DNA of 64,000 nt, from NCBI RefSeq assembly GCF_012848855.1, contig NZ_CP051630.1, forward strand, positions 1,281,501-1,345,500. The letters are read 5' to 3'. The notes beneath the pieces were generated by a model that had not been told where the DNA came from, searched no databases, and was given only the letters and a program-made list of their open reading frames with translations. Each line of letters starts with the position of its first letter. The stretch's first letter is position 1. Positions 1 to 64,000 of the stretch are shown piece by piece. The translations under genes and the position numbers were made by a program. The stretch is from Pyruvatibacter mobilis (GTDB lineage: Bacteria; Pseudomonadota; Alphaproteobacteria; CGMCC-115125).

Positions 1-1
1 G

Positions 2-1003
2 CATGTGGTGACCGCCAACAAGGCGCTGCTTGCATATCATGGGCAGAGCATTGCGGAGAGTGCTGAAGCCAAGGCAGTGGCCGTCGGCTTCGAAGCCGCG
101 GTCGCCGGCGGTGTTCCGGTGATCAAGGGGTTGCGTGACGGTCTGGCCGCCAACCAGGTCGAGCGCATCGTCGCCATCCTCAACGGCACCTGCAATTTTG
201 TTCTCGGCCTGATGGAAGAAGAAGAAGTGAGCTTCGAGGATGCTGTCCGCGAAGCTCAGGACGTCGGCTTTGCAGAGGCTGACCCGACGACCGACATCGG
301 CGGTTTCGATGCGGCTCACAAGCTCTCCCTGCTGGCGAGCATTGCCTTCGGCACGCAGGTCAATCTTGACGCAGTGCTTGTGAAGGGGATCGACAGCGTG
401 GCGGCCGAAGACATCGAGGCGGCCAAGGAGCTGGGCTACCGCATCAAGCTCATCGCCGTGGCTGACCGGAATGGCGGGCATATCATCCAGCGGGTGCACC
501 CGGCGCTTGTGCCGCTTGAGCAGCCGCTGGCCCATGTGGGCGGGCCGGGTAATTCCATCGTGATGCAGGGCGACTGGGTCGGCACGGTTGAGTTCGGCGG
601 CCCGGGGGCAGGGGAGAAGCCGACGGCCTCTGCCGTGGTGGCCGACATCGTGGACATTGCCCGTGGCTTCCAGGTGCCGGTCTTCGGCACGCCTGCGGCG
701 CAACTTACGCCGGCCAAGTCCGCGTCAGAGGACAATTCGCTGGCTCCTTACTATCTGCGGATGGAACTGGCGGACAAAAAGGGCACGGCCTCGACGATGA
801 CCGGCATTCTGGCCGAGCATGACATCTCAATCGAGACGATGATCCAGAAGCCGGAGGAAGATCACGAGCTTGGCGCCAACATGCCTGTCATCGTGGTAAC
901 CTATGCAACGCGGGATACGGCAATTGCCAAGGCTATTGCGGAGATCGAAGGCGCCGGGATCCTGGCGGGATCGCCCAATGTCATTCGCGTCGAATCGCTT
1001 TAA
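2..1003 (+). CDS. hom: Homoserine dehydrogenase, 5'-truncated by the window edge
   Basis: NADPH-dependent reduction of aspartate semialdehyde to homoserine, the branch point to threonine and methionine; cytoplasmic. About 333 C-terminal residues are visible; the N-terminal nucleotide-binding region lies outside the window. The visible part opens with HVVTANKALLA, then the catalytic stretch with ILNGTCNF, and AEADPTTDIGG with DAAHK. The last ~80 residues (YLRMELADKKGTAST onward) form an ACT domain, usually the site of threonine feedback inhibition. It is followed 78 bases later by glpX and then recJ, an order I recall as common in alphaproteobacteria. The identification is secure. Confidence 0.95.
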   Translation, partial: HVVTANKALLAYHGQSIAESAEAKAVAVGFEAAVAGGVPVIKGLRDGLAANQVERIVAILNGTCNFVLGLMEEEEVSFEDAVREAQDVGFAEADPTTDIGGFDAAHKLSLLASIAFGTQVNLDAVLVKGIDSVAAEDIEAAKELGYRIKLIAVADRNGGHIIQRVHPALVPLEQPLAHVGGPGNSIVMQGDWVGTVEFGGPGAGEKPTASAVVADIVDIARGFQVPVFGTPAAQLTPAKSASEDNSLAPYYLRMELADKKGTASTMTGILAEHDISIETMIQKPEEDHELGANMPVIVVTYATRDTAIAKAIAEIEGAGILAGSPNVIRVESL

Positions 1004-1081
1004 TCAAGCCGCGTAACCGGCTATTCACAACCGAAGGGCCCATCGGGGCCTGCCACCTACAGGACAGAAAGACCGATCTTC

Positions 1082-2080
1082 ATGAGCCAGGCCCAGCCCG
1101 AGCAGGAACACACCCGTGAATCCCTTCTTCACCGTGAGCTGACGCTGGAGCTTGTGCGCGTGACGGAGCGTGCTGCCGTGGCGGCTTCGCGCCTGCGCGG
1201 CCGGGGGGATGAAAAGGCTGCCGATCAGGCCGCTGTGGACGCTATGCGCCGGGAGCTGAATGCTCTGGATATCGACGGCACCGTTGTGATCGGCGAAGGC
1301 GAGCGTGACGAGGCGCCGATGCTTTATATCGGTGAGGAAGTCGGCACCAAGAACGGCCCGAAGGTTGATATCGCGCTGGATCCGCTGGAAGGCACCACGC
1401 TGTGCGCTAAGTGCATGCCCAATTCGCTGGCAACCATTGCCATGGCCGAAGGCGGCAGCCTGCTGAATGCGCCGGACGTCTACATGGAAAAAATCGCCAT
1501 TGGCGGCGGATACCCGGAAGGTCTCGTCGATCTCGACGCTGACCCCAAGGACAACGTCCTGAAGCTGGCGCAGGCAAAGGGCGTGGACCCGTCGCAGATT
1601 ACGGTCTGCATCCTCGACCGTCCGCGCCATTCGCACCTGATCAAGGGCGTGCGTGATGCAGGCGCCGCCGTGACCCTGATCCCGGATGGTGACATCGCGG
1701 GCGTGATCCACACGTCTGATCCCAATACCGGCATCGACATGTATATGGGCACTGGTGGTGCGCCTGAAGGTGTTCTGGCTGCCGCTGCACTGCGCTGCAT
1801 CGGCGGGCAGATCCAGGGGCGCCTGATCTTCCGTGACGCGGAAGAGCGCCGCCGGGCCGAGCGTGTCGGCTACACGGATTTCGACCGCAAATACATGACC
1901 CAGGAATTGGCGTCCGGGGATGTGCTTTTTGCCGCCACCGGCGTGACGGACGGCACAATGCTGGACGGCATCAAGTGGGAGAATGACCGGGTGACGACGC
2001 ACACTGTGGTCATGCGGTCATCCACCGGCACTGTCCGTTACATCAAGGCTTCGCACAGCTACCTTGGCAAGTTCCGCTAA
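1082..2080 (+). CDS. glpX: Fructose-1,6-bisphosphatase, class II (GlpX)
   Basis: Hydrolyses fructose-1,6-bisphosphate to fructose-6-phosphate in gluconeogenesis. At 332 aa it has the family length. GEGERDEAPMLYIGEEVG (about residues 71-88) and DPLEGTTLCAK (about 100-110) form the metal and phosphate site shared with the inositol monophosphatase fold, and a TGGAPEGVLAAAA motif follows further on. The start is the ATG at 1082. The 3' end overlaps recJ by 17 bases, so the two are probably translationally coupled. Class II enzymes are often the only FBPase in alphaproteobacteria, but this window cannot show that. Confidence 0.95.
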   Translation: MSQAQPEQEHTRESLLHRELTLELVRVTERAAVAASRLRGRGDEKAADQAAVDAMRRELNALDIDGTVVIGEGERDEAPMLYIGEEVGTKNGPKVDIALDPLEGTTLCAKCMPNSLATIAMAEGGSLLNAPDVYMEKIAIGGGYPEGLVDLDADPKDNVLKLAQAKGVDPSQITVCILDRPRHSHLIKGVRDAGAAVTLIPDGDIAGVIHTSDPNTGIDMYMGTGGAPEGVLAAAALRCIGGQIQGRLIFRDAEERRRAERVGYTDFDRKYMTQELASGDVLFAATGVTDGTMLDGIKWENDRVTTHTVVMRSSTGTVRYIKASHSYLGKFR

Positions 2081-3878
2081 CGCACGTCCGGTCTACGACG
2101 AGCCGGCACCGTTTCTCGGCGTCGCCCGGTCATTTTCCGGGCGCGCTTGGCGGTTGCGGCCGGCGGATGAGCGGCAGGCGGAACTCATTTCCCAGCGCCA
2201 TGGCATTGACGCCTTCCTGGCCCGCATTCTGGCGGCGCGGGAAGTTTCCGCTGACGATGTGCCCAGCTATCTGGCACCTACTCTGCGTGACCTCTTGCCG
2301 GACCCGTCGTGCCTTGCCGATATGGATGCGGCAGCTGACCGGCTGTCAGAGGCAATCATCAATGATGAGCCAATTGCTGTCTTCGGTGATTATGACGTAG
2401 ACGGAGCAACGTCGAGCGCGCTGCTGGACCGGTACCTGAAAGCGCTGGGTGTTACACCCCGTACCTATATTCCTGACAGGTTGGCCGAAGGGTATGGTCC
2501 CAACCCGACCGCCATGCGTGTGTTGGCGGAGGAGGGGGCCCGCGTCGTCATTACGGTCGATTGCGGCACCATGGCTTTCGCGCCCCTTGAGGAAGCAAGC
2601 CGGCTCGGCCTCGATGTGCTGGTGATCGACCACCATAAGGCCGCGCCTGAACTTCCCATCGCGCGCGCCGTGGTTAATCCCAACCGGCTGGACTGTGGCT
2701 CGGGTCTCGGACAGCTGGCCGCGGTTGGTGTGGTATTCATGCTGGTGGTCGCGACGAACCGCGCCCTGCGGCAACGGGGCCATTTTTCAGATATCCGCCC
2801 TGAACCCAATCTTACGCGACTGTTGGACCTCGTGGCTCTTGGCACGGTGTGTGACGTTGTGCCCCTGCGCGGCGTCAACCGGGCCTTTGTCACGCAGGGC
2901 CTGCGCATCATGGGGCAGGGTCAGAATTGCGGCCTGCAGGCGCTGGGTGCTGTCGCGGGGATGGAGGGCGCGCCATCTCCCTATCACGCCGGTTTCCTGC
3001 TTGGGCCCCGCGTCAATGCCGGCGGCAGGATCGGAGCATCCGGACTCGGGGCAAAACTTCTGTCTACGGAAGACCCGGACGAGGCTGCGGCGATTGCGGG
3101 CCGGCTGGACGTGCTGAATGCGGAGCGCCGCGCGATCGAGGCTGATGTACTCGACCAGGCAATTGCCCTGGTCGACCGCGACGGTTTGGCGGACCGGGCC
3201 GTCAGTGTTGTGGCCGGGCCTTCCTGGCATCCCGGCGTGATTGGTATCGTCGCGGCGCGGATCAAGGAACGCACGGGCAATCCTTCCATCGTCATCGCGC
3301 TGGATGACAAGGGCATGGGCAAGGGGTCCGGGCGGTCAATCGCCGGTGTGGATATGGGGGCTTCCGTGGTCCGGGCGCTTGAAGCGGGGCTCCTGGTCAA
3401 TGGTGGCGGGCATGCCATGGCCGCAGGGCTGACCGTTGCTGCGGATCGCGTGGATGACCTGACAGCCTATCTGGAACAGGACATGGCTGATGACGTGGCG
3501 CAGGCGCGGCTGGCGGCGGGTCTTACTCTTGATGGTGCCATTGCCTGTAGCGGGGCCACCGCGTCACTTGTCGACCTCATTGCCCAGGCGGGGCCCTATG
3601 GGTCGGGCAATCCTGAACCGCGTATTGCCGTGGCGGATGCCCGGATCGGCTATGCGGATGTCGTGGGCAGCAACCATGTGCGGCTCACCCTGAAGGGGCA
3701 AAGCGGCAAGACGCTGAAGGCTGTTGCATTCCGGGCCGCAGATCAGCCACTTGGGCAATCTCTTTTGGGCAATGCTGATATGCGCGTGCACGTTGCCGGA
3801 CGGTTGAAACGCGATAGCTGGCGCGGCGGCGAGGCAGTGGAGCTGCATATCGAGGACGCAGCAGCCGCTGACCACTAG
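2064..3878 (+). CDS. recJ: Single-stranded-DNA-specific exonuclease RecJ
   Basis: 5'-3' exonuclease on single-stranded DNA, acting in RecF-pathway recombination, mismatch repair and base-excision repair. The protein is 604 aa, typical for RecJ. DHH-family motifs are intact: GDYDVDG at residues 108-114, VDCG around 165-168, DHH at 189-191, and NGGGHAMAAGL in the DHHA1 domain, followed by the C-terminal OB-like region. The start is a TTG at 2064 inside the end of glpX. Nearby in-frame alternatives would cut into the family-typical N-terminus, so TTG is preferred but not proven. The next downstream gene is a tRNA. Confidence 0.93.
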   Translation: MASSANARPVYDEPAPFLGVARSFSGRAWRLRPADERQAELISQRHGIDAFLARILAAREVSADDVPSYLAPTLRDLLPDPSCLADMDAAADRLSEAIINDEPIAVFGDYDVDGATSSALLDRYLKALGVTPRTYIPDRLAEGYGPNPTAMRVLAEEGARVVITVDCGTMAFAPLEEASRLGLDVLVIDHHKAAPELPIARAVVNPNRLDCGSGLGQLAAVGVVFMLVVATNRALRQRGHFSDIRPEPNLTRLLDLVALGTVCDVVPLRGVNRAFVTQGLRIMGQGQNCGLQALGAVAGMEGAPSPYHAGFLLGPRVNAGGRIGASGLGAKLLSTEDPDEAAAIAGRLDVLNAERRAIEADVLDQAIALVDRDGLADRAVSVVAGPSWHPGVIGIVAARIKERTGNPSIVIALDDKGMGKGSGRSIAGVDMGASVVRALEAGLLVNGGGHAMAAGLTVAADRVDDLTAYLEQDMADDVAQARLAAGLTLDGAIACSGATASLVDLIAQAGPYGSGNPEPRIAVADARIGYADVVGSNHVRLTLKGQSGKTLKAVAFRAADQPLGQSLLGNADMRVHVAGRLKRDSWRGGEAVELHIEDAAAADH

Positions 3879-4005
3879 GCTTCGGATTGTCGCTTTCCAG
3901 TCAAAAAACCGCAAAAAATCGGCGATTTGGGTCTTGAATGCGGCGTGCGGGGTGTGTATCAAGCTCATCCGCGACGGGGACAGCTTGTCTGTTCCGCCGC
4001 TCAGC

Positions 4006-4080
4006 GCGCCCTTCGTCTATCGGTTAGGACGCCAGGTTTTCAACCTGGAAAGAGGGGTTCGACTCCCCTAGGGCGTGCCA
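4006..4080 (+). tRNA. tRNA-Glu (TTC)
   Basis: A 75-nt cloverleaf with encoded CCA. The acceptor arms gcgccct and agggcgt pair with a G-U first pair. The anticodon stem is ccagg/cctgg with a seven-base loop, and TTC lies at 4039-4041. The T arm contains GGTTCGACTCC. It reads GAA codons. It stands alone between recJ and a PAS-domain gene. Confidence 0.96.
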
Positions 4081-4144
4081 CTTTCTTCACCATTTTGTGT
4101 AAAATGTGAGCCAATAGGTTCATGTGAAGTGGTGAGGCGTAGCC

Positions 4145-4762
4145 ATGCCCCTCGAGGCACGGTCAAATCAGTCAGCAGTATTGGACGCTCGGACGTCGCT
4201 CGAAAAATCGGCGGCACCAGGGCGGCTGCGTGCGTTCCTGGACCTTTATGACGAGATGCGAGACGGGCGGCTGGTCCCGCACCGTAACGATCTGGATCTT
4301 CGTAAACTCAGCGCGTTTCTTACCGATCTAACCCTGATGGAGATCGAGGATGACGCCACCATCACCTATAGGCTGATGGGCAGTGACGTGGCGGAGCGGA
4401 TGGGGGCTGACCTCACCGGTCGCAACTTCCTCGAGTTCCTGTCTGCTAAGGAACGGCGGGGGACGGCACGGGCTATGGATCTTATTGTGTCCCGGCCGCT
4501 GGGGCTCTTCTCGATCTACCTCAACCAGTATGCCCGCGGGGTCCTCTCCCGCAACGAGAGCATCATGCTGCCTCTGTCGGCTGGGGATGACGACAAGGTC
4601 ACGCAGATCATCGGACTGCATCTGGTGCAGACCACGGTCAACTATGCCACTGTCGGCGACAACACCATCATTGCCGCAGATACATTCGGGACCGAGCCGG
4701 TCGATCTGGGCAATGGGGTACCGACCGCGGATGAAATTGCCAGGCTCAGAGCTGTATCCTGA
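4145..4762 (+). CDS. PAS_5-family single-domain PAS protein (copy 1)
   Basis: A 205-aa soluble protein of the alphaproteobacterial PAS_5 (formerly DUF1457) type. The core runs from about residue 25 to 175 and includes LTLMEIEDDATITYRLMG and then DLTGRNFLEF. There is no kinase, cyclase or DNA-binding output domain, so it probably senses a ligand or docks to a partner. I recall that Caulobacter MopJ, a single-domain PAS regulator of the cell cycle, belongs to this family. The ATG follows GAGG with good spacing. It is most similar to the next gene, suggesting tandem duplication. Ligand and partner are unknown. Confidence 0.8.
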   Translation: MPLEARSNQSAVLDARTSLEKSAAPGRLRAFLDLYDEMRDGRLVPHRNDLDLRKLSAFLTDLTLMEIEDDATITYRLMGSDVAERMGADLTGRNFLEFLSAKERRGTARAMDLIVSRPLGLFSIYLNQYARGVLSRNESIMLPLSAGDDDKVTQIIGLHLVQTTVNYATVGDNTIIAADTFGTEPVDLGNGVPTADEIARLRAVS

Positions 4763-5024
4763 CAAGTGCCCATTCCTGACCCGGGTGACACTTCACCGGT
4801 CATGCAAGCCCTCAATACAGTCGCAATACGGGCAGTCAAATCGCGGCACACTTATGCCGTGTTCTGCGACAAAAAGTTTATTTCATTTAAGGCCGTACTT
4901 GATCCAAAAGGATCAGCATCCACTTACCAGCTAACACGCCATTTGAGAAAGTTCAGGCTCGCCTGTTCTCGATTTCCGGTATTGCGCTACCATTGGCGGA
5001 AAACGCCGGGAAGGAAATGTCCAG

Positions 5025-5645
5025 ATGCAGAATGCCGCGGACACCGGTTCGCTGACCCTTGAAAGGTTCGAGCCGCTCCTTGCGCACACGCAAGCGCCGG
5101 ATGCCATGCGGACTCTCATTGCCGCATATCTGGATGCGTGGGAGAAGACCGCGCCTCCAGCACGCACGGATCTCAACTTCCGGACGCTTGCGCCTTACAT
5201 GCCCAACCTCACCATCATGGAACGGCGTGATGGCCGGTATCTCTATCGCCTGGTGGGGACTGAAGTGGTCGAGCGCATGACGCGCGACCTGACCGGCGAA
5301 AACGTATTCGACTATTTTGCCCCCGGCATTCACTCAGGTGTCAGGCAAGGCTTCGAGGCAGTGATTGATGATTGCTGCATCAGCCTCTTCATCTACGAGA
5401 ACACCTACAGCAATGGTGTGATGATGAAGGTCGAGAGCCTGCTGCTGCCAATTGCCTCGGGTGTGGATGGTGAGGCGCATCACATGCTGGCCTGGCATAT
5501 TCGACACAATGATCGTTCCTTCACGGAACAAGAGGAACTTGTGTTTCAGTCCAGCAGAGTGGGACAGGTGTTCTTTGTGCCCCTGAAAGGCAATTGCCGC
5601 CCAATGCCTGCGCTCCGGGCATTGGCGCCTGTGGAAATCTGTTGA
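5025..5645 (+). CDS. PAS_5-family single-domain PAS protein (copy 2)
   Basis: A 206-aa paralogue of the preceding gene. Shared landmarks are LTIMERRDGRYLYRLVG and DLTGENVFDYF at equivalent positions, and a central strand region containing MKVESLLLPIASG. No output domain, signal peptide or membrane segment is seen. The ATG at 5025 is preceded by AAGGAA. A 262-base gap separates it from copy 1, so it may have its own promoter. It converges on yceI, with only 11 bases between the stops. Confidence 0.8.
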   Translation: MQNAADTGSLTLERFEPLLAHTQAPDAMRTLIAAYLDAWEKTAPPARTDLNFRTLAPYMPNLTIMERRDGRYLYRLVGTEVVERMTRDLTGENVFDYFAPGIHSGVRQGFEAVIDDCCISLFIYENTYSNGVMMKVESLLLPIASGVDGEAHHMLAWHIRHNDRSFTEQEELVFQSSRVGQVFFVPLKGNCRPMPALRALAPVEIC

Positions 5646-5656
5646 GACGCTCGTGC

Positions 5657-6235
5657 CTATTTCGGCTTTGCTGATATGTCGATCGAGATGGGGACGTCGA
5701 CGCATACTGTTGCACCGCTGGTGAAATCACCCTGGCCAATTCCGTAGTCGGTTCGATCGACTGTTACAGTGCCGACGGCACGGACGCTGCCGTCCCCCAG
5801 ATCTTCCAATGTGAAGGGCAGGGTGATTGCTTGCGTCTGGCCACGCATGGTGAGGTCCGCGTCCATCTCGAAGGTCCCATCGCCGGTGTTCCGGAAGGCG
5901 GTGCTGACCAGTCGTGCCTGCGGGTGTGCCGTGACTGCGAACCAGTCATCGCTCACCAGGCTGCTGTCGCGGGTTGCGTCATTGGTGGTCGCGCTCTCCA
6001 TCGTGATGACCACTTCGACGGATGAAGATGTCAGATCTGTTTCATCAAAAGAAATATCAGCATCCCATCTCTCAAATGAACCGGGTACGGATGAACCGAA
6101 CACGCTTGCCTCGAAGGTGAGACTGCTTGCGGCCAGATCGACCTGCCATTGGGCGGCTTGGGTACCTGACATAGCCCCGCCGGCAACCAAGAGCGCGCAG
6201 GCAAGTGCCGGGACCCGGCTGAGTTGAGCGATCAT
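5657..6235 (-). CDS. YceI-family periplasmic lipid-binding protein
   Basis: A 192-aa exported protein with an N-terminal signal peptide ending near SGTQAA. The rest is the YceI beta-barrel pattern: WQVDLAASSLTFEASVFGS near the N-terminus, GSFERWDADISFD, ADLTMRGQTQAITLPF and DRTDYGIG. Family members bind isoprenoid or other lipid ligands in the periplasm. The start has AAGGGA upstream. It lies 4 bases after the cytochrome b561 gene, a pairing seen in many proteobacteria, so the two are probably one operon. The ligand cannot be read from the sequence. Confidence 0.88.
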   Translation of the reverse strand: MIAQLSRVPALACALLVAGGAMSGTQAAQWQVDLAASSLTFEASVFGSSVPGSFERWDADISFDETDLTSSSVEVVITMESATTNDATRDSSLVSDDWFAVTAHPQARLVSTAFRNTGDGTFEMDADLTMRGQTQAITLPFTLEDLGDGSVRAVGTVTVDRTDYGIGQGDFTSGATVCVDVPISIDISAKPK

Positions 6236-6239
6236 GGAC

Positions 6240-6860
6240 TTATCCCTTGTTGTTCAGCTCACGGGCCAGGCGCTCATCAAACGCTGCCCTGGAGATCGGC
6301 AGCATCTTGAGGAGGACGCTGTCACCCAGCTTTACGTGATGATAAAGCGCGGCCCCCACATGGACGATGAACAGGGCGAGCAACCCGTTCGCGGCCAGTT
6401 CATGCAGCTCAGAGAAGGTGCCCTCCAGGGCCTGCTTGTCTGCCGAGGACGCGATCACCCCTATATGGGGAAGTTCCACCAATCCGAAAAGTACGGTGGG
6501 GATGTTGAGGCTTGATGCGGACACCATCGCCCAGCCGGCAAGGGGGGCTGCGAGCAACAAGCCGTAGAAGGCCCAGTGTGTTGTCCTGGCAGCGAGCTGT
6601 TGCCAGGCCGGCATGGCCGGCGGCAGGGATGGCTGGGGATTGGCGACCCGCCAGCCGAGGCGAAGAACGGTCAATGCCAGGACGAGAATGCCGAAGGACT
6701 TGTGGAGCTGGTAGAGCTCAAATTGCTGAAGCGAGGGCTTCATGTCCTCCATGATAGAACCGACGATAAAGAGGCCGATTACACAGAGGGCGATAAGCCA
6801 GTGCAGGAGCACGGCAATGATGCCGTAGCGGTATTCGGAGTTCCGTATGGTGAGTGCCAT
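6240..6860 (-). CDS. Cytochrome b561 family membrane protein
   Basis: A 206-aa inner-membrane di-heme cytochrome with four predicted helices. Candidate heme-ligand histidines occur in VLLHWLIALCV, YQLHKSFG, and the last helix FIVHVGAALYHH. Family members move electrons, often between quinone and a periplasmic partner. The ATG has AGGAGA upstream. It is the first gene of a probable two-gene operon with yceI. The actual redox partner is not evident. Confidence 0.88.
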   Translation of the reverse strand: MALTIRNSEYRYGIIAVLLHWLIALCVIGLFIVGSIMEDMKPSLQQFELYQLHKSFGILVLALTVLRLGWRVANPQPSLPPAMPAWQQLAARTTHWAFYGLLLAAPLAGWAMVSASSLNIPTVLFGLVELPHIGVIASSADKQALEGTFSELHELAANGLLALFIVHVGAALYHHVKLGDSVLLKMLPISRAAFDERLARELNNKG

Positions 6861-6911
6861 TTCCCAGATATCTCCTGCGCGCCTGTGAGCCCGCGTTTGC
6901 CTTTAATGCCG

Positions 6912-7559
6912 TCAAGGCGTGCTGTGCGTTCCCTGGTTGGCGAAGGTCGGGGTCCAGTTCCGGGCCCTGCCGATCCCGGCAAGATAGTCGGTCCTGGGGA
7001 TGCGTTGCCGCAGGGTGGCAATGGTTGCCTCATCAAGACGGTTCTGTGCCCCGATGCTCAATCGCAAGGGATTGCTCTGATACAGATAGAGCCACATTGC
7101 GGCAGTTTCATGTGGCATGTAGGACGGGCCGTCATCGAGATAGAACTGAAGATGTGTGGCCTGGGCGTCTGCGAGGCCCGCATTCGCGGCCTGGGACACC
7201 CATCGCAGGCCCTCGTCCCGCTGGCCGGTCTCTATCAGGCAGCGGCCATAGACGTGCTGGGCGCTTTCATAGCCACGCCCAAGCCGTGCGAGCTTGCGCA
7301 GTTCGGGCATGGCTTCTGTGCAGCGTCCCGCCCGCGCCATTTCAAAGGGTGACCAATAGGAGCCCGTGCTGCGGCCTTCGTCAGACTTCTTCTCGAGCTG
7401 GCGTTCCCTTACCAGATCGGCGCCGGACTTCCGGGCGTCTGGAATTTCTTCCGCCAAGGCAGGGCCGGCAGCCAGGGCGAGCAGACAGCCAAGCGTTGCC
7501 AGTCGTCCGATAGAATTGAGGGCGAGAGGGACGCCCTGTGGTGATCTGGTCGCCATCAC
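6912..7559 (-). CDS. Exported Sel1/TPR-like repeat protein
   Basis: A 215-aa protein with an N-terminal signal peptide (hydrophobic stretch LGCLLALAAGPALA, residues ~28-41). Weak helical repeats follow: CTEAMPELRKLARLGRGYES, CLIETGQRDEGLRWVSQA and NAGLADAQATHL resemble degenerate Sel1/TPR units. It is likely a periplasmic scaffold protein. It lies 12 bases after the glyoxalase gene on the same strand and may be co-transcribed with it. No specific function is assigned. The short-repeat reading is tentative. Confidence 0.6.
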   Translation of the reverse strand: MMATRSPQGVPLALNSIGRLATLGCLLALAAGPALAEEIPDARKSGADLVRERQLEKKSDEGRSTGSYWSPFEMARAGRCTEAMPELRKLARLGRGYESAQHVYGRCLIETGQRDEGLRWVSQAANAGLADAQATHLQFYLDDGPSYMPHETAAMWLYLYQSNPLRLSIGAQNRLDEATIATLRQRIPRTDYLAGIGRARNWTPTFANQGTHSTP

Positions 7560-7571
7560 GCGCCTAGGCCT

Positions 7572-7991
7572 TTACCAGTGACCGACATTCTCCATGGATG
7601 CCCATGGTTCGACCGGTTCCTTGGCGCCACCCTTCTGCAGCAGCTCGATGGAGATGTTGTCGGGTGAGCGAACGAACGCCATCCGTCCGTCACGCGGGGG
7701 ACGATTGATGGTTACACCCGCTTCCTGCAGCTTCCGGCACGTGGCGTAGATGTCTTCCACCTCATAGGCAAGGTGTCCGAAATTGCGCCCTTCGCCGAGT
7801 TCTTCGTCATCCCAGTTATAGGTCAGTTCCACCTGGGCGCTGTGATCGCCAGGGGCTGCCAGAAAGACGAGGGAGAAGCGGCCTTCTTCAATGTCGAAAC
7901 GACCAAGCTGCTCAAGGCCAAGATCATCGCAATAGAACTTCAGGGATTTGTTAAGGTCACGGACGCGGACCATCGTATGCAGGTATTTCAT
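7572..7991 (-). CDS. gloA: Lactoylglutathione lyase (glyoxalase I)
   Basis: Converts the methylglyoxal-glutathione hemithioacetal to S-lactoylglutathione. The protein is 139 aa from the ATG at 7991, a VOC-fold enzyme. The four metal ligands of bacterial glyoxalase I align: H5 (MKYLHTMVRV), E55 (VELTYNW), H73 (FGHLAYEV) and E116 (SIELLQK). A GTG five codons upstream is possible, but the internal ATG matches the family N-terminus. The lack of the long insertion seen in the human enzyme suggests the Ni/Co-type bacterial enzyme. Confidence 0.93.
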   Translation of the reverse strand: MKYLHTMVRVRDLNKSLKFYCDDLGLEQLGRFDIEEGRFSLVFLAAPGDHSAQVELTYNWDDEELGEGRNFGHLAYEVEDIYATCRKLQEAGVTINRPPRDGRMAFVRSPDNISIELLQKGGAKEPVEPWASMENVGHW

Positions 7992-8111
7992 TCCGTCTCT
8001 CTTCACGGCACTCTGCCGGTGAACAACCGGCGTAAGGCATTACGTGACCAGATGATCGCGCAATGCCAGGGCAGGGTCAAAACACGAGATTGAGGGATAC
8101 CGGGGCGGACT

Positions 8112-8873
8112 GTGGCTGACAATACGAATGGGCGAGTGACAGAACTCAAATCCATGGTGGATGACGCGCAGCGCGTGGTGATCTTCACCGGCGCCGGCAT
8201 CTCGACAGAGTCCGGCATTCCCGACTTCAGAAGCCCGGGCGGGCTGTGGACCCAGAACAAGCCCATCTACTTTCAGGACTTCATGGCGTCGGAAGCCATG
8301 CGTATCGAGGCCTGGCAACGCAAGTTCAACATGGATGACACCTTCACCGAGGCAAGACCGAATGCGGGCCACATGGCGATTGCGCGGCTTGTGCAGGCAG
8401 GCAAGGTGACATCGGTGATCACCCAGAACATCGACAACCTGCACCAGAACTCAGGGGTTCCCGAAGACAAGGTCATCGAGCTGCACGGCAATACGACCTA
8501 CGCGAAATGCCTTGATTGCGGCCAGCGGCACGAGATCGCCTTTGTGCGGGAGGGTTTTGAGCAATCAGGGAAGCCGCCGCCCTGTGCCGCCTGCAACGGC
8601 ATTCTGAAGACGGCGACCATCTCGTTCGGCCAGGCAATGCCCGAAGCGGAAATGATGAGGGCTGAAGCGGAAACACTGGCTTGCGACCTGTTTCTCGCAA
8701 TCGGCTCATCACTGGTGGTGTATCCGGCAGCAGGCTTTCCGATTATCGCCAAGCAGAATGGGGCGGGGCTCGTGATCATCAACCGCGAGGAGACGGAACT
8801 CGACCAGATTGCGGACCTCGTCATCAATGATGAAGCGGGACTGACCCTGTCATCCTTGGTGCCCCACAATTGA
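8112..8873 (+). CDS. NAD-dependent protein deacylase, Sir2 family
   Basis: Removes acyl groups from lysines, consuming NAD+. The protein is 253 aa. Motifs are TGAGIS at 26-31, GIPDFRS at 35-41, QNIDNLH at 105-111, the catalytic His125 in ELHG, and a zinc ribbon with Cys133, 136, 158 and 161. The Tyr-x-x-Arg pair that marks Sirt5-like desuccinylases such as E. coli CobB is not seen after GLW, so plain deacetylase activity is more likely. The start is GTG at 8112. The last 24 bases overlap the convergent PAS gene. Confidence 0.93.
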   Translation: MADNTNGRVTELKSMVDDAQRVVIFTGAGISTESGIPDFRSPGGLWTQNKPIYFQDFMASEAMRIEAWQRKFNMDDTFTEARPNAGHMAIARLVQAGKVTSVITQNIDNLHQNSGVPEDKVIELHGNTTYAKCLDCGQRHEIAFVREGFEQSGKPPPCAACNGILKTATISFGQAMPEAEMMRAEAETLACDLFLAIGSSLVVYPAAGFPIIAKQNGAGLVIINREETELDQIADLVINDEAGLTLSSLVPHN

Positions 8874-9470
8874 GTCCGGCTGAGGGGCGATGCTCTCGAC
8901 GAGCGGGCCGTGGCCTCCCATGGCCGGATCCGGACGATTGAGCTCGGTGCTCAAAGGCTGAAGAGTGCCGGCGTCGTAAAGCATGCGATGATGAAGCTTT
9001 CCGAAGAAGACATTGCTGTCGCGTTTTTCGCCAACTGACAATTCCTCGTCGGAGGCATCGGCGACGATCATGAAGCGATCGTGAGTGCCGTCAGGATGGG
9101 TCAGGGGCAGCAGCAGTTGTTCGAGTGACCCGCGTGAACCGCTGGGATAGTGCATCTCCCGCAGAGAGTGACAGAGGCACCCTGTCTGGAACGCTAAATC
9201 ATGGAATTGCCGGAGGTCGTCACGGGATGCTTCCTCATGCGGTGCGCTCGCATCCTTGCCGGTTACGTCTGCACCCAGCAACTCGACCAGCGCTGTGCCC
9301 ATGAGGCTGATGCGATAGGCGCCATCGGCTTCGCGGCGCAGCATGGCGACGTGCTCGATGAACGGCACCATGTGTGCCGGCGACATGTCACGCACGGACG
9401 GGTAGAGCTTGTCCTGGCGTGCTGTCTGCCAAGCGTCCAGCGCGAGCTTGAGATACCTTGATTTCAGCAT
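8850..9470 (-). CDS. PAS_5-family single-domain PAS protein (copy 3)
   Basis: A 206-aa soluble protein. Landmarks are VAMLRREADGAYRISLMGTA and GADVTGKD, then EQLLLPL followed by RFMIVADAS. It is closer to copy 4 than to copies 1 and 2, since both have the MGTALVE/VGTALVE form. The start ATG has AAGGAG upstream. The tail overlaps the sirtuin gene by 24 bases in convergent orientation. No output domain is present, so a sensory or adaptor role is inferred. Confidence 0.8.
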   Translation of the reverse strand: MLKSRYLKLALDAWQTARQDKLYPSVRDMSPAHMVPFIEHVAMLRREADGAYRISLMGTALVELLGADVTGKDASAPHEEASRDDLRQFHDLAFQTGCLCHSLREMHYPSGSRGSLEQLLLPLTHPDGTHDRFMIVADASDEELSVGEKRDSNVFFGKLHHRMLYDAGTLQPLSTELNRPDPAMGGHGPLVESIAPQPDSIVGHQG

Positions 9471-9706
9471 GATAGGAGCTCCTTATCAGGCGCAACTTCA
9501 TGCAACTTTATGATCGGGATTGTCAGAGAGCGGATGGTTTTGAACCACGGGCAACTGCCGGTGCCAGCCAGATACGCAAGCTGGCGCTCTGGTCCTTGGG
9601 GGATCATCACGCCGCCTTCTCTGTTACGAAGGCAATGGTATGGCCGCACTCGTTAAGAGGGTATTATCTAGCAACACCACTTTCGATGGAGTGGCCTGCC
9701 GCTTTG

Positions 9707-10312
9707 TCAGACCGCCAGATCGGCCGGTGTGTCCAGATCGATCAGCGGGATCAGCATTTCCTCGGGGTTGCGAGGTGTGGAGAGATCGCTGTCCACCGGC
9801 AGAAGAGTCCTGGCGTCATAAACCGTCCGGCGCAGGAGATCGCCGACCAGAAGATCCGGACGCGGACTATCAAGAGCCACTTCGGGCATGGGCAGGCGGT
9901 TCATCAGCACCATGTAACGGTCGTGCTCACCATCCGCATTGCCGATGGGCATGAGTACCTGCTCAAGGAGCTCTTCTGCGCCATTGCCCGCTTCAAAGAT
10001 GCGCAGGGAATGAGCGAGATAGTGGTTGGCGAAGAGGGCATCGTAGTAGGCCTCAAGAAGCTCATGCATCTCTTCAGGATAGATGGATTTCACTTCCCGG
10101 CCCGTCGCATCGTCGCCAAAGACCTCGACAAGGGCTGTTCCTACCAGGGTGATGCGATAGGTACCGTCTTCGACGCGGCGGAACATGGCCATGTAGGGAA
10201 GGTACGGCCGCATCTCAAAGGGACCAAACTCCGAGGCAAGCGGATACAGGCCATCACCCCTGGCGGTGAGCCAGCCCTGAAGAGCCTTCCGTGAGGTATC
10301 CGCATACAGCAT
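9707..10312 (-). CDS. PAS_5-family single-domain PAS protein (copy 4)
   Basis: A 201-aa paralogue of copy 3. The core has MAMFRRVEDGTYRITLVGTA, then GDDATGREVKSIY, and EQVLMPIGNADGEHDRYMVL. No signal peptide or effector domain is seen. The 236 bases between copies 4 and 3 hold no gene that I can support. The ribosome binding site is weak (GACGG), and the upstream 140 bases are AT-richer than average and could hold the promoter. Confidence 0.8.
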   Translation of the reverse strand: MLYADTSRKALQGWLTARGDGLYPLASEFGPFEMRPYLPYMAMFRRVEDGTYRITLVGTALVEVFGDDATGREVKSIYPEEMHELLEAYYDALFANHYLAHSLRIFEAGNGAEELLEQVLMPIGNADGEHDRYMVLMNRLPMPEVALDSPRPDLLVGDLLRRTVYDARTLLPVDSDLSTPRNPEEMLIPLIDLDTPADLAV

Positions 10313-10451
10313 GTATCGTGGCCGTCAGCTTCTGAGAGGCGCAGTATCTCTGCGCGCATTCTTCGCGCGATAATTGCAATTAAACAATTCTCGTCCGTAG
10401 TTATGAAAAAGGGATTACCCCAATTCCCGACTTACCGGATTGCGCTTCCCG

Positions 10452-11180
10452 TCATGCCCAGCCGCCGGATGCTGCAATGACCTGCCCGGTGAAAAACCCG
10501 CCGTCATCGCTGACCAACTGGGCAAGGAGGCCCGCCACTTCCTGCGGTTTTCCAAGCCGCCCCAGCGGAATGTTCTTGAGGATCTTGGCGGCCTTGTCCG
10601 GATCCGCCATCAGTTCCGGGGGGAAGTAGTCCGGGTTGACAATGAAATTGGGTGCAATGGCGTTGACCTGGATATTGAAGGGGCCGAGCTCTTTGGCGAG
10701 CGCCTTGACAGCGGCGTTCATGGCCCCGCGGGCTGCGCAGTACATGGCGTAGTTCGGCAGGCCGTTGAGGGGCGCTGCTGACGTGAGGAACACGATTTTG
10801 CCTTCGCCGCGCGGCTTCATGCGCTTGGCCACCTCCGACGCAAAGGCGAAGGGCTTGAACACCAGGGCCTCGAAGGTTTCGTGCAGCGGCACGGTGGTGA
10901 TCTCGTCAATTGACGCACGGATCGCCGGGTAGGCGTCGTTGCTGGCCAGCACATCAATCCGCCCATGCGCGTTCTCAACATGGACGACGACATCCTCGGC
11001 AGACTGCTCCGTCAGCGCCGTGATCCCGTCGGCCAAGGCCTCGAAGGCTGTGCGGGCTTCTGCATCGTGGAACTTCTGATCGACGGCATAGACCGCGTAA
11101 CCCTCGGCTGCGAGGCGGGTGGCTATGGCATCCCCGACAAAGTGAGTGGCATCGGTGAGGATCGCTGTCGGTTGGGTCAT
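10452..11180 (-). CDS. Probable halohydrin dehalogenase (SDR fold)
   Basis: A 242-aa SDR-fold protein that carries the halohydrin dehalogenase signature in place of that of a dehydrogenase. The cofactor glycine motif is replaced by T9-x4-F14-x-G16 (LTDATHFVG). The triad is S134-x12-Y147-x3-R151, with Arg where SDR dehydrogenases have Lys. The pocket segment APNFIVNPDYF aligns with the halide-site loop of HheC as I recall it. Such enzymes convert vicinal haloalcohols to epoxides with release of halide, without NAD(P). Start: the ATG at 11180 matches the family N-terminus; a GTG 13 codons upstream is less likely. It diverges from the alpha-glucosidase gene with 103 bases between them. The natural substrate is unknown. 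Confidence 0.85.
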   Translation of the reverse strand: MTQPTAILTDATHFVGDAIATRLAAEGYAVYAVDQKFHDAEARTAFEALADGITALTEQSAEDVVVHVENAHGRIDVLASNDAYPAIRASIDEITTVPLHETFEALVFKPFAFASEVAKRMKPRGEGKIVFLTSAAPLNGLPNYAMYCAARGAMNAAVKALAKELGPFNIQVNAIAPNFIVNPDYFPPELMADPDKAAKILKNIPLGRLGKPQEVAGLLAQLVSDDGGFFTGQVIAASGGWA

Positions 11181-11283
11181 GACGGAAAAACACCTTGCTT
11201 TGGCTGCTGTCTGCGGCACGGTACCGCGACGGGCGCAGGGGAGAAATACCGGATTCGGGCATAGCCCCGTGGGAGGAAAAGAG

Positions 11284-12888
11284 ATGTCGGATTGGTGGCA
11301 GGGTGCGGTGATCTACCAGATCTATCCCCGCAGCTTTCTGGATACGGACGGGGACGGCATCGGCGATCTTAACGGTATTCGCCGCAAACTGGATTACGTG
11401 GCTTCGCTTGGAGTTGACGCCATCTGGCTGTCGCCGATCTACCCGTCCCCGAATGATGATTTTGGCTATGACGTGGCAAACTACGTGGATGTTGATGCGG
11501 CGATGGGCGGCGTGGAGGCCTTTGACGCGCTGCTGGCGGAAGCCCATGAGCGCGGGCTGAAGGTTATTCTCGACCAGGTTCTGAGCCACACATCCGATCA
11601 GCATGCATGGTTTCAGGAAAGCCATCTATCCAAGGATAACGCGAAGTCTGACTGGTATGTGTGGGCGGATGCGCGGGAGGATGGCACGCCACCAAACAAC
11701 TGGCTGGCGGCTTTCGGTGGCCCGTCATGGTCGTGGCACCCGGTACGGATGCAGTACTACTTCCACCAGTTTCTGCGCACCCAGCCGAAACTGAACTTCC
11801 ATAATCCGGACGTCGTAGATGCGGTCCTTGATGTGCTGAAGTTCTGGCTGGACAAGGACGTTGATGGTTTCCGCCTCGATGTCGCCAATTCCTATGTTCA
11901 TGACGCCTCCCTGGCGGACAATGCGCCGGTGCCGCCTGCGGATCGTGACTTCCTGACCTGGGCGCATCCGCCACGCCACCAGCAGCACGACAGGGACTGG
12001 AACCAGCCCGAGAACGTCGAGGTGATGCAGCGCATACGGTCGCTTGTGGACAGCTACGAGGACCGCCTAGTGTTCGGCGAATTTGCGGGGGATGACAAGA
12101 TCCTTGGCCAGTATGCCGGTGGCAATGACCGTCTGCATACGGCCTACACATTTACTCTGCTGGAAGCCGCCAGCCTGGAGCGGTCAGTATTCGAGACCTA
12201 TTACGAGAAGATCGCGGGACCTGTGGACGATCTGTTTCCCTGCGTGACCTTCTCCAATCACGATGTGCCGCGGCCGGTGACACGTTGGGCGCGTGGCGTG
12301 CATGGGGGACGAGATGCTACCCGAGTGGCCAAGCTTGGCCTCGGGCTGCTCATGTGCCTGCGTGGGACTGCCTTGATGTATCAGGGCGAGGAGCTGGGGC
12401 TTGATGATATCGACACCGCGCGGGAGCAGGTCCGTGATCCATTCGGGCTGATCTACTACCCCTATTTCAAGGGGCGCGACGGCTGCCGGTCGCCAATGCC
12501 CTGGACGGCGGAGGCCCACAATGCCGGTTTTACCACGGGCACACCGTGGCTGCCGCTTGGGCCCAGCCATCCCGGCCTGTCCGTGGCCACACAGGAAGCG
12601 GGTTCGGAGTCCGTGCTTGCCTTCGCCCGTGAGGCGATTGCCGCGCGCAAGAGCCATATTGCCTTGAGGACCGGGAGCCTGGACCTAGAAGACAGTGATG
12701 AGGCAGTGCTTGCGTTCACGCGCAAAGCAGACGGGGCGGTGGTTCGCTGCGCCTTCAACTTCTCGGACACGGCGATCGAGACGCCATTCCCATCCGGTGG
12801 GACGGACGTGCTGCGGCTTGGGCAGGTAACCCGGTCAGGCGAGACTGCGCAGATGGAGCCGCTGAGCTTCGTCGCTGTTCAGGTGTAG
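11284..12888 (+). CDS. GH13 alpha-glucosidase (oligo-1,6-glucosidase type)
   Basis: Hydrolyses alpha-glucosidic bonds of short malto- or isomalto-oligosaccharides, and may transglycosylate. The protein is 534 aa, with a TIM barrel and C-terminal beta domain. GH13 regions are DQVLSHTSDQH around 97-107, GFRLDVANS with nucleophile Asp199, FGEFAG with acid/base Glu266, and FSNHDVPR with Asp327. No signal peptide is seen, so it is cytoplasmic. The start ATG is preceded by GGGAGG; reading frame further upstream would run into the divergent gene. The last 10 bases overlap the convergent antiporter gene. No sugar transporter lies next to it. Confidence 0.92.
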   Translation: MSDWWQGAVIYQIYPRSFLDTDGDGIGDLNGIRRKLDYVASLGVDAIWLSPIYPSPNDDFGYDVANYVDVDAAMGGVEAFDALLAEAHERGLKVILDQVLSHTSDQHAWFQESHLSKDNAKSDWYVWADAREDGTPPNNWLAAFGGPSWSWHPVRMQYYFHQFLRTQPKLNFHNPDVVDAVLDVLKFWLDKDVDGFRLDVANSYVHDASLADNAPVPPADRDFLTWAHPPRHQQHDRDWNQPENVEVMQRIRSLVDSYEDRLVFGEFAGDDKILGQYAGGNDRLHTAYTFTLLEAASLERSVFETYYEKIAGPVDDLFPCVTFSNHDVPRPVTRWARGVHGGRDATRVAKLGLGLLMCLRGTALMYQGEELGLDDIDTAREQVRDPFGLIYYPYFKGRDGCRSPMPWTAEAHNAGFTTGTPWLPLGPSHPGLSVATQEAGSESVLAFAREAIAARKSHIALRTGSLDLEDSDEAVLAFTRKADGAVVRCAFNFSDTAIETPFPSGGTDVLRLGQVTRSGETAQMEPLSFVAVQV

Positions 12889-14582
12889 CTCACCAGGAGC
12901 ATCACGACGAGAAGGATGGCAACCCACAATACGCCGAGGCCCGTGCCCCAGGTGCTGGCGATGTTGGTTTGCGGTCCTGCTGCCGCGAACATGGCGCGGA
13001 AGCCGTTGTTAATCCGGCTACTGATGAAGTTCTGCCACGCCGTATAAGCCGCACTCGTGACCGACATGACAACGCCTACGATCTGCGGGCCGAGCTTTCG
13101 GTAGAGCCAGTCCACGTCGATAAGCGCAGAAGGCTCCTCGCGGGGGAGCAGGCCCCATGCGCGGGCAGCGAGGAATACCAACAGCGCGAAGGCCAGAACT
13201 TCCAAGTGAAGGATAAGACCGGCCAGCTCGAAGATGGCATTGCCGGCCCAGTACGGCATGGTGCCAACGGCAATGCAGGCGGCGATACCTAGCAGCATGG
13301 CAAAGCGCATGTGCACAGGGGCTTCTTCCGCCTTGAGGCCGGGCGTACGTTTCTCACCGAAGAAGGCTGTTGCGGGAACGCGCAGGCCTGCATGGGCCCA
13401 GACGCCGGCAACACCGAAGAGGGCAAGGGCTGCGACCACCGGGCCTCCATCCGCCCAGATGGCCGTCATCAAATAAGGCACGGCGGTGCCGCCCGCGAGA
13501 ACCGGCAGGCCGGCCACAGACAGACCACCCAAGACCGCAAACCCGGTGGTGAGCGGCATTGTCGCTGCCAGGCCGCCCAGGGCCGCCGCACTTGCGGTGC
13601 CTGTACGGTACAGGACCGCGCCGATTGCCATGAACAGGACGAGGAAGCCGAAGATGTTGGCAATCATCAGCACGGTGGCCGCACTCAGCGCTTCCGGTGT
13701 GCCGATACCGATGGCCGTCACGGCAAGACCCGCCTGGCTGATAATGCCGTAGCAGAGCGTCCGGCGCAGATCGTTGGCCAGCAGCGCCAGCAGCACCGGG
13801 AAAGCAATCATGATCGGGCCGATCAGGCGCAGGAGGTCTTCGCCAGGCAGGAAACGCGACAGGGCATAAATCGCCGTGGTGATGCCGAACACACTCAACA
13901 GCACGGTGCCGCCGGGCGTGGACTCGGGATAGGCATCCGTGAGCCAAGCATGCAGGACAGGGAAGGCTGCCTTAAGACCAAGCGCCAGGATGAGATAGAT
14001 GCCCGCGCTGGTGCCCAGATCGCCCGTAAAGAACGCGACGGAGCCCGTTGCCTTGTAGGTCAACAAGAAAGCTTCGAGCAGGAGGACGCCGGCCAAGATA
14101 TTGGCGACGGCAAAGCGCATGCCGGCACCCAGGGACCGCTCAGTGCCACCCGCCCAGACGAGGAAGGCCGCTGAGACGGACGCGAGTTCGAAGAACAGGA
14201 AGAAGCTCGGCAGGTCACCGGCCAGCACGGCACCGACAGCGCAGCCGACATAGACCAGACCAGCGGACACCGGCAGGCCCGCGCGCTCATGCCAGTTGAA
14301 GACGCCTGCCAGCGTTCCGGCAACGAGCATGGCGATGCCGAGGGCGAAGCCTGTTTCGGACACGTTGATGGTGGCAACGGTAATGCCCAACATCTCGAAC
14401 GTGCCGTGAGGGCCGGTGGGCAGAGCAAGCAGATGGAACAGGCCGGCAAGAGGCGCCAGCACTGCGATCACTGGCCGCAGCATACGTGGGAGCACCGGGA
14501 TCAGCAGCCCGGCAGCGATCAGCAGGAAGCCCGGTGAGATGCCGTCAAGGAGGCCGCCGAAGATATCGGGTGCCGAGATCAT
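12879..14582 (-). CDS. Third antiporter-like subunit of the Mrp-type operon
   Basis: A 567-aa polytopic membrane protein of the ND2/4/5 proton-translocating family, the most divergent of three in this operon. The conserved glutamate is in FFLFFELASVSAAF and the conserved lysine in LGLKAAFPVLHAWLTDAYPE. It has about 14-15 helices and a long C-terminal extension with a soluble loop (about residues 400-500) before a last helix. It is the promoter-distal gene and overlaps the small subunit gene by 4 bases. Its role as an extra proton or sodium channel module is inferred. Confidence 0.8.
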   Translation of the reverse strand: MISAPDIFGGLLDGISPGFLLIAAGLLIPVLPRMLRPVIAVLAPLAGLFHLLALPTGPHGTFEMLGITVATINVSETGFALGIAMLVAGTLAGVFNWHERAGLPVSAGLVYVGCAVGAVLAGDLPSFFLFFELASVSAAFLVWAGGTERSLGAGMRFAVANILAGVLLLEAFLLTYKATGSVAFFTGDLGTSAGIYLILALGLKAAFPVLHAWLTDAYPESTPGGTVLLSVFGITTAIYALSRFLPGEDLLRLIGPIMIAFPVLLALLANDLRRTLCYGIISQAGLAVTAIGIGTPEALSAATVLMIANIFGFLVLFMAIGAVLYRTGTASAAALGGLAATMPLTTGFAVLGGLSVAGLPVLAGGTAVPYLMTAIWADGGPVVAALALFGVAGVWAHAGLRVPATAFFGEKRTPGLKAEEAPVHMRFAMLLGIAACIAVGTMPYWAGNAIFELAGLILHLEVLAFALLVFLAARAWGLLPREEPSALIDVDWLYRKLGPQIVGVVMSVTSAAYTAWQNFISSRINNGFRAMFAAAGPQTNIASTWGTGLGVLWVAILLVVMLLVSYT

Positions 14583-14851
14583 TTGGCGTCATCCTTCTGG
14601 GTGTAATAGCCGGAACGGCGGCGCAACAGCATGCGCAGCGGCCAGGTGAGGAGCACGGCAATGAGGGCTGCCGCGAAGGCGGGCAGGGCCGCACCCAGCG
14701 GGAGGTCCGCCACATAGGGCACGTCCGCCGCAGGCACCAGAAGGTTGGCCACAGCCAGCAGCAGGCAGATCACGGCCACGGCCCCGAGCATCCGCTGGGT
14801 TGCTTTTTCGGTGAGCGCCCAGCTCCAGAAGCCTGAAGGTTTGTCCGACAT
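14579..14851 (-). CDS. Small two-helix membrane protein in the antiporter operon
   Basis: A 90-aa protein with two hydrophobic segments (MLGAVAVICLLLAVANLLV and ALPAFAAALIAVLLTWPL) followed by a basic tail LRMLLRRRSGYY. It sits between two antiporter-like subunit genes, 15 bases after one and overlapping the other by 4. It is not one of the seven canonical Mrp subunits. Its position suggests an accessory or linker subunit between two large modules. I do not recognise a family. Confidence 0.65.
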   Translation of the reverse strand: MSDKPSGFWSWALTEKATQRMLGAVAVICLLLAVANLLVPAADVPYVADLPLGAALPAFAAALIAVLLTWPLRMLLRRRSGYYTQKDDAK

Positions 14852-14866
14852 GGTGCTGAGACCTCC

Positions 14867-16390
14867 CTAGTGGCCGCCCAAGAGGGGCGCGATGAGGTGC
14901 TTGAGCGGCTCCACCATGAAGATGGTGGCGAGGCACAGTGCAGCTGTCATCACCGGGGCAATGACGGTCAGCGGGTGGGCCTTGATCCGGTCTTCACGCG
15001 GCAGGGCATCGTTGAACTGCGGGGCCGGTTCCTGCCTGTCGCCCAGATTACCGAAGAAGCCGCGGGCGACGACCGGCAGCAGATACCCGATCGACAGGAG
15101 CGATGCGAGGATCAGCGGATAGATCACGTATTTCTCTCCGCTGTCGGTTGCCGCCATGACCAGGTAGAGCTTCACCCAGTCACCGCCCAAGGGCGGAATG
15201 CCGATGATCGCGAGGGCCCCAACGGTGAAGGCGCCATAGACCCAGGGCATACGTCGGCCCAGGCCGTCCATCTCGCTCAACTCGGTCTTGTGGGTCGCGA
15301 CATAGATGGCGCCTGCGCACATGAACAGCGTGATCTTGGCTGTGGCGTGCATCATGATCTGCAGCGCCCCGGCCGTGATGCCATAACCCGAGGCCAGCAT
15401 GGCCCCAAGCGTGACATAGGAGAGCTGGCTGACGGTGGAGTAGGCCAGCCGCGCCTTCAGATTGTCCTTGGTCATCGCGATGATGCCGGCGAAGACAATG
15501 GAGAAGGCCGCGACCCACATGACCCAGGTGCTGGCTTCGGTGCCGGCCAGGAAATCGACACCAAACACATAGACCGTGACCTTGAGCACCGTGAACACGC
15601 CTGCTTTCACAACGGCAACAGCGTGAAGCAGGGCGGAAACCGGGGTCGGTGCCACCATGGCATTTGGCAGCCACGGATGGATCGGCACCAGTGCGGCCTT
15701 GCCGATGCCGAACATGTACAGACCCACTAGGATCGGCAGCAGGGCTTCGTCGATCTTGCCGTCGAGGATGCCGCCGAGCGCGAAGTCACCTGTCCCGGCG
15801 ATGGCATATGTCCAGATGATCGCAGGCAGCAGCAGGCCGATAGATGTGGACAGAAGAATGCCGAGATAGATGCGTGCGCCACGGCGGGCTTCATCGGTCT
15901 CCTTGTGGGCGACGAGCGGGTAGGTGGACAGCGTCAGCACTTCATAGAAGATGAAAAGCGTCAGCAGATTGTCCGCGTAGGCGATGCCCATGGCCGCGCC
16001 AAGCGCGATGGCGAAACAGGCATAGAAGCGTGTCTGGTGCTTCTCGTTGTTGCCGCGCATGTAGCCGATCGCGTAGAGCGACGTGATGATCCACAGGCCC
16101 GATGCCACGAGGCCGAAGATGATGCCGAGGGGCTCCACACTGAAGGCGAGGGGCACGCCGGGCACAACATCGAACAGGACCAGCTTCTGGACCTCACCCG
16201 TTTCGTGAATGCCCAGGATACTGACGGTGAGCGCGAACAGGCACAGGGCCGTGAGCAGGGTCACCGTCTCGCGCAGATTGGGCCAGCGGCCGACGAGCAC
16301 CAGGAGCACTGCCCCGAAGAAGGGCAGCAGCACCGCCGCCAGCAGGGCCTGATCGTTGCTCAGTCCGAAGAGGAGGTCGTGCAGCATCAT
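14867..16390 (-). CDS. Antiporter-like subunit resembling the MrpA N-terminal/NuoL domain
   Basis: A 507-aa, ~14-helix membrane protein. The loop HPWLPNAMVAPTPVSALLHA, followed by VVKAGVF, is the NuoL/MrpA form; the NuoM/MrpD form differs. The helix-5 glutamate is in LFIFYEVLTLSTYP and the lysine in GIGKAALVPIHP. A true MrpA is about 800 aa and includes a C-terminal DUF4040 region. Here that region is a separate gene (18821-19399), so this looks like a detached MrpA core. It overlaps mrpD by 4 bases. Confidence 0.82.
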   Translation of the reverse strand: MMLHDLLFGLSNDQALLAAVLLPFFGAVLLVLVGRWPNLRETVTLLTALCLFALTVSILGIHETGEVQKLVLFDVVPGVPLAFSVEPLGIIFGLVASGLWIITSLYAIGYMRGNNEKHQTRFYACFAIALGAAMGIAYADNLLTLFIFYEVLTLSTYPLVAHKETDEARRGARIYLGILLSTSIGLLLPAIIWTYAIAGTGDFALGGILDGKIDEALLPILVGLYMFGIGKAALVPIHPWLPNAMVAPTPVSALLHAVAVVKAGVFTVLKVTVYVFGVDFLAGTEASTWVMWVAAFSIVFAGIIAMTKDNLKARLAYSTVSQLSYVTLGAMLASGYGITAGALQIMMHATAKITLFMCAGAIYVATHKTELSEMDGLGRRMPWVYGAFTVGALAIIGIPPLGGDWVKLYLVMAATDSGEKYVIYPLILASLLSIGYLLPVVARGFFGNLGDRQEPAPQFNDALPREDRIKAHPLTVIAPVMTAALCLATIFMVEPLKHLIAPLLGGH

Positions 16391-17937
16391 GGGGTCAGGC
16401 CCTCCACGACGGAAAGGTCAATCCCTTCGACTTCGGGCACGGCGGGCACTCCGGATATGAGGGCTTCTGCGACCGTTCGGCCGATGGTCGAGGTCAGCTC
16501 GGCGTCGATGCCGAAATAGATGCAGGTCAGTGCCAGTGCCCACATGGGCAGCAACATGGACAAGGGTGCCTCCGGCACGGGCTTCGCGCCTTCGGGTGCT
16601 GGGGTGAGATACGCAACTTCGACAATGCGCCACACATAAATGACCGCGATCAGGGATGAGGCGACGATGAGGAAGGCGATGACCCAATCGCCAGTCTCCA
16701 GCGCCCCGAGGATCAGGTACCACTTGGAAATGAAGCCCACGGTCATCGGCACGCCGATGAGGGACAGGCCGCCCACCACCATTGCGGCCATTGTCCACGG
16801 CATCTGCCTGCCAAGGCCCGCGAAGCTCGAGACGGCGCTTGAGCCGACGCGGTACACCACGGCACCGGCGACCATGAACATGACGCCCTTCATGGCCGCG
16901 TGGTTGAACAGGTGAACCATGGTCGCGGTCAGGCCGGTGACGCTGGCCATGGAGAAGCCCAGCACCATGTAGCCGATCTGCGCGACAGATGAATAGGCTA
17001 GGAGCCGTTTGAAGTCCGTTTGGAACACGGCGACTGCCGAGGCAACAAACATGGCAATGAGTGCCAGCGGCAGGAACACGGTTTCCAACGACAGTTCCAC
17101 CACCGGGAATTCATAGCCGAACACCGTGAATATGAAGCGCAGCATCACATAGACGGCCACCTTGGTGGAGGTGGCGGCCAAGAAGATACTCACGACCGAC
17201 GGGGCATAAGTGTACGCGTTGGGCAGCCATGCGTGGATCGGGAACATGGCGAGCTTCAGTGCCAGGCCGACGGTGATGAAGGCAAAGCCGGCCCGGACGC
17301 TTGTGAGGTCTCCGAGCGGCTCCAGCCGCACGGCCAGATCGGCGAGGTTCAGTGTGCCTGTTGCCTGATAGAGAAGGCCAAGGCCGATAACATAGAAGGT
17401 GGCGCCGATGGTCCCCATCACGAGATATGTGTAGCTCGCCGTGAGTGCGCGCCGGTCCCGTTGCGCACCCAAGGCGACGAGCACATAGGTGGAGAGGGAC
17501 GATATCTCGAGGAAGACGAAGATGTTGAAGGCGTCACCGGTGATCGTGACGCCGAGGAGCCCCGTCAGGCACAGGGTGAAGACTGTATAGAACAGCGCCT
17601 GCTTGGAGGGCGGAATTTCAGCGCGGACGGAGTTGCGGGCGAAGGGCAGAACCAGGGCGCTGGTGGCGGCAACAATGACCAGCACGAAAGCGTTCATGGC
17701 ATCGACGCGATACTCGATGCCGAATGGCGGCGGCCAGCCGCCCAGCTGGTAGGAGATGGGGCCACTGTCGATCACCTGGATCAACAGCAGCACCGACATG
17801 GCAAAGGCGGCCAGGGCCGTGAGCAGGGCCAGGGCGCCCGCGAAGGTGCCGCGCGACAGCATCAGGCAGATCGGAGCCGCGAGCATGGGCACCACGACCT
17901 GCAGCGCGGGCAGGTGGGTCATCAGAAAGTCAAACAT
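16387..17937 (-). CDS. mrpD: Cation/proton antiporter subunit D
   Basis: A 516-aa polytopic membrane protein matching MrpD/MnhD. The conserved glutamate lies in FNIFVFLEISSLSTYVL, the conserved lysine in GLALKLAMFPIHAWLP, and the loop NAYTYAPSVVSIFLAATSTK is of the MrpD/NuoM type. In Mrp complexes this subunit is one of two putative ion-translocating modules. Start and stop are packed against mrpC (one shared base) and the next subunit gene (4-base overlap), consistent with one transcript. Confidence 0.9.
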   Translation of the reverse strand: MFDFLMTHLPALQVVVPMLAAPICLMLSRGTFAGALALLTALAAFAMSVLLLIQVIDSGPISYQLGGWPPPFGIEYRVDAMNAFVLVIVAATSALVLPFARNSVRAEIPPSKQALFYTVFTLCLTGLLGVTITGDAFNIFVFLEISSLSTYVLVALGAQRDRRALTASYTYLVMGTIGATFYVIGLGLLYQATGTLNLADLAVRLEPLGDLTSVRAGFAFITVGLALKLAMFPIHAWLPNAYTYAPSVVSIFLAATSTKVAVYVMLRFIFTVFGYEFPVVELSLETVFLPLALIAMFVASAVAVFQTDFKRLLAYSSVAQIGYMVLGFSMASVTGLTATMVHLFNHAAMKGVMFMVAGAVVYRVGSSAVSSFAGLGRQMPWTMAAMVVGGLSLIGVPMTVGFISKWYLILGALETGDWVIAFLIVASSLIAVIYVWRIVEVAYLTPAPEGAKPVPEAPLSMLLPMWALALTCIYFGIDAELTSTIGRTVAEALISGVPAVPEVEGIDLSVVEGLTP

Positions 17938-18371
17938 CAGGTCGCGCCCCCGCTTACGGTGCCTGAACTGCTGCCGCCCGCATGGGGCGTTTCTGCGCGC
18001 CCGGCATCCGCTGCCTGCATCTCGTCTTCCTCGATGGTGCCGTAAGCCCTCTGTATACGGATGACCAAGCTCAGGCCGACAGCGAGCGTCGCCACGCCGA
18101 CGACAATGGCCGTCAGGATGAGCACGTGGGGCAGCGGGTTTGAGTAAAGGGCATCAGGCGCGTCCACATAAATGGGCGCAGTGCCGCCGGTGACCTTGCC
18201 GACCGAGATGTAGAAGAGAAAGACGGAAACCTGGAAAAGGTTGAGGCCCACGAGCTTCTTCACCAGGTTGCCGCGCGCGACAACCACATAGAGGCCCAGC
18301 ATCATCAGGACAATTGCGAGCCAGTAATTGTAGCGGCCAATGACGAACTCAAGGAACGGAGACAGTTCCAT
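17937..18371 (-). CDS. mrpC: Cation/proton antiporter subunit C
   Basis: A 144-aa NuoK-like membrane protein with three helices: YWLAIVLMMLGLYVVVARG, LVGLNLFQVSVFLFYISVG, and the third after DPLPHVLI-type sequence (here NPLPHVLILTAIVVGVATLA). The C-terminal ~30 residues are hydrophilic and Gly/Ser-rich, longer than in many MrpC proteins. It lies 3 bases after mrpB and forms part of the central membrane core of the complex. Confidence 0.9.
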   Translation of the reverse strand: MELSPFLEFVIGRYNYWLAIVLMMLGLYVVVARGNLVKKLVGLNLFQVSVFLFYISVGKVTGGTAPIYVDAPDALYSNPLPHVLILTAIVVGVATLAVGLSLVIRIQRAYGTIEEDEMQAADAGRAETPHAGGSSSGTVSGGAT

Positions 18372-18374
18372 CGC

Positions 18375-18824
18375 CTACCACTCCTCGTCATTGATGGGGC
18401 CCGCGGCATCCGCGAACCCGTAGAAGACAAGCACCATCACGCTTGCCACCGTCAGCCCGACGCCTGCCTCGATAAGCAGGATGCCCAGATGCTGTCCCGC
18501 GACTGCGTAATTCTCCGGGTCCTTGGAGAGCACGTCATAGTCGAGGAAATTGCCGCCATAGAACATGGTGACCACGCCGACGCCTGCATAGATAAGGACG
18601 CCCAGGCATGCGCAGGTGCGCACAACGGACAGGGGCATCACGCGGCGCGTCGTCGTCAGGCCGAAGATGAGCCCGTAGAGGATAAAGCCGACCGCGACGA
18701 TGACACCCGCCTGGAAGCCCCCGCCGGCGCCGAAATCACCATGGAACTGCACATAGAGGCCGAAGAGCACGATGGGGGCGATGAGGATCTTCGTCACCAC
18801 CCGGAGAACGATGTGATGGTTCAT
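18375..18824 (-). CDS. mrpB: Cation/proton antiporter subunit B
   Basis: A 149-aa membrane protein of the MnhB family. Recognition: LRVVTKILIAPIVLFGLYVQ, then HGDFGAGGGFQAGVIVAVGF, a very typical MrpB segment, and LIEAGVGLTVASVMVLVFY near the C-terminus. In many bacteria this domain follows the MrpA C-terminal region; here it is a free subunit encoded directly after the DUF4040 gene with a 4-base overlap. Confidence 0.92.
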   Translation of the reverse strand: MNHHIVLRVVTKILIAPIVLFGLYVQFHGDFGAGGGFQAGVIVAVGFILYGLIFGLTTTRRVMPLSVVRTCACLGVLIYAGVGVVTMFYGGNFLDYDVLSKDPENYAVAGQHLGILLIEAGVGLTVASVMVLVFYGFADAAGPINDEEW

Positions 18825-19399
18825 TCCTCTTCCTCCCGCCGACCGCGGACCGAGGCACGGCCGACAAGGCGGCCCAATGGCTTGTGCCCCAACAGGGCCA
18901 GGACGCCCGCACCGGCCATGAACACCACCACAACTTCGCCCAGCGTATCGAAGCCGCGATAGCTGGCGAGCACGGCCGTCACGATATTGGGGACATCGAT
19001 GTCGCCGGGTGTTTCATTGATGTAGTAGGGCGCGACGTGCTGCTGGGCCGGAGCTTCCGGGTCACCAAAGGCCGGCATGTCGAGTGTTGAGTAGATGAGG
19101 GCCAATCCCGTTGCGATGACCACGACAAGCGGAATGGTCTGTGCCTTCCTCACGGCCTTCTGGGTGCCCGGCACAAGCGCCAACGTGCCGAGCATCAGCA
19201 CCGTCGAGATGCCCGCGCCCACGGCGGCTTCGGTAAAGGCCACGTCCGGGGCATCCATGGTGATGAACAGTGCCGCCGTCAGCAGGCTGAACACGCCTGA
19301 CAGCATGGTGACGGCAAACAGATGATCGAGACGCACGATCTGAATGGCGACAGCAATCAGCAGCGTAAAAAGCACGAGATCGACAATGATGGCGGTCAC
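18821..19399 (-). CDS. DUF4040 (MbhD/MbhE-like) subunit: detached MrpA C-terminal region
   Basis: A 192-aa membrane protein corresponding to the C-terminal part of MrpA, equivalent to archaeal MbhD plus MbhE. The first half has three helices and the signature DAPDVAFTEAAVGAGISTVL, which contains the conserved acidic residue of this module. The second half holds NIVTAVLASYRGFDTLGEV, characteristic of MbhE. It overlaps mrpG and mrpB by 4 bases each. A free-standing form of this domain is typical of Mbh-like and split Mrp operons. Confidence 0.88.
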   Translation of the reverse strand: MTAIIVDLVLFTLLIAVAIQIVRLDHLFAVTMLSGVFSLLTAALFITMDAPDVAFTEAAVGAGISTVLMLGTLALVPGTQKAVRKAQTIPLVVVIATGLALIYSTLDMPAFGDPEAPAQQHVAPYYINETPGDIDVPNIVTAVLASYRGFDTLGEVVVVFMAGAGVLALLGHKPLGRLVGRASVRGRREEEE

Positions 19400-19779
19400 C
19401 GTGTCACCTCCTGTGCGTCGTCCGATACCGGTCCGCCGCCTTCTCCCTTTTCAAGGCGCTTGCCCAGCAGTGGCCGCAGCCCGGCAGTCCAGGCGGCGTT
19501 GGCAACGGCATGGGTGGATGTGGGGCTCGTGAAGAACAGGAAGAAGAGGATCGCGACCAGCTTAACTGTCACGAGGCTGAAGCCTGCCTGCAGGATCATC
19601 GCCAGCAGGATCAGTTCCGCGCCCAGCGTGTCGGTGACGCCGGCCGCATGCATGCGTGTGTAGAAGTCCGGCAGTCTCAGGACACCGATGGCGCCGATCA
19701 GCACGAAGAAGCAGCCGGCCGCAAGCAGGAGACCGGAGGCGATGTCGAGAACGATATCGATCAGGGCTGCGTCGATCAT
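19396..19779 (-). CDS. mrpG: Cation/proton antiporter subunit G
   Basis: A 127-aa membrane protein with three helices. The MrpG signature is present: GAIGVLRLPDFYTRMHAAGV, followed by TLGAELILLAMIL and the end of helix 3 with FFLFFTSPTSTHAVANAAW. The cytoplasmic tail is charged. It overlaps mrpF and the DUF4040 gene by 4 bases each. Confidence 0.94.
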   Translation of the reverse strand: MIDAALIDIVLDIASGLLLAAGCFFVLIGAIGVLRLPDFYTRMHAAGVTDTLGAELILLAMILQAGFSLVTVKLVAILFFLFFTSPTSTHAVANAAWTAGLRPLLGKRLEKGEGGGPVSDDAQEVTR

Positions 19780-20084
19780 GATCCTGCCCCCGGCTTGCCC
19801 GCAGACTGATCTGCATCGAGCTCTGCAATGTCGCCGAGCACGCGGTATCGGAAGAACTTGAGGACCGCGATGGTGCCCACGAAATTGATCAGGGCGTAGA
19901 GCAGGGCGATGTCCATGAAGTCCGGCCGGCCGGTGAGAAAGCCGACAAGGCCGATCATCAGCACGGTCTTGGTGCCGAACGCATTGAGCGCCAGCACCCG
20001 GTCATAGAGGCTTGGGCCTGCGAACAGACGCACCAGCGTCAGCAGCATGGCGGCAAGCACGGCAAGACAGGCAGCAAAGAACAT
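19776..20084 (-). CDS. mrpF: Cation/proton antiporter subunit F
   Basis: A 102-aa, three-helix membrane protein. It is recognised by LVRLFAGPSLYDRVLALNAF and GRPDFMDIALLYALINFVG. The open frame extends upstream, but that part overlaps mrpE and is not MrpF-like, so the ATG at 20084 is chosen; it lies 13 bases after the mrpE stop. The length is close to that of known MrpF proteins. Confidence 0.92.
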   Translation of the reverse strand: MFFAACLAVLAAMLLTLVRLFAGPSLYDRVLALNAFGTKTVLMIGLVGFLTGRPDFMDIALLYALINFVGTIAVLKFFRYRVLGDIAELDADQSAGKPGAGS

Positions 20085-20097
20085 CAGATCCGCCGTC

Positions 20098-20571
20098 CTA
20101 ACGTTGTTCGATTTCAGTGACCCGGCGGTCCATGTCCGCAAGGCCGTCGGGATCGGCAAAGGCCTCGTCGATGGCGTGCACGATGAATTCGCTGCCATCG
20201 GCATCAACGGTGACGGTGCCCGGTGTGAGGGTGATTGAATTGGCAAAGGTCACCCGGCCGATATCTGTTGCCTGGGTGGGCTTCACGCGGGTGATAGCCG
20301 GAGAAATGTCGAGCTTCGGGCGCAGAAGGATTCGCGTCACCGCGATATTGGCCTTGACGATTTCTGCCTGCAGCCATGCCCAGTAGGGAAGGGTGCTGGT
20401 GCGCATCTGCAGCGGCACACCTTCCGAATCAAGCACATCCATTCGCGCCAGCAAGAAGGTGACCGCAATGGCGGATGCCGCGCCGAGGCCGATCCAAAGT
20501 GGCTTGTAGACGCCAGACAGCAACAGCCAGAGGCCGAACAAACCGAGCGCAAGGAAAAGACCGCGCAGCAT
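20098..20571 (-). CDS. mrpE: Cation/proton antiporter subunit E
   Basis: A 157-aa protein with two N-terminal helices and a soluble domain. Signature elements are KANIAVTRILLRPKLDISPA and NSITLTPGTVTVD, both standard for MrpE. It is the first gene of the ten-gene operon running down to 12879. The promoter should lie in the 315-base gap upstream, shared with the divergent cold-shock gene. Mrp complexes exchange cytoplasmic Na+ for external protons and matter for salt and alkali tolerance. Confidence 0.93.
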   Translation of the reverse strand: MLRGLFLALGLFGLWLLLSGVYKPLWIGLGAASAIAVTFLLARMDVLDSEGVPLQMRTSTLPYWAWLQAEIVKANIAVTRILLRPKLDISPAITRVKPTQATDIGRVTFANSITLTPGTVTVDADGSEFIVHAIDEAFADPDGLADMDRRVTEIEQR

Positions 20572-20886
20572 GATTTCCCGCCAAACTCCCCAAACACAGC
20601 CCGGTCATTGGCGCAAATCACCGCGCAGCGGGCTTGTTTCTTGATAGCGGGCGAGGTCGCCGATGGCCAGCAGAACCGGAGACAGGAGGGCAAGAAAATG
20701 CGGAAACCGGCCTCTTTTGCGTGCAGATGATTGCGCTTCTGCTTCTCCCCACTATTCGACTGTGTTATCTTGCCGCACTTAACTATAAGAACGGGCGCTC
20801 AAACTCCCGCCAAGAACAAGCGGCTCACAACAAGTCCAATCCAACAAGAGCCCAAACGAGAAACGCGAAATCGCCGGGGGTATAGG
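20572..20886 (+). other. Intergenic region between mrpE and the cold-shock gene
   Basis: A 315-base divergent intergenic region. I see no gene in it. The part nearest the cold-shock gene (about 20780-20880) is A-rich and purine-rich and would form a long leader, as is usual for cold-shock mRNAs. A run of G at 20876-20880 is the ribosome binding site. No promoter motif is clear enough to place. Confidence 0.5.
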
Positions 20887-21447
20887 GTGGCGGATACGCA
20901 AGCACACATGCAGGGAGATGCCGCGAGTGACGCCGAACTCGCATTCCGCGTAACAGGCGTTGTGAAGTGGTTCGATACGACAAAGGGCTACGGTTTCATT
21001 GTCCCCGAGGACGGGTCAGCAGATGTTCTGCTGCACATGTCCTGCCTGAAGCAGGCCGGCCTGGATGCGGCCAGGGAAGGGGCAACCGTCGAATGCGAGG
21101 CGGTGAAGCGAGCCAAGGGATTGCAGGCGCTGCGCGTCATCGATGTGGATGACAGCACCGCCAAGGAAGTTCCCCAGCAGGTTGAACCGGCCAAGCCGGT
21201 GATGTCCGCGCGGGCAAGCCGTGTTGTTGCCATCGGTGAAGAGGAAGAAGCCGAGGTCAAGTGGTTCAACCGGGCCAAAGGCTATGGCTTCGTCACCCGT
21301 GGCGAAGGCACGCCGGATATCTTCGTTCACATGGAGACCCTTCGGGAAGCAGGCCTGCGGGAACTGCGCCAGGGCCAGACCGTCCGTGTTCGCTTTGGAG
21401 AGGGCGACAAGGGACTGATGGTGGCCAGCATCCGCGTGGACGAATAG
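20887..21447 (+). CDS. Tandem cold-shock domain protein
   Basis: A 186-aa protein with two cold-shock domains, an architecture common in alphaproteobacteria. Domain 1 (about residues 20-90) contains VVKWFDTTKGYGFIVPEDG and VLLHM. Domain 2 (about 118-186) contains EVKWFNRAKGYGFVTRGEG and DIFVHM. KGYGFI/V is RNP1 and the LLHM/FVHM strand RNP2, so both domains should bind single-stranded nucleic acid. The linker is acidic and alanine-rich. GTG at 20887 is chosen because GGGGG precedes it by six bases; an ATG seven codons later is the alternative. Confidence 0.92.
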   Translation: MADTQAHMQGDAASDAELAFRVTGVVKWFDTTKGYGFIVPEDGSADVLLHMSCLKQAGLDAAREGATVECEAVKRAKGLQALRVIDVDDSTAKEVPQQVEPAKPVMSARASRVVAIGEEEEAEVKWFNRAKGYGFVTRGEGTPDIFVHMETLREAGLRELRQGQTVRVRFGEGDKGLMVASIRVDE

Positions 21448-21524
21448 GCTTCCCGGGAAGAGCTTGCCTGCTCCAGGAGCGGGTGGGACGGCCCTGAGGA
21501 CCGACTGAACTGGAGTTGCTTGTC

Positions 21525-22031
21525 GTGCGTTATCTTCGGCGAGCCATTGCGGCTGCCTTTATCCTGGTCGCCGTACCTTTTGTTACGGCTTGTGCGGACA
21601 GCGAGGGTGGCGGCACACCCGATGGTGGCGCCGCCTCCAGCCTTGTCATCGAGACGCGCGCGGGACCGCAGACCTTCATCGTTGAACTTGCGGATACCGA
21701 TGAGACGCGGCGAACCGGGCTGATGTTCCGCACGGATCTGGCGGCCGATGCGGGCATGCTGTTCGATTTCGGCGACAGCCGCATCGTCACCATGTGGATG
21801 CGCAACACGCCGCTGTCGCTGGACATGATCTTCATCACAGAAGCGGGCCGGATTGCCCATATTGCCGAGAACACCGTGCCCGGCTCCGAGGCGCTTATTT
21901 CGTCGCGCTATCCGGTGGCCAGTGTGCTTGAGGTCAATGCGGGCGTCGTCTCAGCGCGGGGCATCGCAGTGGGGGACCGGGTGGTTCACCCGATCTTCGC
22001 TGAGGATGATCAATCAGCGAATAGCCCGTGA
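21525..22031 (+). CDS. DUF192 family exported protein, probable lipoprotein
   Basis: A protein of about 168 aa. The N-terminal hydrophobic segment ends in PFVTAC, a plausible lipobox, and is followed by a Gly/Ser-rich linker. The remainder is DUF192: TRRTGLMFRTDL, MLFDFGDSRIVTMWMRNTP and LDMIFITEAGRI. The fold is known structurally but I know of no established activity. GTG at 21525, nine bases after GGAG, is preferred to the TTG three codons upstream. It may be co-transcribed with the thioesterase gene 33 bases later. Confidence 0.85.
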   Translation: MRYLRRAIAAAFILVAVPFVTACADSEGGGTPDGGAASSLVIETRAGPQTFIVELADTDETRRTGLMFRTDLAADAGMLFDFGDSRIVTMWMRNTPLSLDMIFITEAGRIAHIAENTVPGSEALISSRYPVASVLEVNAGVVSARGIAVGDRVVHPIFAEDDQSANSP

Positions 22032-22064
22032 CAGGCATGGCCCTGCTGCGCTACCTCGGCTGAC

Positions 22065-22544
22065 ATGAGCACCAAAGACAGAACATCCGACGAGACCGGA
22101 TTAAAGGACGGTGGGGCTACTGCCGGGCCCAATCCGCCGGCGGGTTTTGAAGAGAGCACCAATCGCGGGCCCTTCACGACCCATAACGGTCCGTTCTTTC
22201 ACAAGATCAATGAAGACGGCAGCTTCGTTCATGCCTTTCGTGCGGCGGAACAGCATTGCAACGGCATGGGCATCGTCCATGGCGGGCTGGTGACGGCCTT
22301 TGCCGACGGGCTGATGGGCACGGCTGTGTGGCGGGCGACGGATATCGTCGGGCTGACCATCCGGCTCAATGTGGACTTCCTGTCCATCGCGAAGGTGGGA
22401 GACTGGGTCGAGGGGACAGCAACAGTCACCCGCGCAACACGGTCAGTGGCGTTCGTGGAGGCCAGAGTTCACGTGAAAACGCGGCCTATTCTGCATGCGA
22501 CAGGTGTTTTCAAACTGATGGGGCGCCACCAGAAGGTACGCTGA
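22065..22544 (+). CDS. PaaI-type hotdog-fold thioesterase
   Basis: A 159-aa hotdog-fold protein. The catalytic segment is [19 protein letters not shown] (about residues 67-85), with the HGG turn and an acidic residue on the following helix as in PaaI/YbgC-like acyl-CoA thioesterases. A strand [16 protein letters not shown] follows. The first ~30 residues are a charged extension rich in Gly and Thr. The acyl substrate cannot be inferred from the neighbours. Confidence 0.85.
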
Positions 22545-22658
22545 ACGGGCGAGGAGGCCTTGGTGCCGGAAAACGCCTTGCAGGGCGCGGCGGCATGAGC
22601 CAATGTCCCGCGTCCGGACGGAGCCTGGAGCCAGTATCTGGCCCGCCGTCCCGCCTGT

Positions 22659-22735
22659 CGGGGCATAGCGCAGCCTGGTAGCGCACCTGCTTTGGGAGCA
22701 GGGGGTCGCAAGTTCGAATCTTGCTGCCCCGACCA
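22659..22735 (+). tRNA. tRNA-Pro (TGG)
   Basis: A 77-nt cloverleaf with encoded CCA. The acceptor pairs cggggca with tgccccg. The anticodon stem is cctgc/gcagg, and the loop tttggga gives TGG at 22693-22695. The T arm has AAGTTCGAATCTT. It reads CCA codons. It stands alone between the thioesterase and TetR genes. Confidence 0.96.
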
Positions 22736-22914
22736 TTTTTCCAAAATTTCAATGACTTACAGGCCATCATTGACAGAGATGCGCCCGGTGACGTTCTGTC
22801 ATGTGCGCAATTGTCTCCTTGGGAACAGGCGCAGGCTTGCGTATGTTTTGCATCGGGCAGGGCGGCTGCGAGTCGCCTGCGTCCCAACAGTTCAAGCCGG
22901 AAAGGCCGCTAGTC

Positions 22915-23619
22915 TTGACGTCCTCAGCCGCCGCACAGGCAAAATCCACCACGCAGCAGGGCGCATCGCGGCGCACCGGCACGCGCAAGGCCCGGGCGCC
23001 CGAGGCCAAGCAGGCCCGCGCCGAGGCATTGATGCTGGCTGCCGAAGAGGCGCTGACGCAGGCGAGCTATCACGACATCACCATCCTCGAGATCGCAAAG
23101 CGCGCGGGGCTGGCGAAGGGCACGGTCTATCTCTACTACCCCAGCAAGGAAGCGCTGTTTCTGGCGGTGCTGACCCGCAAGATCGACATGTGCTTCGACA
23201 CGCTGGAAGCGCGCTTTCGTGAAGATGACAAGTCGCCGGAATTTCTCGCCCGGGCGATGACGGATGCGCTGCTGGAGCCGCATGCCCTGCTCAACCTGTT
23301 GAGCCTGCTCTATACGCAGCTTGAGCCCGGAGCAGGCATGGAAGCGGTGATTGCCTTCAAGACGCATCTCATGGGGCGGATGCAGACCATTGGGGCCGCA
23401 CTTGAAGAGGCCTGCGGGCTTGAGGCCGGCGGCGGCCGAACCCTTTTGACGCGGGCCTATGCGCTTGCGATAGGCTTGCAGCAGTTCTCCACGCCGCCGC
23501 CCGAGTTCCTTGCGGAGCTGCAGCGGCTGGCACCTGAGCTCAAGAAAGAGCCGTTGGACGTGGAACGCGAGCTGATGGACAGCCTGACCGACATGATCCG
23601 GGCCCGCCAGAGAGGCTGA
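22915..23619 (+). CDS. TetR-family transcriptional regulator
   Basis: About 234 aa. The N-terminal helix-turn-helix lies around residues 40-85: SYHDITILEIAKRAGLAKGTV, then YLYYPSKEALFLAVL, the classic TetR recognition-helix pattern. The remaining ~150 residues are an all-helical ligand-binding and dimerisation domain. The start is uncertain: TTG at 22915 follows GGAAAGG with fair spacing, while the frame stays open to 22801. The basic, alanine-rich N-terminal tail is unusual but common in this subgroup. The target is not evident. Confidence 0.88.
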   Translation: MTSSAAAQAKSTTQQGASRRTGTRKARAPEAKQARAEALMLAAEEALTQASYHDITILEIAKRAGLAKGTVYLYYPSKEALFLAVLTRKIDMCFDTLEARFREDDKSPEFLARAMTDALLEPHALLNLLSLLYTQLEPGAGMEAVIAFKTHLMGRMQTIGAALEEACGLEAGGGRTLLTRAYALAIGLQQFSTPPPEFLAELQRLAPELKKEPLDVERELMDSLTDMIRARQRG

Positions 23620-23763
23620 CCGAAGGGCTGCTTTACCAGCAGGTATCAGGCTGTTTCTTGGTGCTTGCATCCGGACCGCATCATCCGCCATACAGTTTGG
23701 AAGTTCGGGCGTTAGAGGCGCCGTTTTTCGCGATTGATCCAGCACGAGGGGAATGGGCACACC

Positions 23764-24072
23764 ATGGTGGCGCGCATCTACAAGCCGGCCAAGACGGCCA
23801 TGCAGTCCGGTACGGCTAAAACGCATTACTGGGTGCTTGAGCATGAGCCATCCTCGGCCCGGGAAATCGATCCGCTGATGGGGTGGACAAGTTCCGGCGA
23901 CATGAACACCCAGGTGACCCTGCGCTTTGAAACCCGCGATGAGGCCGTGGCCTATGCGGAAAAGCACAAGATCCCGTATCAGGTGTTCGATGAGCAGCCC
24001 CGCGCGGCACGCCCGAAATCCTATTCCGATAATTTCCGCTCCGATCGCGTGGACGGCAACTGGACGCACTAG
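23764..24072 (+). CDS. NDUFS4-like complex I accessory subunit
   Basis: A 102-aa protein of the ETC complex I conserved-region family, the bacterial counterpart of mitochondrial NDUFS4. Typical features are MVARIYKPAKTAMQSGTAKT at the N-terminus, GWTSSGDMNTQVTLRFETRD, and EKHKIPYQVFDEQP. It is found mainly in alphaproteobacteria and associates with the peripheral arm of NADH dehydrogenase. The ATG at 23764 matches the family; a TTG ten codons upstream is less likely. It is encoded away from any nuo operon, as is usual. Confidence 0.92.
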   Translation: MVARIYKPAKTAMQSGTAKTHYWVLEHEPSSAREIDPLMGWTSSGDMNTQVTLRFETRDEAVAYAEKHKIPYQVFDEQPRAARPKSYSDNFRSDRVDGNWTH

Positions 24073-24176
24073 GTTTCGGGACTTTGGTTTGAGGCCTTAG
24101 GTCAGGGGGCGAGGGCCGGGACCACGGTCCGGCGACCTCGTGCCGAGGTGTCCCCGGTGGACCATATGACAGCTCA

Positions 24177-24253
24177 GCGCCCGTAGCTCAACCGGATAGA
24201 GCAACGGCCTTCTAAGCCGTAGGTTGCAGGTTCGAGTCCTGCCGGGCGTGCCA
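24177..24253 (+). tRNA. tRNA-Arg (TCT)
   Basis: A 77-nt cloverleaf with encoded CCA. The acceptor pairs gcgcccg with cgggcgt, with a G-U first pair. The anticodon stem is acggc/gccgt, and the loop places TCT at 24211-24213. The T arm has CAGGTTCGAGTCCTG. It reads AGA codons, which are rare in GC-rich genomes. Confidence 0.96.
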
Positions 24254-24276
24254 GTTATCCGGCATCTGATTTCCAG

Positions 24277-25398
24277 CTATGGCTTCCGCGGCTGCCGGCG
24301 GCGGCGCAGCCCTGTCCGGTTTGCATAGAGCCAGAACCCGCTGATGACATAGGCCGCAGGCGCCAGGGCCAGAAGAAGCCACAGGATGCGCACGGGCAGG
24401 CCCCAGAAATCCCCGACATGAAGCTTGTAGGCCATCTGCATGAATGCGGTGGCGGTGTTGTGATGCGCGGCATGGTGGATATCGAAAACATCGCCGCTGA
24501 CAGGGTGCACGCGGACGAGGGTGACATTCAAGGCATCAGGGGTGCCAACGCGTATATTCACGGGTTGCGTGTTTAGCTTCGGCACATTGACGGATTTGAG
24601 CTTCGCATCCGGCACGGCGTCGAGCGCGGCTGCAACGGCGCGATCGATGTCGCGTTGTCCGGCAATTGCCTGCGCGCTGATGTCGCCCGGTTTCCTGACC
24701 GGGCCGAAGGTCACGCTACTGACAACCGCTTCTGCGGTGTCGTGCCAGTTGAACGAGATCCCGGTGAAGGCGATCAGCGCGAGGATTGCCCCGGTTACAA
24801 GCGCTGTCACGGAATGGGCCCGTTGCACGATGAGATGTGTGCTGCCACGCCGCGGGATCGTTAGCCTCTTCATGCGCTTCGGTGGCAGGGCCCACATCCA
24901 TGTGCCAACGATAATCTGTATAATGAGGATCAAGGCAGTCACGGAAACCAGGTGCCTGGCCCATGACCGCGCGTCTCCCGGTACAAGCAACCATCGATGC
25001 AAGGCACGGACGAAACCGTAGAGGGTGTCATTCTGCTGATAATGCTTCAGCACTGCGCCTGTCGCGGGGTCCACATTGGCCACGCCCTGACCATTTCCCA
25101 GCCAGAAGGTCCAGGCGTGGCCCTTGGGCTGCTCCATGGCAATTGCAGCGATTGGTATGCCGGGCAATTGCCTGTCGAAGCGGGCGACCAGTTCCTCAAA
25201 TGGCAGCGGCTCCAGGCTGCCGTCTACCTGCCATTCAGCAGGCCAGAGGGCCGCCTCGATTTCGTGTCCGAAGACAAGCAAAGCCCCGGTGATGCTGAGG
25301 ATCACCAGGGGCAGGGATGCCAGAGCGGCGAGCCACAGATGGGCCCGCCGCACTGCCTTGTATGCAGGCCACCAGGAGCCTGTCCGGTTTCCGCTCAT
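24277..25398 (-). CDS. PepSY-associated transmembrane protein (iron-uptake linked)
   Basis: A 373-aa inner-membrane protein with four helices in the PepSY_TM arrangement: AHLWLAALASLPLVILSITG near residue 19, LVSVTALILIIQIIVGTWMW, VTALVTGAILALIAFTGISF and a last helix at ILWLLLALAPAAYVISGFWL. Histidines on the helices (AHLW, RALHRW, HLIVQRAHS, YKLHVGDFWG) are candidate heme ligands. Family members are often paired with siderophore receptors and proposed to reduce ferric-siderophores. The start overlaps the receptor stop by 4 bases, so the two are co-transcribed. Confidence 0.87.
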   Translation of the reverse strand: MSGNRTGSWWPAYKAVRRAHLWLAALASLPLVILSITGALLVFGHEIEAALWPAEWQVDGSLEPLPFEELVARFDRQLPGIPIAAIAMEQPKGHAWTFWLGNGQGVANVDPATGAVLKHYQQNDTLYGFVRALHRWLLVPGDARSWARHLVSVTALILIIQIIVGTWMWALPPKRMKRLTIPRRGSTHLIVQRAHSVTALVTGAILALIAFTGISFNWHDTAEAVVSSVTFGPVRKPGDISAQAIAGQRDIDRAVAAALDAVPDAKLKSVNVPKLNTQPVNIRVGTPDALNVTLVRVHPVSGDVFDIHHAAHHNTATAFMQMAYKLHVGDFWGLPVRILWLLLALAPAAYVISGFWLYANRTGLRRRRQPRKP

Positions 25399-27383
25399 AG
25401 GGTGAAGTCAGCCCCGAGCCAGAAAACGCTACCGAGCTTGCCGACCGTGTTTGTCGGGGCACCTTCGAGCGTCTGACCGTAATCCTTCTCGTCGGTGATG
25501 TTCTCACCCCGGACACGCAAGGCGACATGCTCGTTGATACGCCAGGCAGCGCCCAGATCAATGCGCTCGAAGCTCTTGCGCTCGGTGGTCACGCCATTTG
25601 CATCTGTTTGTGTGTAGCCGTCGCTTACAAGACCAGCACCCCACAGAGACACGTCATCTGTAATCCGGTAATCAAGACGCAAGGTTGCCTGATGCTCCGG
25701 CACGTTGACGCCGTTGGAGCCGAAAAAGATGCTGCCATTGGCCTTGGTGCCGTCAGCCCGCTCGGCTTCCAGCTCAAAGATGTGGACGTAGCCAAGGGAA
25801 GCTGAGAAGTCATCGGTGACGTCGGCATAGACTTCGAGTTCGACGCCCGACTGATCGACAGTGACGTTTTGAATGGCACCGGCGTCACGCCGCGGCACGT
25901 TCTGCTGCTCGGTGGTGTAGACAGCGACATCCGCGTAGCCCCAACCCCAGCCCTGGTTGATACCGACTTCATAGGTAAGGGACTCGACGATCTCGTCGCC
26001 AGCACCTGCCGGGTTAAGCGCGTCCGTGCCGAAATTGCCGTACTTCTCGTAAAAGCGATTGTAACCGGAGGCCACATTGGCGCGGATACGGGTCATGTCG
26101 AAGACTGAGTAGGCAGCACCGGCTTCCCAGCTGAAGAGGCTGTCCGTGCGCAGATTATCGGGCTGCTTTACACCATTGAGCTTGATGTCATTCTCGAACC
26201 AGGTGTGGCGCAGGCCCGCGGTAAGAGTGAGATTGTGGTCGAAGGTCACCGCGCTTGAATGCTTGACAGAGATGTCCGTGAACTCGGCGTCCCACTGATT
26301 GTCGCGCAGGTAGTTGGTGTGCTTGTGCTCGAAGCCGATGGAGCCTGCATAGTCCACACCGTCCGCCAGGGAACGGGTGTGGTAGAGGTCGCCGAAGGCT
26401 GTTCCGATCTCGATGCTGCGGTCACGTGATCGCGCCGGCCACAGCGTGTCGGTGTCCGAGTAGAGATACCCGACCCGGGTGCTGACCGCGTCATTGAAAG
26501 CATGGTCAACCGTTGCTGACAGGAACAGGCTTTCGGAATCGATGTCGTTGGTCGTGCCGCCACGGAAAATGCGTGTCTCAGAGTCGTTGACGATCGCGAG
26601 AGCCTCAATGCGCGTGCTGTCAGACGGGTTCAGCCCCACCTTGGCGACGGCCCCTTCGATATCCTGCTTGTCGAGATTGGCCGGTTCGCCGCCGTAATTG
26701 CCGTCAAAGATCCGCCCGGCTGCGTAGATGTCCCAGTACTTCTCGCCGTGCGCGGCTTCCAGCTGGTACACGCGTTCTTCGGCCGTGCTGATGTCCACGG
26801 TGCCTGCAAGATGGCGGTCATATCCGCGGCCTGACTTGATCGAGGTTTCCACCACGCCGCCATCGGTGCCGTCACCATATTGAACGCCGCGACCGCCTTT
26901 CTGGATTGCGATGCGGTCAATCGCGATTGTGGGAATACGGGAGCTTGAGTAGCCGCCGCCTTCTTCGTCCGCGAACTTCACGGCCGGCAGCCCGTCGATG
27001 GATGTGGATGCGCCCCAGTCCCCGAATGTCCGGATCTTGGTGCCACCACCGAAACGGTCGCCGGAGAATGGCTGGTTGACCATGCCTGTCGTGGTGAAGC
27101 GAAGGGCATCACTCGTGTTGATGGCATTGAGGTTCTGGATTTCGCTGCCCCCCACACCGGATGCCGAGCGCGGATTGGTGAACATGTTCTCCACTTCACT
27201 GCGGACCGTCTGCGAAGGATGGATGGCGTTGACCTTCACCACGATGGGCTCGAGGTCATAGACTTCGGCCAGGGCAGGTGAGGTGATTGATGTGAGATAG
27301 GCTGCAATCGTAAATGCAGCGGATGAGGCCGTGGCAATGCGCGCCCTGCCGGTGTGCCGGCAGGTCAAATCATTCGTGGACAT
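25395..27383 (-). CDS. TonB-dependent outer-membrane receptor, probable siderophore receptor
   Basis: A 662-aa protein with a signal peptide ending near SPALA and a plug domain (about residues 60-190: INTSDALRFTTTGMVNQPFS, then GGGTKIRTFGDWGAST and IQKGGRGVQYGDGTDGGVV). A 22-strand type beta barrel follows and ends with the outer-membrane C-terminal motif FWLGADFTL. The TonB box is probably in the segment before the plug (DLEPIVVKV). Co-transcription with the PepSY protein and the palindromes upstream suggest ferric-siderophore uptake under iron control. The ligand is not identifiable. Confidence 0.92.
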   Translation of the reverse strand: MSTNDLTCRHTGRARIATASSAAFTIAAYLTSITSPALAEVYDLEPIVVKVNAIHPSQTVRSEVENMFTNPRSASGVGGSEIQNLNAINTSDALRFTTTGMVNQPFSGDRFGGGTKIRTFGDWGASTSIDGLPAVKFADEEGGGYSSSRIPTIAIDRIAIQKGGRGVQYGDGTDGGVVETSIKSGRGYDRHLAGTVDISTAEERVYQLEAAHGEKYWDIYAAGRIFDGNYGGEPANLDKQDIEGAVAKVGLNPSDSTRIEALAIVNDSETRIFRGGTTNDIDSESLFLSATVDHAFNDAVSTRVGYLYSDTDTLWPARSRDRSIEIGTAFGDLYHTRSLADGVDYAGSIGFEHKHTNYLRDNQWDAEFTDISVKHSSAVTFDHNLTLTAGLRHTWFENDIKLNGVKQPDNLRTDSLFSWEAGAAYSVFDMTRIRANVASGYNRFYEKYGNFGTDALNPAGAGDEIVESLTYEVGINQGWGWGYADVAVYTTEQQNVPRRDAGAIQNVTVDQSGVELEVYADVTDDFSASLGYVHIFELEAERADGTKANGSIFFGSNGVNVPEHQATLRLDYRITDDVSLWGAGLVSDGYTQTDANGVTTERKSFERIDLGAAWRINEHVALRVRGENITDEKDYGQTLEGAPTNTVGKLGSVFWLGADFTL

Positions 27384-27405
27384 AGTATTTCCCCCTAGTC
27401 CCTAT

Positions 27406-27422
27406 TTGCGAACAATTCGCAA
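27406..27422 (-). promoter_or_regulatory. Perfect palindrome, candidate iron-response operator 1
   Basis: TTGCGAA-CAA-TTCGCAA, 7-bp perfect arms with a 3-base spacer, lying 23 bases upstream of the TonB receptor start. The TGCGAA/TTCGCA arms resemble alphaproteobacterial Fur-type operators. Position and symmetry are seen directly; the regulator is inferred. Confidence 0.5.
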
Positions 27423-27445
27423 TGCCTAGGCGAGACCCGCTTCAT

Positions 27446-27468
27446 TTGCAATCGATTCTTATTCGCAT
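27446..27468 (-). promoter_or_regulatory. Imperfect Fur-like box, candidate operator 2
   Basis: On the minus strand this reads ATGCGAAT, a spacer, then ATTGCAA, with AATAAGAATCGATT between the half-sites. By eye it matches the E. coli Fur consensus at about 11 of 19 positions. It lies about 25 bases upstream of the perfect palindrome and could overlap the receptor promoter. Confidence 0.4.
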
Positions 27469-27643
27469 ACTGTCTGTGGGGAAATTTGGCTTGAGGCGAA
27501 GGGATGCGCGATCCACACAGCAACGTGAGATGCCTGACGAAGCCGTAACTTGCGGGGAACCTCTGTAAAGCGCCACGTTTTTACCCAAGATTGTGGTTAC
27601 CAGCAGGACTCACACAAATGCTGGAACATCCGGGAGAAAACAG

Positions 27644-28426
27644 ATGGCCGATCCAATCGAGACCGCCGGTCACGGTTCCACGACACAGCGCCGCAGCAGC
27701 CGCCTGACGGCTCTGCCGGTCCTCGGGGGCAGCCTGGCAGCCGCAGCCCTGATCTGGGCCGGGGTTTCCATTGCCGAGCCGACCACCCCTGTGGATGCCG
27801 CCGAGCGCCAGGCTGATACGCTGGAAGAAGCCAACAAGCCGGCCGCGGAAGCGCCACGGCCCCTGGCAGGCGATCCGGAGGCCATCGCGAAAGTGGTGGC
27901 GGAGGCTCCCCGGACCGAGCAGGGCGGGTTCGACCTTTATCGGCGCGGACTTTATCCCGAGGCCCTGATGGTGTGGCAGGAAGCCGCAGCAAATGGGGAT
28001 GCAGGGGCAGCTTACCGCGTTGGTGCTACCTACATGGACGGACAGGCAGTGCCCATCGACCTGGAAAAAGGCGTGGAGTGGCTTCGCAAATCCGCTGAGA
28101 TGGGCGAAGCCCGGGCGATGGGAGACCTCGGAAGCGCGTATGACTGGGGCTTTGGTGTGCCAAAGGACCGGGCCAAGGCTGCAGAGCTTTATGAGCAGGC
28201 CGCCCGCAAGGGACACGCGGCCAGCCAGTACAATATCGGCGTGCTTTACGAGGAAGGAGAGGGCGTCGAGCAGGATTTGGTGAAGGCCTACATGTTCTAT
28301 CTTCTGTCGAACGAAAACGGCTTTCCCAAATATCCGGCCGAAGCTATCGCGGCGCTCGAACCGAAATTGACGAATGAGCAGATCAAAAAAGGTGTAGATG
28401 CCGCCAGATCTTTTGACCCGATTTGA
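27644..28426 (+). CDS. Sel1-repeat protein with N-terminal membrane anchor
   Basis: 260 aa. One hydrophobic segment (LTALPVLGGSLAAAALIWAG, about residues 22-41) serves as an anchor or uncleaved signal. A low-complexity Ala/Glu/Pro linker follows. From about residue 95 there are Sel1 units: GFDLYRRGLYPEALMVWQEA, then YRVGATYMDGQAVPIDLEKG, GDLGSAYDWGFGVPKDRAKA and YNIGVLYEEGEGVEQDLVKA. Such repeats mediate protein-protein contacts in the periplasm. The ATG with GGGAGA upstream is chosen over an in-frame start 17 codons earlier. No function is assigned. Confidence 0.82.
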   Translation: MADPIETAGHGSTTQRRSSRLTALPVLGGSLAAAALIWAGVSIAEPTTPVDAAERQADTLEEANKPAAEAPRPLAGDPEAIAKVVAEAPRTEQGGFDLYRRGLYPEALMVWQEAAANGDAGAAYRVGATYMDGQAVPIDLEKGVEWLRKSAEMGEARAMGDLGSAYDWGFGVPKDRAKAAELYEQAARKGHAASQYNIGVLYEEGEGVEQDLVKAYMFYLLSNENGFPKYPAEAIAALEPKLTNEQIKKGVDAARSFDPI

Positions 28427-28524
28427 CACTTGATTCAGGGTTTCGCGTTACGAGTGCCCCTGACGTGTGCCGCAATTCCACTTTCTTTCCTCTCCCATCG
28501 TGGTATGTGAGGCGCATAGTTAAC

Positions 28525-28546
28525 GACAGTTAAGAACCTAACTGTC
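28525..28546 (+). promoter_or_regulatory. Perfect 8-bp inverted repeat upstream of the DUF1329 gene
   Basis: GACAGTTA-AGAACC-TAACTGTC: perfect 8-bp arms, a 6-base spacer, then TTTG. It lies 86 bases before the DUF1329 start and 99 after the Sel1 gene stop. It could be an operator for a dimeric regulator, or a weak terminator of the upstream gene. AT-rich arms in GC-rich DNA favour an operator. Confidence 0.45.
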
Positions 28547-28631
28547 TTTGGACCGGTTTTGTTCAGGCTGGCCGTGTAACCCTTGTCGCAACTGGGAACC
28601 ACGGCCGGGGGGCCCACAAGGAGGACTGACA

Positions 28632-30002
28632 ATGAGTACGAAGATCCAGACCGCAGCTGGCGCCGCCGCCATGCTGCTTGCGGCAGCGGCGATGGCCGTG
28701 CCGGCAGCAGCGAAGGTGAGCCAGGCGGAAGCTGACAAGCTCGGCAATTCACTGACGCCGATCGGCGCTGAAAAGGCGGGCAATGCAGAAGGCACGATCC
28801 CGGCCTGGGAACCGCTTGCCTCGACGCCGGCACATGAGCAGGGCGGCTTTTACGCCGACCCCTATGCCGATGATCAGCCGCTGTTCACCATCGATGGCAG
28901 TAACAAGGCGCAGTACGCCGACAAGCTGACCGAGACGCACAAGGCGCTGCTCGACAACGTCGCCAACTACAAGATGATCGTTTACCCGTCGCGCCGTAAC
29001 TGCGCGTACCCGGAATTCGTGAACGAGGCGCTCAAGTACAACGCGCTGAATGCCGAGCTCGTGGCCGATGGTAACGGTGTTGCCAACGCCAAGATCGCCG
29101 CTCCGTTCCCGATCCCGCAGGAAGGCGTGGAGCTGGTGTGGAACCACAATCTCCGCTACCGCGGCTTCAAGCTGAACCGCCAGTTCGCGTCGATCGCGCC
29201 GGACGGCTCGGGCAGCTTCACCCCGGTTACCGTTTATGACGAAGTGATCTTCACCTACTCGGATCCGGCGCTGCAGAGCTTCGAGAGCCTCGACAACATC
29301 TCGCTCAAGTATCTGCAGACGGTTATTGCGCCGTCACGCCGTGCCGGTGAGCTGCTGCTGGTGCACGAAACCATCAACCAGGTGAAGGGTGCCCGTAACG
29401 CGTGGCAGTACAACCCGGGCACCAAGCGTGTGCGCCGTGCGCCGACCGTGGCTTACGACAACCCGCAGAGCTATTCCGACGGTCGTCAGACCACGGACCA
29501 GTTCGACCTCTTCAACGGTTCGCCGGACCGCTACACCTGGACCAACCAGGGCAAGTCGGAGAAGTACATCGCGTACAACACCTACAAGTGGGCCGACCCG
29601 TCGAACGAGTATGAGAACATGCTGAACGCGGATTCGCTGAACCAGGACCTGATGCGGTATGAACTGCACCGCGTCTGGACGGCGGAAGGCAAGCTGCGCG
29701 AAGGTCAGCGTCACATCTACACCCGCCGCGTGATGTCTTTCGACGAAGACACCTACAACATGGTCACCGGCGAGATGTATGACAGCCGCGGCCAGCTGTG
29801 GCGTGTGCAGGAAGGTCACATCATCAACTATTATGACCTGCCGACCTGCTGGAACAACTCGGACGTCACCTATGACATCCAGGCCGGCTACTACAACGTG
29901 CAGGGCCTGAAGAACCAGGAGCGTGAGATCAACTACGCTTATGACGAGCTGAACGAAGATCTCCTGACCCCGGCAGCCCTGCGCCGCCGCGGCGTGCGCT
30001 AA
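28632..30002 (+). CDS. DUF1329 family exported protein
   Basis: A 456-aa protein with a signal peptide (MLLAAAAMAVPAAA). After it come VSQAEADKLGNSLTPIGAEK and GTIPAWEP, the standard opening of DUF1329. The fold is believed related to outer-membrane lipoprotein-sorting LolA/B barrels; the role is not established. The gene has a strong ribosome binding site (AAGGAGG), a perfect palindrome upstream, a strong terminator downstream and a visibly narrow codon set (AAC, TTC, ATC, CTG, CGC dominate), all pointing to high expression. It is Tyr- and Asn-rich near the C-terminus. Confidence 0.88.
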   Translation: MSTKIQTAAGAAAMLLAAAAMAVPAAAKVSQAEADKLGNSLTPIGAEKAGNAEGTIPAWEPLASTPAHEQGGFYADPYADDQPLFTIDGSNKAQYADKLTETHKALLDNVANYKMIVYPSRRNCAYPEFVNEALKYNALNAELVADGNGVANAKIAAPFPIPQEGVELVWNHNLRYRGFKLNRQFASIAPDGSGSFTPVTVYDEVIFTYSDPALQSFESLDNISLKYLQTVIAPSRRAGELLLVHETINQVKGARNAWQYNPGTKRVRRAPTVAYDNPQSYSDGRQTTDQFDLFNGSPDRYTWTNQGKSEKYIAYNTYKWADPSNEYENMLNADSLNQDLMRYELHRVWTAEGKLREGQRHIYTRRVMSFDEDTYNMVTGEMYDSRGQLWRVQEGHIINYYDLPTCWNNSDVTYDIQAGYYNVQGLKNQEREINYAYDELNEDLLTPAALRRRGVR

Positions 30003-30027
30003 GCGCTCACACACAACCACTGGAACA

Positions 30028-30058
30028 GCCCTCCGGACCTCGGTCCGGGGGGCTTTTT
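30028..30058 (+). terminator. Rho-independent terminator after the DUF1329 gene
   Basis: GCCCTCCGGACC pairs with GGTCCGGGGGGC (one G-T pair) around a tiny loop and is followed by five T. It begins 26 bases after the stop codon. Confidence 0.9.
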
Positions 30059-30165
30059 AATGTCCGCATCAGATCGGATCCGCAGCGGTGCATTGCATCG
30101 ACGCGCATAGTCGCCGATGCTTCCCGCGAGAGAGAAACGCACCGAACTGCGGGACAAGACAAACA

Positions 30166-31506
30166 ATGACGCAGCCTAGCCATAGCGCGACATGGACCAA
30201 CTGGTCCGGCGCGCTTACCTGTACGCCATCACGTGTGATCATGGCGGAAGACGAGACGGCGATTGCCGACGCCATTACCCATGCTTCCCATGACGGCGCA
30301 ACGCCGATCCGCGTGCCGGGCACCGGCCATTCCTTCACCCCCATCGTCATTACCGATGGCAGCCTGATCAACATCGACAGGCATGCAGGCATCATCGACA
30401 CGGATGCAGCAACCGGCCGTGTGCGGGTCAAGGCGGGCACAAAGATTGCCGATCTCGGTGCGCCGTTGCTGGAGGCCGGTCTGGCGCTGGCCAATCAGGG
30501 CGACATCAACAAGCAGTCGATCGCAGGTGCTGTTTCCACCGGCACGCACGGGACGGGGGTGACACTCGGTTCTGTCTCTTCGCAGGTGGTTGGCCTGAAG
30601 CTGGTAACAGCGGGTGGCGACGTCATCGAAGCCAATGCCGATGAGAACCGTGATGTGTTTGACGCGGGTCGTGTCTCCATCGGCGCGCTCGGGGTGCTGA
30701 GTGAACTTACCCTGCAATGCGTGCCGGCCTACACGCTGAGCGAAATGACCGGGCGCATGAAGGCGGAGGCCATGTTTGAGCAACTCGACACGCTGGTGCG
30801 GGACAACCGGCATTTCGAGTTCTTCTGGTTTCCGTTTGCCGATGACGTGCTCATCAAGACGCTCAACATCACTGATGAACCGGCGCGGCCCGCGCGGTCT
30901 GCCGGGAGTGATTTCGAAGACCGTGTGATGACGTTCTGCTGCGAGCTGTCGCGCGTGTTTCCTTTCCTGCGCGGGCCCCTGCAGCGGTTTCTCACGCGCA
31001 ACTCCGGCGCGGAGATGCTCGGTGCGCGGGAGTTCACCGGCAAGGCGAAGATACGCCACGCTTATCAAGCGTTTCCGAGTGAGCGGAATGTGCGCTTCAA
31101 CGAGATGGAATATGCGGTGCCCATCGAGCATGGGCCTGACTGCGTGCGGGAGATTGCCGACCACATGCGCAAGAACGGAGGCAACTTCCTGTTTCCGCTC
31201 GAATACCGGACCATCAAGGGGGATGATATGTGGCTGAGCCCGTTCTACGGGCGCGATAGTGTCACGATCTCCCTGCACCAATATGCACGCCAGCCCTATC
31301 GGCGTCTGTTCGACGGGGCGGAAGCCATCTTCCGCGCCTATGGCGGGCGGCCGCATTGGGGCAAGCTGCACACGCTGACCGCACGGGAACTGGCTCCGCT
31401 TTATCCGCGGTGGGATGATTTTCAGGCTGTCCGCAAGCGCCTTGATCCGGAGGGCGTCTTCCTGACGCCCTATCTGGCGCGCCTGTTTGGCGAGGATGCT
31501 TATTGA
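30166..31506 (+). CDS. FAD-linked aldonolactone oxidase (gulono/arabinono-lactone type)
   Basis: A 446-aa flavoprotein of the vanillyl-alcohol oxidase superfamily. The FAD-binding loop RVPGTGHSFTP (about residues 48-58) has the histidine that is covalently flavinylated in aldonolactone oxidases. GAVSTGTHGTGV follows around 120-131, and HWGKLH near the C-terminus is the conserved HWxK catalytic motif of L-gulono-/D-arabinono-1,4-lactone oxidases. No signal peptide is seen. The ATG at 30166 is chosen on homology. The natural lactone is unknown. It converges on a cytochrome c gene with a 7-base overlap. Confidence 0.87.
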   Translation: MTQPSHSATWTNWSGALTCTPSRVIMAEDETAIADAITHASHDGATPIRVPGTGHSFTPIVITDGSLINIDRHAGIIDTDAATGRVRVKAGTKIADLGAPLLEAGLALANQGDINKQSIAGAVSTGTHGTGVTLGSVSSQVVGLKLVTAGGDVIEANADENRDVFDAGRVSIGALGVLSELTLQCVPAYTLSEMTGRMKAEAMFEQLDTLVRDNRHFEFFWFPFADDVLIKTLNITDEPARPARSAGSDFEDRVMTFCCELSRVFPFLRGPLQRFLTRNSGAEMLGAREFTGKAKIRHAYQAFPSERNVRFNEMEYAVPIEHGPDCVREIADHMRKNGGNFLFPLEYRTIKGDDMWLSPFYGRDSVTISLHQYARQPYRRLFDGAEAIFRAYGGRPHWGKLHTLTARELAPLYPRWDDFQAVRKRLDPEGVFLTPYLARLFGEDAY

Positions 31507-31910
31507 GGCACAGCTTCCATGCCGTCCGTCCCCGCATCTTCCGCTGAAGGCAGAGGCGGCGGCAGGACTGTGTCGAGATAGGCAATCAGGTCATTAATCT
31601 GTTCCGGCGTCATCTCGAATTGCGGCATGGCGATATGCGCATCGGTGCCGACAACGATCCCTTCCGCGAAACCCTCGGCCAAGTGTTCGGGCGGGTATGT
31701 GAGGGCAAGGTTCGGGAAGCCCGGTGCAGCCTCGTTGGGTGACGGCTGCCCGTCATTGAGGGCGTGGCAGGGAGCGCACAGGTTCTGAGCCAATTCCTGG
31801 CCGGCCAGCGCATTGCCCACGACATCCCCATCCTGTGCCAGGGCCGGTGCATGCGGCACCGCTAGGAGCAGGACGGCCATGGCTGTTGCCAGCAGAGAGG
31901 GATACAGCAT
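31500..31910 (-). CDS. Class I cytochrome c, periplasmic
   Basis: 136 aa with a signal peptide ending at PALA. One heme site, CAPCH, follows near residue 45. The axial methionine is probably in HIAMPQFEMT. A C-terminal tail rich in Pro, Glu and Asp follows the last helix (INDLIAYLDTVL). It acts as a small soluble electron carrier. It is the last gene of a likely metC-modA-modB-biotinyl-cytochrome run on the minus strand, 3 bases after the biotinyl protein. The partner is unknown. Confidence 0.88.
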   Translation of the reverse strand: MLYPSLLATAMAVLLLAVPHAPALAQDGDVVGNALAGQELAQNLCAPCHALNDGQPSPNEAAPGFPNLALTYPPEHLAEGFAEGIVVGTDAHIAMPQFEMTPEQINDLIAYLDTVLPPPLPSAEDAGTDGMEAVPQ

Positions 31911-31913
31911 GGG

Positions 31914-32126
31914 TCAGTCCTCCATACGGGCCACGATCTGGCCTTCCTCCACCAGGTCTTCCTCGGCCACCAGTATCTCCGTTACCTTGCCATCGCGTGG
32001 TGCCGCTACGGGGATTTCCATCTTCATGGATTCCAGGATGACGATCGCATCTTCCTCTTCGACTTCGGTGCCGGGGGTGGCTTCGATCTTCCAGACCTTG
32101 CCGGAAATCTCGGACTTGATATCCAT
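31914..32126 (-). CDS. Stand-alone biotinyl/lipoyl attachment domain protein
   Basis: 70 aa consisting only of a biotinyl domain. ESMKMEIPV carries the modifiable lysine, flanked by GKVWKIEATPGTEVEEED and DGKVTEILVAEEDLVEEGQ, which form the two halves of the flattened barrel. The start at 32126 (MDIKSEISG) matches the family; frame further upstream overlaps modB and is not domain-like. The E-S-M-K-M form resembles acyl-CoA carboxylase carriers. No carboxylase gene is adjacent, so its partner is elsewhere. Confidence 0.82.
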   Translation of the reverse strand: MDIKSEISGKVWKIEATPGTEVEEEDAIVILESMKMEIPVAAPRDGKVTEILVAEEDLVEEGQIVARMED

Positions 32127-32160
32127 CGGGTGCAGTTCTTCCTTGCTTCGGGTGGCAGGC

Positions 32161-32844
32161 TCAACGCCGCGTGGCGCGGCGCACGAGAATCTCGGAGGCG
32201 ACAAGCGCTGCGACCGCCACCGTTACCGATAGGGCCAGCACGCGCAATGCCGCGTCTTCGCCGCCGGGCAGTTGCAGAAAACTGTGAAGGGCCAGGGGCA
32301 GGGTGCGCGTCTCGCCGGGAATGGAGGCGGCGAAAGTGATTGTCGCGCCGAACTCGCCCAAGGCACGGGCAAAAGCCAGCACCGCGCCGGCGACAATACC
32401 GGGCAGCATCAAGGGCAGGGCGACGGTAACGAATGCGCCAAGGGGCGACTGGCCGAGCGTGCGGGCGGCCTGCATCAGCCGCTCCTCCACATTCTCAGCT
32501 GAAATACGAATGGCGCGGACGGCAAGGGGAAAGCCGCTGACTGCCGCGACAAGCACAGCGCCGGACCACGAGAAGGCGAGACTGACACCGAACCAGCTAT
32601 CCAGCACGCTCCCCAATGGTCCGCGGGGCCCGAGTGCCAAGAGCAGCAGATAGCCGAGGGCAACCGGCGGCATGACAAGCGGCAGGTGGACGAGGATATC
32701 GAGGGCCGTCTTGCCCCAGAATGTCCAGCGGGCGAGCGCCCAGCCGGTGAGAAGAGCAAGCGGCATGGTGACCAGGAGGCCGGTTCCCGCAACGGAGACG
32801 GACACCCAGAGCGCCTGCCATTCTGCATCGGTGATATTGCCCAT
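32161..32844 (-). CDS. modB: Molybdate ABC transporter permease
   Basis: A 227-aa membrane protein with about five helices. The ABC permease EAA loop is AARTLGQSPLGAFVTVALPL, followed by LPGIVAGAVLAFARALGEFG, the typical ModB/CysT segment. It lies 3 bases downstream of modA. The ATPase gene modC, which normally follows, is absent; the next gene encodes a biotinyl domain. Confidence 0.9.
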   Translation of the reverse strand: MGNITDAEWQALWVSVSVAGTGLLVTMPLALLTGWALARWTFWGKTALDILVHLPLVMPPVALGYLLLLALGPRGPLGSVLDSWFGVSLAFSWSGAVLVAAVSGFPLAVRAIRISAENVEERLMQAARTLGQSPLGAFVTVALPLMLPGIVAGAVLAFARALGEFGATITFAASIPGETRTLPLALHSFLQLPGGEDAALRVLALSVTVAVAALVASEILVRRATRR

Positions 32845-32847
32845 GGC

Positions 32848-33675
32848 CTACCCGCATGCCTCCGCCGTTGGGGACGGTTGGGGTTGGATCTGGTCAGCTG
32901 GGGGCGGCGATGAAAAGCCGAAGCCCGTGAAAACTTTACGCGCAGAATCCGAAGAAAGGTAGGACAGGAAGGCCTGAGCCTCCGCCGGGGCGTCACGTGT
33001 CAGCACAGCCTCGTAGAGGATCGCATCATGGAGATGATCCGGAACCACTGCGGCAACGGCGAGACGCGGCGCTATGGCGGCGTCACTGGCATAGACGAGA
33101 CCGGCATCCGCTGCGCCGGTACCCACCCATGCAAGGACGGTGCGGACGTTGTCGCCGCGAATGAGACGTGCTTCCAACCTGTCCCACATACCGATCGCCT
33201 CAAGAGACTGGCGCGCATAGATGCCGGCGGGAACGCCCTCCGGGTCGGCAATCGCAAACCGTCGTACATCGAGGAGCGGGTTTTGTTCGGAGAACACTTC
33301 GTCCGTGGTTGCCGCTCTAGATGCGGCAACGAGGACCAGGGTATTTCGCGCGAGGACCTGTCGGGATGTGGCTTCTGCCTGGCCGCAGGTGATCAGCCAA
33401 TCAACCCAGTCGCGGTTGGCGGCGATCAGCATTTGGGCGGGTGCGCCTTCGGTTATCTGTCGTGCTGCCCGCGATGTAGCGTCGAAGACCGGCGTGACCG
33501 GCCGGCCTGTTTCTGCCTCGAATGCGCGTGCGATTTCCGTCACCGCGTTGGTCAGGCTTGCGGCGGCAAAGACCAGCACGGGCGTATCCGCATGCGCGGC
33601 ACGCGGCACGGTGACCAGCATCGTGATCAGCACAGCAGACAGCAGCAGAAGAGGACGCAGGGGCTTGAGGATCAC
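32848..33675 (-). CDS. modA: Molybdate ABC transporter periplasmic binding protein
   Basis: 275 aa with a signal peptide ending near AAHA. ModA features are VFAAASLTNAVTEIARAFEA at the N-terminus of the mature protein, PVFDATSRAARQITEGAPA (oxyanion loop), ANRDWVDWL and TLVLVA. It should bind molybdate or tungstate in the periplasm. The start overlaps the metC stop by 4 bases, an unusual junction that suggests co-transcription with metC. The specificity for molybdate over related anions is inferred from family. Confidence 0.88.
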   Translation of the reverse strand: MILKPLRPLLLLSAVLITMLVTVPRAAHADTPVLVFAAASLTNAVTEIARAFEAETGRPVTPVFDATSRAARQITEGAPAQMLIAANRDWVDWLITCGQAEATSRQVLARNTLVLVAASRAATTDEVFSEQNPLLDVRRFAIADPEGVPAGIYARQSLEAIGMWDRLEARLIRGDNVRTVLAWVGTGAADAGLVYASDAAIAPRLAVAAVVPDHLHDAILYEAVLTRDAPAEAQAFLSYLSSDSARKVFTGFGFSSPPPADQIQPQPSPTAEACG

Positions 33676-34826
33676 GAGACGGCTTTCATGCGTTGAAATC
33701 CCTTGTCGAGATCTTCCTTGAGGTCATCCAGTGCTTCCAGGCCCACGTGGAAACGGAGCAGGGGGCCGGGGGCGTCCCAGCCCGTTGCAGTGCGGATCTT
33801 CGCAGGGTCGGAAGGGACGACAAGGCTTTCAAAGCCGCCCCATGAATAGCCCATGCCGAATAGCTCGAGGTCATCCAGCATGGCTGACAGCGCCGTGTCG
33901 CTGACGGGTTTCAGGACGGCCGAAAAAAGCCCGCTGGCCCCGAGGAAATCCCGCTTCCACAGGTCATGTTGCGGGTGACTGGGCAATGCGGGATGCAGGA
34001 CAAAATCCACTTCGTCGCGCGTTTCAAGCCATTTGGCGAAGTCTATGCCCTGCTGCATGTGCTGTTTCAGGCGGACATCCATGGTGCGCAGGCCGCGAAG
34101 CGCGAGATAGATATCGTCCGGCCCGGCGCATTGGCCCAATTGTCCGTGTGCGGCGTGAATGGCCGAGAAGGTTTCCTGATTGGCGGTGATGGTGCCCAGC
34201 AGAGTGTCCGCATGGCCGACGATGTATTTCGTCGCGGCCTGAATGGAGACATCCACCCCATGCTCGTAAGGCTTGAAGAAGAGGGGGGACGCCCATGTGT
34301 TGTCGAGCACCACTTTCACGCCCCTGGCATGGGCAGCGTCCGCGATGGCCGGAATGTCCTGCACTTCAAACGTCAGGGAACCGGGGCTTTCCGTGAAAAC
34401 GACTTTCGTGGTGTCGCGGATCAGGTCTGCGATACCGCCGGCGATTGTCGGATCGTAATAGGTGGTTTCCACGCCCATGCGCTTGAGGAAGGTGTCGCAG
34501 AAGGTGCGGGTTGGACCGTAGGCATTGTCAGTCATCAGCAGATGGTCACCGGACCCGAGCAAGGCGAGCAGGGCGGTGGTAACCGCGCTGAGGCCTGACG
34601 GGACGATCTTGCAGCCATGCCCCCCTTCGAGTGCCACCACGGCGTCTTCCAGCGCGAAAGTCGTTGGTGTACCGCGGCGGCCATATTGCACGCGCGTCTT
34701 GGGGTGCTTCAGATCCTCATAGGTGGGGTAGAGGATGGTGGAGGCGTGATAGACGGGCGGATTGACGATGCCGTGGTTGTTGTGCGGGTCCCGACCCGCA
34801 TGGACTGCCTTGGTCTCGTCCTTCAT
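33672..34826 (-). CDS. metC: Cystathionine beta-lyase
   Basis: PLP enzyme of the Cys/Met metabolism family that converts cystathionine to homocysteine, pyruvate and ammonia. 384 aa from the ATG at 34826, preceded by GAGGC. Motifs are VQYGRRGTPT, SGLSAVTTALLALLGSGDH, the segment VVLDNTWASPLFF, and the PLP lysine in SIQAATKYIVGHAD. It diverges from aapJ, an arrangement I recall from Rhizobium. Gamma-lyase activity cannot be excluded from sequence alone. Confidence 0.9.
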   Translation of the reverse strand: MKDETKAVHAGRDPHNNHGIVNPPVYHASTILYPTYEDLKHPKTRVQYGRRGTPTTFALEDAVVALEGGHGCKIVPSGLSAVTTALLALLGSGDHLLMTDNAYGPTRTFCDTFLKRMGVETTYYDPTIAGGIADLIRDTTKVVFTESPGSLTFEVQDIPAIADAAHARGVKVVLDNTWASPLFFKPYEHGVDVSIQAATKYIVGHADTLLGTITANQETFSAIHAAHGQLGQCAGPDDIYLALRGLRTMDVRLKQHMQQGIDFAKWLETRDEVDFVLHPALPSHPQHDLWKRDFLGASGLFSAVLKPVSDTALSAMLDDLELFGMGYSWGGFESLVVPSDPAKIRTATGWDAPGPLLRFHVGLEALDDLKEDLDKGFQRMKAVS

Positions 34827-35080
34827 GAGTGCCTCTTTCGTGAGCCGGATCGGCATGAGCGCTGCCGGATTTTCCGGTTACGGAGTGTGTTTTTCTGCGG
34901 TGCGGCGACCGGGCGGGTCAAGCGGACGTCATGAGACTTTCCGCGTAAACCACTGGTTCAGCCGGTCAACAATGTTACACTCCCGGCAAAGGCCGCATAA
35001 GGCGCGCTGAACCACAAAATTCCGTGTCAGACGGCCGGCCTGTCCGGACCCGGCTACATTCACGTGCGAGGAACAGATTC

Positions 35081-36142
35081 ATGACCACCATCCTTCTCCC
35101 CGCCTTCAGGCGCACGGCTGCCGCCTGCATCGGCGGGCTGGCAATGGCCGCAGCCTTCAGCACCTCGGCACTGGCCGCACCGGCGGATGCGGGTCCGACC
35201 CTGTCAGCCGTCAAGGAACGCGGTTTTGTCCAGTGCGGGGTGAACCAGGGCCTGCCGGGCTTCGCCAATCCTGACGCGACCGGGGAGTGGACGGGGCTGG
35301 ACGTTGATCTGTGCCGCGCTGTGGCCGCGGGGATCTTCGGCGACCCGAGTGCTGCTCGCTACAGGCCGCTGTCTGCCAAGGAGCGGTTTACGGCGTTGCA
35401 GTCGCGTGAGATTGACGTGCTGACCCGCAATACCACCTGGACCATGGACCGGGATACGTCCCTCGGCCTGAACTTCGCAGGCGTTAACTACTATGACGGC
35501 CAGGGCATGATGGTGCGCAAGGATCTGGGCATTACCAGTGCGCTTGACCTCAACGGCGCCAATCTGTGCACCAATTCCGGCACCACGACCGAGCTCAACA
35601 TCGCCGACTTCTTCCGGGCCAACAATCTCGAATACAAGATCATCTCCTTCGAGAAGTCCGATGAGGTTGTGGGTGCCTATGATGCCGGCCGCTGCGATGT
35701 GTACACCACCGATGTCTCGGGTCTTGCGGCGCAACGCCTGAAGCTGAAAGACCCTGACGCGCACATCATTCTGGACGAGATCATTTCCAAGGAACCGCTC
35801 GGGCCTGTGGTGCGGCAGGGCGATGACCAATGGCTGGACATCGTGCGCTGGACGCTCAACGTGATGATCGAGGCGGAAGAGCTTGGCATCAACTCGGCCA
35901 ATGTGGATGAGATGAAGGCCAGCGAGAATCCGGCGATCAAGCGCCTGCTGGGCACGGAAGGTGCCTATGGCGAAGCGCTGGGCCTGTCCAATGACTGGGC
36001 CTACAACATCATCAAGAGCGTCGGCAATTATGGTGAGAGCTTCGAGCGGCATGTGGGCTCGGCGACGCCGCTGGCGCTCAAGCGCGGGCAAAATGCTCTG
36101 TACAAGGATGGCGGCCTTCACTACGCCATGCCGGTCCGCTAA
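35081..36142 (+). CDS. aapJ: General L-amino acid ABC transporter, periplasmic binding protein
   Basis: 353 aa with a signal peptide ending at STSALA. Mature features of AapJ are TLSAVKERGFVQCGVNQGLP, then GLDVDLCRAVAAGIFGD, LTRNTTWTMDRD and GRCDVYTTDVSGLAA. It binds a broad range of L-amino acids. The ATG at 35081 follows GAGGAA. A hairpin terminator separates it from the membrane and ATPase genes, which would raise its level over the rest of the operon. Confidence 0.95.
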   Translation: MTTILLPAFRRTAAACIGGLAMAAAFSTSALAAPADAGPTLSAVKERGFVQCGVNQGLPGFANPDATGEWTGLDVDLCRAVAAGIFGDPSAARYRPLSAKERFTALQSREIDVLTRNTTWTMDRDTSLGLNFAGVNYYDGQGMMVRKDLGITSALDLNGANLCTNSGTTTELNIADFFRANNLEYKIISFEKSDEVVGAYDAGRCDVYTTDVSGLAAQRLKLKDPDAHIILDEIISKEPLGPVVRQGDDQWLDIVRWTLNVMIEAEELGINSANVDEMKASENPAIKRLLGTEGAYGEALGLSNDWAYNIIKSVGNYGESFERHVGSATPLALKRGQNALYKDGGLHYAMPVR

Positions 36143-36163
36143 ACATCATGTGACGGTTACAGG

Positions 36164-36204
36164 GGCGCGCTGATTGCGGAATCGATCAGCGCGCCGCTTT
36201 TTTT
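36164..36204 (+). terminator. Intra-operon terminator between aapJ and aapQ
   Basis: GGCGCGCTGAT pairs perfectly with ATCAGCGCGCC around a 10-base loop, followed by a short GC and seven T. It lies 22 bases after the aapJ stop and 29 before aapQ. Partial read-through would give excess binding protein. Confidence 0.88.
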
Positions 36205-36232
36205 CGGGCAGGCAGAGCAAGCACGTCACCGT

Positions 36233-37438
36233 ATGAGTGATCCTTCCAAATCATCCGCGCCGGCAGCTGGAGACGATGTCCCCCGCGCGGCATTTCTCTA
36301 TGACCCACGAGTGCGGGGCATTGTCTACCAGCTGGTGACGCTGGCCCTTGTCGTGTGGGTCGGCACCGAGTTCTGGACCAATGCTGTCAGCAATCTGGAG
36401 CGGGCCAGCATTGCATCCGGCTTCGGCTTTCTGGACACGACTGCCGGGTTCGGCATCATTCAGACGCTGGTGAGCTATACGGAAGAATCCAGCTATGGCC
36501 GCGCGTTCCTCGTCGGCCTGCTCAATACGCTGCTGGTCGCAGCCATCGGCATCGTGCTGGCCACGCTCATCGGGTTTCTCGTCGGGATCGGCAGCCTGTC
36601 GCGCAACTGGCTGATCCGGCAGATCTGCTTCATCTATGTGGAAACGATGCGGAATATCCCGCTGCTTCTGCACATCTTCTTCTGGTACTTCGCGGTGCTG
36701 CGGTCCGTGCCCGGCCCCCGGCAGAGCATCGAGATTGCCGGAAGCGTGTTCATCAATAATCGGGGCATCTACCTGCCGCGGCCGCTGGCGGAAGATGGCT
36801 TCGGCTTCGTGCTCATCGTGCTGGCCCTGGGGGTTCTTGTGTCGTTCGGCATTGCGCGATGGGCGCGCCGGCGGCGGGAAATGACCGGGCAGCAATTTCC
36901 GGTGCTGTACTGGACACTCGGGCTGGTCGCGGGCTTTCCGCTGCTCGTGTTCCTCATTCTCGGTCTGCCGATGAGTTTTGAGTATCCCGGCTTGCGGGGG
37001 CTTAATTTTGCCGGCGGCGTGACGCTGATCCCGGAACTGATTTCGCTGGTGCTGGCCCTGGGCATCTATACGGCAGGGTTCATTGCCGAGAATGTGCGCG
37101 CGGGCATCCAGGCAGTGAACAAGGGGCAGAGCGAAGCCGCATCCGCGCTGGGCCTGACGCCGGGCCAGACGATGCGGCTCATCATCATCCCGCAGGCGCT
37201 GCGGGTCATCATCCCGCCGCTGACGAACCAGTATCTCAATCTGACCAAGAATTCGTCGCTGGCTGTTGCCATTGCCTATCCGGACCTTGTCTCGGTCTTC
37301 GCCGGGACGGTGCTGAACCAGACGGGGCAGGCGGTGGAGATCCTGTTTCTCACCATGTCGGTTTATCTCACGCTCTCCATCGCCACGAGCCTTCTGATGA
37401 ACTGGTACAATGCGCGCATCGCGCTGGTGGAGCGCTAG
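36233..37438 (+). CDS. aapQ: General L-amino acid ABC transporter permease
   Basis: A 401-aa HisMQ-type permease. Helices start around residue 22, and a large periplasmic insertion lies between the first conserved segment and the core. ETMRNIPLLLHIFFWYF and the EAA loop SEAASALGLTPGQTMRLIII, followed by PQALRVIIPPLTNQYLNL, are typical of AapQ. It forms the membrane channel with AapM, whose gene starts 3 bases later. Confidence 0.95.
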   Translation: MSDPSKSSAPAAGDDVPRAAFLYDPRVRGIVYQLVTLALVVWVGTEFWTNAVSNLERASIASGFGFLDTTAGFGIIQTLVSYTEESSYGRAFLVGLLNTLLVAAIGIVLATLIGFLVGIGSLSRNWLIRQICFIYVETMRNIPLLLHIFFWYFAVLRSVPGPRQSIEIAGSVFINNRGIYLPRPLAEDGFGFVLIVLALGVLVSFGIARWARRRREMTGQQFPVLYWTLGLVAGFPLLVFLILGLPMSFEYPGLRGLNFAGGVTLIPELISLVLALGIYTAGFIAENVRAGIQAVNKGQSEAASALGLTPGQTMRLIIIPQALRVIIPPLTNQYLNLTKNSSLAVAIAYPDLVSVFAGTVLNQTGQAVEILFLTMSVYLTLSIATSLLMNWYNARIALVER

Positions 37439-37441
37439 CCC

Positions 37442-38581
37442 ATGAGTGACGTGACTGCCAACATCGCTTATGTGCGTACCAAGGAAAAAGCGCCGCTTCC
37501 GCCGCCGCGCCGGACCACCGGTGTGGTGGCGTGGATGCGGGAGAACCTGTTTTCCTCCTGGTCCAACACGGCGCTGACGCTTCTGGGCGCGTGGCTGCTC
37601 TACAGCATCGTGCCGCCCATTCTCGACTGGGCGTTGCTCTCGGCCACCTTTACCGGGACGGACAGGCAAGCCTGTCTGCGTGACGGGGCGGGGGCCTGCT
37701 GGCCCTTCATTGATGCGAAGTTCGATCAGTTCATCTACGGGCGTTATCCGCTGGAGGAGCGCTGGCGGGTGGACTGGACCTTCTTCCTCGGGATTGCCGG
37801 GCTGATCCCCATGCTGATCCCGCGCGTGCCGTTCAAGTTCTGGAACGCGCTTTATCTGCTGTTGCCCTATCCGATCATCGCCTTCTTCCTGCTGACCGGC
37901 GGCGTGATGGGGCTTGAAGAAGTGGAGACGGCACTTTGGGGCGGCATGCTGGTGACGCTGGTGGTTGCCATTACCGGCATCGTCGCCTCGCTGCCGCTTG
38001 GCATCCTGCTGGCGCTGGGCAGACGATCTCAGATGCCGGTGATCCGCATGCTGTCGATCGGCTTCATCGAGATCTGGCGCGGCGTTCCGCTTGTCACCGT
38101 GCTGTTCATGGCCAGCGTGATGCTGCCGCTGTTCCTGCCGGAGGATGTGACCTTCGACAAGCTGCTGCGCTGCCTCATCGCCGTGGCGTTGTTCTCAGCG
38201 GCCTATATGGCGGAAGTGGTGCGCGGCGGGCTGCAAGCCGTGCCGCGCGGACAGTATGAAGGGGCGCAGGCGCTGGGCCTCAATTACTGGCAGATGATGA
38301 TTTTCATCATCCTGCCGCAGGCCCTGAAGACCGTGATCCCCGGCATCGTCAATTCCTTCATTGCGCTATTCAAGGATACGACGCTGGTGCTGATCATCGG
38401 CCTGTTCGACCTCCTGGGCATCATCCAGCTCAATTTCACAGACCCGACATGGGCCACCCCGCAGACGGCCGCTACCGGCTATGTGTTCGCGGGTTTCTTC
38501 TATTTCGTCATCTGCGCCGGCATGTCGCAATATTCCCGCTACATGGAACGGCGCCTGGATACGGGACACCGGAATGACTGA
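37442..38581 (+). CDS. aapM: General L-amino acid ABC transporter permease
   Basis: A 379-aa HisMQ-type permease. [20 protein letters not shown] is an early helix, then a periplasmic loop with cysteine pairs ([16 protein letters not shown]) typical of Aap[21 protein letters not shown] and the EAA loop [20 protein letters not shown] follow. The 3' end overlaps aapP by 8 bases. Together with AapQ it forms the translocation pore. Confidence 0.95.
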
Positions 38582-39374
38582 CCGAACGCCGCACCTGCCC
38601 GAAAAGGGCCAGGTGGACACTTCCCGCATGACTGTCTCACAGGAGAAAGCCATCGAGATCAGGTCGATGAACAAGTGGTATGGCGACTTCCATGTGCTGC
38701 GCGACATCGACCTTGATGTCTTCAAAGGCGAGCGCATCGTCATTTGCGGGCCGTCCGGCTCGGGTAAATCCACCCTGATCCGATGCGTCAACCGGCTGGA
38801 ACAGCATCAGAAGGGCCGCATCATCGTTGATGGCATCGAGATGACGGACGACCTGAAGAAGGTGGATGAGATCCGCCGCGAGGTCGGCATGGTGTTCCAG
38901 CATTTCAACCTGTTTCCGCACATGACGGTGCTGGACAATTGCACTCTGGCGCCGATCTGGGTGCGGAAGATGCCGCGCAAGCAGGCCGAAGAACAGGCGA
39001 TGGAATATCTGGAGCGCGTGCGCATTCCCGAGCAGGCCCACAAATATCCGGGTCAGCTCTCCGGCGGCCAGCAGCAGCGCGTCGCCATTGCCCGCTCGCT
39101 TTGCATGAACCCTCGTATCATGCTGTTTGACGAACCCACGTCGGCGCTTGATCCGGAGATGATTAAGGAAGTGCTGGACGTGATGGTGTCGCTGGCGGAA
39201 GACGGCATGACGATGCTGGTGGTCACCCACGAGATGGGCTTCGCGCGCACCGTCGCGAACCGGGTGATCTTCATGGATGACGGGCAGATCGTTGAAATGA
39301 ACGAGCCCGAAGCCTTCTTCTCAAATCCGCAGAACGAGCGGACCAAATTGTTCCTCAGCCAGATCCTGCATTAG
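38574..39374 (+). CDS. aapP: General L-amino acid ABC transporter ATPase
   Basis: A 266-aa ABC ATPase. Walker A is GPSGSGKST, the Q loop is in [19 protein letters not shown], the signature is LSGGQQQR, Walker B is [15 protein letters not shown], and the switch histidine is in VVTHEMGFA. The ATG at 38574 lies inside the end of aapM; the ~25-residue N-terminal extension is normal for AapP. The tail overlaps the convergent acetyltransferase gene by 4 bases. Confidence 0.95.
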
Positions 39375-39886
39375 TCGAGTTCTTCGACCTCGGTTTCCGT
39401 CTGGGCATAAGGCACAAAGCCGAGGCGCTGATAGAGGCCGAGGGCGCGGGGGTGGTCTAGGGTGCAGGTCTGCACCTTCATCTTGGTGATGGGGTGCTGC
39501 CAGGCAATGTCGATGGCCTGGGCCAGCAGGTATTCACCAAGGCCGCCGCCGACGCTGTCCGGCGTCAGGCCGAGATAGACCAGTTCGCAAAGGCCAGGTT
39601 CGCGGAAGTTGAGCTCCGCGAATCCTGCGGGTGCGCCATCGACATAGAGCACATAGATCTCGGTCAGATCGTCATGGATGATGGCGGCGAGTTCCTCGTC
39701 GCTCTTGCGCTTGCGATCAACCCAGAGGTGGTCGCGCCCGATGGCATCATAGAGATAGCGGTAGAAATGAAGCGGCGGCTTCATGCACCGCATGAGTGCC
39801 ATCTTGCGCGCAGGTACCGGGACATGGTTGTCCGGGTCGGCATCCATGCTCAGGAAGGTAACCGTGGTCTTGTGTTTGCGGCCCAT
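39371..39886 (-). CDS. GNAT-family N-acetyltransferase
   Basis: 171 aa. The acetyl-CoA pocket is in the segment [20 protein letters not shown], with the GGGLG pyrophosphate loop, and the final strand has [13 protein letters not shown], both GNAT hallmarks. An N-terminal ~30 residues precede the domain. The acceptor is unknown. It is the last gene of a minus-strand run cysK-sseA-GNAT, 21 bases after the sulfurtransferase gene, so a link to thiol metabolism is possible but speculative. Confidence 0.85.
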
Positions 39887-39907
39887 GGTCTTTCGCGGGA
39901 GGTGGGG

Positions 39908-40768
39908 TCAAGCGAGGGCGACGGGCAGGTCCGGGCGACCGCCCCATTCAGCCCATGAACCATCATAGAGGCTGCCGTCCGGCGCGCCTATGCGTGCGAG
40001 GGCCAGTGACACAATGGCTGCGGTGACACCGGAGCCACAGCTCGTGATGGCGGGCATGCCCACATTGACGCCACGGGTGGCAAACAGGGCCTCCAGCTGC
40101 TCCGGCGGGCGCAGGGCGCCTCCGGTGACAATCTCATCGAAGGGCACGTTGACCGAGCCGGGCATGTGGCCCCGCCGCAAGCCCGGTCGGGGTTCGTCTA
40201 CTTCGCCGTCAAAGCGCTGCGCCGGGCGGGCGTCGATTACCTGGCGGGAGCCATCAGTGATCGCCTGGCGGACGTCATCGAGGCCCGCAACGAGATCTGG
40301 TTTGAGCATCGCGGTGTAAGGCTGGGGGGCTGCGGTTACCGGTCCCGTCTCAATCGGCCGATCTTCTGCCTGCCAGCGCGGCAGGCCGCCATCCAGCACG
40401 GCCACGCGATCATGCCCCATGGCGCGGAACATCCACCATGCACGCGGCGCGGAGAAGAGGCCCGCGGTGTCATAGATGACGACCTGATCATCCCCGGTAA
40501 TGCCAAGTCCGCCGACAGCCTCAGCGAAGAGATGCGCCGGCGGCAGCATGTGCGGAAGGTCGGAGTTCGTGTCCGCCACCACGTCGATATCTAGAAAGAC
40601 CGCACCCGGAATATGTGCCTCGGTGTGCTCCGCCCGGGCGTCACGGCCGGTTGACGGCATGTGCCAGGAGGCGTCGACGACCTTGATGTCGCGCATACCG
40701 AGCCTGTCGGCCAGCCAACCGGTAGAGACGAGGACCCGCTCGTCCTCGGCGGCGCAAGCGCCTGTCAT
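39908..40768 (-). CDS. sseA: 3-mercaptopyruvate sulfurtransferase (tandem rhodanese)
   Basis: 286 aa with two rhodanese domains. The first (about 10-140, VDASWHMPSTGRDARAEH and DTAGLFSAPRAWWMF) is inactive in the family. The second carries the catalytic Cys244 in CGSGVTA, the loop form that favours 3-mercaptopyruvate over thiosulfate (CRKGVT). The start is the ATG whose A overlaps the cysteine synthase stop (ATGA). Coupling to cysteine synthase fits a role in cysteine catabolism or persulfide formation. Confidence 0.9.
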   Translation of the reverse strand: MTGACAAEDERVLVSTGWLADRLGMRDIKVVDASWHMPSTGRDARAEHTEAHIPGAVFLDIDVVADTNSDLPHMLPPAHLFAEAVGGLGITGDDQVVIYDTAGLFSAPRAWWMFRAMGHDRVAVLDGGLPRWQAEDRPIETGPVTAAPQPYTAMLKPDLVAGLDDVRQAITDGSRQVIDARPAQRFDGEVDEPRPGLRRGHMPGSVNVPFDEIVTGGALRPPEQLEALFATRGVNVGMPAITSCGSGVTAAIVSLALARIGAPDGSLYDGSWAEWGGRPDLPVALA

Positions 40769-41790
40769 TTCGTATCCAGCCATTGCGGCACCGGCAGACC
40801 CTTTTCCTTCAGGAAGGCCGGGTTGAACATCTTTGACTGATAGCGCGTGCCGTAGTCGCAAAGGATGGTCACGATGGTGTGGCCAGGACCCATCTTCTTC
40901 GCCAGGCGGATTGCACCGGCGACATTCACGCCGCTGGAGGAGCCAAGGCACAGGCCTTCATGTTCCAGCAGGTCGAAAGCGACGGGCAGTGCTTCCTCGT
41001 CGGGAATCTGGAACGGCTCATCCACAGACAGGCCTTCTAGGTTGGCCGTGATGCGGCCCTGGCCGATGCCCTCGGTGATCGAAGTGCCTTCGGCCTTGAG
41101 TTCGCCATGGGCATAGTAGTTGTACAGCGCTGCCCCCATCGGGTCGGCAATGCCTATGACGATGTCCTTTTTCTTCTCGCGCAGGCCCATGGCGACGCCT
41201 GCCAGGGTACCGCCGGTGCCGACTGCGCAGATGAAACCGTCGACCTTGCCGCCGGTCTGCTCCCAGATCTCCGGGGCCGTGGTCTGGATATGGCCCTCGC
41301 GATTGGCCACGTTGTCGAACTGGTTGGCCCAGATGGCGCCGTTGGGTTCTTTTTCGGCCAGTTCCTCAGCGAGGCGGCCCGAATATTTCACGTAGTTGTT
41401 CGGGTCCTTGTAGGGCACCGCCGGGACCTCGATGAGCTCGGCGCCAGCGAGCCGCAGCATGTCCTTCTTTTCCTGCGTCTGGGTCTCGGGGATCACAATC
41501 ACCGTGCGGAACCCCAAAGCATTGCCCACGAGGGCAAGGCCGATGCCCGTGTTGCCGGCGGTTCCCTCGACGATGGTGCCGCCGGGCTTCAGCGTGCCGC
41601 GCTTCACCGCATCCTGAATAATAAACAGGGCGGCACGGTCCTTGACCGACTGGCCGGGATTCATGAATTCCGCCTTGCCGAGGATATCGCAGCCGGTTTC
41701 TTCAGATGCCTTTTTCAGGCGGATCAGCGGCGTATTGCCGATGGCGTCCACAATGCCGTTCTTGATTCTGGAGCTGCCGGTGGCATTCAT
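40765..41790 (-). CDS. cysK: Cysteine synthase A (O-acetylserine sulfhydrylase)
   Basis: 341 aa, PLP-dependent, forming cysteine from O-acetylserine and sulfide. The PLP lysine is Lys50 in NPGQSVKDRAA; the substrate loop EGTAGNTGIG and the phosphate-binding GTGGTLAG are present, with LGSSSGVN near the C-terminus. The substrate loop has Ala-Gly where CysK commonly has Ser-Gly (TSGNTG), a form seen in the longer cysteine synthase group. The ATG at 41790 follows GAGGA. Cystathionine beta-synthase activity is a less likely alternative. Confidence 0.88.
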   Translation of the reverse strand: MNATGSSRIKNGIVDAIGNTPLIRLKKASEETGCDILGKAEFMNPGQSVKDRAALFIIQDAVKRGTLKPGGTIVEGTAGNTGIGLALVGNALGFRTVIVIPETQTQEKKDMLRLAGAELIEVPAVPYKDPNNYVKYSGRLAEELAEKEPNGAIWANQFDNVANREGHIQTTAPEIWEQTGGKVDGFICAVGTGGTLAGVAMGLREKKKDIVIGIADPMGAALYNYYAHGELKAEGTSITEGIGQGRITANLEGLSVDEPFQIPDEEALPVAFDLLEHEGLCLGSSSGVNVAGAIRLAKKMGPGHTIVTILCDYGTRYQSKMFNPAFLKEKGLPVPQWLDTK

Positions 41791-41945
41791 GGAGACTATC
41801 CTCGCTGATCGTCGTGTTTTCTGGCGATCCACATTGTCGGAATGTGGTTCCGCTCGGAGACTGGAAAATAGGAACCGGGGGCACGGGGCGCAACCGCGCG
41901 TGTTGGCGTGCACCGGCCAGCAGATAATTTCATCGGCCCTGCCGG

Positions 41946-41975
41946 TGATCCGGATGGCCTATGTGCCCGTAACTG
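41946..41975 (+). promoter_or_regulatory. Candidate ECF11 (RpoE/ChrR-type) promoter upstream of the ChrR-like gene
   Basis: TGATCC at 41946-41951, exactly 18 bases, then TAACTG at 41970-41975. It matches the RpoE promoter form I recall from Rhodobacter (TGATCC, N18, TAA). It points at the ChrR-like gene about 105 bases downstream. A second copy with identical spacing lies upstream of the photolyase gene. Confidence 0.6.
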
Positions 41976-42079
41976 TTATGAAAATTCACCTGCCCCGGCG
42001 GGAATGGCGAAAAACTGCCGTTTCCTGACGCGTTGCCTATACCGGCATTCGGGGCCGCGTTTGCCTGACGAGTTGCCCC

Positions 42080-42730
42080 ATGCCGCACGGATCCATTGAG
42101 TCCCCCACAGCGCCGACCACCGACTGGCTGGTCACTCAGCATGCTCTCGGCCGGTTGCCGCGGGCAGCCTCGGCTCTTGCAGAAGCCTATCTAGAGCTGA
42201 ACCCGCAAAAGCGTGCGGTAGCGGCGCGGATAGAGGACGTTGGCGGTTACCTGCTTGAGACCGCGGAGCCGTTTTCTCTTGGCTTCAAGATGGATGATGC
42301 GGCGCTGGTCGAACAGGCGCTGCCAGACGGGCCTGTCCACGACAGCGTTATGCCGCCATCGCTTGCGGAAATTGTAGGCAAACCTGCGGCGGACCTCGCT
42401 TGGAAATGGCGCGGCCGTGGCGCCTACGAGTATCGCCTCAAGGAGCTCGAAGATAACGGCATCATCGCGCGCCTGCTGCGCATTGAGCCGGGCCGCGCCA
42501 TGCCTCAGCACACCCATGGCGGCCTCGAGGCCACGCTCGTGCTGCAGGGCGCCTTCCGCGACGATGCGGGGCGGTTTGGCCCCGGGGACGTGGAGCTTGC
42601 CGATCACGCGGTTGACCACCGGCCGATTGCGGAACCGGGGGACACCTGCATCTGTTTTGCTGTGAACGAAGCGCCGATGCGGCTGACCGGGCCGTTCGGG
42701 CGCATTCTCCAGTCTCTCTTTCAACACTGA
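42080..42730 (+). CDS. ChrR-like cupin protein lacking the zinc anti-sigma motif
   Basis: 216 aa, homologous along its length to ChrR, the anti-sigma factor of RpoE (ECF11). The C-terminal cupin keeps its metal ligands: H144, H146, E150 (MPQHTHGGLEATLVLQGAF) and H180. The N-terminal region aligns (HALGRLPRAASALAEAYLEL), but residues matching the ChrR zinc ligands H6, H31, C35 and C38 are P12, Y37, N41 and K44. It therefore should not bind zinc there and may not inhibit a sigma factor. No sigma gene is adjacent. It may be a stress-induced paralogue or a cupin sensor. It begins a transcript with the SDR gene 11 bases later. Confidence 0.82.
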   Translation: MPHGSIESPTAPTTDWLVTQHALGRLPRAASALAEAYLELNPQKRAVAARIEDVGGYLLETAEPFSLGFKMDDAALVEQALPDGPVHDSVMPPSLAEIVGKPAADLAWKWRGRGAYEYRLKELEDNGIIARLLRIEPGRAMPQHTHGGLEATLVLQGAFRDDAGRFGPGDVELADHAVDHRPIAEPGDTCICFAVNEAPMRLTGPFGRILQSLFQH

Positions 42731-42741
42731 CAGGATTCCCG

Positions 42742-43557
42742 ATGGCTTCTCCGCTTGACCCGACACATGGTGCTGCCTGGGTGACGGGCGCCAGTTCAGG
42801 CATCGGGCGGGATGTGGCGCTGCAGCTTGCCGGTGACGGCTGGACCGTGGCCGCTACGGCCCGCAGCGAGGATGAACTGGCGTCGCTGGTGATGGAGGCC
42901 CACGCCCTCAAGGGACGCATCCATGCCTTTCCCGGCGACGTGACGGATCATGACCGCATGACTGAGATCGCGCGGGAGATCGCAAGCGGCGTGGGACCGC
43001 TGGCGCTGGCGGTTCTTAATGCCGGGGTCTATCTCCCGGTGGATGCGCGTAACTTCAGTGCCAGGGCGTTCGGCCCCACCTTCAACGTCAACCTTGTCGG
43101 AGTTGCCAATTGCCTCGGGCCGGTGATTGCCGCCATGCGCGAAGCAGGACAGGGCCAGATTGCCATTGTGGCGTCGGTTACGGGATATGGCGGGCTGCCG
43201 ACGAGTGCAGCCTATGGGGCCAGCAAGGCGGCGCTCATCAACCTGGCTGAGACGTTGCGCATCGAGCTTGATCCGATCGGCATCCATGTGCAGGTGATCA
43301 ATCCCGGCTTTATTGACACGCCGGCCACCAAAGATAATCCGTTCCCGATGCCGGCGCTCATGGCGTCGGACAAGGCAGCCAAGCGCATTGCCGCCGGTTT
43401 GCAGACAGATGCTTTCGAGATCACCTTCCCGAAACGCTTTACCTATGTGCTGAAACTGATCGGGTTGCTGCCCACGGCCTGGCGGCTGGGGCTTGTGCGC
43501 CGCGTGACGGGGTGGAGCGATCCTGCCACCACACCCGAGGTGCCGACCGGCGATTAG
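42742..43557 (+). CDS. Short-chain dehydrogenase/reductase
   Basis: 271-aa classical SDR. The cofactor motif is TGASSGIG near residue 14, then NAGVY, and the catalytic Ser with YGASK (Y-x3-K) around 150-160. Arg32/Ser-type residues after the second strand (AATARSEDELASL) suggest NADP preference. A C-terminal hydrophobic segment (FTYVLKLIGLLPTAWRLGLV) may attach it to the membrane. It is encoded directly after the ChrR-like gene; SDR genes are a regular part of RpoE/ChrR clusters as I recall them. The substrate is unknown, perhaps a lipid. Confidence 0.85.
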   Translation: MASPLDPTHGAAWVTGASSGIGRDVALQLAGDGWTVAATARSEDELASLVMEAHALKGRIHAFPGDVTDHDRMTEIAREIASGVGPLALAVLNAGVYLPVDARNFSARAFGPTFNVNLVGVANCLGPVIAAMREAGQGQIAIVASVTGYGGLPTSAAYGASKAALINLAETLRIELDPIGIHVQVINPGFIDTPATKDNPFPMPALMASDKAAKRIAAGLQTDAFEITFPKRFTYVLKLIGLLPTAWRLGLVRRVTGWSDPATTPEVPTGD

Positions 43558-43560
43558 GCT

Positions 43561-44070
43561 TCAGTCGGCGGCTTGCCCTGCTGCCAGGGCCGGAGCCTTG
43601 CGGATGACCTGGTAGACGGAACCGACCGGCAGGCCGAACTTGCTGACCCTGGCCGTGTTGATGAGGGCGCCTGTGCCATCAAGCTCGAAGCGATCTGCGA
43701 ATGTGAGCCGCCAGGGACGGCCATTGATCTTGAGCTCGATCGGGTAGCGCCAGTCCAGCCGGTTGCCGTGGACGCGGCCCTCGGCCACGTCGACGACGTC
43801 GTTGGCGGTGCCGCGGTAATGGCCATCACCCAAGACCTCGATCAGCCATTCACGGTCATCGGTCTCACCATCATTGTAGAGGAAGTGCTCTTCCACCCGG
43901 ATAGCATTGGGCAGTCGCGTTCCGGTGAGCTGGGCGGTGAAGGTCCGGCGCACGCGGCCGAACGGATCCCGGAACTCGCCTTCAGCCACAAGGCTGCCCT
44001 CGAGGAATTCTTCCAGTCGCAGGTCTTGGCCTGTCGGGGCGGACACCATGCTTGAGGACCTTTCACGCAC
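43561..44070 (-). CDS. DUF3833 family protein
   Basis: 169 aa, no signal peptide visible in this frame. The sequence fits DUF3833: LEEFLEGSLVAEGEFRDPFG, RVEEHFLYNDGETDDREWLI and ANDVVDVAEGRVHGNRLDWR. The family lacks a known function but recurs with cfa, DUF1365 and SDR genes. A later Met (MVSAPTG) is an alternative start. It is the promoter-distal gene of the photolyase-to-DUF3833 run. Two bases separate it from the convergent SDR stop. Confidence 0.78.
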   Translation of the reverse strand: MRERSSSMVSAPTGQDLRLEEFLEGSLVAEGEFRDPFGRVRRTFTAQLTGTRLPNAIRVEEHFLYNDGETDDREWLIEVLGDGHYRGTANDVVDVAEGRVHGNRLDWRYPIELKINGRPWRLTFADRFELDGTGALINTARVSKFGLPVGSVYQVIRKAPALAAGQAAD

Positions 44071-44100
44071 CCCATCGAGAGGGCCGGGTCCCGGATGGGC

Positions 44101-45453
44101 TCAGATATCTGCCGCAGTGTCGATGGTCTTGCGCAGCTCTCCCTGAGCATCCCGGCTCAATGGGAAATTCCACATAAGTACGAGCGCGGGCAGCTTCAGG
44201 ATCACCGGCAAACCGGCATAAAGCATTGAAAGTGCGAATAAACTCGACGGAGTGTTGCCATCCGCGCCGGGGGCCAGATCAGCCCGGAACCCGGCAAATT
44301 CGAGCAGCGGGAACGCAATTCCGGCCGCAAGGGCCAAAGACAGCTTGGTGGCGAGGCTCCACAGGGCGAAATAGAGGCCTGTCCGTTGCTCGCCGGTTTC
44401 CGCCGTATCCACATCCACGACATCTGCCTGGATGGCGGCGGGCAGGACGAGGTCAGCCCCAACGGCAAAACCCGACAGAACCACGATGAGGCCGAAGGTC
44501 CAGATGTCGCCAGCGCTAAGGAACGGAACCCATAGGAAGGTGACGCAGGCGAGGGTCATGGAACCGACCCAGACCCGGTGTTTGCCGAACCGCCGCGACA
44601 GGGCAACCCAGCCGGGGATGGCGATGACGCCGGACAGGAAATAGGCGAAGAGCAGCGGCCCCACCATCTCCGGCGCCACAAGCACGTGGGTGACGAACAG
44701 GACAAAGAGCGAGGCAGGCAGGCCGTTGGCCCAGCCGTTGATGAGAAACGCCGAGATTAGGCGCGTGAAAGCCTTGTTGCCGCGCAGCACCTTCAAGCCA
44801 TCACGCAGGCGGATGCGGGCGTGGCCTCTGTCCCGTTCGCGCGGCACGCGCCACAGGGCGAGAAGGACCGTTGAAGGCACAAGGAGCAGCAGGGCGATTG
44901 CGAGGCCGTGCAGCGCGTCACCCAGGCCCGCAGACGTGCTTCCGTCCCAGACACCCAGCAAGACGGGCAGGGCCGTCGCCAGCAGGGTGCCCAGCACCGT
45001 GAAGCCTTCCCGGCGGGCCGTTACGTCGGTGCGGCCGTCATAGTCCTCGGCCAGCTCGGCGCCCCAGGCATTGTAGGGCAGCAGCATGAGGGTCCAGCCG
45101 ATGGAGAGAACCGTGCTCCAGATGAGGAGATAGCCCGCATCCGGACGATCGGGCGGCACGAACACCATCCAGAGTGCAAGGAGCGTGGGCAGCATGCCCA
45201 CGAGCAGCCATGGCTTGCGGCGGCCAAGGCCGCCGAGCAACGGCACATGCACCCGGTCGCTGACATAGCCGATGAGGGGATCACTGACCGCGTCAAGCAC
45301 CCGCACCGCCAGCAGCACGGTGCCGATGAGCGCCAGCGAGACGCCAAGCTCACCGTAATAGGTGGGCACGAAGACGTAGACGGGCAGGGTGAGGGCGGCG
45401 AGGGGCAGGCCCGGCAGGGCGTACCACCACTGCTGGGCTGTGGTGACTTTCAT
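44101..45453 (-). CDS. MFS transporter of the GPH (MelB-like) group
   Basis: A 450-aa membrane protein with 12 helices. The early segment LLAVRVLDAVSDPLIGYVSD carries the two aspartates of the GPH cation site. The loop after it (GRRKPWLLVG) is the usual GPH motif. Annotated relatives are called sugar:cation symporters, but its place among lipid-modification genes suggests another substrate, possibly a lipid. It is encoded 10 bases after the Cfa-type gene. Confidence 0.85.
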   Translation of the reverse strand: MKVTTAQQWWYALPGLPLAALTLPVYVFVPTYYGELGVSLALIGTVLLAVRVLDAVSDPLIGYVSDRVHVPLLGGLGRRKPWLLVGMLPTLLALWMVFVPPDRPDAGYLLIWSTVLSIGWTLMLLPYNAWGAELAEDYDGRTDVTARREGFTVLGTLLATALPVLLGVWDGSTSAGLGDALHGLAIALLLLVPSTVLLALWRVPRERDRGHARIRLRDGLKVLRGNKAFTRLISAFLINGWANGLPASLFVLFVTHVLVAPEMVGPLLFAYFLSGVIAIPGWVALSRRFGKHRVWVGSMTLACVTFLWVPFLSAGDIWTFGLIVVLSGFAVGADLVLPAAIQADVVDVDTAETGEQRTGLYFALWSLATKLSLALAAGIAFPLLEFAGFRADLAPGADGNTPSSLFALSMLYAGLPVILKLPALVLMWNFPLSRDAQGELRKTIDTAADI

Positions 45454-45463
45454 GGATGCAGGA

Positions 45464-46723
45464 TCAGGCGCGGGCCAGCGTGACCTGCGTCACATCCGTG
45501 TTGGCCGAATTGAACCCGGCTTCGCAATAGGCGAGGTAGAAGTGCCAGAGACGGCGGAAGCGGGTGTCGAAGCCCAGAGGTTCGATCTTTGGCCAGGCGG
45601 CGGCAAAACGCTCCTGCCACTGACGCAGGGTCCGGCCGTAATCGAGCCCGAACTCCCGGCTGCCCACAAAGCTGAGCCCTGCCTGGGCGATCTGGTCGCG
45701 CAGGGCAGTGGGCGACGGCAGCATGCCGCCGGGGAAGATGTAGCGCTGGATGAAATCTGTTGAGCGGCGATAGTCCTCGAAGGCGTGATCCGCAATGGTG
45801 ATGATCTGCAGCGCGGCCTTGCCGCCTGGTTTCAACACATCGCGGACCTTGCCGAAATAGGTCGGCCAATAGGCTTCGCCAACGGCTTCGAACATTTCAA
45901 TAGAGGCCACCCGGTCATAGGTTTCCGGGATGTCGCGGTAATCCTGGAAGCGGATTTCGACACGGTCGCTGAGGCCCTGACGCGCCATCCGCTGGCGGGC
46001 GAATTTGAGCTGCTCTTCGGAGATGGTGACGCCTGTGACGCGGCAGCCAATCTCGGTCGCGGCGTATTCCGCAAAGCCGCCCCATCCGCAGCCGATCTCC
46101 AGGACATGGTGCTCGGGCCGGAGATCCATGGACCTGGCGAGGGCGCGATACTTTTCATGCTGGCCCGAGGCCAGATCATTCATGCCCTCTTTGAAGATGG
46201 CGGACGAGTAGGTCATGGTCGGGTCAAGCCACAGGCCATAGAACTCGTTGCCGAGATCATAATGCGCATGGATGTTGCGGCGTGCCCCACGGCGCGTGTT
46301 GGGCCGCATCTTGTGATAGAGGCGGTGCACCCAGTCGAACATGCCCATGCGCAGCGCCTTCATCATCATCTGGCGGTTTCGGGCAAAGACTTCGAGGAAG
46401 CGGGCAAGGTCCGGCGAATCCACGTCACCGGCGATATAGGCTTCGGCGAAGCCTATGCCGCCGCCAGTGAGAAGCCGGCGCACGGCGCTGTAATTGTTGA
46501 GCTGGAGTTCGCCATGACCGCCGGGCCGGCGGCCTTCGAAACGCAGGGCGGTGCCGCCGGGGAGCGTGACGGTGACGCTGCCGCTTTCGATGCCGAGCAG
46601 CATGCGCAGCGCCATCCGCACGAGGCGGGGCACGCCGCTGAGGGCATCGAGAACTTCCGGTGTCGCCTGAACCGGGGCACTGCTGTTACGCACAGCACCA
46701 CTTGAAAGAACTGACTGGGTCAT
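45464..46723 (-). CDS. cfa: Cyclopropane-fatty-acid-synthase-type SAM methyltransferase
   Basis: 419 aa from the ATG at 46723 (a TTG three codons earlier is the alternative and has the better AAGG spacing). The N-terminal lipid-binding part is followed by HAHYDLGNEFYGLWLDPTMT, the SAM site VLEIGCGWGGFAEYAA and then IEMFEAVGEAYW, all standard for Cfa. It methylates acyl chains of membrane phospholipids, giving either cyclopropane rings or methyl-branched precursors. Its partners here (DUF1365, FAD oxidase) suggest a product more complex than a cyclopropane. Confidence 0.88.
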   Translation of the reverse strand: MTQSVLSSGAVRNSSAPVQATPEVLDALSGVPRLVRMALRMLLGIESGSVTVTLPGGTALRFEGRRPGGHGELQLNNYSAVRRLLTGGGIGFAEAYIAGDVDSPDLARFLEVFARNRQMMMKALRMGMFDWVHRLYHKMRPNTRRGARRNIHAHYDLGNEFYGLWLDPTMTYSSAIFKEGMNDLASGQHEKYRALARSMDLRPEHHVLEIGCGWGGFAEYAATEIGCRVTGVTISEEQLKFARQRMARQGLSDRVEIRFQDYRDIPETYDRVASIEMFEAVGEAYWPTYFGKVRDVLKPGGKAALQIITIADHAFEDYRRSTDFIQRYIFPGGMLPSPTALRDQIAQAGLSFVGSREFGLDYGRTLRQWQERFAAAWPKIEPLGFDTRFRRLWHFYLAYCEAGFNSANTDVTQVTLARA

Positions 46724-46728
46724 CTTGA

Positions 46729-47622
46729 TCAAGCTGCCTTGGCGTTACTGCTATCTGGATAGCTTGTTGCAGGAGCCTTGGCCGGGTCAATAGCGTTGCC
46801 GCGCGGCCCGCCCGAGGGCCCGTCGGCGCTGGCCAAGGCTGGCGGTTTTCCGGGGCTGCGGAAGAAGGGCACGCCCTTCAGCCACAGGCGCAGGGCTTCA
46901 AAGTGGATTGCGGCCATCACTTTCACGGTCATCAGCGGATAGATGACAAACGCTGTTGCGAGGCTGCGCGTGGTGAAGGGCCGCGCCTCGCCATCAAAGG
47001 TTGCCAGCAGGAAAGGGCCGTTCTCATCGCTTTCACGGATGTGAATGGCAATACGCTCCGCCGGGTCATCCAGAGCAAAGTCGTAGGTGGCTGCCATGCC
47101 GACGAAAGGGGAGACGTGGAGGTTCTTGTCGCGCGTCTGGCGGACAATGCGGCCATCTCGTTCAGGTGCCTGTACCGGCGCCACGTAGCTGTGCACGTCC
47201 CCGAAGGTGTTGTGCACCTGGTAGACCAAAGTCGTCAGGTGGGCCCGGGCGTCGTAGCAATAGTAAACGGACAGCGGGTTGAACACATATCCGAGGATGC
47301 GCGGATAACAGAGGAGCCGGATGTGACGCGGCTCGGAAATTCCTGCCTCCGTCAGCAGACTGACGATGTGGGCGCGGAGCGATGAGCCGTCGCGCAGGCC
47401 ATGGTCCTTGCGGTGGAAGCTGAAAAGGTTGAACCGGTCGATGGAGAAGAGGCGGCTGCGACGGCCTGCTTCCTGCACCCTGTCGATATCGATGAGCATC
47501 GAGAAGACGCGATAAATGAAGCGGTGGGTGCGGGGCCTGGAGCGTGCGTGCATGACCCTGCCGAAATAGAGCCGCGCCGGGGGCGCGCTGATGCCGTTTG
47601 CCGGGGCCTCGGTAATGCTCAT
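46729..47622 (-). CDS. DUF1365 family protein
   Basis: 297 aa. DUF1365 features are LYFGRVMHARSRPRTHRFIY at the N-terminus, RLLCYPRILGYVFNPLSVYY, FGDVHSYVAP and NLHVSPFVGM. I recall that relatives in Rhodobacter take part in furan fatty acid synthesis or the singlet-oxygen response, but cannot verify the pairing. The gene overlaps the FAD oxidase gene by 4 bases and leads into cfa, so the three are coupled. The C-terminal ~35 residues are low complexity and variable. Confidence 0.86.
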   Translation of the reverse strand: MSITEAPANGISAPPARLYFGRVMHARSRPRTHRFIYRVFSMLIDIDRVQEAGRRSRLFSIDRFNLFSFHRKDHGLRDGSSLRAHIVSLLTEAGISEPRHIRLLCYPRILGYVFNPLSVYYCYDARAHLTTLVYQVHNTFGDVHSYVAPVQAPERDGRIVRQTRDKNLHVSPFVGMAATYDFALDDPAERIAIHIRESDENGPFLLATFDGEARPFTTRSLATAFVIYPLMTVKVMAAIHFEALRLWLKGVPFFRSPGKPPALASADGPSGGPRGNAIDPAKAPATSYPDSSNAKAA

Positions 47623-48920
47623 TCGGCAGCCTCGACGAAAGGTAGCAGACCAGGCTTGGCGCTTGTGAAGCGGGCGGCCTGCTGCAGCATTTCAGCGGCC
47701 TTGAGGCCGGACGACAGGCCATCCTCATGGAAGCCATAGCCACACCATGCACCGCAGTACCAGGTATTGTTGGTGCCCTGGATGGTGTCGATCTCCGTCT
47801 GCGCCTTGAGGGCGGCCGTATCAAACATCGGGTGATCATAGGTGATGTGCGCGAAGGTCAGCTCCGGACGCGGCGGGCGGGCCGGGTTGAGCGTCACGAA
47901 GAGCGGATAGCGCTCGTCGATGTTCTGCAGCTTGTTCATCCAGTATGTCACCGACAGGGCATCGCCCCTGTCCAACCGTCCTGGTGACAGATAGTTCCAC
48001 GCCGACCACGTACGGCGGCGGCGCGGCATCAGGGAAGGATCCCGGTGCAGGTAGACCTCGTTCGGCGTGTAGCGGATCGCGCCGAGGATTTCACGTTCAG
48101 CGTCAGACGGGTCGGCAAGCATCGCCAGAGCTTCATCTGAGTGGGCGCCGATGACGAGGTGATCGAAATGCTCCCGCTGGCCATTGGTGTCGGTCACCGT
48201 GATACCGTTGCCTTCACGGGTGACGCCGGCAATGCCTGTACCAAGGCGTATCCGGTCTGCGAAAGGAGCCGTCAGCTTCTTGACGTAGCTTTGCGACCCG
48301 CCGGTCACTGTGCGCCATTGGGGGCGGTCATGATCAATCAGGCGGTGATTGCGGAAGAAGTCGAGAAAGCTACGCGCAGGGAAACGCATCATCTCGCTGG
48401 CGGGCGTGGACCAGATGGCCGCGCCCATGGGCAGCAGATAGTCGCGCATGAAGCGGCTGGAGAAGTTCCGCTCACGGAGATAGTCGCCGAGCGAGACTGT
48501 TTCCGCCATGCCAGCAGCGAGATCCTCACGCGCGATCTTGTTGAAGCGGAAGATCTCACGCAGCATGAACAGGAAGCCCGGGCTGAACAGGTTGCGGCGC
48601 TGGGCGAAGACGCTGCGCACGGACTGGCCCGACCACTCAAACCGGCCGTCCATGGTGGAGACGGCAAAGCTCATGTCGCTGGCCTCGGTCTCAACGCCGA
48701 GCTCCGCAAACAGCTTTGTCATCTTCGGGTAGTTGAGCTCGTTATAGACGATGAAGCCCGTGTCCACGGGGATCTCAACGCCATCGTAATCAACGGTGAC
48801 CGTGTTGGAGTGCCCGCCGATGCGGCTGTTCTTTTCATAGACAGTCACCTCGTGCTCGCGGCACAGCGTATAGGCCGCCGCGTTGGCCGAGATGCCGGTT
48901 CCTGCAATGGCGATTTTCAT
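47619..48920 (-). CDS. FAD-dependent amine-oxidase-like protein
   Basis: 433 aa from the ATG at 48920. The dinucleotide-binding motif is IAIAGTGISANAAAY, followed by the acidic strand end VTVYEKNSRIGGHSNTVTVD typical of the flavin amine oxidase/phytoene desaturase group. The C-terminal FAD segment is WYCGAWCGYGFHEDGLSSGL. Its constant partnership with DUF1365 and Cfa proteins suggests desaturation or oxidation of a membrane acyl chain. It is encoded 43 bases after the photolyase gene. The reaction is inferred. Confidence 0.85.
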   Translation of the reverse strand: MKIAIAGTGISANAAAYTLCREHEVTVYEKNSRIGGHSNTVTVDYDGVEIPVDTGFIVYNELNYPKMTKLFAELGVETEASDMSFAVSTMDGRFEWSGQSVRSVFAQRRNLFSPGFLFMLREIFRFNKIAREDLAAGMAETVSLGDYLRERNFSSRFMRDYLLPMGAAIWSTPASEMMRFPARSFLDFFRNHRLIDHDRPQWRTVTGGSQSYVKKLTAPFADRIRLGTGIAGVTREGNGITVTDTNGQREHFDHLVIGAHSDEALAMLADPSDAEREILGAIRYTPNEVYLHRDPSLMPRRRRTWSAWNYLSPGRLDRGDALSVTYWMNKLQNIDERYPLFVTLNPARPPRPELTFAHITYDHPMFDTAALKAQTEIDTIQGTNNTWYCGAWCGYGFHEDGLSSGLKAAEMLQQAARFTSAKPGLLPFVEAAE

Positions 48921-48963
48921 CGGCTGCTGTCTTTCCTTGGTTATCCAGGCAGGGCCTGTCGGC

Positions 48964-50415
48964 CTAGCTGGCCTTCTTGATGTCGTCATAGCCGCCGAGT
49001 GCCCGGTCGCGGGCGGCGGAATGGTCAACGATGGGTTCGGGGTAGTCCTGGCCGAGGGTGACACCTGCCTCCTTCAGAACGTCATCGGGCGCTGTCCATG
49101 GGGAGAACAAATATTTGTTGGGAAGGTTCGCCAGCTCCGGCACATACCGGCGGACATAGTCTCCGTCGGGATCGAACTTCTCGCCCTGGGTGATGGGATT
49201 GAAGATGCGGAAATAAGGCGCGGCATCGGCACCGGACCCTGCCACCCACTGCCAGCTTGCGGAATTGTTGGCGAGGTCGGCATCGACCAGGGTGTCCCAG
49301 AACCAGGTCTCTCCATGGCGCCAGTGGATCATAAGGTGCTTCACGAGAAAGGATGCCACGATCATCCGCACACGGTTGTGCATCCAGCCGGTCTGCCAGA
49401 GTTCGCGCATGCCCGCGTCGACCATGGGATAGCCCGTCTGGCCCTCCTGCCAGCGCTTCAGGTCATCGTCATTGTCACGCCAGGGGAAGTCATCGAACTT
49501 TTCCTGGTAGTTGTCCGTCGGCAGGCTGGGGAAGTGATAGAGCAAGTGATGGGAGAACTCCCGCCAGCCGAGCTCGGCGATGAATTTCTCGATGCTCTTG
49601 GCCGTTCCGTCCTGCTTCTCGGCCTGCGCGCGCGCCGCGTGATAGATCTGGCGCGGCCCGATGTCGCCGAAATGCAAATGCGGGGACAGACCGGATGTCG
49701 CTCTGACACCGGGGCGATCGCGCTTGTCCTTGTAGTCGGCAGCGGCCTCGTCGAGGAACCATGCCAGCCGGTCCTTCGCGCCCTGCTCACCGGGTGTCCA
49801 GATCTCAGCAAAGCCCTTTGCCCAGTCAGGCTTGGTGGGGAGCAATCCCCAGTCATCCAGCTTCTCTGTCCGTGGATGCTGCTTGGGTGTTTTGAGCGAC
49901 TTTGGCGCCTTTATGGGCTCGTCCGGGGACGGACAATCACGCATGCAGGCACGCCAGAAGGGGGAGAACACGCGGTACGGGCCGCCGGACTTGGTTTCCA
50001 CCGTCCACGGCTCGAACAGGAGGCTCGCATTGGAGCTTTCTACTTCGATGTCCCGCTCGCGCAGACAGGCCTTGAGGGCCTTATCACGCTTGATGGCATA
50101 GGGTTCATAAAGGCGGTTCCAGAAAACCGCGGTGGCGCTGATCTCATCGGCAAAATCGGGCAGCACTTCTGTCGCATTGCCTGCGCGGAGGACTAGCTTG
50201 GAGCCCAGGCCCTTGAGGTCCTTGTCGAGGCTGTCGAGGGCGTGGTGGAGGAACCAGCAGCCGGCGCCGCCCATGGCCCACTCTCCGGGCGTCTCGTCAT
50301 CCAGGATGTAGAGGCAGATGACCTCTTTTTCCGTCCCGGCAGCCGCGCTGAGCGCGGGATTGTCCGCGATGCGGAGATCCTGCCGGAACCAGAAGATGAC
50401 GCGATCCTTGCTCAC
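48964..50415 (-). CDS. phrB: Deoxyribodipyrimidine photolyase (class I CPD type)
   Basis: Light-driven repair of cyclobutane pyrimidine dimers. About 483 aa. The N-terminal alpha/beta domain opens VIFWFRQDLRIADNPALSAA. The FAD domain contains GWREFSHHLLYHFP, WQEGQTGYPMVDAGMRELWQ, TGWMHNRVRM and NNSASWQWVAGSGADAAPYF, all standard. GTG at 50415 follows GGTGA; a TTG two codons upstream is also possible. A candidate ECF11 promoter lies 72 bases upstream. It heads the run through FAD oxidase, DUF1365 and cfa. Confidence 0.93.
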   Translation of the reverse strand: MSKDRVIFWFRQDLRIADNPALSAAAGTEKEVICLYILDDETPGEWAMGGAGCWFLHHALDSLDKDLKGLGSKLVLRAGNATEVLPDFADEISATAVFWNRLYEPYAIKRDKALKACLRERDIEVESSNASLLFEPWTVETKSGGPYRVFSPFWRACMRDCPSPDEPIKAPKSLKTPKQHPRTEKLDDWGLLPTKPDWAKGFAEIWTPGEQGAKDRLAWFLDEAAADYKDKRDRPGVRATSGLSPHLHFGDIGPRQIYHAARAQAEKQDGTAKSIEKFIAELGWREFSHHLLYHFPSLPTDNYQEKFDDFPWRDNDDDLKRWQEGQTGYPMVDAGMRELWQTGWMHNRVRMIVASFLVKHLMIHWRHGETWFWDTLVDADLANNSASWQWVAGSGADAAPYFRIFNPITQGEKFDPDGDYVRRYVPELANLPNKYLFSPWTAPDDVLKEAGVTLGQDYPEPIVDHSAARDRALGGYDDIKKAS

Positions 50416-50486
50416 TATCAATTCACCGCTTGCGTTAAAGAACCAAACTATAGGCCGGCAGGCCGGGTGCCTGCCTGATTATGGTT

Positions 50487-50516
50487 CGTCTACGCAGGCA
50501 GGGTGGGATTGGATCA
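50487..50516 (-). promoter_or_regulatory. Candidate ECF11 (RpoE/ChrR-type) promoter upstream of the photolyase gene
   Basis: On the minus strand, TGATCC (50516-50511), exactly 18 bases, then TAGACG (50492-50487). The -35 and spacing are identical to the site before the ChrR-like gene. It sits in the 150-base gap between the betaine transporter operon and phrB. In R. sphaeroides a photolyase gene is a known RpoE target, as I recall. Confidence 0.6.
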
Positions 50517-50565
50517 TTTTTCGCGGGATTCTGGGGCCGACAATTCTCATCGGGCCAAAAACCGC

Positions 50566-51369
50566 CTAGGCAACGGCGGACGCGACGAAGGCTGCGACAT
50601 GGGCATCGGCGGGGGCGGTACGGATTTCGGCCGGGGTGCCTGTCTGGGCAATTCGGCCCTCATGAAGCACGGCCATGCGGCCCGCCAGGCGCTCCGCTTC
50701 GGAAAAGTCGTGAGTCACGAAGACAATGGTTCGCTGGAGCTCTGCTTCCAGCTCCAGGACCAAGCCCTGGAGGTCGTTTCGGGTGACCGGATCAAGGGCG
50801 GAAAAAGGTTCATCCATCAGCAGGATCGGGGCATCGACGGCAAGCGCACGGGCCAGACCGACGCGCTGGCGCATGCCGCCGGAGAGTTCGGCCGGATAGG
50901 CGTCCACATAGGCTTCGAGCCCAACCCGGGTGAGCCAATGGCGTGCACGCTCATCCCGCTCGGCCCGGCCCAAACCTTCGATCGCCAGTCCGAAGCCCGC
51001 ATTTTCTCCGACCGTCTTGTGGGGGAAGAGGCCGAAAGACTGAAACACCATGGCGATGCGGTTGCGCCGGAACCGGACGAGGTCGCGCGGCGACAGGCCT
51101 GACACATCCGTGCCATCCACATCCACACGGCCGATCTGGGGACGGATCAGGCCGTTTATGAGGCGGATGAGCGTCGATTTGCCGGAGCCGGAGAGGCCCA
51201 TCACCACGAAGAGTTCGCCGGTTGGGATGTCGAGCGACACATCGTCCAGGGCCAGGGTCATGTCGAGGGTCTGGCGAATACGGTCACGGCCCGCCTGCTG
51301 TCTGGCGGCGGCGAGGCCCTGACGGATGTCATCACCGAACAGGTGGGTTACGTGGGACAGGCGGATCAC
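50566..51369 (-). CDS. proV: Glycine betaine/proline ABC transporter ATPase
   Basis: 267 aa. Walker A GLSGSGKST, the Q loop in MVFQSFGLFPHKTV, signature LSGGMRQR, Walker B ILLMDEPFSALDPVTR and switch VTHDFSEA are present. The N-terminal ~35 residues include LFGDDIRQGLAAARQ, typical of ProV/OpuAA. It ends before the C-terminal CBS domains of E. coli ProV, so osmosensing through that tail is not expected. The start overlaps the permease stop by 4 bases. Confidence 0.9.
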   Translation of the reverse strand: MIRLSHVTHLFGDDIRQGLAAARQQAGRDRIRQTLDMTLALDDVSLDIPTGELFVVMGLSGSGKSTLIRLINGLIRPQIGRVDVDGTDVSGLSPRDLVRFRRNRIAMVFQSFGLFPHKTVGENAGFGLAIEGLGRAERDERARHWLTRVGLEAYVDAYPAELSGGMRQRVGLARALAVDAPILLMDEPFSALDPVTRNDLQGLVLELEAELQRTIVFVTHDFSEAERLAGRMAVLHEGRIAQTGTPAEIRTAPADAHVAAFVASAVA

Positions 51370-52226
51370 GGCGCTGTCTCCTGACCGCTGGCAAGCTTGC
51401 GCGCACCGAAGGCCTGGGTGATGCGGTCGAGCACGATGGCGAGGATGACGATGGCCGTGCCTCCAATCAGCCCCGTTCCTACATCGGCCCGCTGGAGGCC
51501 CTCCAGCACCGTCTGGCCGAGGCCGGGTGCGCCGATCATGGAGGCGACGACGACCATGGCCAGGGCCATCATGGTCGTCTGGTTGATGCCCTGAAGAATG
51601 CTGGGGACCGCGAGGGGCAGTTCCACGCTCGTGAGACGCTGGGCGGCGGTGGCGCCAAAGGCGTCGGCTGCCTCCAGCAGCTCAGGCTCGATTTGCCGCA
51701 GGCCGAGTTCGGTCAGGCGGGCCAGCGGCGGCAGGGCATAGATGATGGTGGCGAGGATCGCCGGGACCTTGCCGAGCCCCAGGAGCATGGCCACGGGAAT
51801 GAGATAGACGAAGCTTGGGATGGTCTGCATCAGGTCGAGCAGGGGGGAGATGGCGGACCGGACGCGTTGGCTCTTGGCCATGGCGATGCCGAGCGGCACA
51901 CCGGCAATTGCGCAGAAGATGACCGAGACGAGCACGATGGCGAAGCTCTGCATGGCTTCGTCCCATACCCCCAGCGTGCCGATGAACCAGAGGCCCGCAG
52001 GAGCCAGCAGGGTGGGCCACAGGCGGCGCGAGGCACCGAAGGCTGCGAGTGCCGTGGCCGCCAGCACCAGCCAGGGCGGCAGGGCGCGGATCGGGCCTTC
52101 CACCTGCAGGAACACCCAGAGGAGGGCATCCGAGACAGCATCGAAGGCATCACCGTGCTCTATGATCAGGGTATCCAGCGCCGCATTGGCCCAGTCGCGC
52201 AGGGGGGTGCCGAAATCAGGAAACAT
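51366..52226 (-). CDS. proW: Glycine betaine/proline ABC transporter permease
   Basis: 286-aa ProW/OpuAB-type permease with about six or seven helices. The core begins GVPLGIAMAKSQRVRSAISP; LDLMQTIPSFVYLIPVAMLL and the EAA loop EAADAFGATAAQRLTSVELP follow, then INQTTMMALAMVVVASMIGA and GLGQTVLEGLQ. It lies between the binding protein gene (15-base gap) and the ATPase gene. Confidence 0.92.
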   Translation of the reverse strand: MFPDFGTPLRDWANAALDTLIIEHGDAFDAVSDALLWVFLQVEGPIRALPPWLVLAATALAAFGASRRLWPTLLAPAGLWFIGTLGVWDEAMQSFAIVLVSVIFCAIAGVPLGIAMAKSQRVRSAISPLLDLMQTIPSFVYLIPVAMLLGLGKVPAILATIIYALPPLARLTELGLRQIEPELLEAADAFGATAAQRLTSVELPLAVPSILQGINQTTMMALAMVVVASMIGAPGLGQTVLEGLQRADVGTGLIGGTAIVILAIVLDRITQAFGARKLASGQETAP

Positions 52227-52241
52227 GGTTGCCCGCCGGTG

Positions 52242-53291
52242 CTAGTTGAGGCCGAGGGCAGCTGACAGGCGCGCAGCGTTCGGGGCAGGCATCCAGCCTT
52301 GCCAGAGCGGCGCATTGGCCTTGAGAAAGGCGTCGGCTGCCTCTTCGGCAGTGAGCTTGTCCTGCTCCATCGCCAGCAGCGCACCGGCCACGAGACTGGA
52401 TGTGGTTTCATAGGCCGTCAGCATGCTGATGAGCTCAGGGGCGGCATCTGCGAAATCGGAATTCACGCCGATGGCAACTGAGGCGACAGGATAGGCGACG
52501 CCTTTGGGCAGGGGTGCATCAGGACGCCGCAGGGCATCGAAGGCCTCAGGCTCGAAAGGCGGCTCTTCGAGCTTGACGGCATCAATGGCACCCAGAAGCC
52601 AGGACGGTGTCCAGTGATAGAAAAGAATGGGCTTCTTGCGGCGTGTGGCGGCAATGACGGCTGCGGTGAGGGCCTCGCCCGTGCCGGGCTTGAAGTTGGT
52701 GTAGAGCCCGGCGAGGCCATAGGCCTCAAGCTTGCGGGTGTTGACGATTTCACACGCCCAGCCGGCCAGACAATTGTAGAAGCGCCCCTTGCCGGGTTCT
52801 TCCCGGTCGCGAAACACCTCGGTGTAGTTTGCGAGATCCTGAACGCTCTTGAGGTCCGGGGCAGGGGCGTCCGGCCCCTCAACCACGTAGCGCGGCACGT
52901 ACCAGCCCTGAACGGCGTCCGGGAAGTTCGGGCCGATGTCGCGCACGCGGCCCGTCTCGGCGGCCTTGACCCAGGCTTCTGCCAGGCTGTTGCGCCAGAC
53001 CTCCATCATGATGTCCACGTCACCGCGCGCGAGGCCATTGGTGAGCGGGATGGTTGCGCCGGCAATCGCCGTGGTGTCGCAGCCATAGGCATCTTGAAGG
53101 ATGCGGGCGGCGACGGCGTTGTGGAAACGGGCTGAGTCCCAATCAAGACCTGCCAGCACCACCGGGCGGTCGAGAGGGCAGACAGCGTCGCTTGCAGCTG
53201 TGTCTGCCCGGACGGGTACCGGGCCGGCAAGCGCGGACAGGAACAGGGTGAGTATCGTGGCAGCGGCGGCAAGGCGGGCGTGAGTCATCAT
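52242..53291 (-). CDS. proX: Glycine betaine/choline ABC transporter binding protein
   Basis: About 349 aa with a signal peptide (LAAAATILTLFLSALAG, cleaved near VRA). OpuAC-type features are VLAGLDWDSARFHNAVAARI, NGLARGDVDIMMEVWRNSL, and KPILFYHWTPSWLLG, whose aromatic residues would form the cation-pi cage for a quaternary ammonium ligand. Two adjacent ATG codons (53291, 53288) are possible starts. It is the first gene of the proX-proW-proV operon. Which ligand is preferred cannot be told. Confidence 0.88.
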   Translation of the reverse strand: MMTHARLAAAATILTLFLSALAGPVPVRADTAASDAVCPLDRPVVLAGLDWDSARFHNAVAARILQDAYGCDTTAIAGATIPLTNGLARGDVDIMMEVWRNSLAEAWVKAAETGRVRDIGPNFPDAVQGWYVPRYVVEGPDAPAPDLKSVQDLANYTEVFRDREEPGKGRFYNCLAGWACEIVNTRKLEAYGLAGLYTNFKPGTGEALTAAVIAATRRKKPILFYHWTPSWLLGAIDAVKLEEPPFEPEAFDALRRPDAPLPKGVAYPVASVAIGVNSDFADAAPELISMLTAYETTSSLVAGALLAMEQDKLTAEEAADAFLKANAPLWQGWMPAPNAARLSAALGLN

Positions 53292-53458
53292 GGGCAAGAC
53301 CATAGGCCAGCCCTCACAGGAATGCACCCGAGGGTGGGCCGACCGGGCAATACAAAGCCGCGTGACCACTTTTTATGACCTTCGGTCATTTTTTGCTTGG
53401 CGGTGCCGGGCGCGGTCCTATCTACTTGCCATCATGGAAAGGCAAGGGGAGATCCGCC

Positions 53459-54490
53459 ATGTCCGAAGCACCCGTTACTGTCCTCGTCACCGGGGCATCC
53501 GGTTACATTGCCCAGCACATCATCCTGCAGCTGCTCGCCAAGGGCTACAGGGTGCGGGGCACCATCCGCTCGCTGGACAAGGCGCCAGCGCTGAAGGCCC
53601 TGCTGGCTGCGCATGATCCGGCTGCCAATGACATCGAGCTGTTCGCTGCCAATCTGTCGTCCGATGACGGCTGGGATGACGCGGTTGCCGGCTGCGACTT
53701 CGTCCAGCATGTGGCGTCGCCCATTCCGCCGGAGCTGCCGAAAAACCCGGACGAACTGATCGTCCCGGCCCGAGACGGCGCGCTGCGCATGCTGCGGGCC
53801 TCGAAGAAGGCGGGCGTGCGGCGCGTGGTGCTGACGTCATCCGTTGCGGCCGTGGCCTATGGATACCGGCGCCTGCCGAAACTGCTGACGGAAGCCGACT
53901 GGTCGAACCCGGACTATCTGGCTGACAACACGGCCTATACCCGCTCCAAAACGATCGCGGAGAAGGCTGCGTGGGATTACGTCAACGGAGACGGGCAGGG
54001 GCTTGAACTCGCCACGGTGAACCCCGGTGCCGTGCTTGGGCCGGTTTTGAGCGGGGATTTCTCTGCATCAGTTGAACTGCTGACGCAGCTTCTGGGCGGC
54101 AAGCTTCCGGCGACGCCACGGCTGGGCTTTCCCATTGTCGATGTGCGGGACGTGGCGGCAGCGCATGTGGCGGCGATGGAAAATCCCGACGCAGCCGGGG
54201 AACGGTTTATCGCTGCCAATGAATATATGTGGTTCGGCGACATAGCCGATGTGTTGCGCGACGCCTTCCCCGCCTATCGCAAGAAGCTCCCTACACGGAA
54301 GATGCCGAGCTTCCTTGTGCGCTTCCTGGCAATGGTGAACCCGCCGCTGAAACAGATCCTGCCGGAACTGGACAAGCAGCGGCTGGTTTCAAACGAGAAG
54401 GCGCAGCGGGTGCTTGGGGTCACGTTCCGCCCGGCGCGCGAGAGCATTCTTGATGGGGCGCAGACGCTGATCGACCACAAGGTCGTCTGA
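53459..54490 (+). CDS. Extended SDR, dihydroflavonol-reductase-like epimerase family
   Basis: 343 aa. The NAD(P) motif is VLVTGASGYIAQHI near residues 7-20, with Arg-Ser-Leu-Asp-Lys after the second strand suggesting NADPH. TSSVAAVAYG holds the catalytic Ser region, and AYTRSKTIAE holds Y-x3-K. The C-terminal substrate domain is VDVRDVAAAHVAAM onward. Relatives reduce aldehydes or ketones. The ATG at 53459 follows GGGGAG. It is divergent from the betaine operon. The substrate is unknown. Confidence 0.87.
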   Translation: MSEAPVTVLVTGASGYIAQHIILQLLAKGYRVRGTIRSLDKAPALKALLAAHDPAANDIELFAANLSSDDGWDDAVAGCDFVQHVASPIPPELPKNPDELIVPARDGALRMLRASKKAGVRRVVLTSSVAAVAYGYRRLPKLLTEADWSNPDYLADNTAYTRSKTIAEKAAWDYVNGDGQGLELATVNPGAVLGPVLSGDFSASVELLTQLLGGKLPATPRLGFPIVDVRDVAAAHVAAMENPDAAGERFIAANEYMWFGDIADVLRDAFPAYRKKLPTRKMPSFLVRFLAMVNPPLKQILPELDKQRLVSNEKAQRVLGVTFRPARESILDGAQTLIDHKVV

Positions 54491-54568
54491 CGACGCGCAT
54501 GTCTCGGGCCGGCCCGCGTGAGACACGCTGCCTGAGTCTTTTCGGTGATTTGTCGAGAAGAAGGAGGG

Positions 54569-54644
54569 TGGCTCCCCGGGCCGGACTCGAACCAGCGACC
54601 CAGCGGTTAACAGCCGCTTGCTCTACCAACTGAGCTACCGGGGA
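54569..54644 (-). tRNA. tRNA-Asn (GTT)
   Basis: A 76-nt cloverleaf on the minus strand with encoded CCA. The acceptor pairs TCCCCGG with CCGGGGA, and the D arm starts TAGCTCAGTTGG. The anticodon GTT corresponds to plus-strand aac at 54609-54611. It reads AAC and AAT codons. Confidence 0.96.
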
Positions 54645-54865
54645 ACACTCGCAAGCGCTTTGGCCGTGGCCGCCGCGTCCCTGCGAGAGGCAGGCGTATA
54701 GCAAAGCACTGACCGCCTTGCAAAGCCCGATTTGCCAAGAATGTGAGAAAACCTGTCTCGATTGGGTTAACAGCAGCCGGAGGAAGGGCCACATTCCCGC
54801 CCATCATGCCCGCTAGCCCTCGCATTGGGGCGGGCACCCTCACTGAACTCCGGACCGAACACCCG

Positions 54866-55141
54866 ATGGCGCGAATCAAGCTTGGCCGAAAGACCTATCC
54901 GCTTCCCGGATCGAAACCCGTGCGGATCACGCTTGGGGTGCTGCTGGTGTTTGGCGGCATGCTGGGGTTTCTCCCGGTACTCGGGTTCTGGATGATTCCG
55001 CTCGGCCTGCTGGTGCTGTCGGTCGATTCCTGGCGCATCCGCCGGATCAGGCGGCGCTTCGAGGTCTGGCTTGGCCGCAGGCGGCAGCAGCAGGCGGAAG
55101 CGGCTGCGAGGCAGAACGGGGCCGAGGCGGGAGAGCGCTAG
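54866..55141 (+). CDS. Small PGPGW-like membrane protein
   Basis: 91 aa. A short basic N-terminus (RIKLGRKTYPLPGSKPVR) is followed by one long hydrophobic region (LGVLLVFGGMLGFLPVLGFW, then MIPLGLLVLSVD), probably two tight helices, and a highly basic and glutamine-rich C-terminal tail. The pattern R-x-L-G-x-L-x(n)-LP-LG-x-W-x-IP-L-G-L resembles the PGPGW family of unknown function. The start at 54866 fits the family; upstream frame is less convincing. Confidence 0.65.
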   Translation: MARIKLGRKTYPLPGSKPVRITLGVLLVFGGMLGFLPVLGFWMIPLGLLVLSVDSWRIRRIRRRFEVWLGRRRQQQAEAAARQNGAEAGER

Positions 55142-55194
55142 CGCACGCTGGTCCGCTGAGCATCCCAGCAACGAAATTCTGAGAAGGAAGAGAG

Positions 55195-55268
55195 TGGAGG
55201 CCACGCCCGGAATCGAACCGGGGTAAACGGATTTGCAGTCCGGTGCGTAACCACTCCGCCACGTGGCC
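55195..55268 (-). tRNA. tRNA-Cys (GCA)
   Basis: A 74-nt cloverleaf on the minus strand with encoded CCA and the U discriminator typical of tRNA-Cys. The acceptor pairs GGCCACG with CGTGGCC. The anticodon GCA corresponds to plus-strand tgc at 55234-55236. It reads TGC and TGT codons. Confidence 0.96.
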
Positions 55269-55532
55269 TCTGTTCGGATGGGGCGGGCAGAGCCCGTCAG
55301 CGCCATCCAAGGAGGCGGGCTATAGCAGAGCTTGTGTGCGCAAACAATCGGCAAAACGCAGGCAATGCGCGGCTCAAGCAGTGGCGGGCGCCAGGACGCT
55401 GCTCCCGGCACCTCTGCCGGGCGGGGTGTGAAGCGCCATTGTCAGCCCGGAATGCCAAGACTATAAGGCGCAGAACATGATTTGGCGCTTTTCGGCGCGT
55501 CCCCTGGATCCATCACCCCGCAGGCTGCCCCC

Positions 55533-56201
55533 ATGCTCGATTTCGAAACCGCGCGCTACAACATGCTCGAGAGCCAGATCCGCACCAATGACGTGACGGA
55601 CAAGGCGGTTCAGGCAGCGATGATGCAGACGCCGCGGGAGAAGTTCGTGCCGGCGGGCAAGCGGTCGGTGGCCTACCAGGACGAGGACATGCTGATCCAT
55701 ACGTCCGACGAGGGTGCCAAGCGCTATTTGATGGAGCCGCGGGTCTTTGCCCGGCTGCTGCAGATGGCCGACATCCGCTCCGACTCGCTGGTGCTCCATG
55801 TGGGCGCCGGGCTGGGGTATGGCCCGGCTGTCGTGTCCAAGCTGGCGGAGACCGTGGTGGCGCTTGAATGCGATGCGGCCCTGGCGGCGGCGGCGGGCCA
55901 GAATCTCTCCGACGTCTCTGCCGACAATGTGGCGGTGATCGAAGGTGCGCTTGAAGCCGGCTGCCCCGAGCAGGCGCCCTTTGACGTGATCATCATCGAA
56001 GGCGCCGTACCGGAAATCCCCGCAGCCCTCAAGGATCAGCTGAAGGATGGCGGCCGTCTGGTCTGTGTCGTGGGACACGGGCTTGCAGGCAAGGCGCATA
56101 TCGTCGAGCGGTCAGGCAGCGAGGCAAGTGCCCGCGCAGAGTTCAGCGCCGCGGTGGCGCCGGTGCCGGGCTTCGAAAAGCCCCAGGGTTTCGTCTTTTA
56201 A
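55533..56201 (+). CDS. pcm: Protein-L-isoaspartate O-methyltransferase family protein
   Basis: 222 aa. It opens with ARYNMLESQIRTNDVTDKAV, the common start of the alphaproteobacterial form. The SAM-binding motif I is VLHVGAGLGYGPAVVSKLA, and ALECDAALAAAAGQNL and FDVIIIEGAV follow. The conventional E-x-G-TG of PCMT motif I is present as H-V-G-A-G. It nominally repairs isoaspartyl residues; genes at this locus upstream of tolC are often divergent, so the real substrate may differ. ATG 55533 is chosen over an upstream TTG. Confidence 0.87.
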   Translation: MLDFETARYNMLESQIRTNDVTDKAVQAAMMQTPREKFVPAGKRSVAYQDEDMLIHTSDEGAKRYLMEPRVFARLLQMADIRSDSLVLHVGAGLGYGPAVVSKLAETVVALECDAALAAAAGQNLSDVSADNVAVIEGALEAGCPEQAPFDVIIIEGAVPEIPAALKDQLKDGGRLVCVVGHGLAGKAHIVERSGSEASARAEFSAAVAPVPGFEKPQGFVF

Positions 56202-56441
56202 GCAACGGATTTGGCTGATCCCTGCGTTGAATCGGCAGGGTGAACACAGAAATGTCGCGGCTTTGGGCGAAAATCTGCCCGGGCGCGTGCATTGGCGTGT
56301 AATCAAGCATGCGGTATTTACCCGTCCGCAACCTGACTATTGTCCACTTGGGCCTTGGTAAATATTGAACAGGCCCGGTGCGGGACCCTATATAGGTCCG
56401 AGATAATCGTGACAGGCCAATTCGGCTGTTCGGGGGATATT

Positions 56442-57920
56442 TTGGCTAAAGCTTCTGCGTATTTTCTGAAGACACATCTGCGTGCCCGGGCCAGCACACT
56501 GGTTCTGGCCGGTGCGCTTGCCGCCGGGAGTCTCACTGGCATTACCCCCGCATGGGCCGAAAACCTGCAGGACGCCCTGGTGGCGACCTATGGCAGCAAT
56601 CCGACGCTGCAGGCCGCCCGCGCTGAACTGCGCGCGACGGACGAAAACGTCGCCCAGGCACTGAGCAACTGGCGGCCGAGTGCCAGCGTCACGGGCACCT
56701 CGCAGTTTTCCCAGTCTGACAACGAATTGCGGTCGGGGGCGGGCTTTGCCAACCTCACGAGCTCGCGCGACGACCGGGTGAGCAATTCGGGCACGGTGAG
56801 CGTGCGCCAGAACCTTTTCCGCGGCGGCCGGACCGTGGCTGAGACACGCCAGGCCAAGGCACAGGTCGCGGCCGGCCGGGCCCAGCTTTCCGGCACCGAG
56901 CAGGAAGTGCTGCTGGCCGCCGTCACGGCCTATATGGACGTGCTGCGGGATGCGGCGACCGTCGAGCTCAACCGGAACAACGTGACTGTGCTTCAGCGTC
57001 AGCTTGAAGCCTCTCAGGACCGCTTCGACGTGGGCGAGATCACCCGCACCGACGTCGCGCAGTCAGAAGCCCGGCTGAGCCGCTCGCAGTCGGCGCTGAT
57101 TTCCGCCGAGGCCGCGCTGACCAATTCCCGGGCTGCCTATGAGCGCATTGTCGGCATGGCACCGGGGACGCTGGACGCCTCGCCGGCCCTGCCGCCGCTG
57201 CCGGGCACCGAGAACGAGGCCCTTGATATTGCGGTCACCAACAATCCGGCTCTTCAGGCAGCGCGCTTTGCCGAAGAAGCCAGCCGCCACGCGATCAGTC
57301 AGGCGAAGGGGGCGCTGCTGCCGACCCTGACCGTGGAAGGCGATTACACCTATGCGGACAATCCCAGTTCAACGGTCCGTAATTCCGAAAGTGCGACGGT
57401 GACAGGCAGGCTGACCATTCCGCTCTACCAGTCCGGTGCGGTTTACAGCCAGGTGCGCCAGGCCAAGCAGCTCAACAGCCAGTCCCGCCTGCAGATCCGT
57501 GAGGCGCTGCGGCAGGTGGAAGAGGGCGTGGCCAGCGCCTGGGAGGCATACCGGGCCGCCAATGCGCAGATCACTTCGGACCGCGAACAGGTCCGGGCCA
57601 ACGAGATCGCGCTGGACGGCGTGCAGCAAGAGGCACAGGTCGGCTCGCGCACCACGCTGGACGTGCTGGACGCCGAGCAGGAACTGCTCGATTCCCGGGT
57701 GGCGCTCGTGACATCGGAGCGCAACGCCTATGTGGCTGCCTATCAGCTTCTGTCGGCGGTCGGTCGTCTCAATGCGGAGTATCTTGGCCTGCCGGTCGAG
57801 CGCTACGAGCCCACGGTCAATTACGACGACGTGAGCGGCAAGTGGTTCGGCTTTGGGATTGAGGACGATCCGGACGAAATCGCGCCGGAATCCGGTACGG
57901 ATGCGGCCTCGCAGCTCTAG
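56442..57920 (+). CDS. tolC: TolC-family outer-membrane efflux channel
   Basis: 492 aa. Signal peptide to about residue 39 (ending GITPAWA), then the two TolC repeats: ENLQDALVATYGSNPTLQAA and its mirror with NEALDIAVTNNPALQAARFA. Helical segments are rich in Ala, Gln and Glu as expected of the trimeric periplasmic tunnel. TTG at 56442 is chosen because GGGGGA precedes it and the signal peptide begins there. It is the outer-membrane exit for RND and type I systems. The order pcm-tolC-popZ-valS is conserved in alphaproteobacteria. Confidence 0.93.
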   Translation: MAKASAYFLKTHLRARASTLVLAGALAAGSLTGITPAWAENLQDALVATYGSNPTLQAARAELRATDENVAQALSNWRPSASVTGTSQFSQSDNELRSGAGFANLTSSRDDRVSNSGTVSVRQNLFRGGRTVAETRQAKAQVAAGRAQLSGTEQEVLLAAVTAYMDVLRDAATVELNRNNVTVLQRQLEASQDRFDVGEITRTDVAQSEARLSRSQSALISAEAALTNSRAAYERIVGMAPGTLDASPALPPLPGTENEALDIAVTNNPALQAARFAEEASRHAISQAKGALLPTLTVEGDYTYADNPSSTVRNSESATVTGRLTIPLYQSGAVYSQVRQAKQLNSQSRLQIREALRQVEEGVASAWEAYRAANAQITSDREQVRANEIALDGVQQEAQVGSRTTLDVLDAEQELLDSRVALVTSERNAYVAAYQLLSAVGRLNAEYLGLPVERYEPTVNYDDVSGKWFGFGIEDDPDEIAPESGTDAASQL

Positions 57921-57929
57921 ACACTCAAT

Positions 57930-57963
57930 AACGGCGGGAAGCGATGACTTTCCGCCGTTTTTT
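57930..57963 (+). terminator. Rho-independent terminator after tolC
   Basis: AACGGCGGGAAG pairs with CTTTCCGCCGTT (one G-T pair) around a 6-base loop, followed by six T. It starts 10 bases after the tolC stop. Confidence 0.93.
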
Positions 57964-58142
57964 GATTGATACTAGCCTGCGGTTAACCTTCCGGCCCTAA
58001 ACTGGATCTGAAAAAATCATCTGAGCGCGTCTGCCTTTTAATGGCCATGCGGCTAGGCTAGGCTCGCGACCGTTTTTGAGACATGGTGCCCCCGCGGCGC
58101 CTCGAGACAAAGCGCCTGGCGCGGAATGCGGTGAGTTAGGAC

Positions 58143-58919
58143 ATGAGCGAACAGAGCACCCAGCAAGAACCGTCCATGGAGGAAATCCTTGCCTCCATCC
58201 GCCGGATCATCTCCGAGGATGGCGAGGAAGAGGGTGCCGCAAAGGCTGAGGCCCCTGCCGAAGAGGCCGTGGCTGCCGACGACGCCGGCATGGCTGAGGA
58301 GGCGATGGCCGAAGAGGCTGCTTCCGACGACGATGATGACGTGCTCGAACTGACCGACATTGCCGAGGAAGAACCCGAGGCAAAGGCCGCGCCCGCCATG
58401 GAAATGGACGCGGCGCCGGCGGAACCGGCAGCTCCTGCAGCGGAATCCGAGCCGATGGATGAGGCTGACCCGTTCGACACGGGCGAGGACAGCGACATCA
58501 TGGCAATTGATCGCGTCCAGGAAAGCGAACCGGAGCCTGAGCCGGAACCCGAGCCTGAGCCCGAGCCGGAAGTGATGGCCGAGCCTGAACCCGAACCGGA
58601 GCCTGCTTTCGAGCCGGAACCGGAGCCGGTGATGGCGGCGCCTGAGCCTGAGCCCATCACGCCTGCAGCGCCGATTGCCCCGGACAGCGGCAGCGGCCTT
58701 ATGTCGACCGAGGCCACAGCTGCGGCGGCGGCAGCTTTTGACCGCCTGACCGACAATATGCGCACCTCGCGCGATGGCGAATCCCGCACGCTTGAAGATC
58801 TCGTGCAGGACCTGCTGCGCCCGATGATGAAGGCCTGGCTTGATGAAAATCTGCCGACCATCGTCGAAGCGGCAGTAGCCGAAGAACTGGAGCGCGTATC
58901 CCGCCATCGCCGGCGGTAA
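58143..58919 (+). CDS. popZ: Polar organizing protein PopZ (DUF2497)
   Basis: 258 aa. The N-terminal partner-binding helix is SMEEILASIRRIISED (residues 11-26). The middle 150 residues are disordered and acidic, with runs of alternating Glu-Pro around residues 128-160. The C-terminal assembly region is RTLEDLVQDLLRPMMKAWLD, then VEAAVAEELERVSRH. PopZ forms a polar condensate that anchors the ParB-origin complex and cell-cycle regulators. The linker is longer than in Caulobacter PopZ (about 177 aa total). It is bracketed by terminators, so probably a single-gene transcript. Confidence 0.92.
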   Translation: MSEQSTQQEPSMEEILASIRRIISEDGEEEGAAKAEAPAEEAVAADDAGMAEEAMAEEAASDDDDDVLELTDIAEEEPEAKAAPAMEMDAAPAEPAAPAAESEPMDEADPFDTGEDSDIMAIDRVQESEPEPEPEPEPEPEPEVMAEPEPEPEPAFEPEPEPVMAAPEPEPITPAAPIAPDSGSGLMSTEATAAAAAAFDRLTDNMRTSRDGESRTLEDLVQDLLRPMMKAWLDENLPTIVEAAVAEELERVSRHRRR

Positions 58920-58969
58920 AGGCGTCATCCAGCCCTGATATTGCCATCGGGGCGCTTTACGTTAAAACC

Positions 58970-59021
58970 AGCCGGTTCCCACTTCCGATGCCATGGCGCA
59001 TCGGGGCAGGGACCGGCTTTT
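58970..59021 (+). terminator. Terminator after popZ
   Basis: AGCCGGTTCCC pairs with GGGACCGGCT (one bulge), with an inner hairpin CCGATGC/GCATCGG, followed by TTTT. It lies 51 bases after the popZ stop and 64 before valS. Confidence 0.75.
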
Positions 59022-59084
59022 CTGTTTCCGGCCCTGCACTCACACCATCCGCTGCCAACGGCCCCAAAGCACTGCTGACACATC

Positions 59085-61919
59085 ATGCTAGACAAGACTT
59101 TCCAGCCCCAATCAGTTGAACCGCGCATCTATGCCGAATGGGAAGAGACCGGCGCGTTCAAGGCCGGAGACCCCGAGCGGGTGGCAGCAGGCGCCAAGCC
59201 CTATTCGATCGTGATTCCGCCACCGAACGTGACGGGCTCGCTGCATATGGGCCACGCGCTCAACAACACGCTGCAGGACATCCTGATCCGCTTCGAGCGC
59301 ATGCGCGGCAAGGACGTGCTGTGGCAGCCGGGCACCGACCATGCGGGCATTGCCACGCAGATGGTGGTCGAGCGGCAGCTGGCCGAGGAAGGCAATCAGG
59401 GCCGCCGCGACATGGGCCGCGAGGCCTTCATCGAGCGCGTGTGGGACTGGAAGGGCGAGAGCGGCGGGACGATCATCAACCAGCTGCGGCGGCTTGGGGC
59501 GTCGTGCGACTGGTCGCGCGAGCGCTTCACCATGGATGAGGGCCTGTCCAAGGCCGTGCTCAAGGTCTTCGTGCAGCTCTACAATGAGGGGCTGATCTAC
59601 AAGGACAAGCGGCTGGTCAACTGGGACCCGAAGCTGGAGACCGCGATCTCTGACCTTGAAGTGGTGCCGACGGACGTCAACGGCCACTTCTGGCACTTCC
59701 GCTACCCGCTGGCCGACGGGGTGACGTATGAGTTCCCCGTCGAGCATGACGAGGACGGCAAGCCGACGGCGTATGAGACCCGCGACTACATCATCGTCGC
59801 GACGACGCGGCCCGAGACGATGCTGGGTGATACGGCGGTTGCCGTGAACGGCGATGACGAGCGGTATCAAGGCCTGATTGGCAAGCACATCATCCTGCCG
59901 CTGGTGGGGCGGCGCATTCCGATCGTTGCGGATGAGCATGCGGACCCGACGCAGGGCTCGGGCGCTGTGAAGATCACGCCGGCGCATGACTTCAATGACT
60001 TTGAAGTCGGCAAGCGGCATGACCTGCCGATGATCAACGTGATGGATACGCGCGGCAAGATACGCAATCAGTTTGAAGTCTCACCTCAGGTTTCTCAGCA
60101 GGCACGGCAAACCGCTCCGCGGGACGGTGTTGTCTCTTTTTGGAGTGACTCCGACGACGATCGTGCTGTGACTGAAATACCTGAAGAGTTGCAGGGACTT
60201 GATCGCTTCGACGCGCGAAAGAAAATAGTCTCCATGATGGAGGAACTTGGTCTCTTAGAAGAGATCGAGGACCGCAAGATCGCCGTGCCGTATGGCGACC
60301 GGTCGAATGATGTGATCGAGCCGTTTTTGACCGACCAGTGGTATGTGGATGCCAAGACACTTGCCAAGCCGGCGCTTGAGGCGGTTGAGCGCGGTGAAAC
60401 CGTCTTCGTCCCGCGCAACTGGGAAAAGACCTATTATGAGTGGATGCGGAACATTCAGCCGTGGTGCATTTCGCGCCAGCTGTGGTGGGGGCATCGCATC
60501 CCGGCGTGGTACGGGCCGGACGGCGAAGTGTTCGTTGCCCATGACGAAGCTGAAGCGAAGGCGCTTGCGCACACGCACTATGGCAAGGACGAAGACCTGA
60601 CCCAGGACGAGGATGTCCTCGACACCTGGTTCTCTTCGGGCCTGTGGCCGTTCTCGACGCTGGGCTGGCCGGACGAGACGCCGGAGGTGCAGCGCTATTA
60701 CAAGACCGATGTGCTGGTCACCGGCTTTGACATCATCTTCTTCTGGGTGGCCCGGATGATGATGTTCGGCCTGCACTTCATGAAGGAAGTGCCGTTCCGC
60801 GATGTCTATATCCACGCGCTCGTCCGGGACGAGAAGGGCGCGAAGATGTCGAAGTCAAAAGGCAATGTGATTGACCCGCTCGAGCTGATCGACAGCTATG
60901 GCGCGGATGCGCTGCGCTTCACGCTGACGGCGATGGCAGCGCAAGGCCGGGACATCAAGCTCGCAACCTCACGCGTTGAAGGCTATCGCAATTTCGGCAC
61001 CAAGCTGTGGAACGCTGCGCGCTTCTGCCAGATGAATGAATGCGCGCGGGTGGACGGGTTTGATATTTCGTCTGTGAGCGGCACGCCCAACTTATGGATT
61101 GCCGGGGAGACGCGGCGGACCGCCGCCAAGGTGACCGAGGCGCTGGAAGGCTATCGCTTCAATGAAGCTGCCGCGGCGGTCTATCACTTTGTGTGGGATG
61201 TCTTCTGCGACTGGTATCTGGAACTCATCAAGCCGGTGCTGAATGGCAGCGACGAGGAGGCGAAGGCCGAGACCCGCGCGACCGCTGCCTGGGCGCTTGA
61301 CCAGATCCTGCTGCTGCTGCATCCGATGATGCCGTTCCTGACCGAAGAGCTGTGGCAGAGCGGCGTGGAAGGCCCGGCACGGGACACCATGCTGGTGACG
61401 GCGCCGTGGCCTGACTATCCGGTTGACCTCGGGGACACCGAGGCGGACGCGGAAATCGACTGGCTGATCCGGCTTGTGTCCGAGGTCCGCTCCGTCCGTG
61501 CACAGATGAATGTGCCGGCGGGTGCCAAGATTCCGCTGGTGCTGCGGGGCGCCTCCGACATCACCATCGACCGGATGTCACGCAACAAGGAGATGATCGA
61601 GCGGCTTGCACGGTTGGAGAGCATCTCAGCGGGGGATGATGCGCCGGCGGGGTCGATCCAGACGGTTGTGGATGAGGCGACGTTGTTCCTGCCGCTGGCG
61701 GACGTGATTGACCTGGATGCCGAGAGCGCACGTCTGGCCAAGGAGATCAAGAAAATCGACGGGGAGATCAAGAAGATCGATGGCAAGCTCGGCAATGAGA
61801 AATTCCTGTCGAAGGCACCGGAAGACGTGATCGCCGAACAGCGTGAGCGCAAGGCGGACGCAGAACAGACCCGCGCCAAGCTGGCTGATGCGCTTGGGCG
61901 TCTCGAGGGAGCTGCGTAG
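59085..61919 (+). CDS. valS: Valyl-tRNA synthetase
   Basis: 944-aa class I synthetase. HIGH-type motif [10 protein letters not shown] at about 51-60, the CP1 editing domain from about 190 to 380, tryptophan-rich [11 protein letters not shown], and KMSKSKGN near 587-594. The C-terminal coiled coil ([20 protein letters not shown]) contacts tRNA. Residues ~325-375, in the editing domain, hold an unusual hydrophilic stretch ([17 protein letters not shown] and neighbours) whose DNA is about 52% GC by hand count, lower than its flanks. It still reads in frame, so the gene appears functional. Confidence 0.96.
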
Positions 61920-61923
61920 TCAG

Positions 61924-63111
61924 ATGATCCGCACTTTTGCATCCGCGCTGGTTGCCGCGCTGCTTTTCGTGCTTCCCGCATGGGCTGCCGAGGAAGATGT
62001 GCTGGAGACCATCTTCCAGGCTGAGACCATCGAGCGGAGCCTGTTTTCGCCGTCGCTTCTCAACCGCGCCAATGTGGAAGAGGTGGTGGCCATTGTCCGT
62101 GGGCTGAAGGGCACGCTGGGCGGGTTCCGCGGCGTGCAGAAGGAAGGGCCGAACACCTACACGGTGTTTCTCGAGCGCGGCCGCGTGCCGGCTGAGATCA
62201 AGCTGGACGACAATGGTCTTGTTACCTTCCTGTTCTTCCGCCAGCCGACGGCAGCGGGCCTGACGCCGCAGGAAGCGCTGGGCGGCTTTGTGCGGCTGGA
62301 ACGCAGCGGGGGCGGGCAGGTTGCCGTGCTGGTGACGCGGGATGGCCAGGACCAGGTGGCGCTGGCGCCGGATGCGGCACTGGATGCGGGGTCCGCGTTC
62401 AAGATGGCCGTGCTGCGCGCCCTGAGCGACAGCGTCGACAAGGGTACGCGCAACTGGGCCGACGTTGTGGCTCTCAAGCCGTCCTGGCGGTCGCTGCCCA
62501 GCGGGATCCTGCAGGAATGGCCGGAAGACACGCCGGTGACGCTCGGTACTCTGGCCACACTGATGATCTCGATTTCCGACAATACGGCGACAGACGCGCT
62601 GATCGACATTCTGGGCCGTGAGGCCGTGGAAGCCTACCTGCCAAGCGCCCCGGTGCTGACCACGGCGGAGTTCTTCAAGCTCAAGGCGGATGTGAACAAT
62701 ATGCGGGCGCGCTACCGTGCATCGGAACCTGCCGATCGGCGGGCGGTGCTGGCCGAACTCGCGGACGCCCCGCTGCCGCCGATTGATGCGCTGGATGACA
62801 GCCCGTCGCCGGAAATCGGCTGGCATGTATCCGCGCGCGACCTCTGCGGGCTGATCGACAAAGTGGCGGCCCAGCCTGCCATGCAGGTCAATCCCGGTGT
62901 CGCCAACCCGGATGACTGGGAACAGGTGGCCTATAAGGGCGGGTCCAATTTCGGGGCTTTCAACATGACGACCCACCTGGTGGACGAGACCGGGTCCGCA
63001 TGGTGCGTGACGGCGACCTGGAACACGGAGCACGCGGCTCTCGACCAGGCAGCCTTTACCACGGCCTATCTCGCCATGATCGGCAGCCTGGCCCAGGCAG
63101 ACCTTCCCTGA
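61924..63111 (+). CDS. Exported serine hydrolase, beta-lactamase fold with N-terminal extra domain
   Basis: 395 aa from the ATG at 61924, with a signal peptide ending at PAWA. Residues ~25-115 form a small domain resembling the N-terminal region of ORF12/LpqF-type proteins. The hydrolase part has S157-x-x-K160 (GSAFKMAVL), SDN at 218-220, and a KGG triad in YKGGSNFG. I see no clear Glu-x-x-x-Asn omega-loop motif of class A beta-lactamases, so esterase or peptidase activity is more likely than antibiotic hydrolysis. It follows valS by 4 bases and may be co-transcribed. Confidence 0.8.
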   Translation: MIRTFASALVAALLFVLPAWAAEEDVLETIFQAETIERSLFSPSLLNRANVEEVVAIVRGLKGTLGGFRGVQKEGPNTYTVFLERGRVPAEIKLDDNGLVTFLFFRQPTAAGLTPQEALGGFVRLERSGGGQVAVLVTRDGQDQVALAPDAALDAGSAFKMAVLRALSDSVDKGTRNWADVVALKPSWRSLPSGILQEWPEDTPVTLGTLATLMISISDNTATDALIDILGREAVEAYLPSAPVLTTAEFFKLKADVNNMRARYRASEPADRRAVLAELADAPLPPIDALDDSPSPEIGWHVSARDLCGLIDKVAAQPAMQVNPGVANPDDWEQVAYKGGSNFGAFNMTTHLVDETGSAWCVTATWNTEHAALDQAAFTTAYLAMIGSLAQADLP

Positions 63112-63242
63112 TCCATTCCGTACGCCATCGGGGAGCGCAGGGCATTTGGCCGCAAGGCCGTGACCGGCTCCCGCGGTGGATAAGCCTTCCCCAAACGCCT
63201 ACACTCCGCGCCAAACGACATAACCCCTGGAGAGTTTTTCCA

Positions 63243-64000
63243 ATGAGCGCCAACACCTTTGACAAGTCGAAGCTTCCCAGCCGTCACGTGACGGTCGGCC
63301 CCCAGCGCGCGCCGCATCGCTCCTACTATTATGCGATGGGCCTCTCCCAGGAAGAGATTGACCAGCCGTTTGTGGGCGTAGCCACCTGCTGGAACGAGGC
63401 TGCACCGTGCAACATCGCGCTGCAACGCCAGGCACAGTCGGTGAAGCGGGGCGTGAAAGACGCCGCCGGGACACCGCGCGAGTTCTGCACCATCACGGTG
63501 ACGGACGGCATCGCCATGGGTCACCAGGGCATGAAGTCGTCGCTGGTGAGCCGTGACGTGATCGCGGACTCGGTCGAACTCACCATGCGCGGCCATTGCT
63601 ATGACGCGCTGGTGGGCCTTGCAGGCTGCGACAAGAGCCTGCCCGGCATGATGATGTCGATGCTGCGCCTCAATGTGCCGAGTGTCTTCATGTATGGCGG
63701 CTCGATCATGCCGGGTCAGTTCAAGGGCAAGGATGTAACGGTGCTGGACGTGTTTGAAGGCGTTGGCCAGCACTCCGCCGGCAACATGTCGGATGATGAC
63801 CTGCATGAGCTTGAGTGCGTGGCGTGCCCGAGCGCGGGCGCCTGTGGCGGACAGTTCACGGCCAACACCATGGCCTGCGTGTCCGAAGCCATCGGCCTTG
63901 CCCTGCCGAACTCCGCCGGTGCGCCTGCGCCCTATGAGAGCCGTGACGCCTATGCGGAGGCCTCAGGCCGCGCGGTGATGGAGCTGATCAAGACGGGTCT
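63243..64000 (+). CDS. ilvD: Dihydroxy-acid dehydratase, 3'-truncated by the window edge
   Basis: Dehydrates dihydroxy acids in valine, leucine and isoleucine synthesis. The first 252 residues are present and the frame is open at the window end. Iron-sulfur ligands are visible: Cys49 (VATCWNEAAPCN), Cys129 (LAGCDKSLPG) and Cys201 (SAGACGGQF). ITVTDGIAMGHQGMKSSL is the signature region. The start ATG has GGAGAG upstream. Which cluster type is used cannot be read from this part alone. Confidence 0.95.
   Translation, partial: MSANTFDKSKLPSRHVTVGPQRAPHRSYYYAMGLSQEEIDQPFVGVATCWNEAAPCNIALQRQAQSVKRGVKDAAGTPREFCTITVTDGIAMGHQGMKSSLVSRDVIADSVELTMRGHCYDALVGLAGCDKSLPGMMMSMLRLNVPSVFMYGGSIMPGQFKGKDVTVLDVFEGVGQHSAGNMSDDDLHELECVACPSAGACGGQFTANTMACVSEAIGLALPNSAGAPAPYESRDAYAEASGRAVMELIKTG

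Follow-up and report, generated by a model that had tools for sequence, protein, structure and literature searches.

Halohydrin dehalogenases (HHDHs) are recognized by two published family-specific motifs, T-x4-F/Y-x-G and S-x12-Y-x3-R (PMC4989007; PMC11976700). In this family the serine positions the substrate hydroxyl, the tyrosine is the base aided by the arginine, and a halide pocket replaces the nicotinamide site (PMC4989007). Its assumed role is the detoxification and degradation of haloalcohols (PMC11536340), and further physiological functions are conceivable; only two HHDH genes are known to share an operon with one for an epoxide hydrolase (PMC4989007). Among the described proteins nearest to the gene reported here are PDB 6a41, a 'dehalogenase' by its entry title (released 2019), HheC of Agrobacterium radiobacter AD1 (1PWX and variants) and HheA2 of Arthrobacter sp. 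AD2 (1ZMO).

The gene lies in a 64,000-nucleotide stretch (the window) of the Pyruvatibacter mobilis genome, which is 3.33 Mb in a single contig. It occupies positions 10452 to 11180 on the minus strand, a detail that the sequence-only reading had not given, and its translation runs from an ATG at 11180 to a stop at 10452, yielding a product of 242 amino acids. A longer frame with a GTG start, reaching up to 11219, was disfavoured, since the ATG agrees with the N-termini of relatives and has AAGG upstream. Translation, motifs, PDB matches and trees all bear on the annotation of this product as an A/C-type HHDH.

The best PDB match was 6a41 (1.5e-53); entries for HheC and HheA came next, all of them ahead of NAD(P)-dependent short-chain dehydrogenases/reductases (SDRs). 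With 6a41 the protein has 43% identity over 237 residues, the common motifs and an N-P-D-Y-F-P-P pocket loop, although 6a41 has G-S-N-Y in place of A-P-N-F and sits on a separate branch of the A/C side. Identity to HheC is 35%, with both motifs and an N-D pair at the same place, but the pocket loop of HheC is longer and its C-terminus is extended by a segment carrying Trp249, whereas the protein studied here stops at GGWA, residue 242. HheA2 (33% identity) is of the same length class and likewise lacks that extension, yet in the tree it pairs with another alphaproteobacterial sequence (L043). HheB (4ZD6), HheD2 (7B73) and HheD8 (8XXB) share both motifs but are shorter and lack the N-D pair.

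Both motifs named by the sequence-only reading in a protein of SDR length can be read in the translation. Motif 1, TDATHFVG at residues 9–16 (T9-D-A-T-H-F14-V-G16; codons 11133 to 11156, minus strand), is the nucleophile-pocket motif that replaces the NAD(P) glycine motif by the published definition (PMC4989007; PMC11976700). Motif 2, SAAPLNGLPNYAMYCAAR at residues 134–151 (codons 10728 to 10781, minus strand), supplies the catalytic triad S134-x12-Y147-x3-R151, and alignment with HheC gave the same numbering offset of two that had been proposed. The classical SDR features TGxxxGxG and Y-x3-K are absent; the former is replaced, the catalytic lysine has become arginine, and NNAG has become SNDA. 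Among 28 other SDR-like frames recovered from the same genome, 21 carry the S...Y-x3-K motif and none carries either HHDH motif, so chance variation in a common protein does not explain the HHDH pattern.

The putative halide-pocket loop, A176-P-N-F-I-V-N-P-D-Y-F186 (codons 10623 to 10655, minus strand), was aligned with HheC, HheA2, HheD2 and 6a41. An earlier suggestion that this segment matches the halide loop of HheC stands as to homology with the HheC segment GPNYLHSEDSPYF, but not as to a close match, for the spacing differs, the HheC loop is longer and identity is partial. Column counts in the alignment showed that N178, F/Y179, Y185 and F/Y186 are nearly constant on the HHDH side, whereas the SDR sequences show G, a gap or an unrelated residue at these positions. 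The protein agrees with the HHDH pattern at N178, F179, Y185, F186 and D82, and the aspartate of its S-N-D-A stands where the N-N-A-G of SDRs has alanine. The predicted model, built from a seven-row input alignment of mostly SDR sequences, has an SDR fold with a mean pLDDT of 77.7 and weak loops. Foldseek puts HHDHs at the top for this model and a structural aligner puts FabG entries there; because its loops are too uncertain, the model cannot decide between HHDH and SDR.

A maximum-likelihood tree was computed from 51 proteins, 12 of them NAD(P)-type SDR controls; the HheA2 reference agreed with 1zmo at every residue, and the 4zd6 alignment supplied the HheB sequence. HHDH-type sequences, the present protein included, separated from the 12 SDRs with support of 100/100. 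As a guard against circularity, a second tree was computed from an alignment stripped of the motif, N-D and pocket-loop columns, and the same split was recovered at 100/99. The phylogeny proposed by the sequence-only reading as a refuting test thus gave the opposite of an SDR placement. Among reference enzymes of types A, B, C and D, the protein falls on the A/C-type side (80/90 in the full tree, 97/89 with columns removed), where the branching does not favour A over C. HheB, HheD2 and HheD8 group together in another clade (100/99), which does not include it. In agreement with the sequence-only reading, the protein is a member of the known HHDH family, and it is not a new kind of enzyme. We put at about 0.92 the probability that the gene encodes a cofactor-independent halohydrin dehalogenase from the A/C-type side, predicted to release halide and, like the family, to be a homotetramer that does not bind NAD(P).

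By analogy with the family mechanism (PMC4989007), S134 would hold the hydroxyl of a vicinal haloalcohol, and Y147, its pKa lowered by R151, would take the proton from it. The resulting alkoxide would displace the halide to give an epoxide, with the halide presumably leaving into the pocket that the motif 1 segment with F14 and G16 forms together with the P177-N178-F179 loop. Since the reaction should also run in reverse, halide or another small anion may open epoxides as well.

The gene is single-copy. A search of a collection of genome contigs gave only one true orthologue, the other matches being SDRs. The gene is present in all four genomes of the genus that were examined; one relative in the genus that bears a name is a metagenome bin of 'Candidatus Phaeomarinobacter', a candidate genus encountered with brown algae (PMC4110880). 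The gene is under purifying selection, with dN/dS of 0.06–0.13 between the genus orthologues, a rough value as dS exceeds 1. The sequence-only reading called the family small, but such genes are not rare in Alphaproteobacteria: an A/C-type homologue (E < 1e-38) occurs in about 41 of 385 sampled genomes. On plasmids (E <= 1e-25) a single match was obtained, a Microbacterium haloalcohol dehalogenase of HheA type, alongside which an epoxide hydrolase is annotated. Candidate phage homologues were set aside, the matches listed having 31–33% identity, the level of ordinary SDRs.

On one side of the gene lie hom-glpX-recJ, sir2 and a glyoxalase gene, and on the other an alpha-amylase-family gene and antiporter genes. 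Gene order in the genus, with genes called by a simple longest-ORF scheme throughout the comparison, is homoserine dehydrogenase-glpX-recJ, YceI, cytochrome b561, a TPR-type gene, a glyoxalase I-like gene, sir2, PAS_5 genes, the HHDH gene, the alpha-amylase-family gene and Na+/H+ antiporter subunits. These neighbours are conserved, wholly or in part, in four alphaproteobacterial families. Genomes of another family (f10) keep much of the genus order, including sir2 and glyoxalase adjoining the HHDH gene, and two others (f4 and f53) have hom-glpX-recJ beside it, f53 with the antiporter genes as well; in most other sampled families the HHDH gene has different surroundings. This suggests that the gene was inherited vertically at a fixed place in the four families, unlike the HheA-type gene of the Microbacterium plasmid, and fits an old chromosomal gene rather than a recent catabolic acquisition.

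Three PAS_5-domain proteins are encoded near the gene (5025–5645, 8850–9470 and 9707–10312), two of these genes following it immediately downstream in the same orientation, and one or more PAS_5 genes also stand there in other genomes of the genus. A link between PAS_5 and HHDH was rejected, as PAS_5 genes were not found beside HHDH genes outside the genus. In some other families (L046 8058–14180 and L075), the HHDH gene adjoins molybdenum-hydroxylase (CO-dehydrogenase-like) and XdhC/CoxE accessory genes, an arrangement not judged functional.

No catabolic partner gene was identified in the HHDH neighbourhood. When the whole genome was searched with the Pfam model of the epoxide hydrolase N-terminus, no match fell in the window, as had been noted from the sequence, and two lay elsewhere. 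The latter are tandem EHN-type alpha/beta-hydrolase genes, candidate epoxide hydrolases (L104 5929–8359; G000:C1, about 191.9–194.4 kb), about 1.1 Mb from the HHDH gene, and these unlinked genes possibly act together with it. For flavin halogenase a single weak match, close to the cut-off, was obtained, and for haloacid dehalogenase type II all matches were below the cut-off.

The alternative that survives best is an HHDH scaffold with another natural reaction, such as the opening of epoxides by a cellular anion in housekeeping or stress, with halide release as a side activity. The conserved chromosomal place beside core genes without a catabolic operon would suit such a role, as would the rarity of epoxide hydrolase operons among known HHDH genes and the other functions considered possible (PMC4989007). 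Every halide-pocket position nevertheless agrees with active HHDHs and nothing points to another substrate, and we regard this alternative as somewhat unlikely. It is very improbable that the product is a catalytically dead HHDH-like paralogue, as occurs in relatives of other families that have lost the Arg or Tyr, because T9, F14, G16, S134, Y147 and R151 are all kept in this protein and in two full-length genus orthologues, and the gene is single-copy and under purifying selection. An ordinary NAD(P)-dependent SDR, to which generic Pfam and NCBIfam SDR models (no NCBIfam model among the matches listed passing its cut-off) and the common fold could point, deserves almost no credence given the replacement of TGxxxGxG, catalytic Lys and NNAG and the position outside the SDR controls even without motif columns.

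Variant HHDH-type genes were observed in several relatives. Three genomes of 1.6–2.3 Mb from one family (L086, L087 and L090; G100, G297 and G208) each contain two adjoining copies that arose by duplication inside that lineage (100/99 in the tree). The first copy keeps S-Y-R, with I replacing the motif 1 Thr in one species, and the second lacks the aromatic residue of motif 1 and carries Gln in place of the catalytic Arg. The two products may form a heteromeric enzyme in which one partner is inactive. Sequences from three families (L088, L091 and L092) keep motif 1, Ser and Arg, with the catalytic Tyr changed to Pro or Ala. Trp occupies the motif 1 aromatic site in L028, L029 and L033 (T-x4-W-x-G, outside the published F/Y motif), and Ser replaces the motif 1 Thr in L036 and L038.

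The most likely reading for the putative halohydrin dehalogenase of P. mobilis is that an old chromosomal gene serves to detoxify or turn over natural haloalcohols or epoxides, and the position conserved across several families suggests an everyday rather than a pollutant-degrading function. More tentatively, the alphaproteobacterial A/C-type HHDHs might be an old, vertically inherited chromosomal lineage with a housekeeping haloalcohol or epoxide role, from which the pollutant-degrading HheA and HheC were derived. As an enzyme, the protein is of low surprise, being a further sequence in a family that has found use in biocatalysis. Its single copy and conserved neighbours would make for a clean knock-out in a relative that can be cultured, and its constant place on the chromosome most merits attention, with a view to the natural role of HHDHs (PMC4989007).

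Follow-up and report, generated by a model that had tools for sequence, protein, structure and literature searches.

An orphan, zinc-free ChrR in the ECF11 regulon of Pyruvatibacter mobilis

The window, by which is meant the whole 64,000-nucleotide stretch of Pyruvatibacter mobilis DNA that was analysed, carries at 42080..42730 (+) a real and evolutionarily constrained chrR gene of the ECF11 regulon, which is encoded away from the sigma factor gene and whose product lacks all four zinc ligands of the anti-sigma domain (ASD). Loss of the zinc site recurs among natural ChrRs, and most of the zinc-free proteins are still linked to a sigma gene. The chances appear about even that the window gene specifies a trans-encoded, sigma-induced ChrR that provides feedback on the ECF11 sigma factor.

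An orphan ChrR lacking the anti-sigma zinc site

The 216-aa window protein, which begins with an ATG codon, consists of a zinc-free ASD (residues about 13-61; 42116..42262, +), a linker and an intact cupin domain (residues about 105-195). It had originally been predicted to be a ChrR homologue over its whole length, and this is borne out by a match to the ChrR family model TIGR02451 above the curated cut-off (136.9 bits against 124.5, residues 15-215) and by alignment with Rhodobacter sphaeroides ChrR in the structures 2z2s and 2q1z (9e-35 and 2.9e-32, respectively). A Pfam Cupin_7 match is also present; the score against the NCBIfam equivalog StressantisigmaChrR (NF051881) is 121.2 bits, below its cut-off of 300. 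The TIGR02451-type cupin-like domain retains the HHEH metal set, with H144, H146, E150 and H180 corresponding to ChrR H141, H143, E147 and H177. In the ASD, both pairwise and census alignments place P12, Y37, N41 and K44 at the positions of the zinc ligands H6, H31, C35 and C38, and the ZAS zinc site H-x24-H-x3-C-x2-C is therefore absent. Both the intact cupin set and the loss of the four ligands were part of the original prediction, and the ChrR residue numbers that it quoted agree with those given in PMC6852236. Relocation of the ligands within the N-terminal region, which the prediction had named as a possible refutation, was rejected because residues 1-62 contain no cysteine and only two histidines (H3 and H21). 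A chance alignment or frameshift was likewise rejected on the basis of the full reading frame, the TIGR02451 match and the presence of orthologs in the three other genomes of the genus, which carry PYNQ, PYNQ and PYNM at the four ligand sites.

As the original prediction also stated, the window chrR is not preceded by a sigma gene. An ECF11 sigma gene directly upstream, as in an rpoE-chrR operon, was not found, and the flanking genes are a divergent pyridoxal phosphate (PLP)-dependent, cysteine-synthase-like enzyme (40765..41913, -) before chrR and a short-chain dehydrogenase (SDR; 42742..43557, +) directly after it on the same strand. A search of the genome (3.33 Mb, one contig) for an ECF11 sigma and a second chrR, which the prediction had proposed as a check, detected exactly one ECF11-type sigma (E 1.9e-131; next-best protein 1.1e-17) and two full-length ChrRs, the designation 'ECF11-type' being assigned throughout by similarity to this sigma and position beside a ChrR rather than by an ECF-group model. 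The sigma gene lies apart from the window chrR, at 3088666-3089274 of the contig, and is followed by the second chrR (locus L001; pair at 3088666-3089960). The expectation of a canonical rpoE-chrR pair elsewhere in the genome was hence correct as to the pair but not as to its ChrR, which has Q, Q, R and I at the four zinc-ligand positions. Although the L001 protein resembles the window ChrR in lacking every ligand, it differs in adjoining the sigma gene, in possessing a canonical helix 1 and in having no detectable RpoE-type promoter before that sigma gene. The zinc site of the sigma-linked ChrR is partly lost in two sister genomes as well, G001 and G003 (RHCA). A recent duplication within the genus was considered and rejected, weakly, in that a single clade of the two genus ChrRs is only marginally excluded (p-AU 0.043).

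Promoter and gene neighbourhood

An exact RpoE/ECF11-type promoter motif, TGATCC-N16-CGTAA, is located at 41946..41972 (+) and begins 134 bp before the chrR start codon; no other match of this form occurs in the 3.33 Mb genome, and 0.01 would be expected in the window. The promoter of R. sphaeroides RpoE is described as TGATCC(N15)GCGTA (PMC5036791) and those of Shewanella RpoE2 as TGATCC...CGTAAT (PMC4336711). Judged by sequence, the regulon pattern TGATCC-N16-CGTA is found exactly upstream of the window chrR. This shorter form matches 11 times genome-wide (reversed control, none), including at 50490..50516 (-), before the photolyase-like gene of the window, and elsewhere before genes for a fasciclin-domain protein and a DUF6134 protein; several of the others overlap or adjoin coding sequence and are possibly chance matches. 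One match, at 44178-44204 (-), falls in the 3' end of the MFS gene at a distance of 134 bp from the start of the DUF3833 gene downstream, and is possibly an internal promoter or fortuitous.

The genes beyond the SDR are all on the opposite strand and comprise those for a DUF3833 protein (43561..44070, -) and an MFS/GPH-type transporter (44101..45453, -), both regarded as regulon neighbours, a cyclopropane-fatty-acid (CFA) synthase family methyltransferase (45464..46732, -), a DUF1365 protein (46729..47622, -), an FAD-dependent amine-oxidase-like protein (47619..49064, -) and a product that, from its sequence, we take to be photolyase-like (48964..50421, -). With sporadic losses, this order (chrR-SDR, DUF3833, MFS, CFA synthase, DUF1365, FAD oxidoreductase, photolyase) recurs on one side of most members of the zinc-free orphan group described below, and on the other lie GNAT, rhodanese and PLP enzyme genes, the divergent PLP enzyme marking the conserved slot. 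The SDR is kept beside orphan chrR at loci L070, L071, L076 and L175-L178, and loci of the family f71 retain little of the order. Most of the same genes are found divergent from rpoE-chrR in the Rhodobacter-related loci L012-L014, where no match to the CFA synthase was seen, and the FAD-dependent amine-oxidase-like gene is divergent from rpoE-chrR in the Rhodobacter-type loci L012-L015. The exact promoter and the photolyase-like and cyclopropane-synthase neighbours uphold the earlier assignment of the window gene to the regulon.

When 350 bp upstream of each locus were scanned with at most one mismatch and an antisense control, the motif was detected before 10 of the 11 zinc-free orphans (eight exact; control 0/11) and 12 of the 13 orphans that retain HHCC (control 0). 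Among sigma-linked units it precedes 14 of the 27 that are zinc-free (control 2) and 83 of the 100 HHCC units scanned (control 42), the many antisense matches in the last set probably reflecting a divergent operon with its own promoter. The lower frequency before zinc-free than before zinc-bearing sigma-linked units is uncorrected for relatedness. Within 350 bp upstream, no motif with up to two mismatches was found before the sigma genes of the genus (L001, L072 and L073), nor, at the same tolerance, before six solitary ECF11-type sigma genes (L169-L174). Wherever chrR and sigma are separated in the loci read, the promoter is found with chrR. Natural zinc-free ChrRs suggest an alternative circuit in which the feedback promoter is placed on the anti-sigma gene instead of the sigma gene. 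The gene that follows the solitary sigma in five of the six genomes (L169-L172 and L174) presumably encodes an NADPH:quinone oxidoreductase-like protein; at L174 its frame is seen in pieces only.

Zinc loss among ChrR relatives and the anti-sigma domain

The extent of zinc loss was assessed in a census of 153 aligned, mostly alphaproteobacterial ChrRs, made up of the window protein, matches from the genome survey, four additional loci and the 2z2s chain. All four ligands are kept in 115, three in none, two in 5, one in 12 and none in 21, leaving 38 proteins (about a quarter) without a full set, here collectively termed zinc-free, while the cupin HHEH set is intact in 153/153. Among the 38, 27 directly follow an ECF11-type sigma gene, as against 102 of the 115 with a full set, and 22 of these 27 retain at most one ligand. 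Because about a quarter of ChrRs lack the full site and most of these lie beside a sigma gene, zinc in the ASD is probably not essential in ChrR relatives, as far as sequence comparison can indicate, and its loss is not evidence against anti-sigma function. The original suggestion that zinc loss goes with lost repression is not supported in that form, given these sigma-linked proteins, the pair in the same genome included, and RseA, RskA and RsiW, whose anti-sigma domains need no zinc (PMC7406223; PMC6852236). Seven named plasmid-borne ChrR loci comprise six with HHCC and one with RHCS, the latter beside a sigma gene on a plasmid of Phyllobacterium sp. T1018.

Zinc-free ChrRs are scattered in both the 153-row tree and a tree of a chosen 50-row subset (25 zinc-free, 25 zinc-bearing), for which monophyly of the zinc-free proteins is rejected (p-AU 0.00012), and the loss is therefore recurrent; parsimony on the 153-row tree gives 11 changes of zinc state, many inner branches being weak. 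Nine zinc-free orphans nevertheless cluster together (four of the genus, three of family f19 and two of f71; SH-aLRT 92 in the 153-row tree), as do the eight sampled in the 50-row tree (86/94), so that support for this sigma-unlinked group, of which the window chrR is a member, is moderate. A common clade for all orphans of the conserved slot, L146, L163 and L078 included, is conceivable, though the trees put those three apart; the same-slot orphans in G125 and G128 (zinc-free) and G045 (HHCC) are not placed with the group by the trees.

By sequence, the orphan ASD is under purifying selection like that on the cupin domain. The four orphans of the genus share an identity of 0.69 over the ASD and 0.80 over the cupin domain, against 0.27 over the linker, and dN/dS between L038 and L039 is 0.040 and 0.043 for the ASD and cupin, respectively, with dS near saturation. 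Helix scores, for which the reference was the profile of zinc-bearing sigma-linked ChrRs and the helix boundaries were set by hand on 2z2s numbering, place the orphans far below the profile in helix 1: mean z is -3.2 for zinc-free orphans and -1.0 for zinc-free sigma-linked ChrRs, with -6.1 for the window protein and 0.0 for L001. Unusual residues at three positions, W10, Q14 and L17 in ChrR numbering, account for much of the drop, and the orphans retain the core D-x-L-x-x-x-(Y/H)-A-x-G-x-L. Helix 3 of the window ChrR is near normal (z -0.2), and helix 4 scores -1.1 in zinc-free orphans, +0.2 in zinc-free sigma-linked ChrRs, -0.9 in the window protein and +1.2 in L001. Helix 1 is normal in the f71 orphans, although one, L153, is abnormal in helix 4 (z -4.6). 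Two sigma-linked ChrRs from small genomes of family f31 (L080 and L167) have a shortened zinc-free N-terminal domain in which part of helix 1 is missing.

An AlphaFold2 model of the window ChrR, built from five sequences (pLDDT 66.8), contains N-terminal helices at 13-22, 28-40 and 42-61. With regard to a class I anti-sigma bundle, in which helix 1 contacts sigma4 and helix 4 contacts sigma2, the helices are predicted at modest confidence, with helix 4 near normal and helix 1 diverged. The structure prediction that had originally been proposed agrees with the ChrR assignment, in that ChrR chains ranked first in Foldseek (6e-17; TM 0.57 by query length), the top six PDB matches being chains of 2z2s and 2q1z; the rmsd of about 13 is probably attributable to free orientation of the two domains in the model. 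Asparagine, aspartate and serine are helix-capping residues, and one of the three occupies position 35 (ChrR numbering) in 25 of the 38 zinc-free ChrRs. In the model, N41, which stands in place of C35, precedes the helix at 42-61, and such an N-cap could hold the start of helix 3 without zinc. Glutamate at position 57 is present in 28/38 zinc-free and 23/115 zinc-bearing ChrRs (Fisher 3.5e-9); a compensatory role for E57 was dropped, there being only three phylogenetically independent pairs.

Possible functions of the orphan ChrR

Across 385 genomes of the class, with thresholds of E <= 1e-15 for ChrR and E <= 1e-32 for the ECF11-type sigma, ChrR was detected in 151 and the sigma in 148, both occurring in 145, ChrR only in six and the sigma only in three. 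The ChrR-only genomes are G002 (81% complete), G039, G163, G239, G324 and G337, and in G163 and G324 a weaker sigma adjoins ChrR. The sigma-only genomes are G119, in which a weak ChrR-like match (3e-14) lies beside the sigma, G165 and G250. The last of these (f19, 99% complete) has no ChrR match at E <= 0.01 and may represent an ECF11 sigma without ChrR. Six genomes (G021, G152, G329, G073, G191 and G128) encode no full-length ChrR other than the orphan, and no ChrR adjoins their lone ECF11-type sigma, making the orphan, by elimination, the candidate partner of that sigma.

The explanation given about an even chance is that the orphan functions as a regulator of the ChrR family and is a second ChrR whose gene lies apart from that of its sigma. 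Its ASD would fold without zinc, an asparagine in place of C35 capping helix 3 and packing holding the remainder as in RseA. Sigma freed by singlet oxygen or peroxides would switch on the orphan chrR, and the newly made protein would rebind sigma and close the response, giving negative feedback in trans in which the signal-sensing part would be the invariant cupin metal site rather than the ASD zinc. This explanation is favoured because the genome has one ECF11-type sigma whose own ChrR is zinc-free with normal helices 1 and 4, and because zinc-free ChrRs are so often sigma-linked. It draws also on the co-occurrence of ChrR and ECF11, the six genomes in which an orphan is the sole full-length ChrR, the placement of the promoter before orphans and not before the sigma genes of the genus, the constraint on the ASD and the frequency of capping residues at position 35 together with the position of N41 in the model. 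Counting against it, helix 1 of the orphans lies far off the family profile, which is the main evidence against sigma binding and points to a possibly changed or lost sigma4 contact; R. sphaeroides ChrR depends on zinc (PMC6852236), and G250 may have a sigma without any ChrR.

The same divergence of helix 1, the sigma4-binding helix, keeps alive the original idea of a sensor or decoy. Sigma binding may have been lost, with the altered N-terminal domain binding another partner or oligomerising and the cupin domain acting within the singlet-oxygen regulon as a sensor or enzyme that depends on metal. This is rather unlikely, although the divergence is confined to orphans, the window chrR adjoins SDR and lipid genes rather than a sigma gene, the genome has another, sigma-linked ChrR, and the cupin ligands are fully conserved. 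The six genomes in which a lone ECF11-type sigma has no other full-length ChrR tell against it, as do the near-normal scores of the window protein in helices 3 and 4 and the normal helix 1 of the f71 orphans, the last point being tempered by helix 4 of L153. An altered helix 1 could instead mean an altered partner, and the genome encodes seven further proteins with sigma region 2, but the ECF11 promoter motif, the ECF11-regulon neighbours and the co-occurrence of ChrR with ECF11 make it very improbable that the window ChrR acts as anti-sigma factor on some other ECF sigma.

The presence of two ChrRs for one sigma in the genus would also suit a buffer that binds sigma in competition with the sigma-linked ChrR and is not itself a signal-responsive repressor. 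The intact cupin metal set of the window ChrR argues otherwise, since R. sphaeroides ChrR requires E147 and H177 in order to respond (PMC6852236), and such a buffer is quite improbable. Loss of every zinc ligand and the lack of an adjacent sigma gene might finally be taken to indicate a decaying, functionless duplicate. This is most improbable, given the unbroken reading frame, the presence of an ortholog in each of the four genomes of the genus, the kept promoter and the conserved gene order, and it is largely refuted by purifying selection, with low dN/dS in both domains.

Several known systems resemble the window ChrR in part. R. sphaeroides ChrR, the partner of sigma-E (ECF11), shares with the window protein its full architecture, the HHEH set, the RpoE motif and regulon neighbours, but differs in possessing ASD zinc ligands, an rpoE-chrR operon and an unaltered helix 1. 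The zinc-free class I factors RseA and RskA have a helical anti-sigma domain that needs no zinc, as is predicted for the window protein, but unlike that cupin-bearing ChrR they do not belong to the ChrR family. RsiW of Bacillus subtilis binds sigma independently of zinc (PMC7406223), yet retains the zinc motif that the window ChrR has lost. Zinc and non-zinc domains are mixed in the groups AS27 and AS19-1, and AS11, the ChrR group, is not given as mixed in the relevant passages (PMC7406223). No paper on zinc-free ChrR or on ECF211 appeared among the matches listed in searches of the open-licence PMC literature, and a dedicated search there for anti-sigma factors without the zinc-binding motif was likewise negative.

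On how ChrR perceives singlet oxygen, a review calls the role of the zinc in sensing unknown (PMC6852236), and a 2019 study reports that the ASD zinc site reacts fast with singlet oxygen and that existing data do not exclude a part for it (PMC6432622). Natural zinc-free, sigma-linked ChrRs permit a direct test, since a continued response in such proteins would mean that sensing does not need the ASD zinc. A broader reading is that a recurrent zinc-independent branch of ChrR exists and that the sigma of this genus is under two zinc-free ChrRs, the sigma-linked one basal and the trans-encoded one under the sigma's own promoter. It is put forward tentatively, as somewhat short of an even chance; if it is true, the essential sensor of singlet oxygen would be the invariant cupin metal site and could not be the ASD zinc.

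A different arrangement of two ChrRs is seen at locus L162 (G326:C68), where two tandem chrR genes lie behind one ECF11-type sigma gene.
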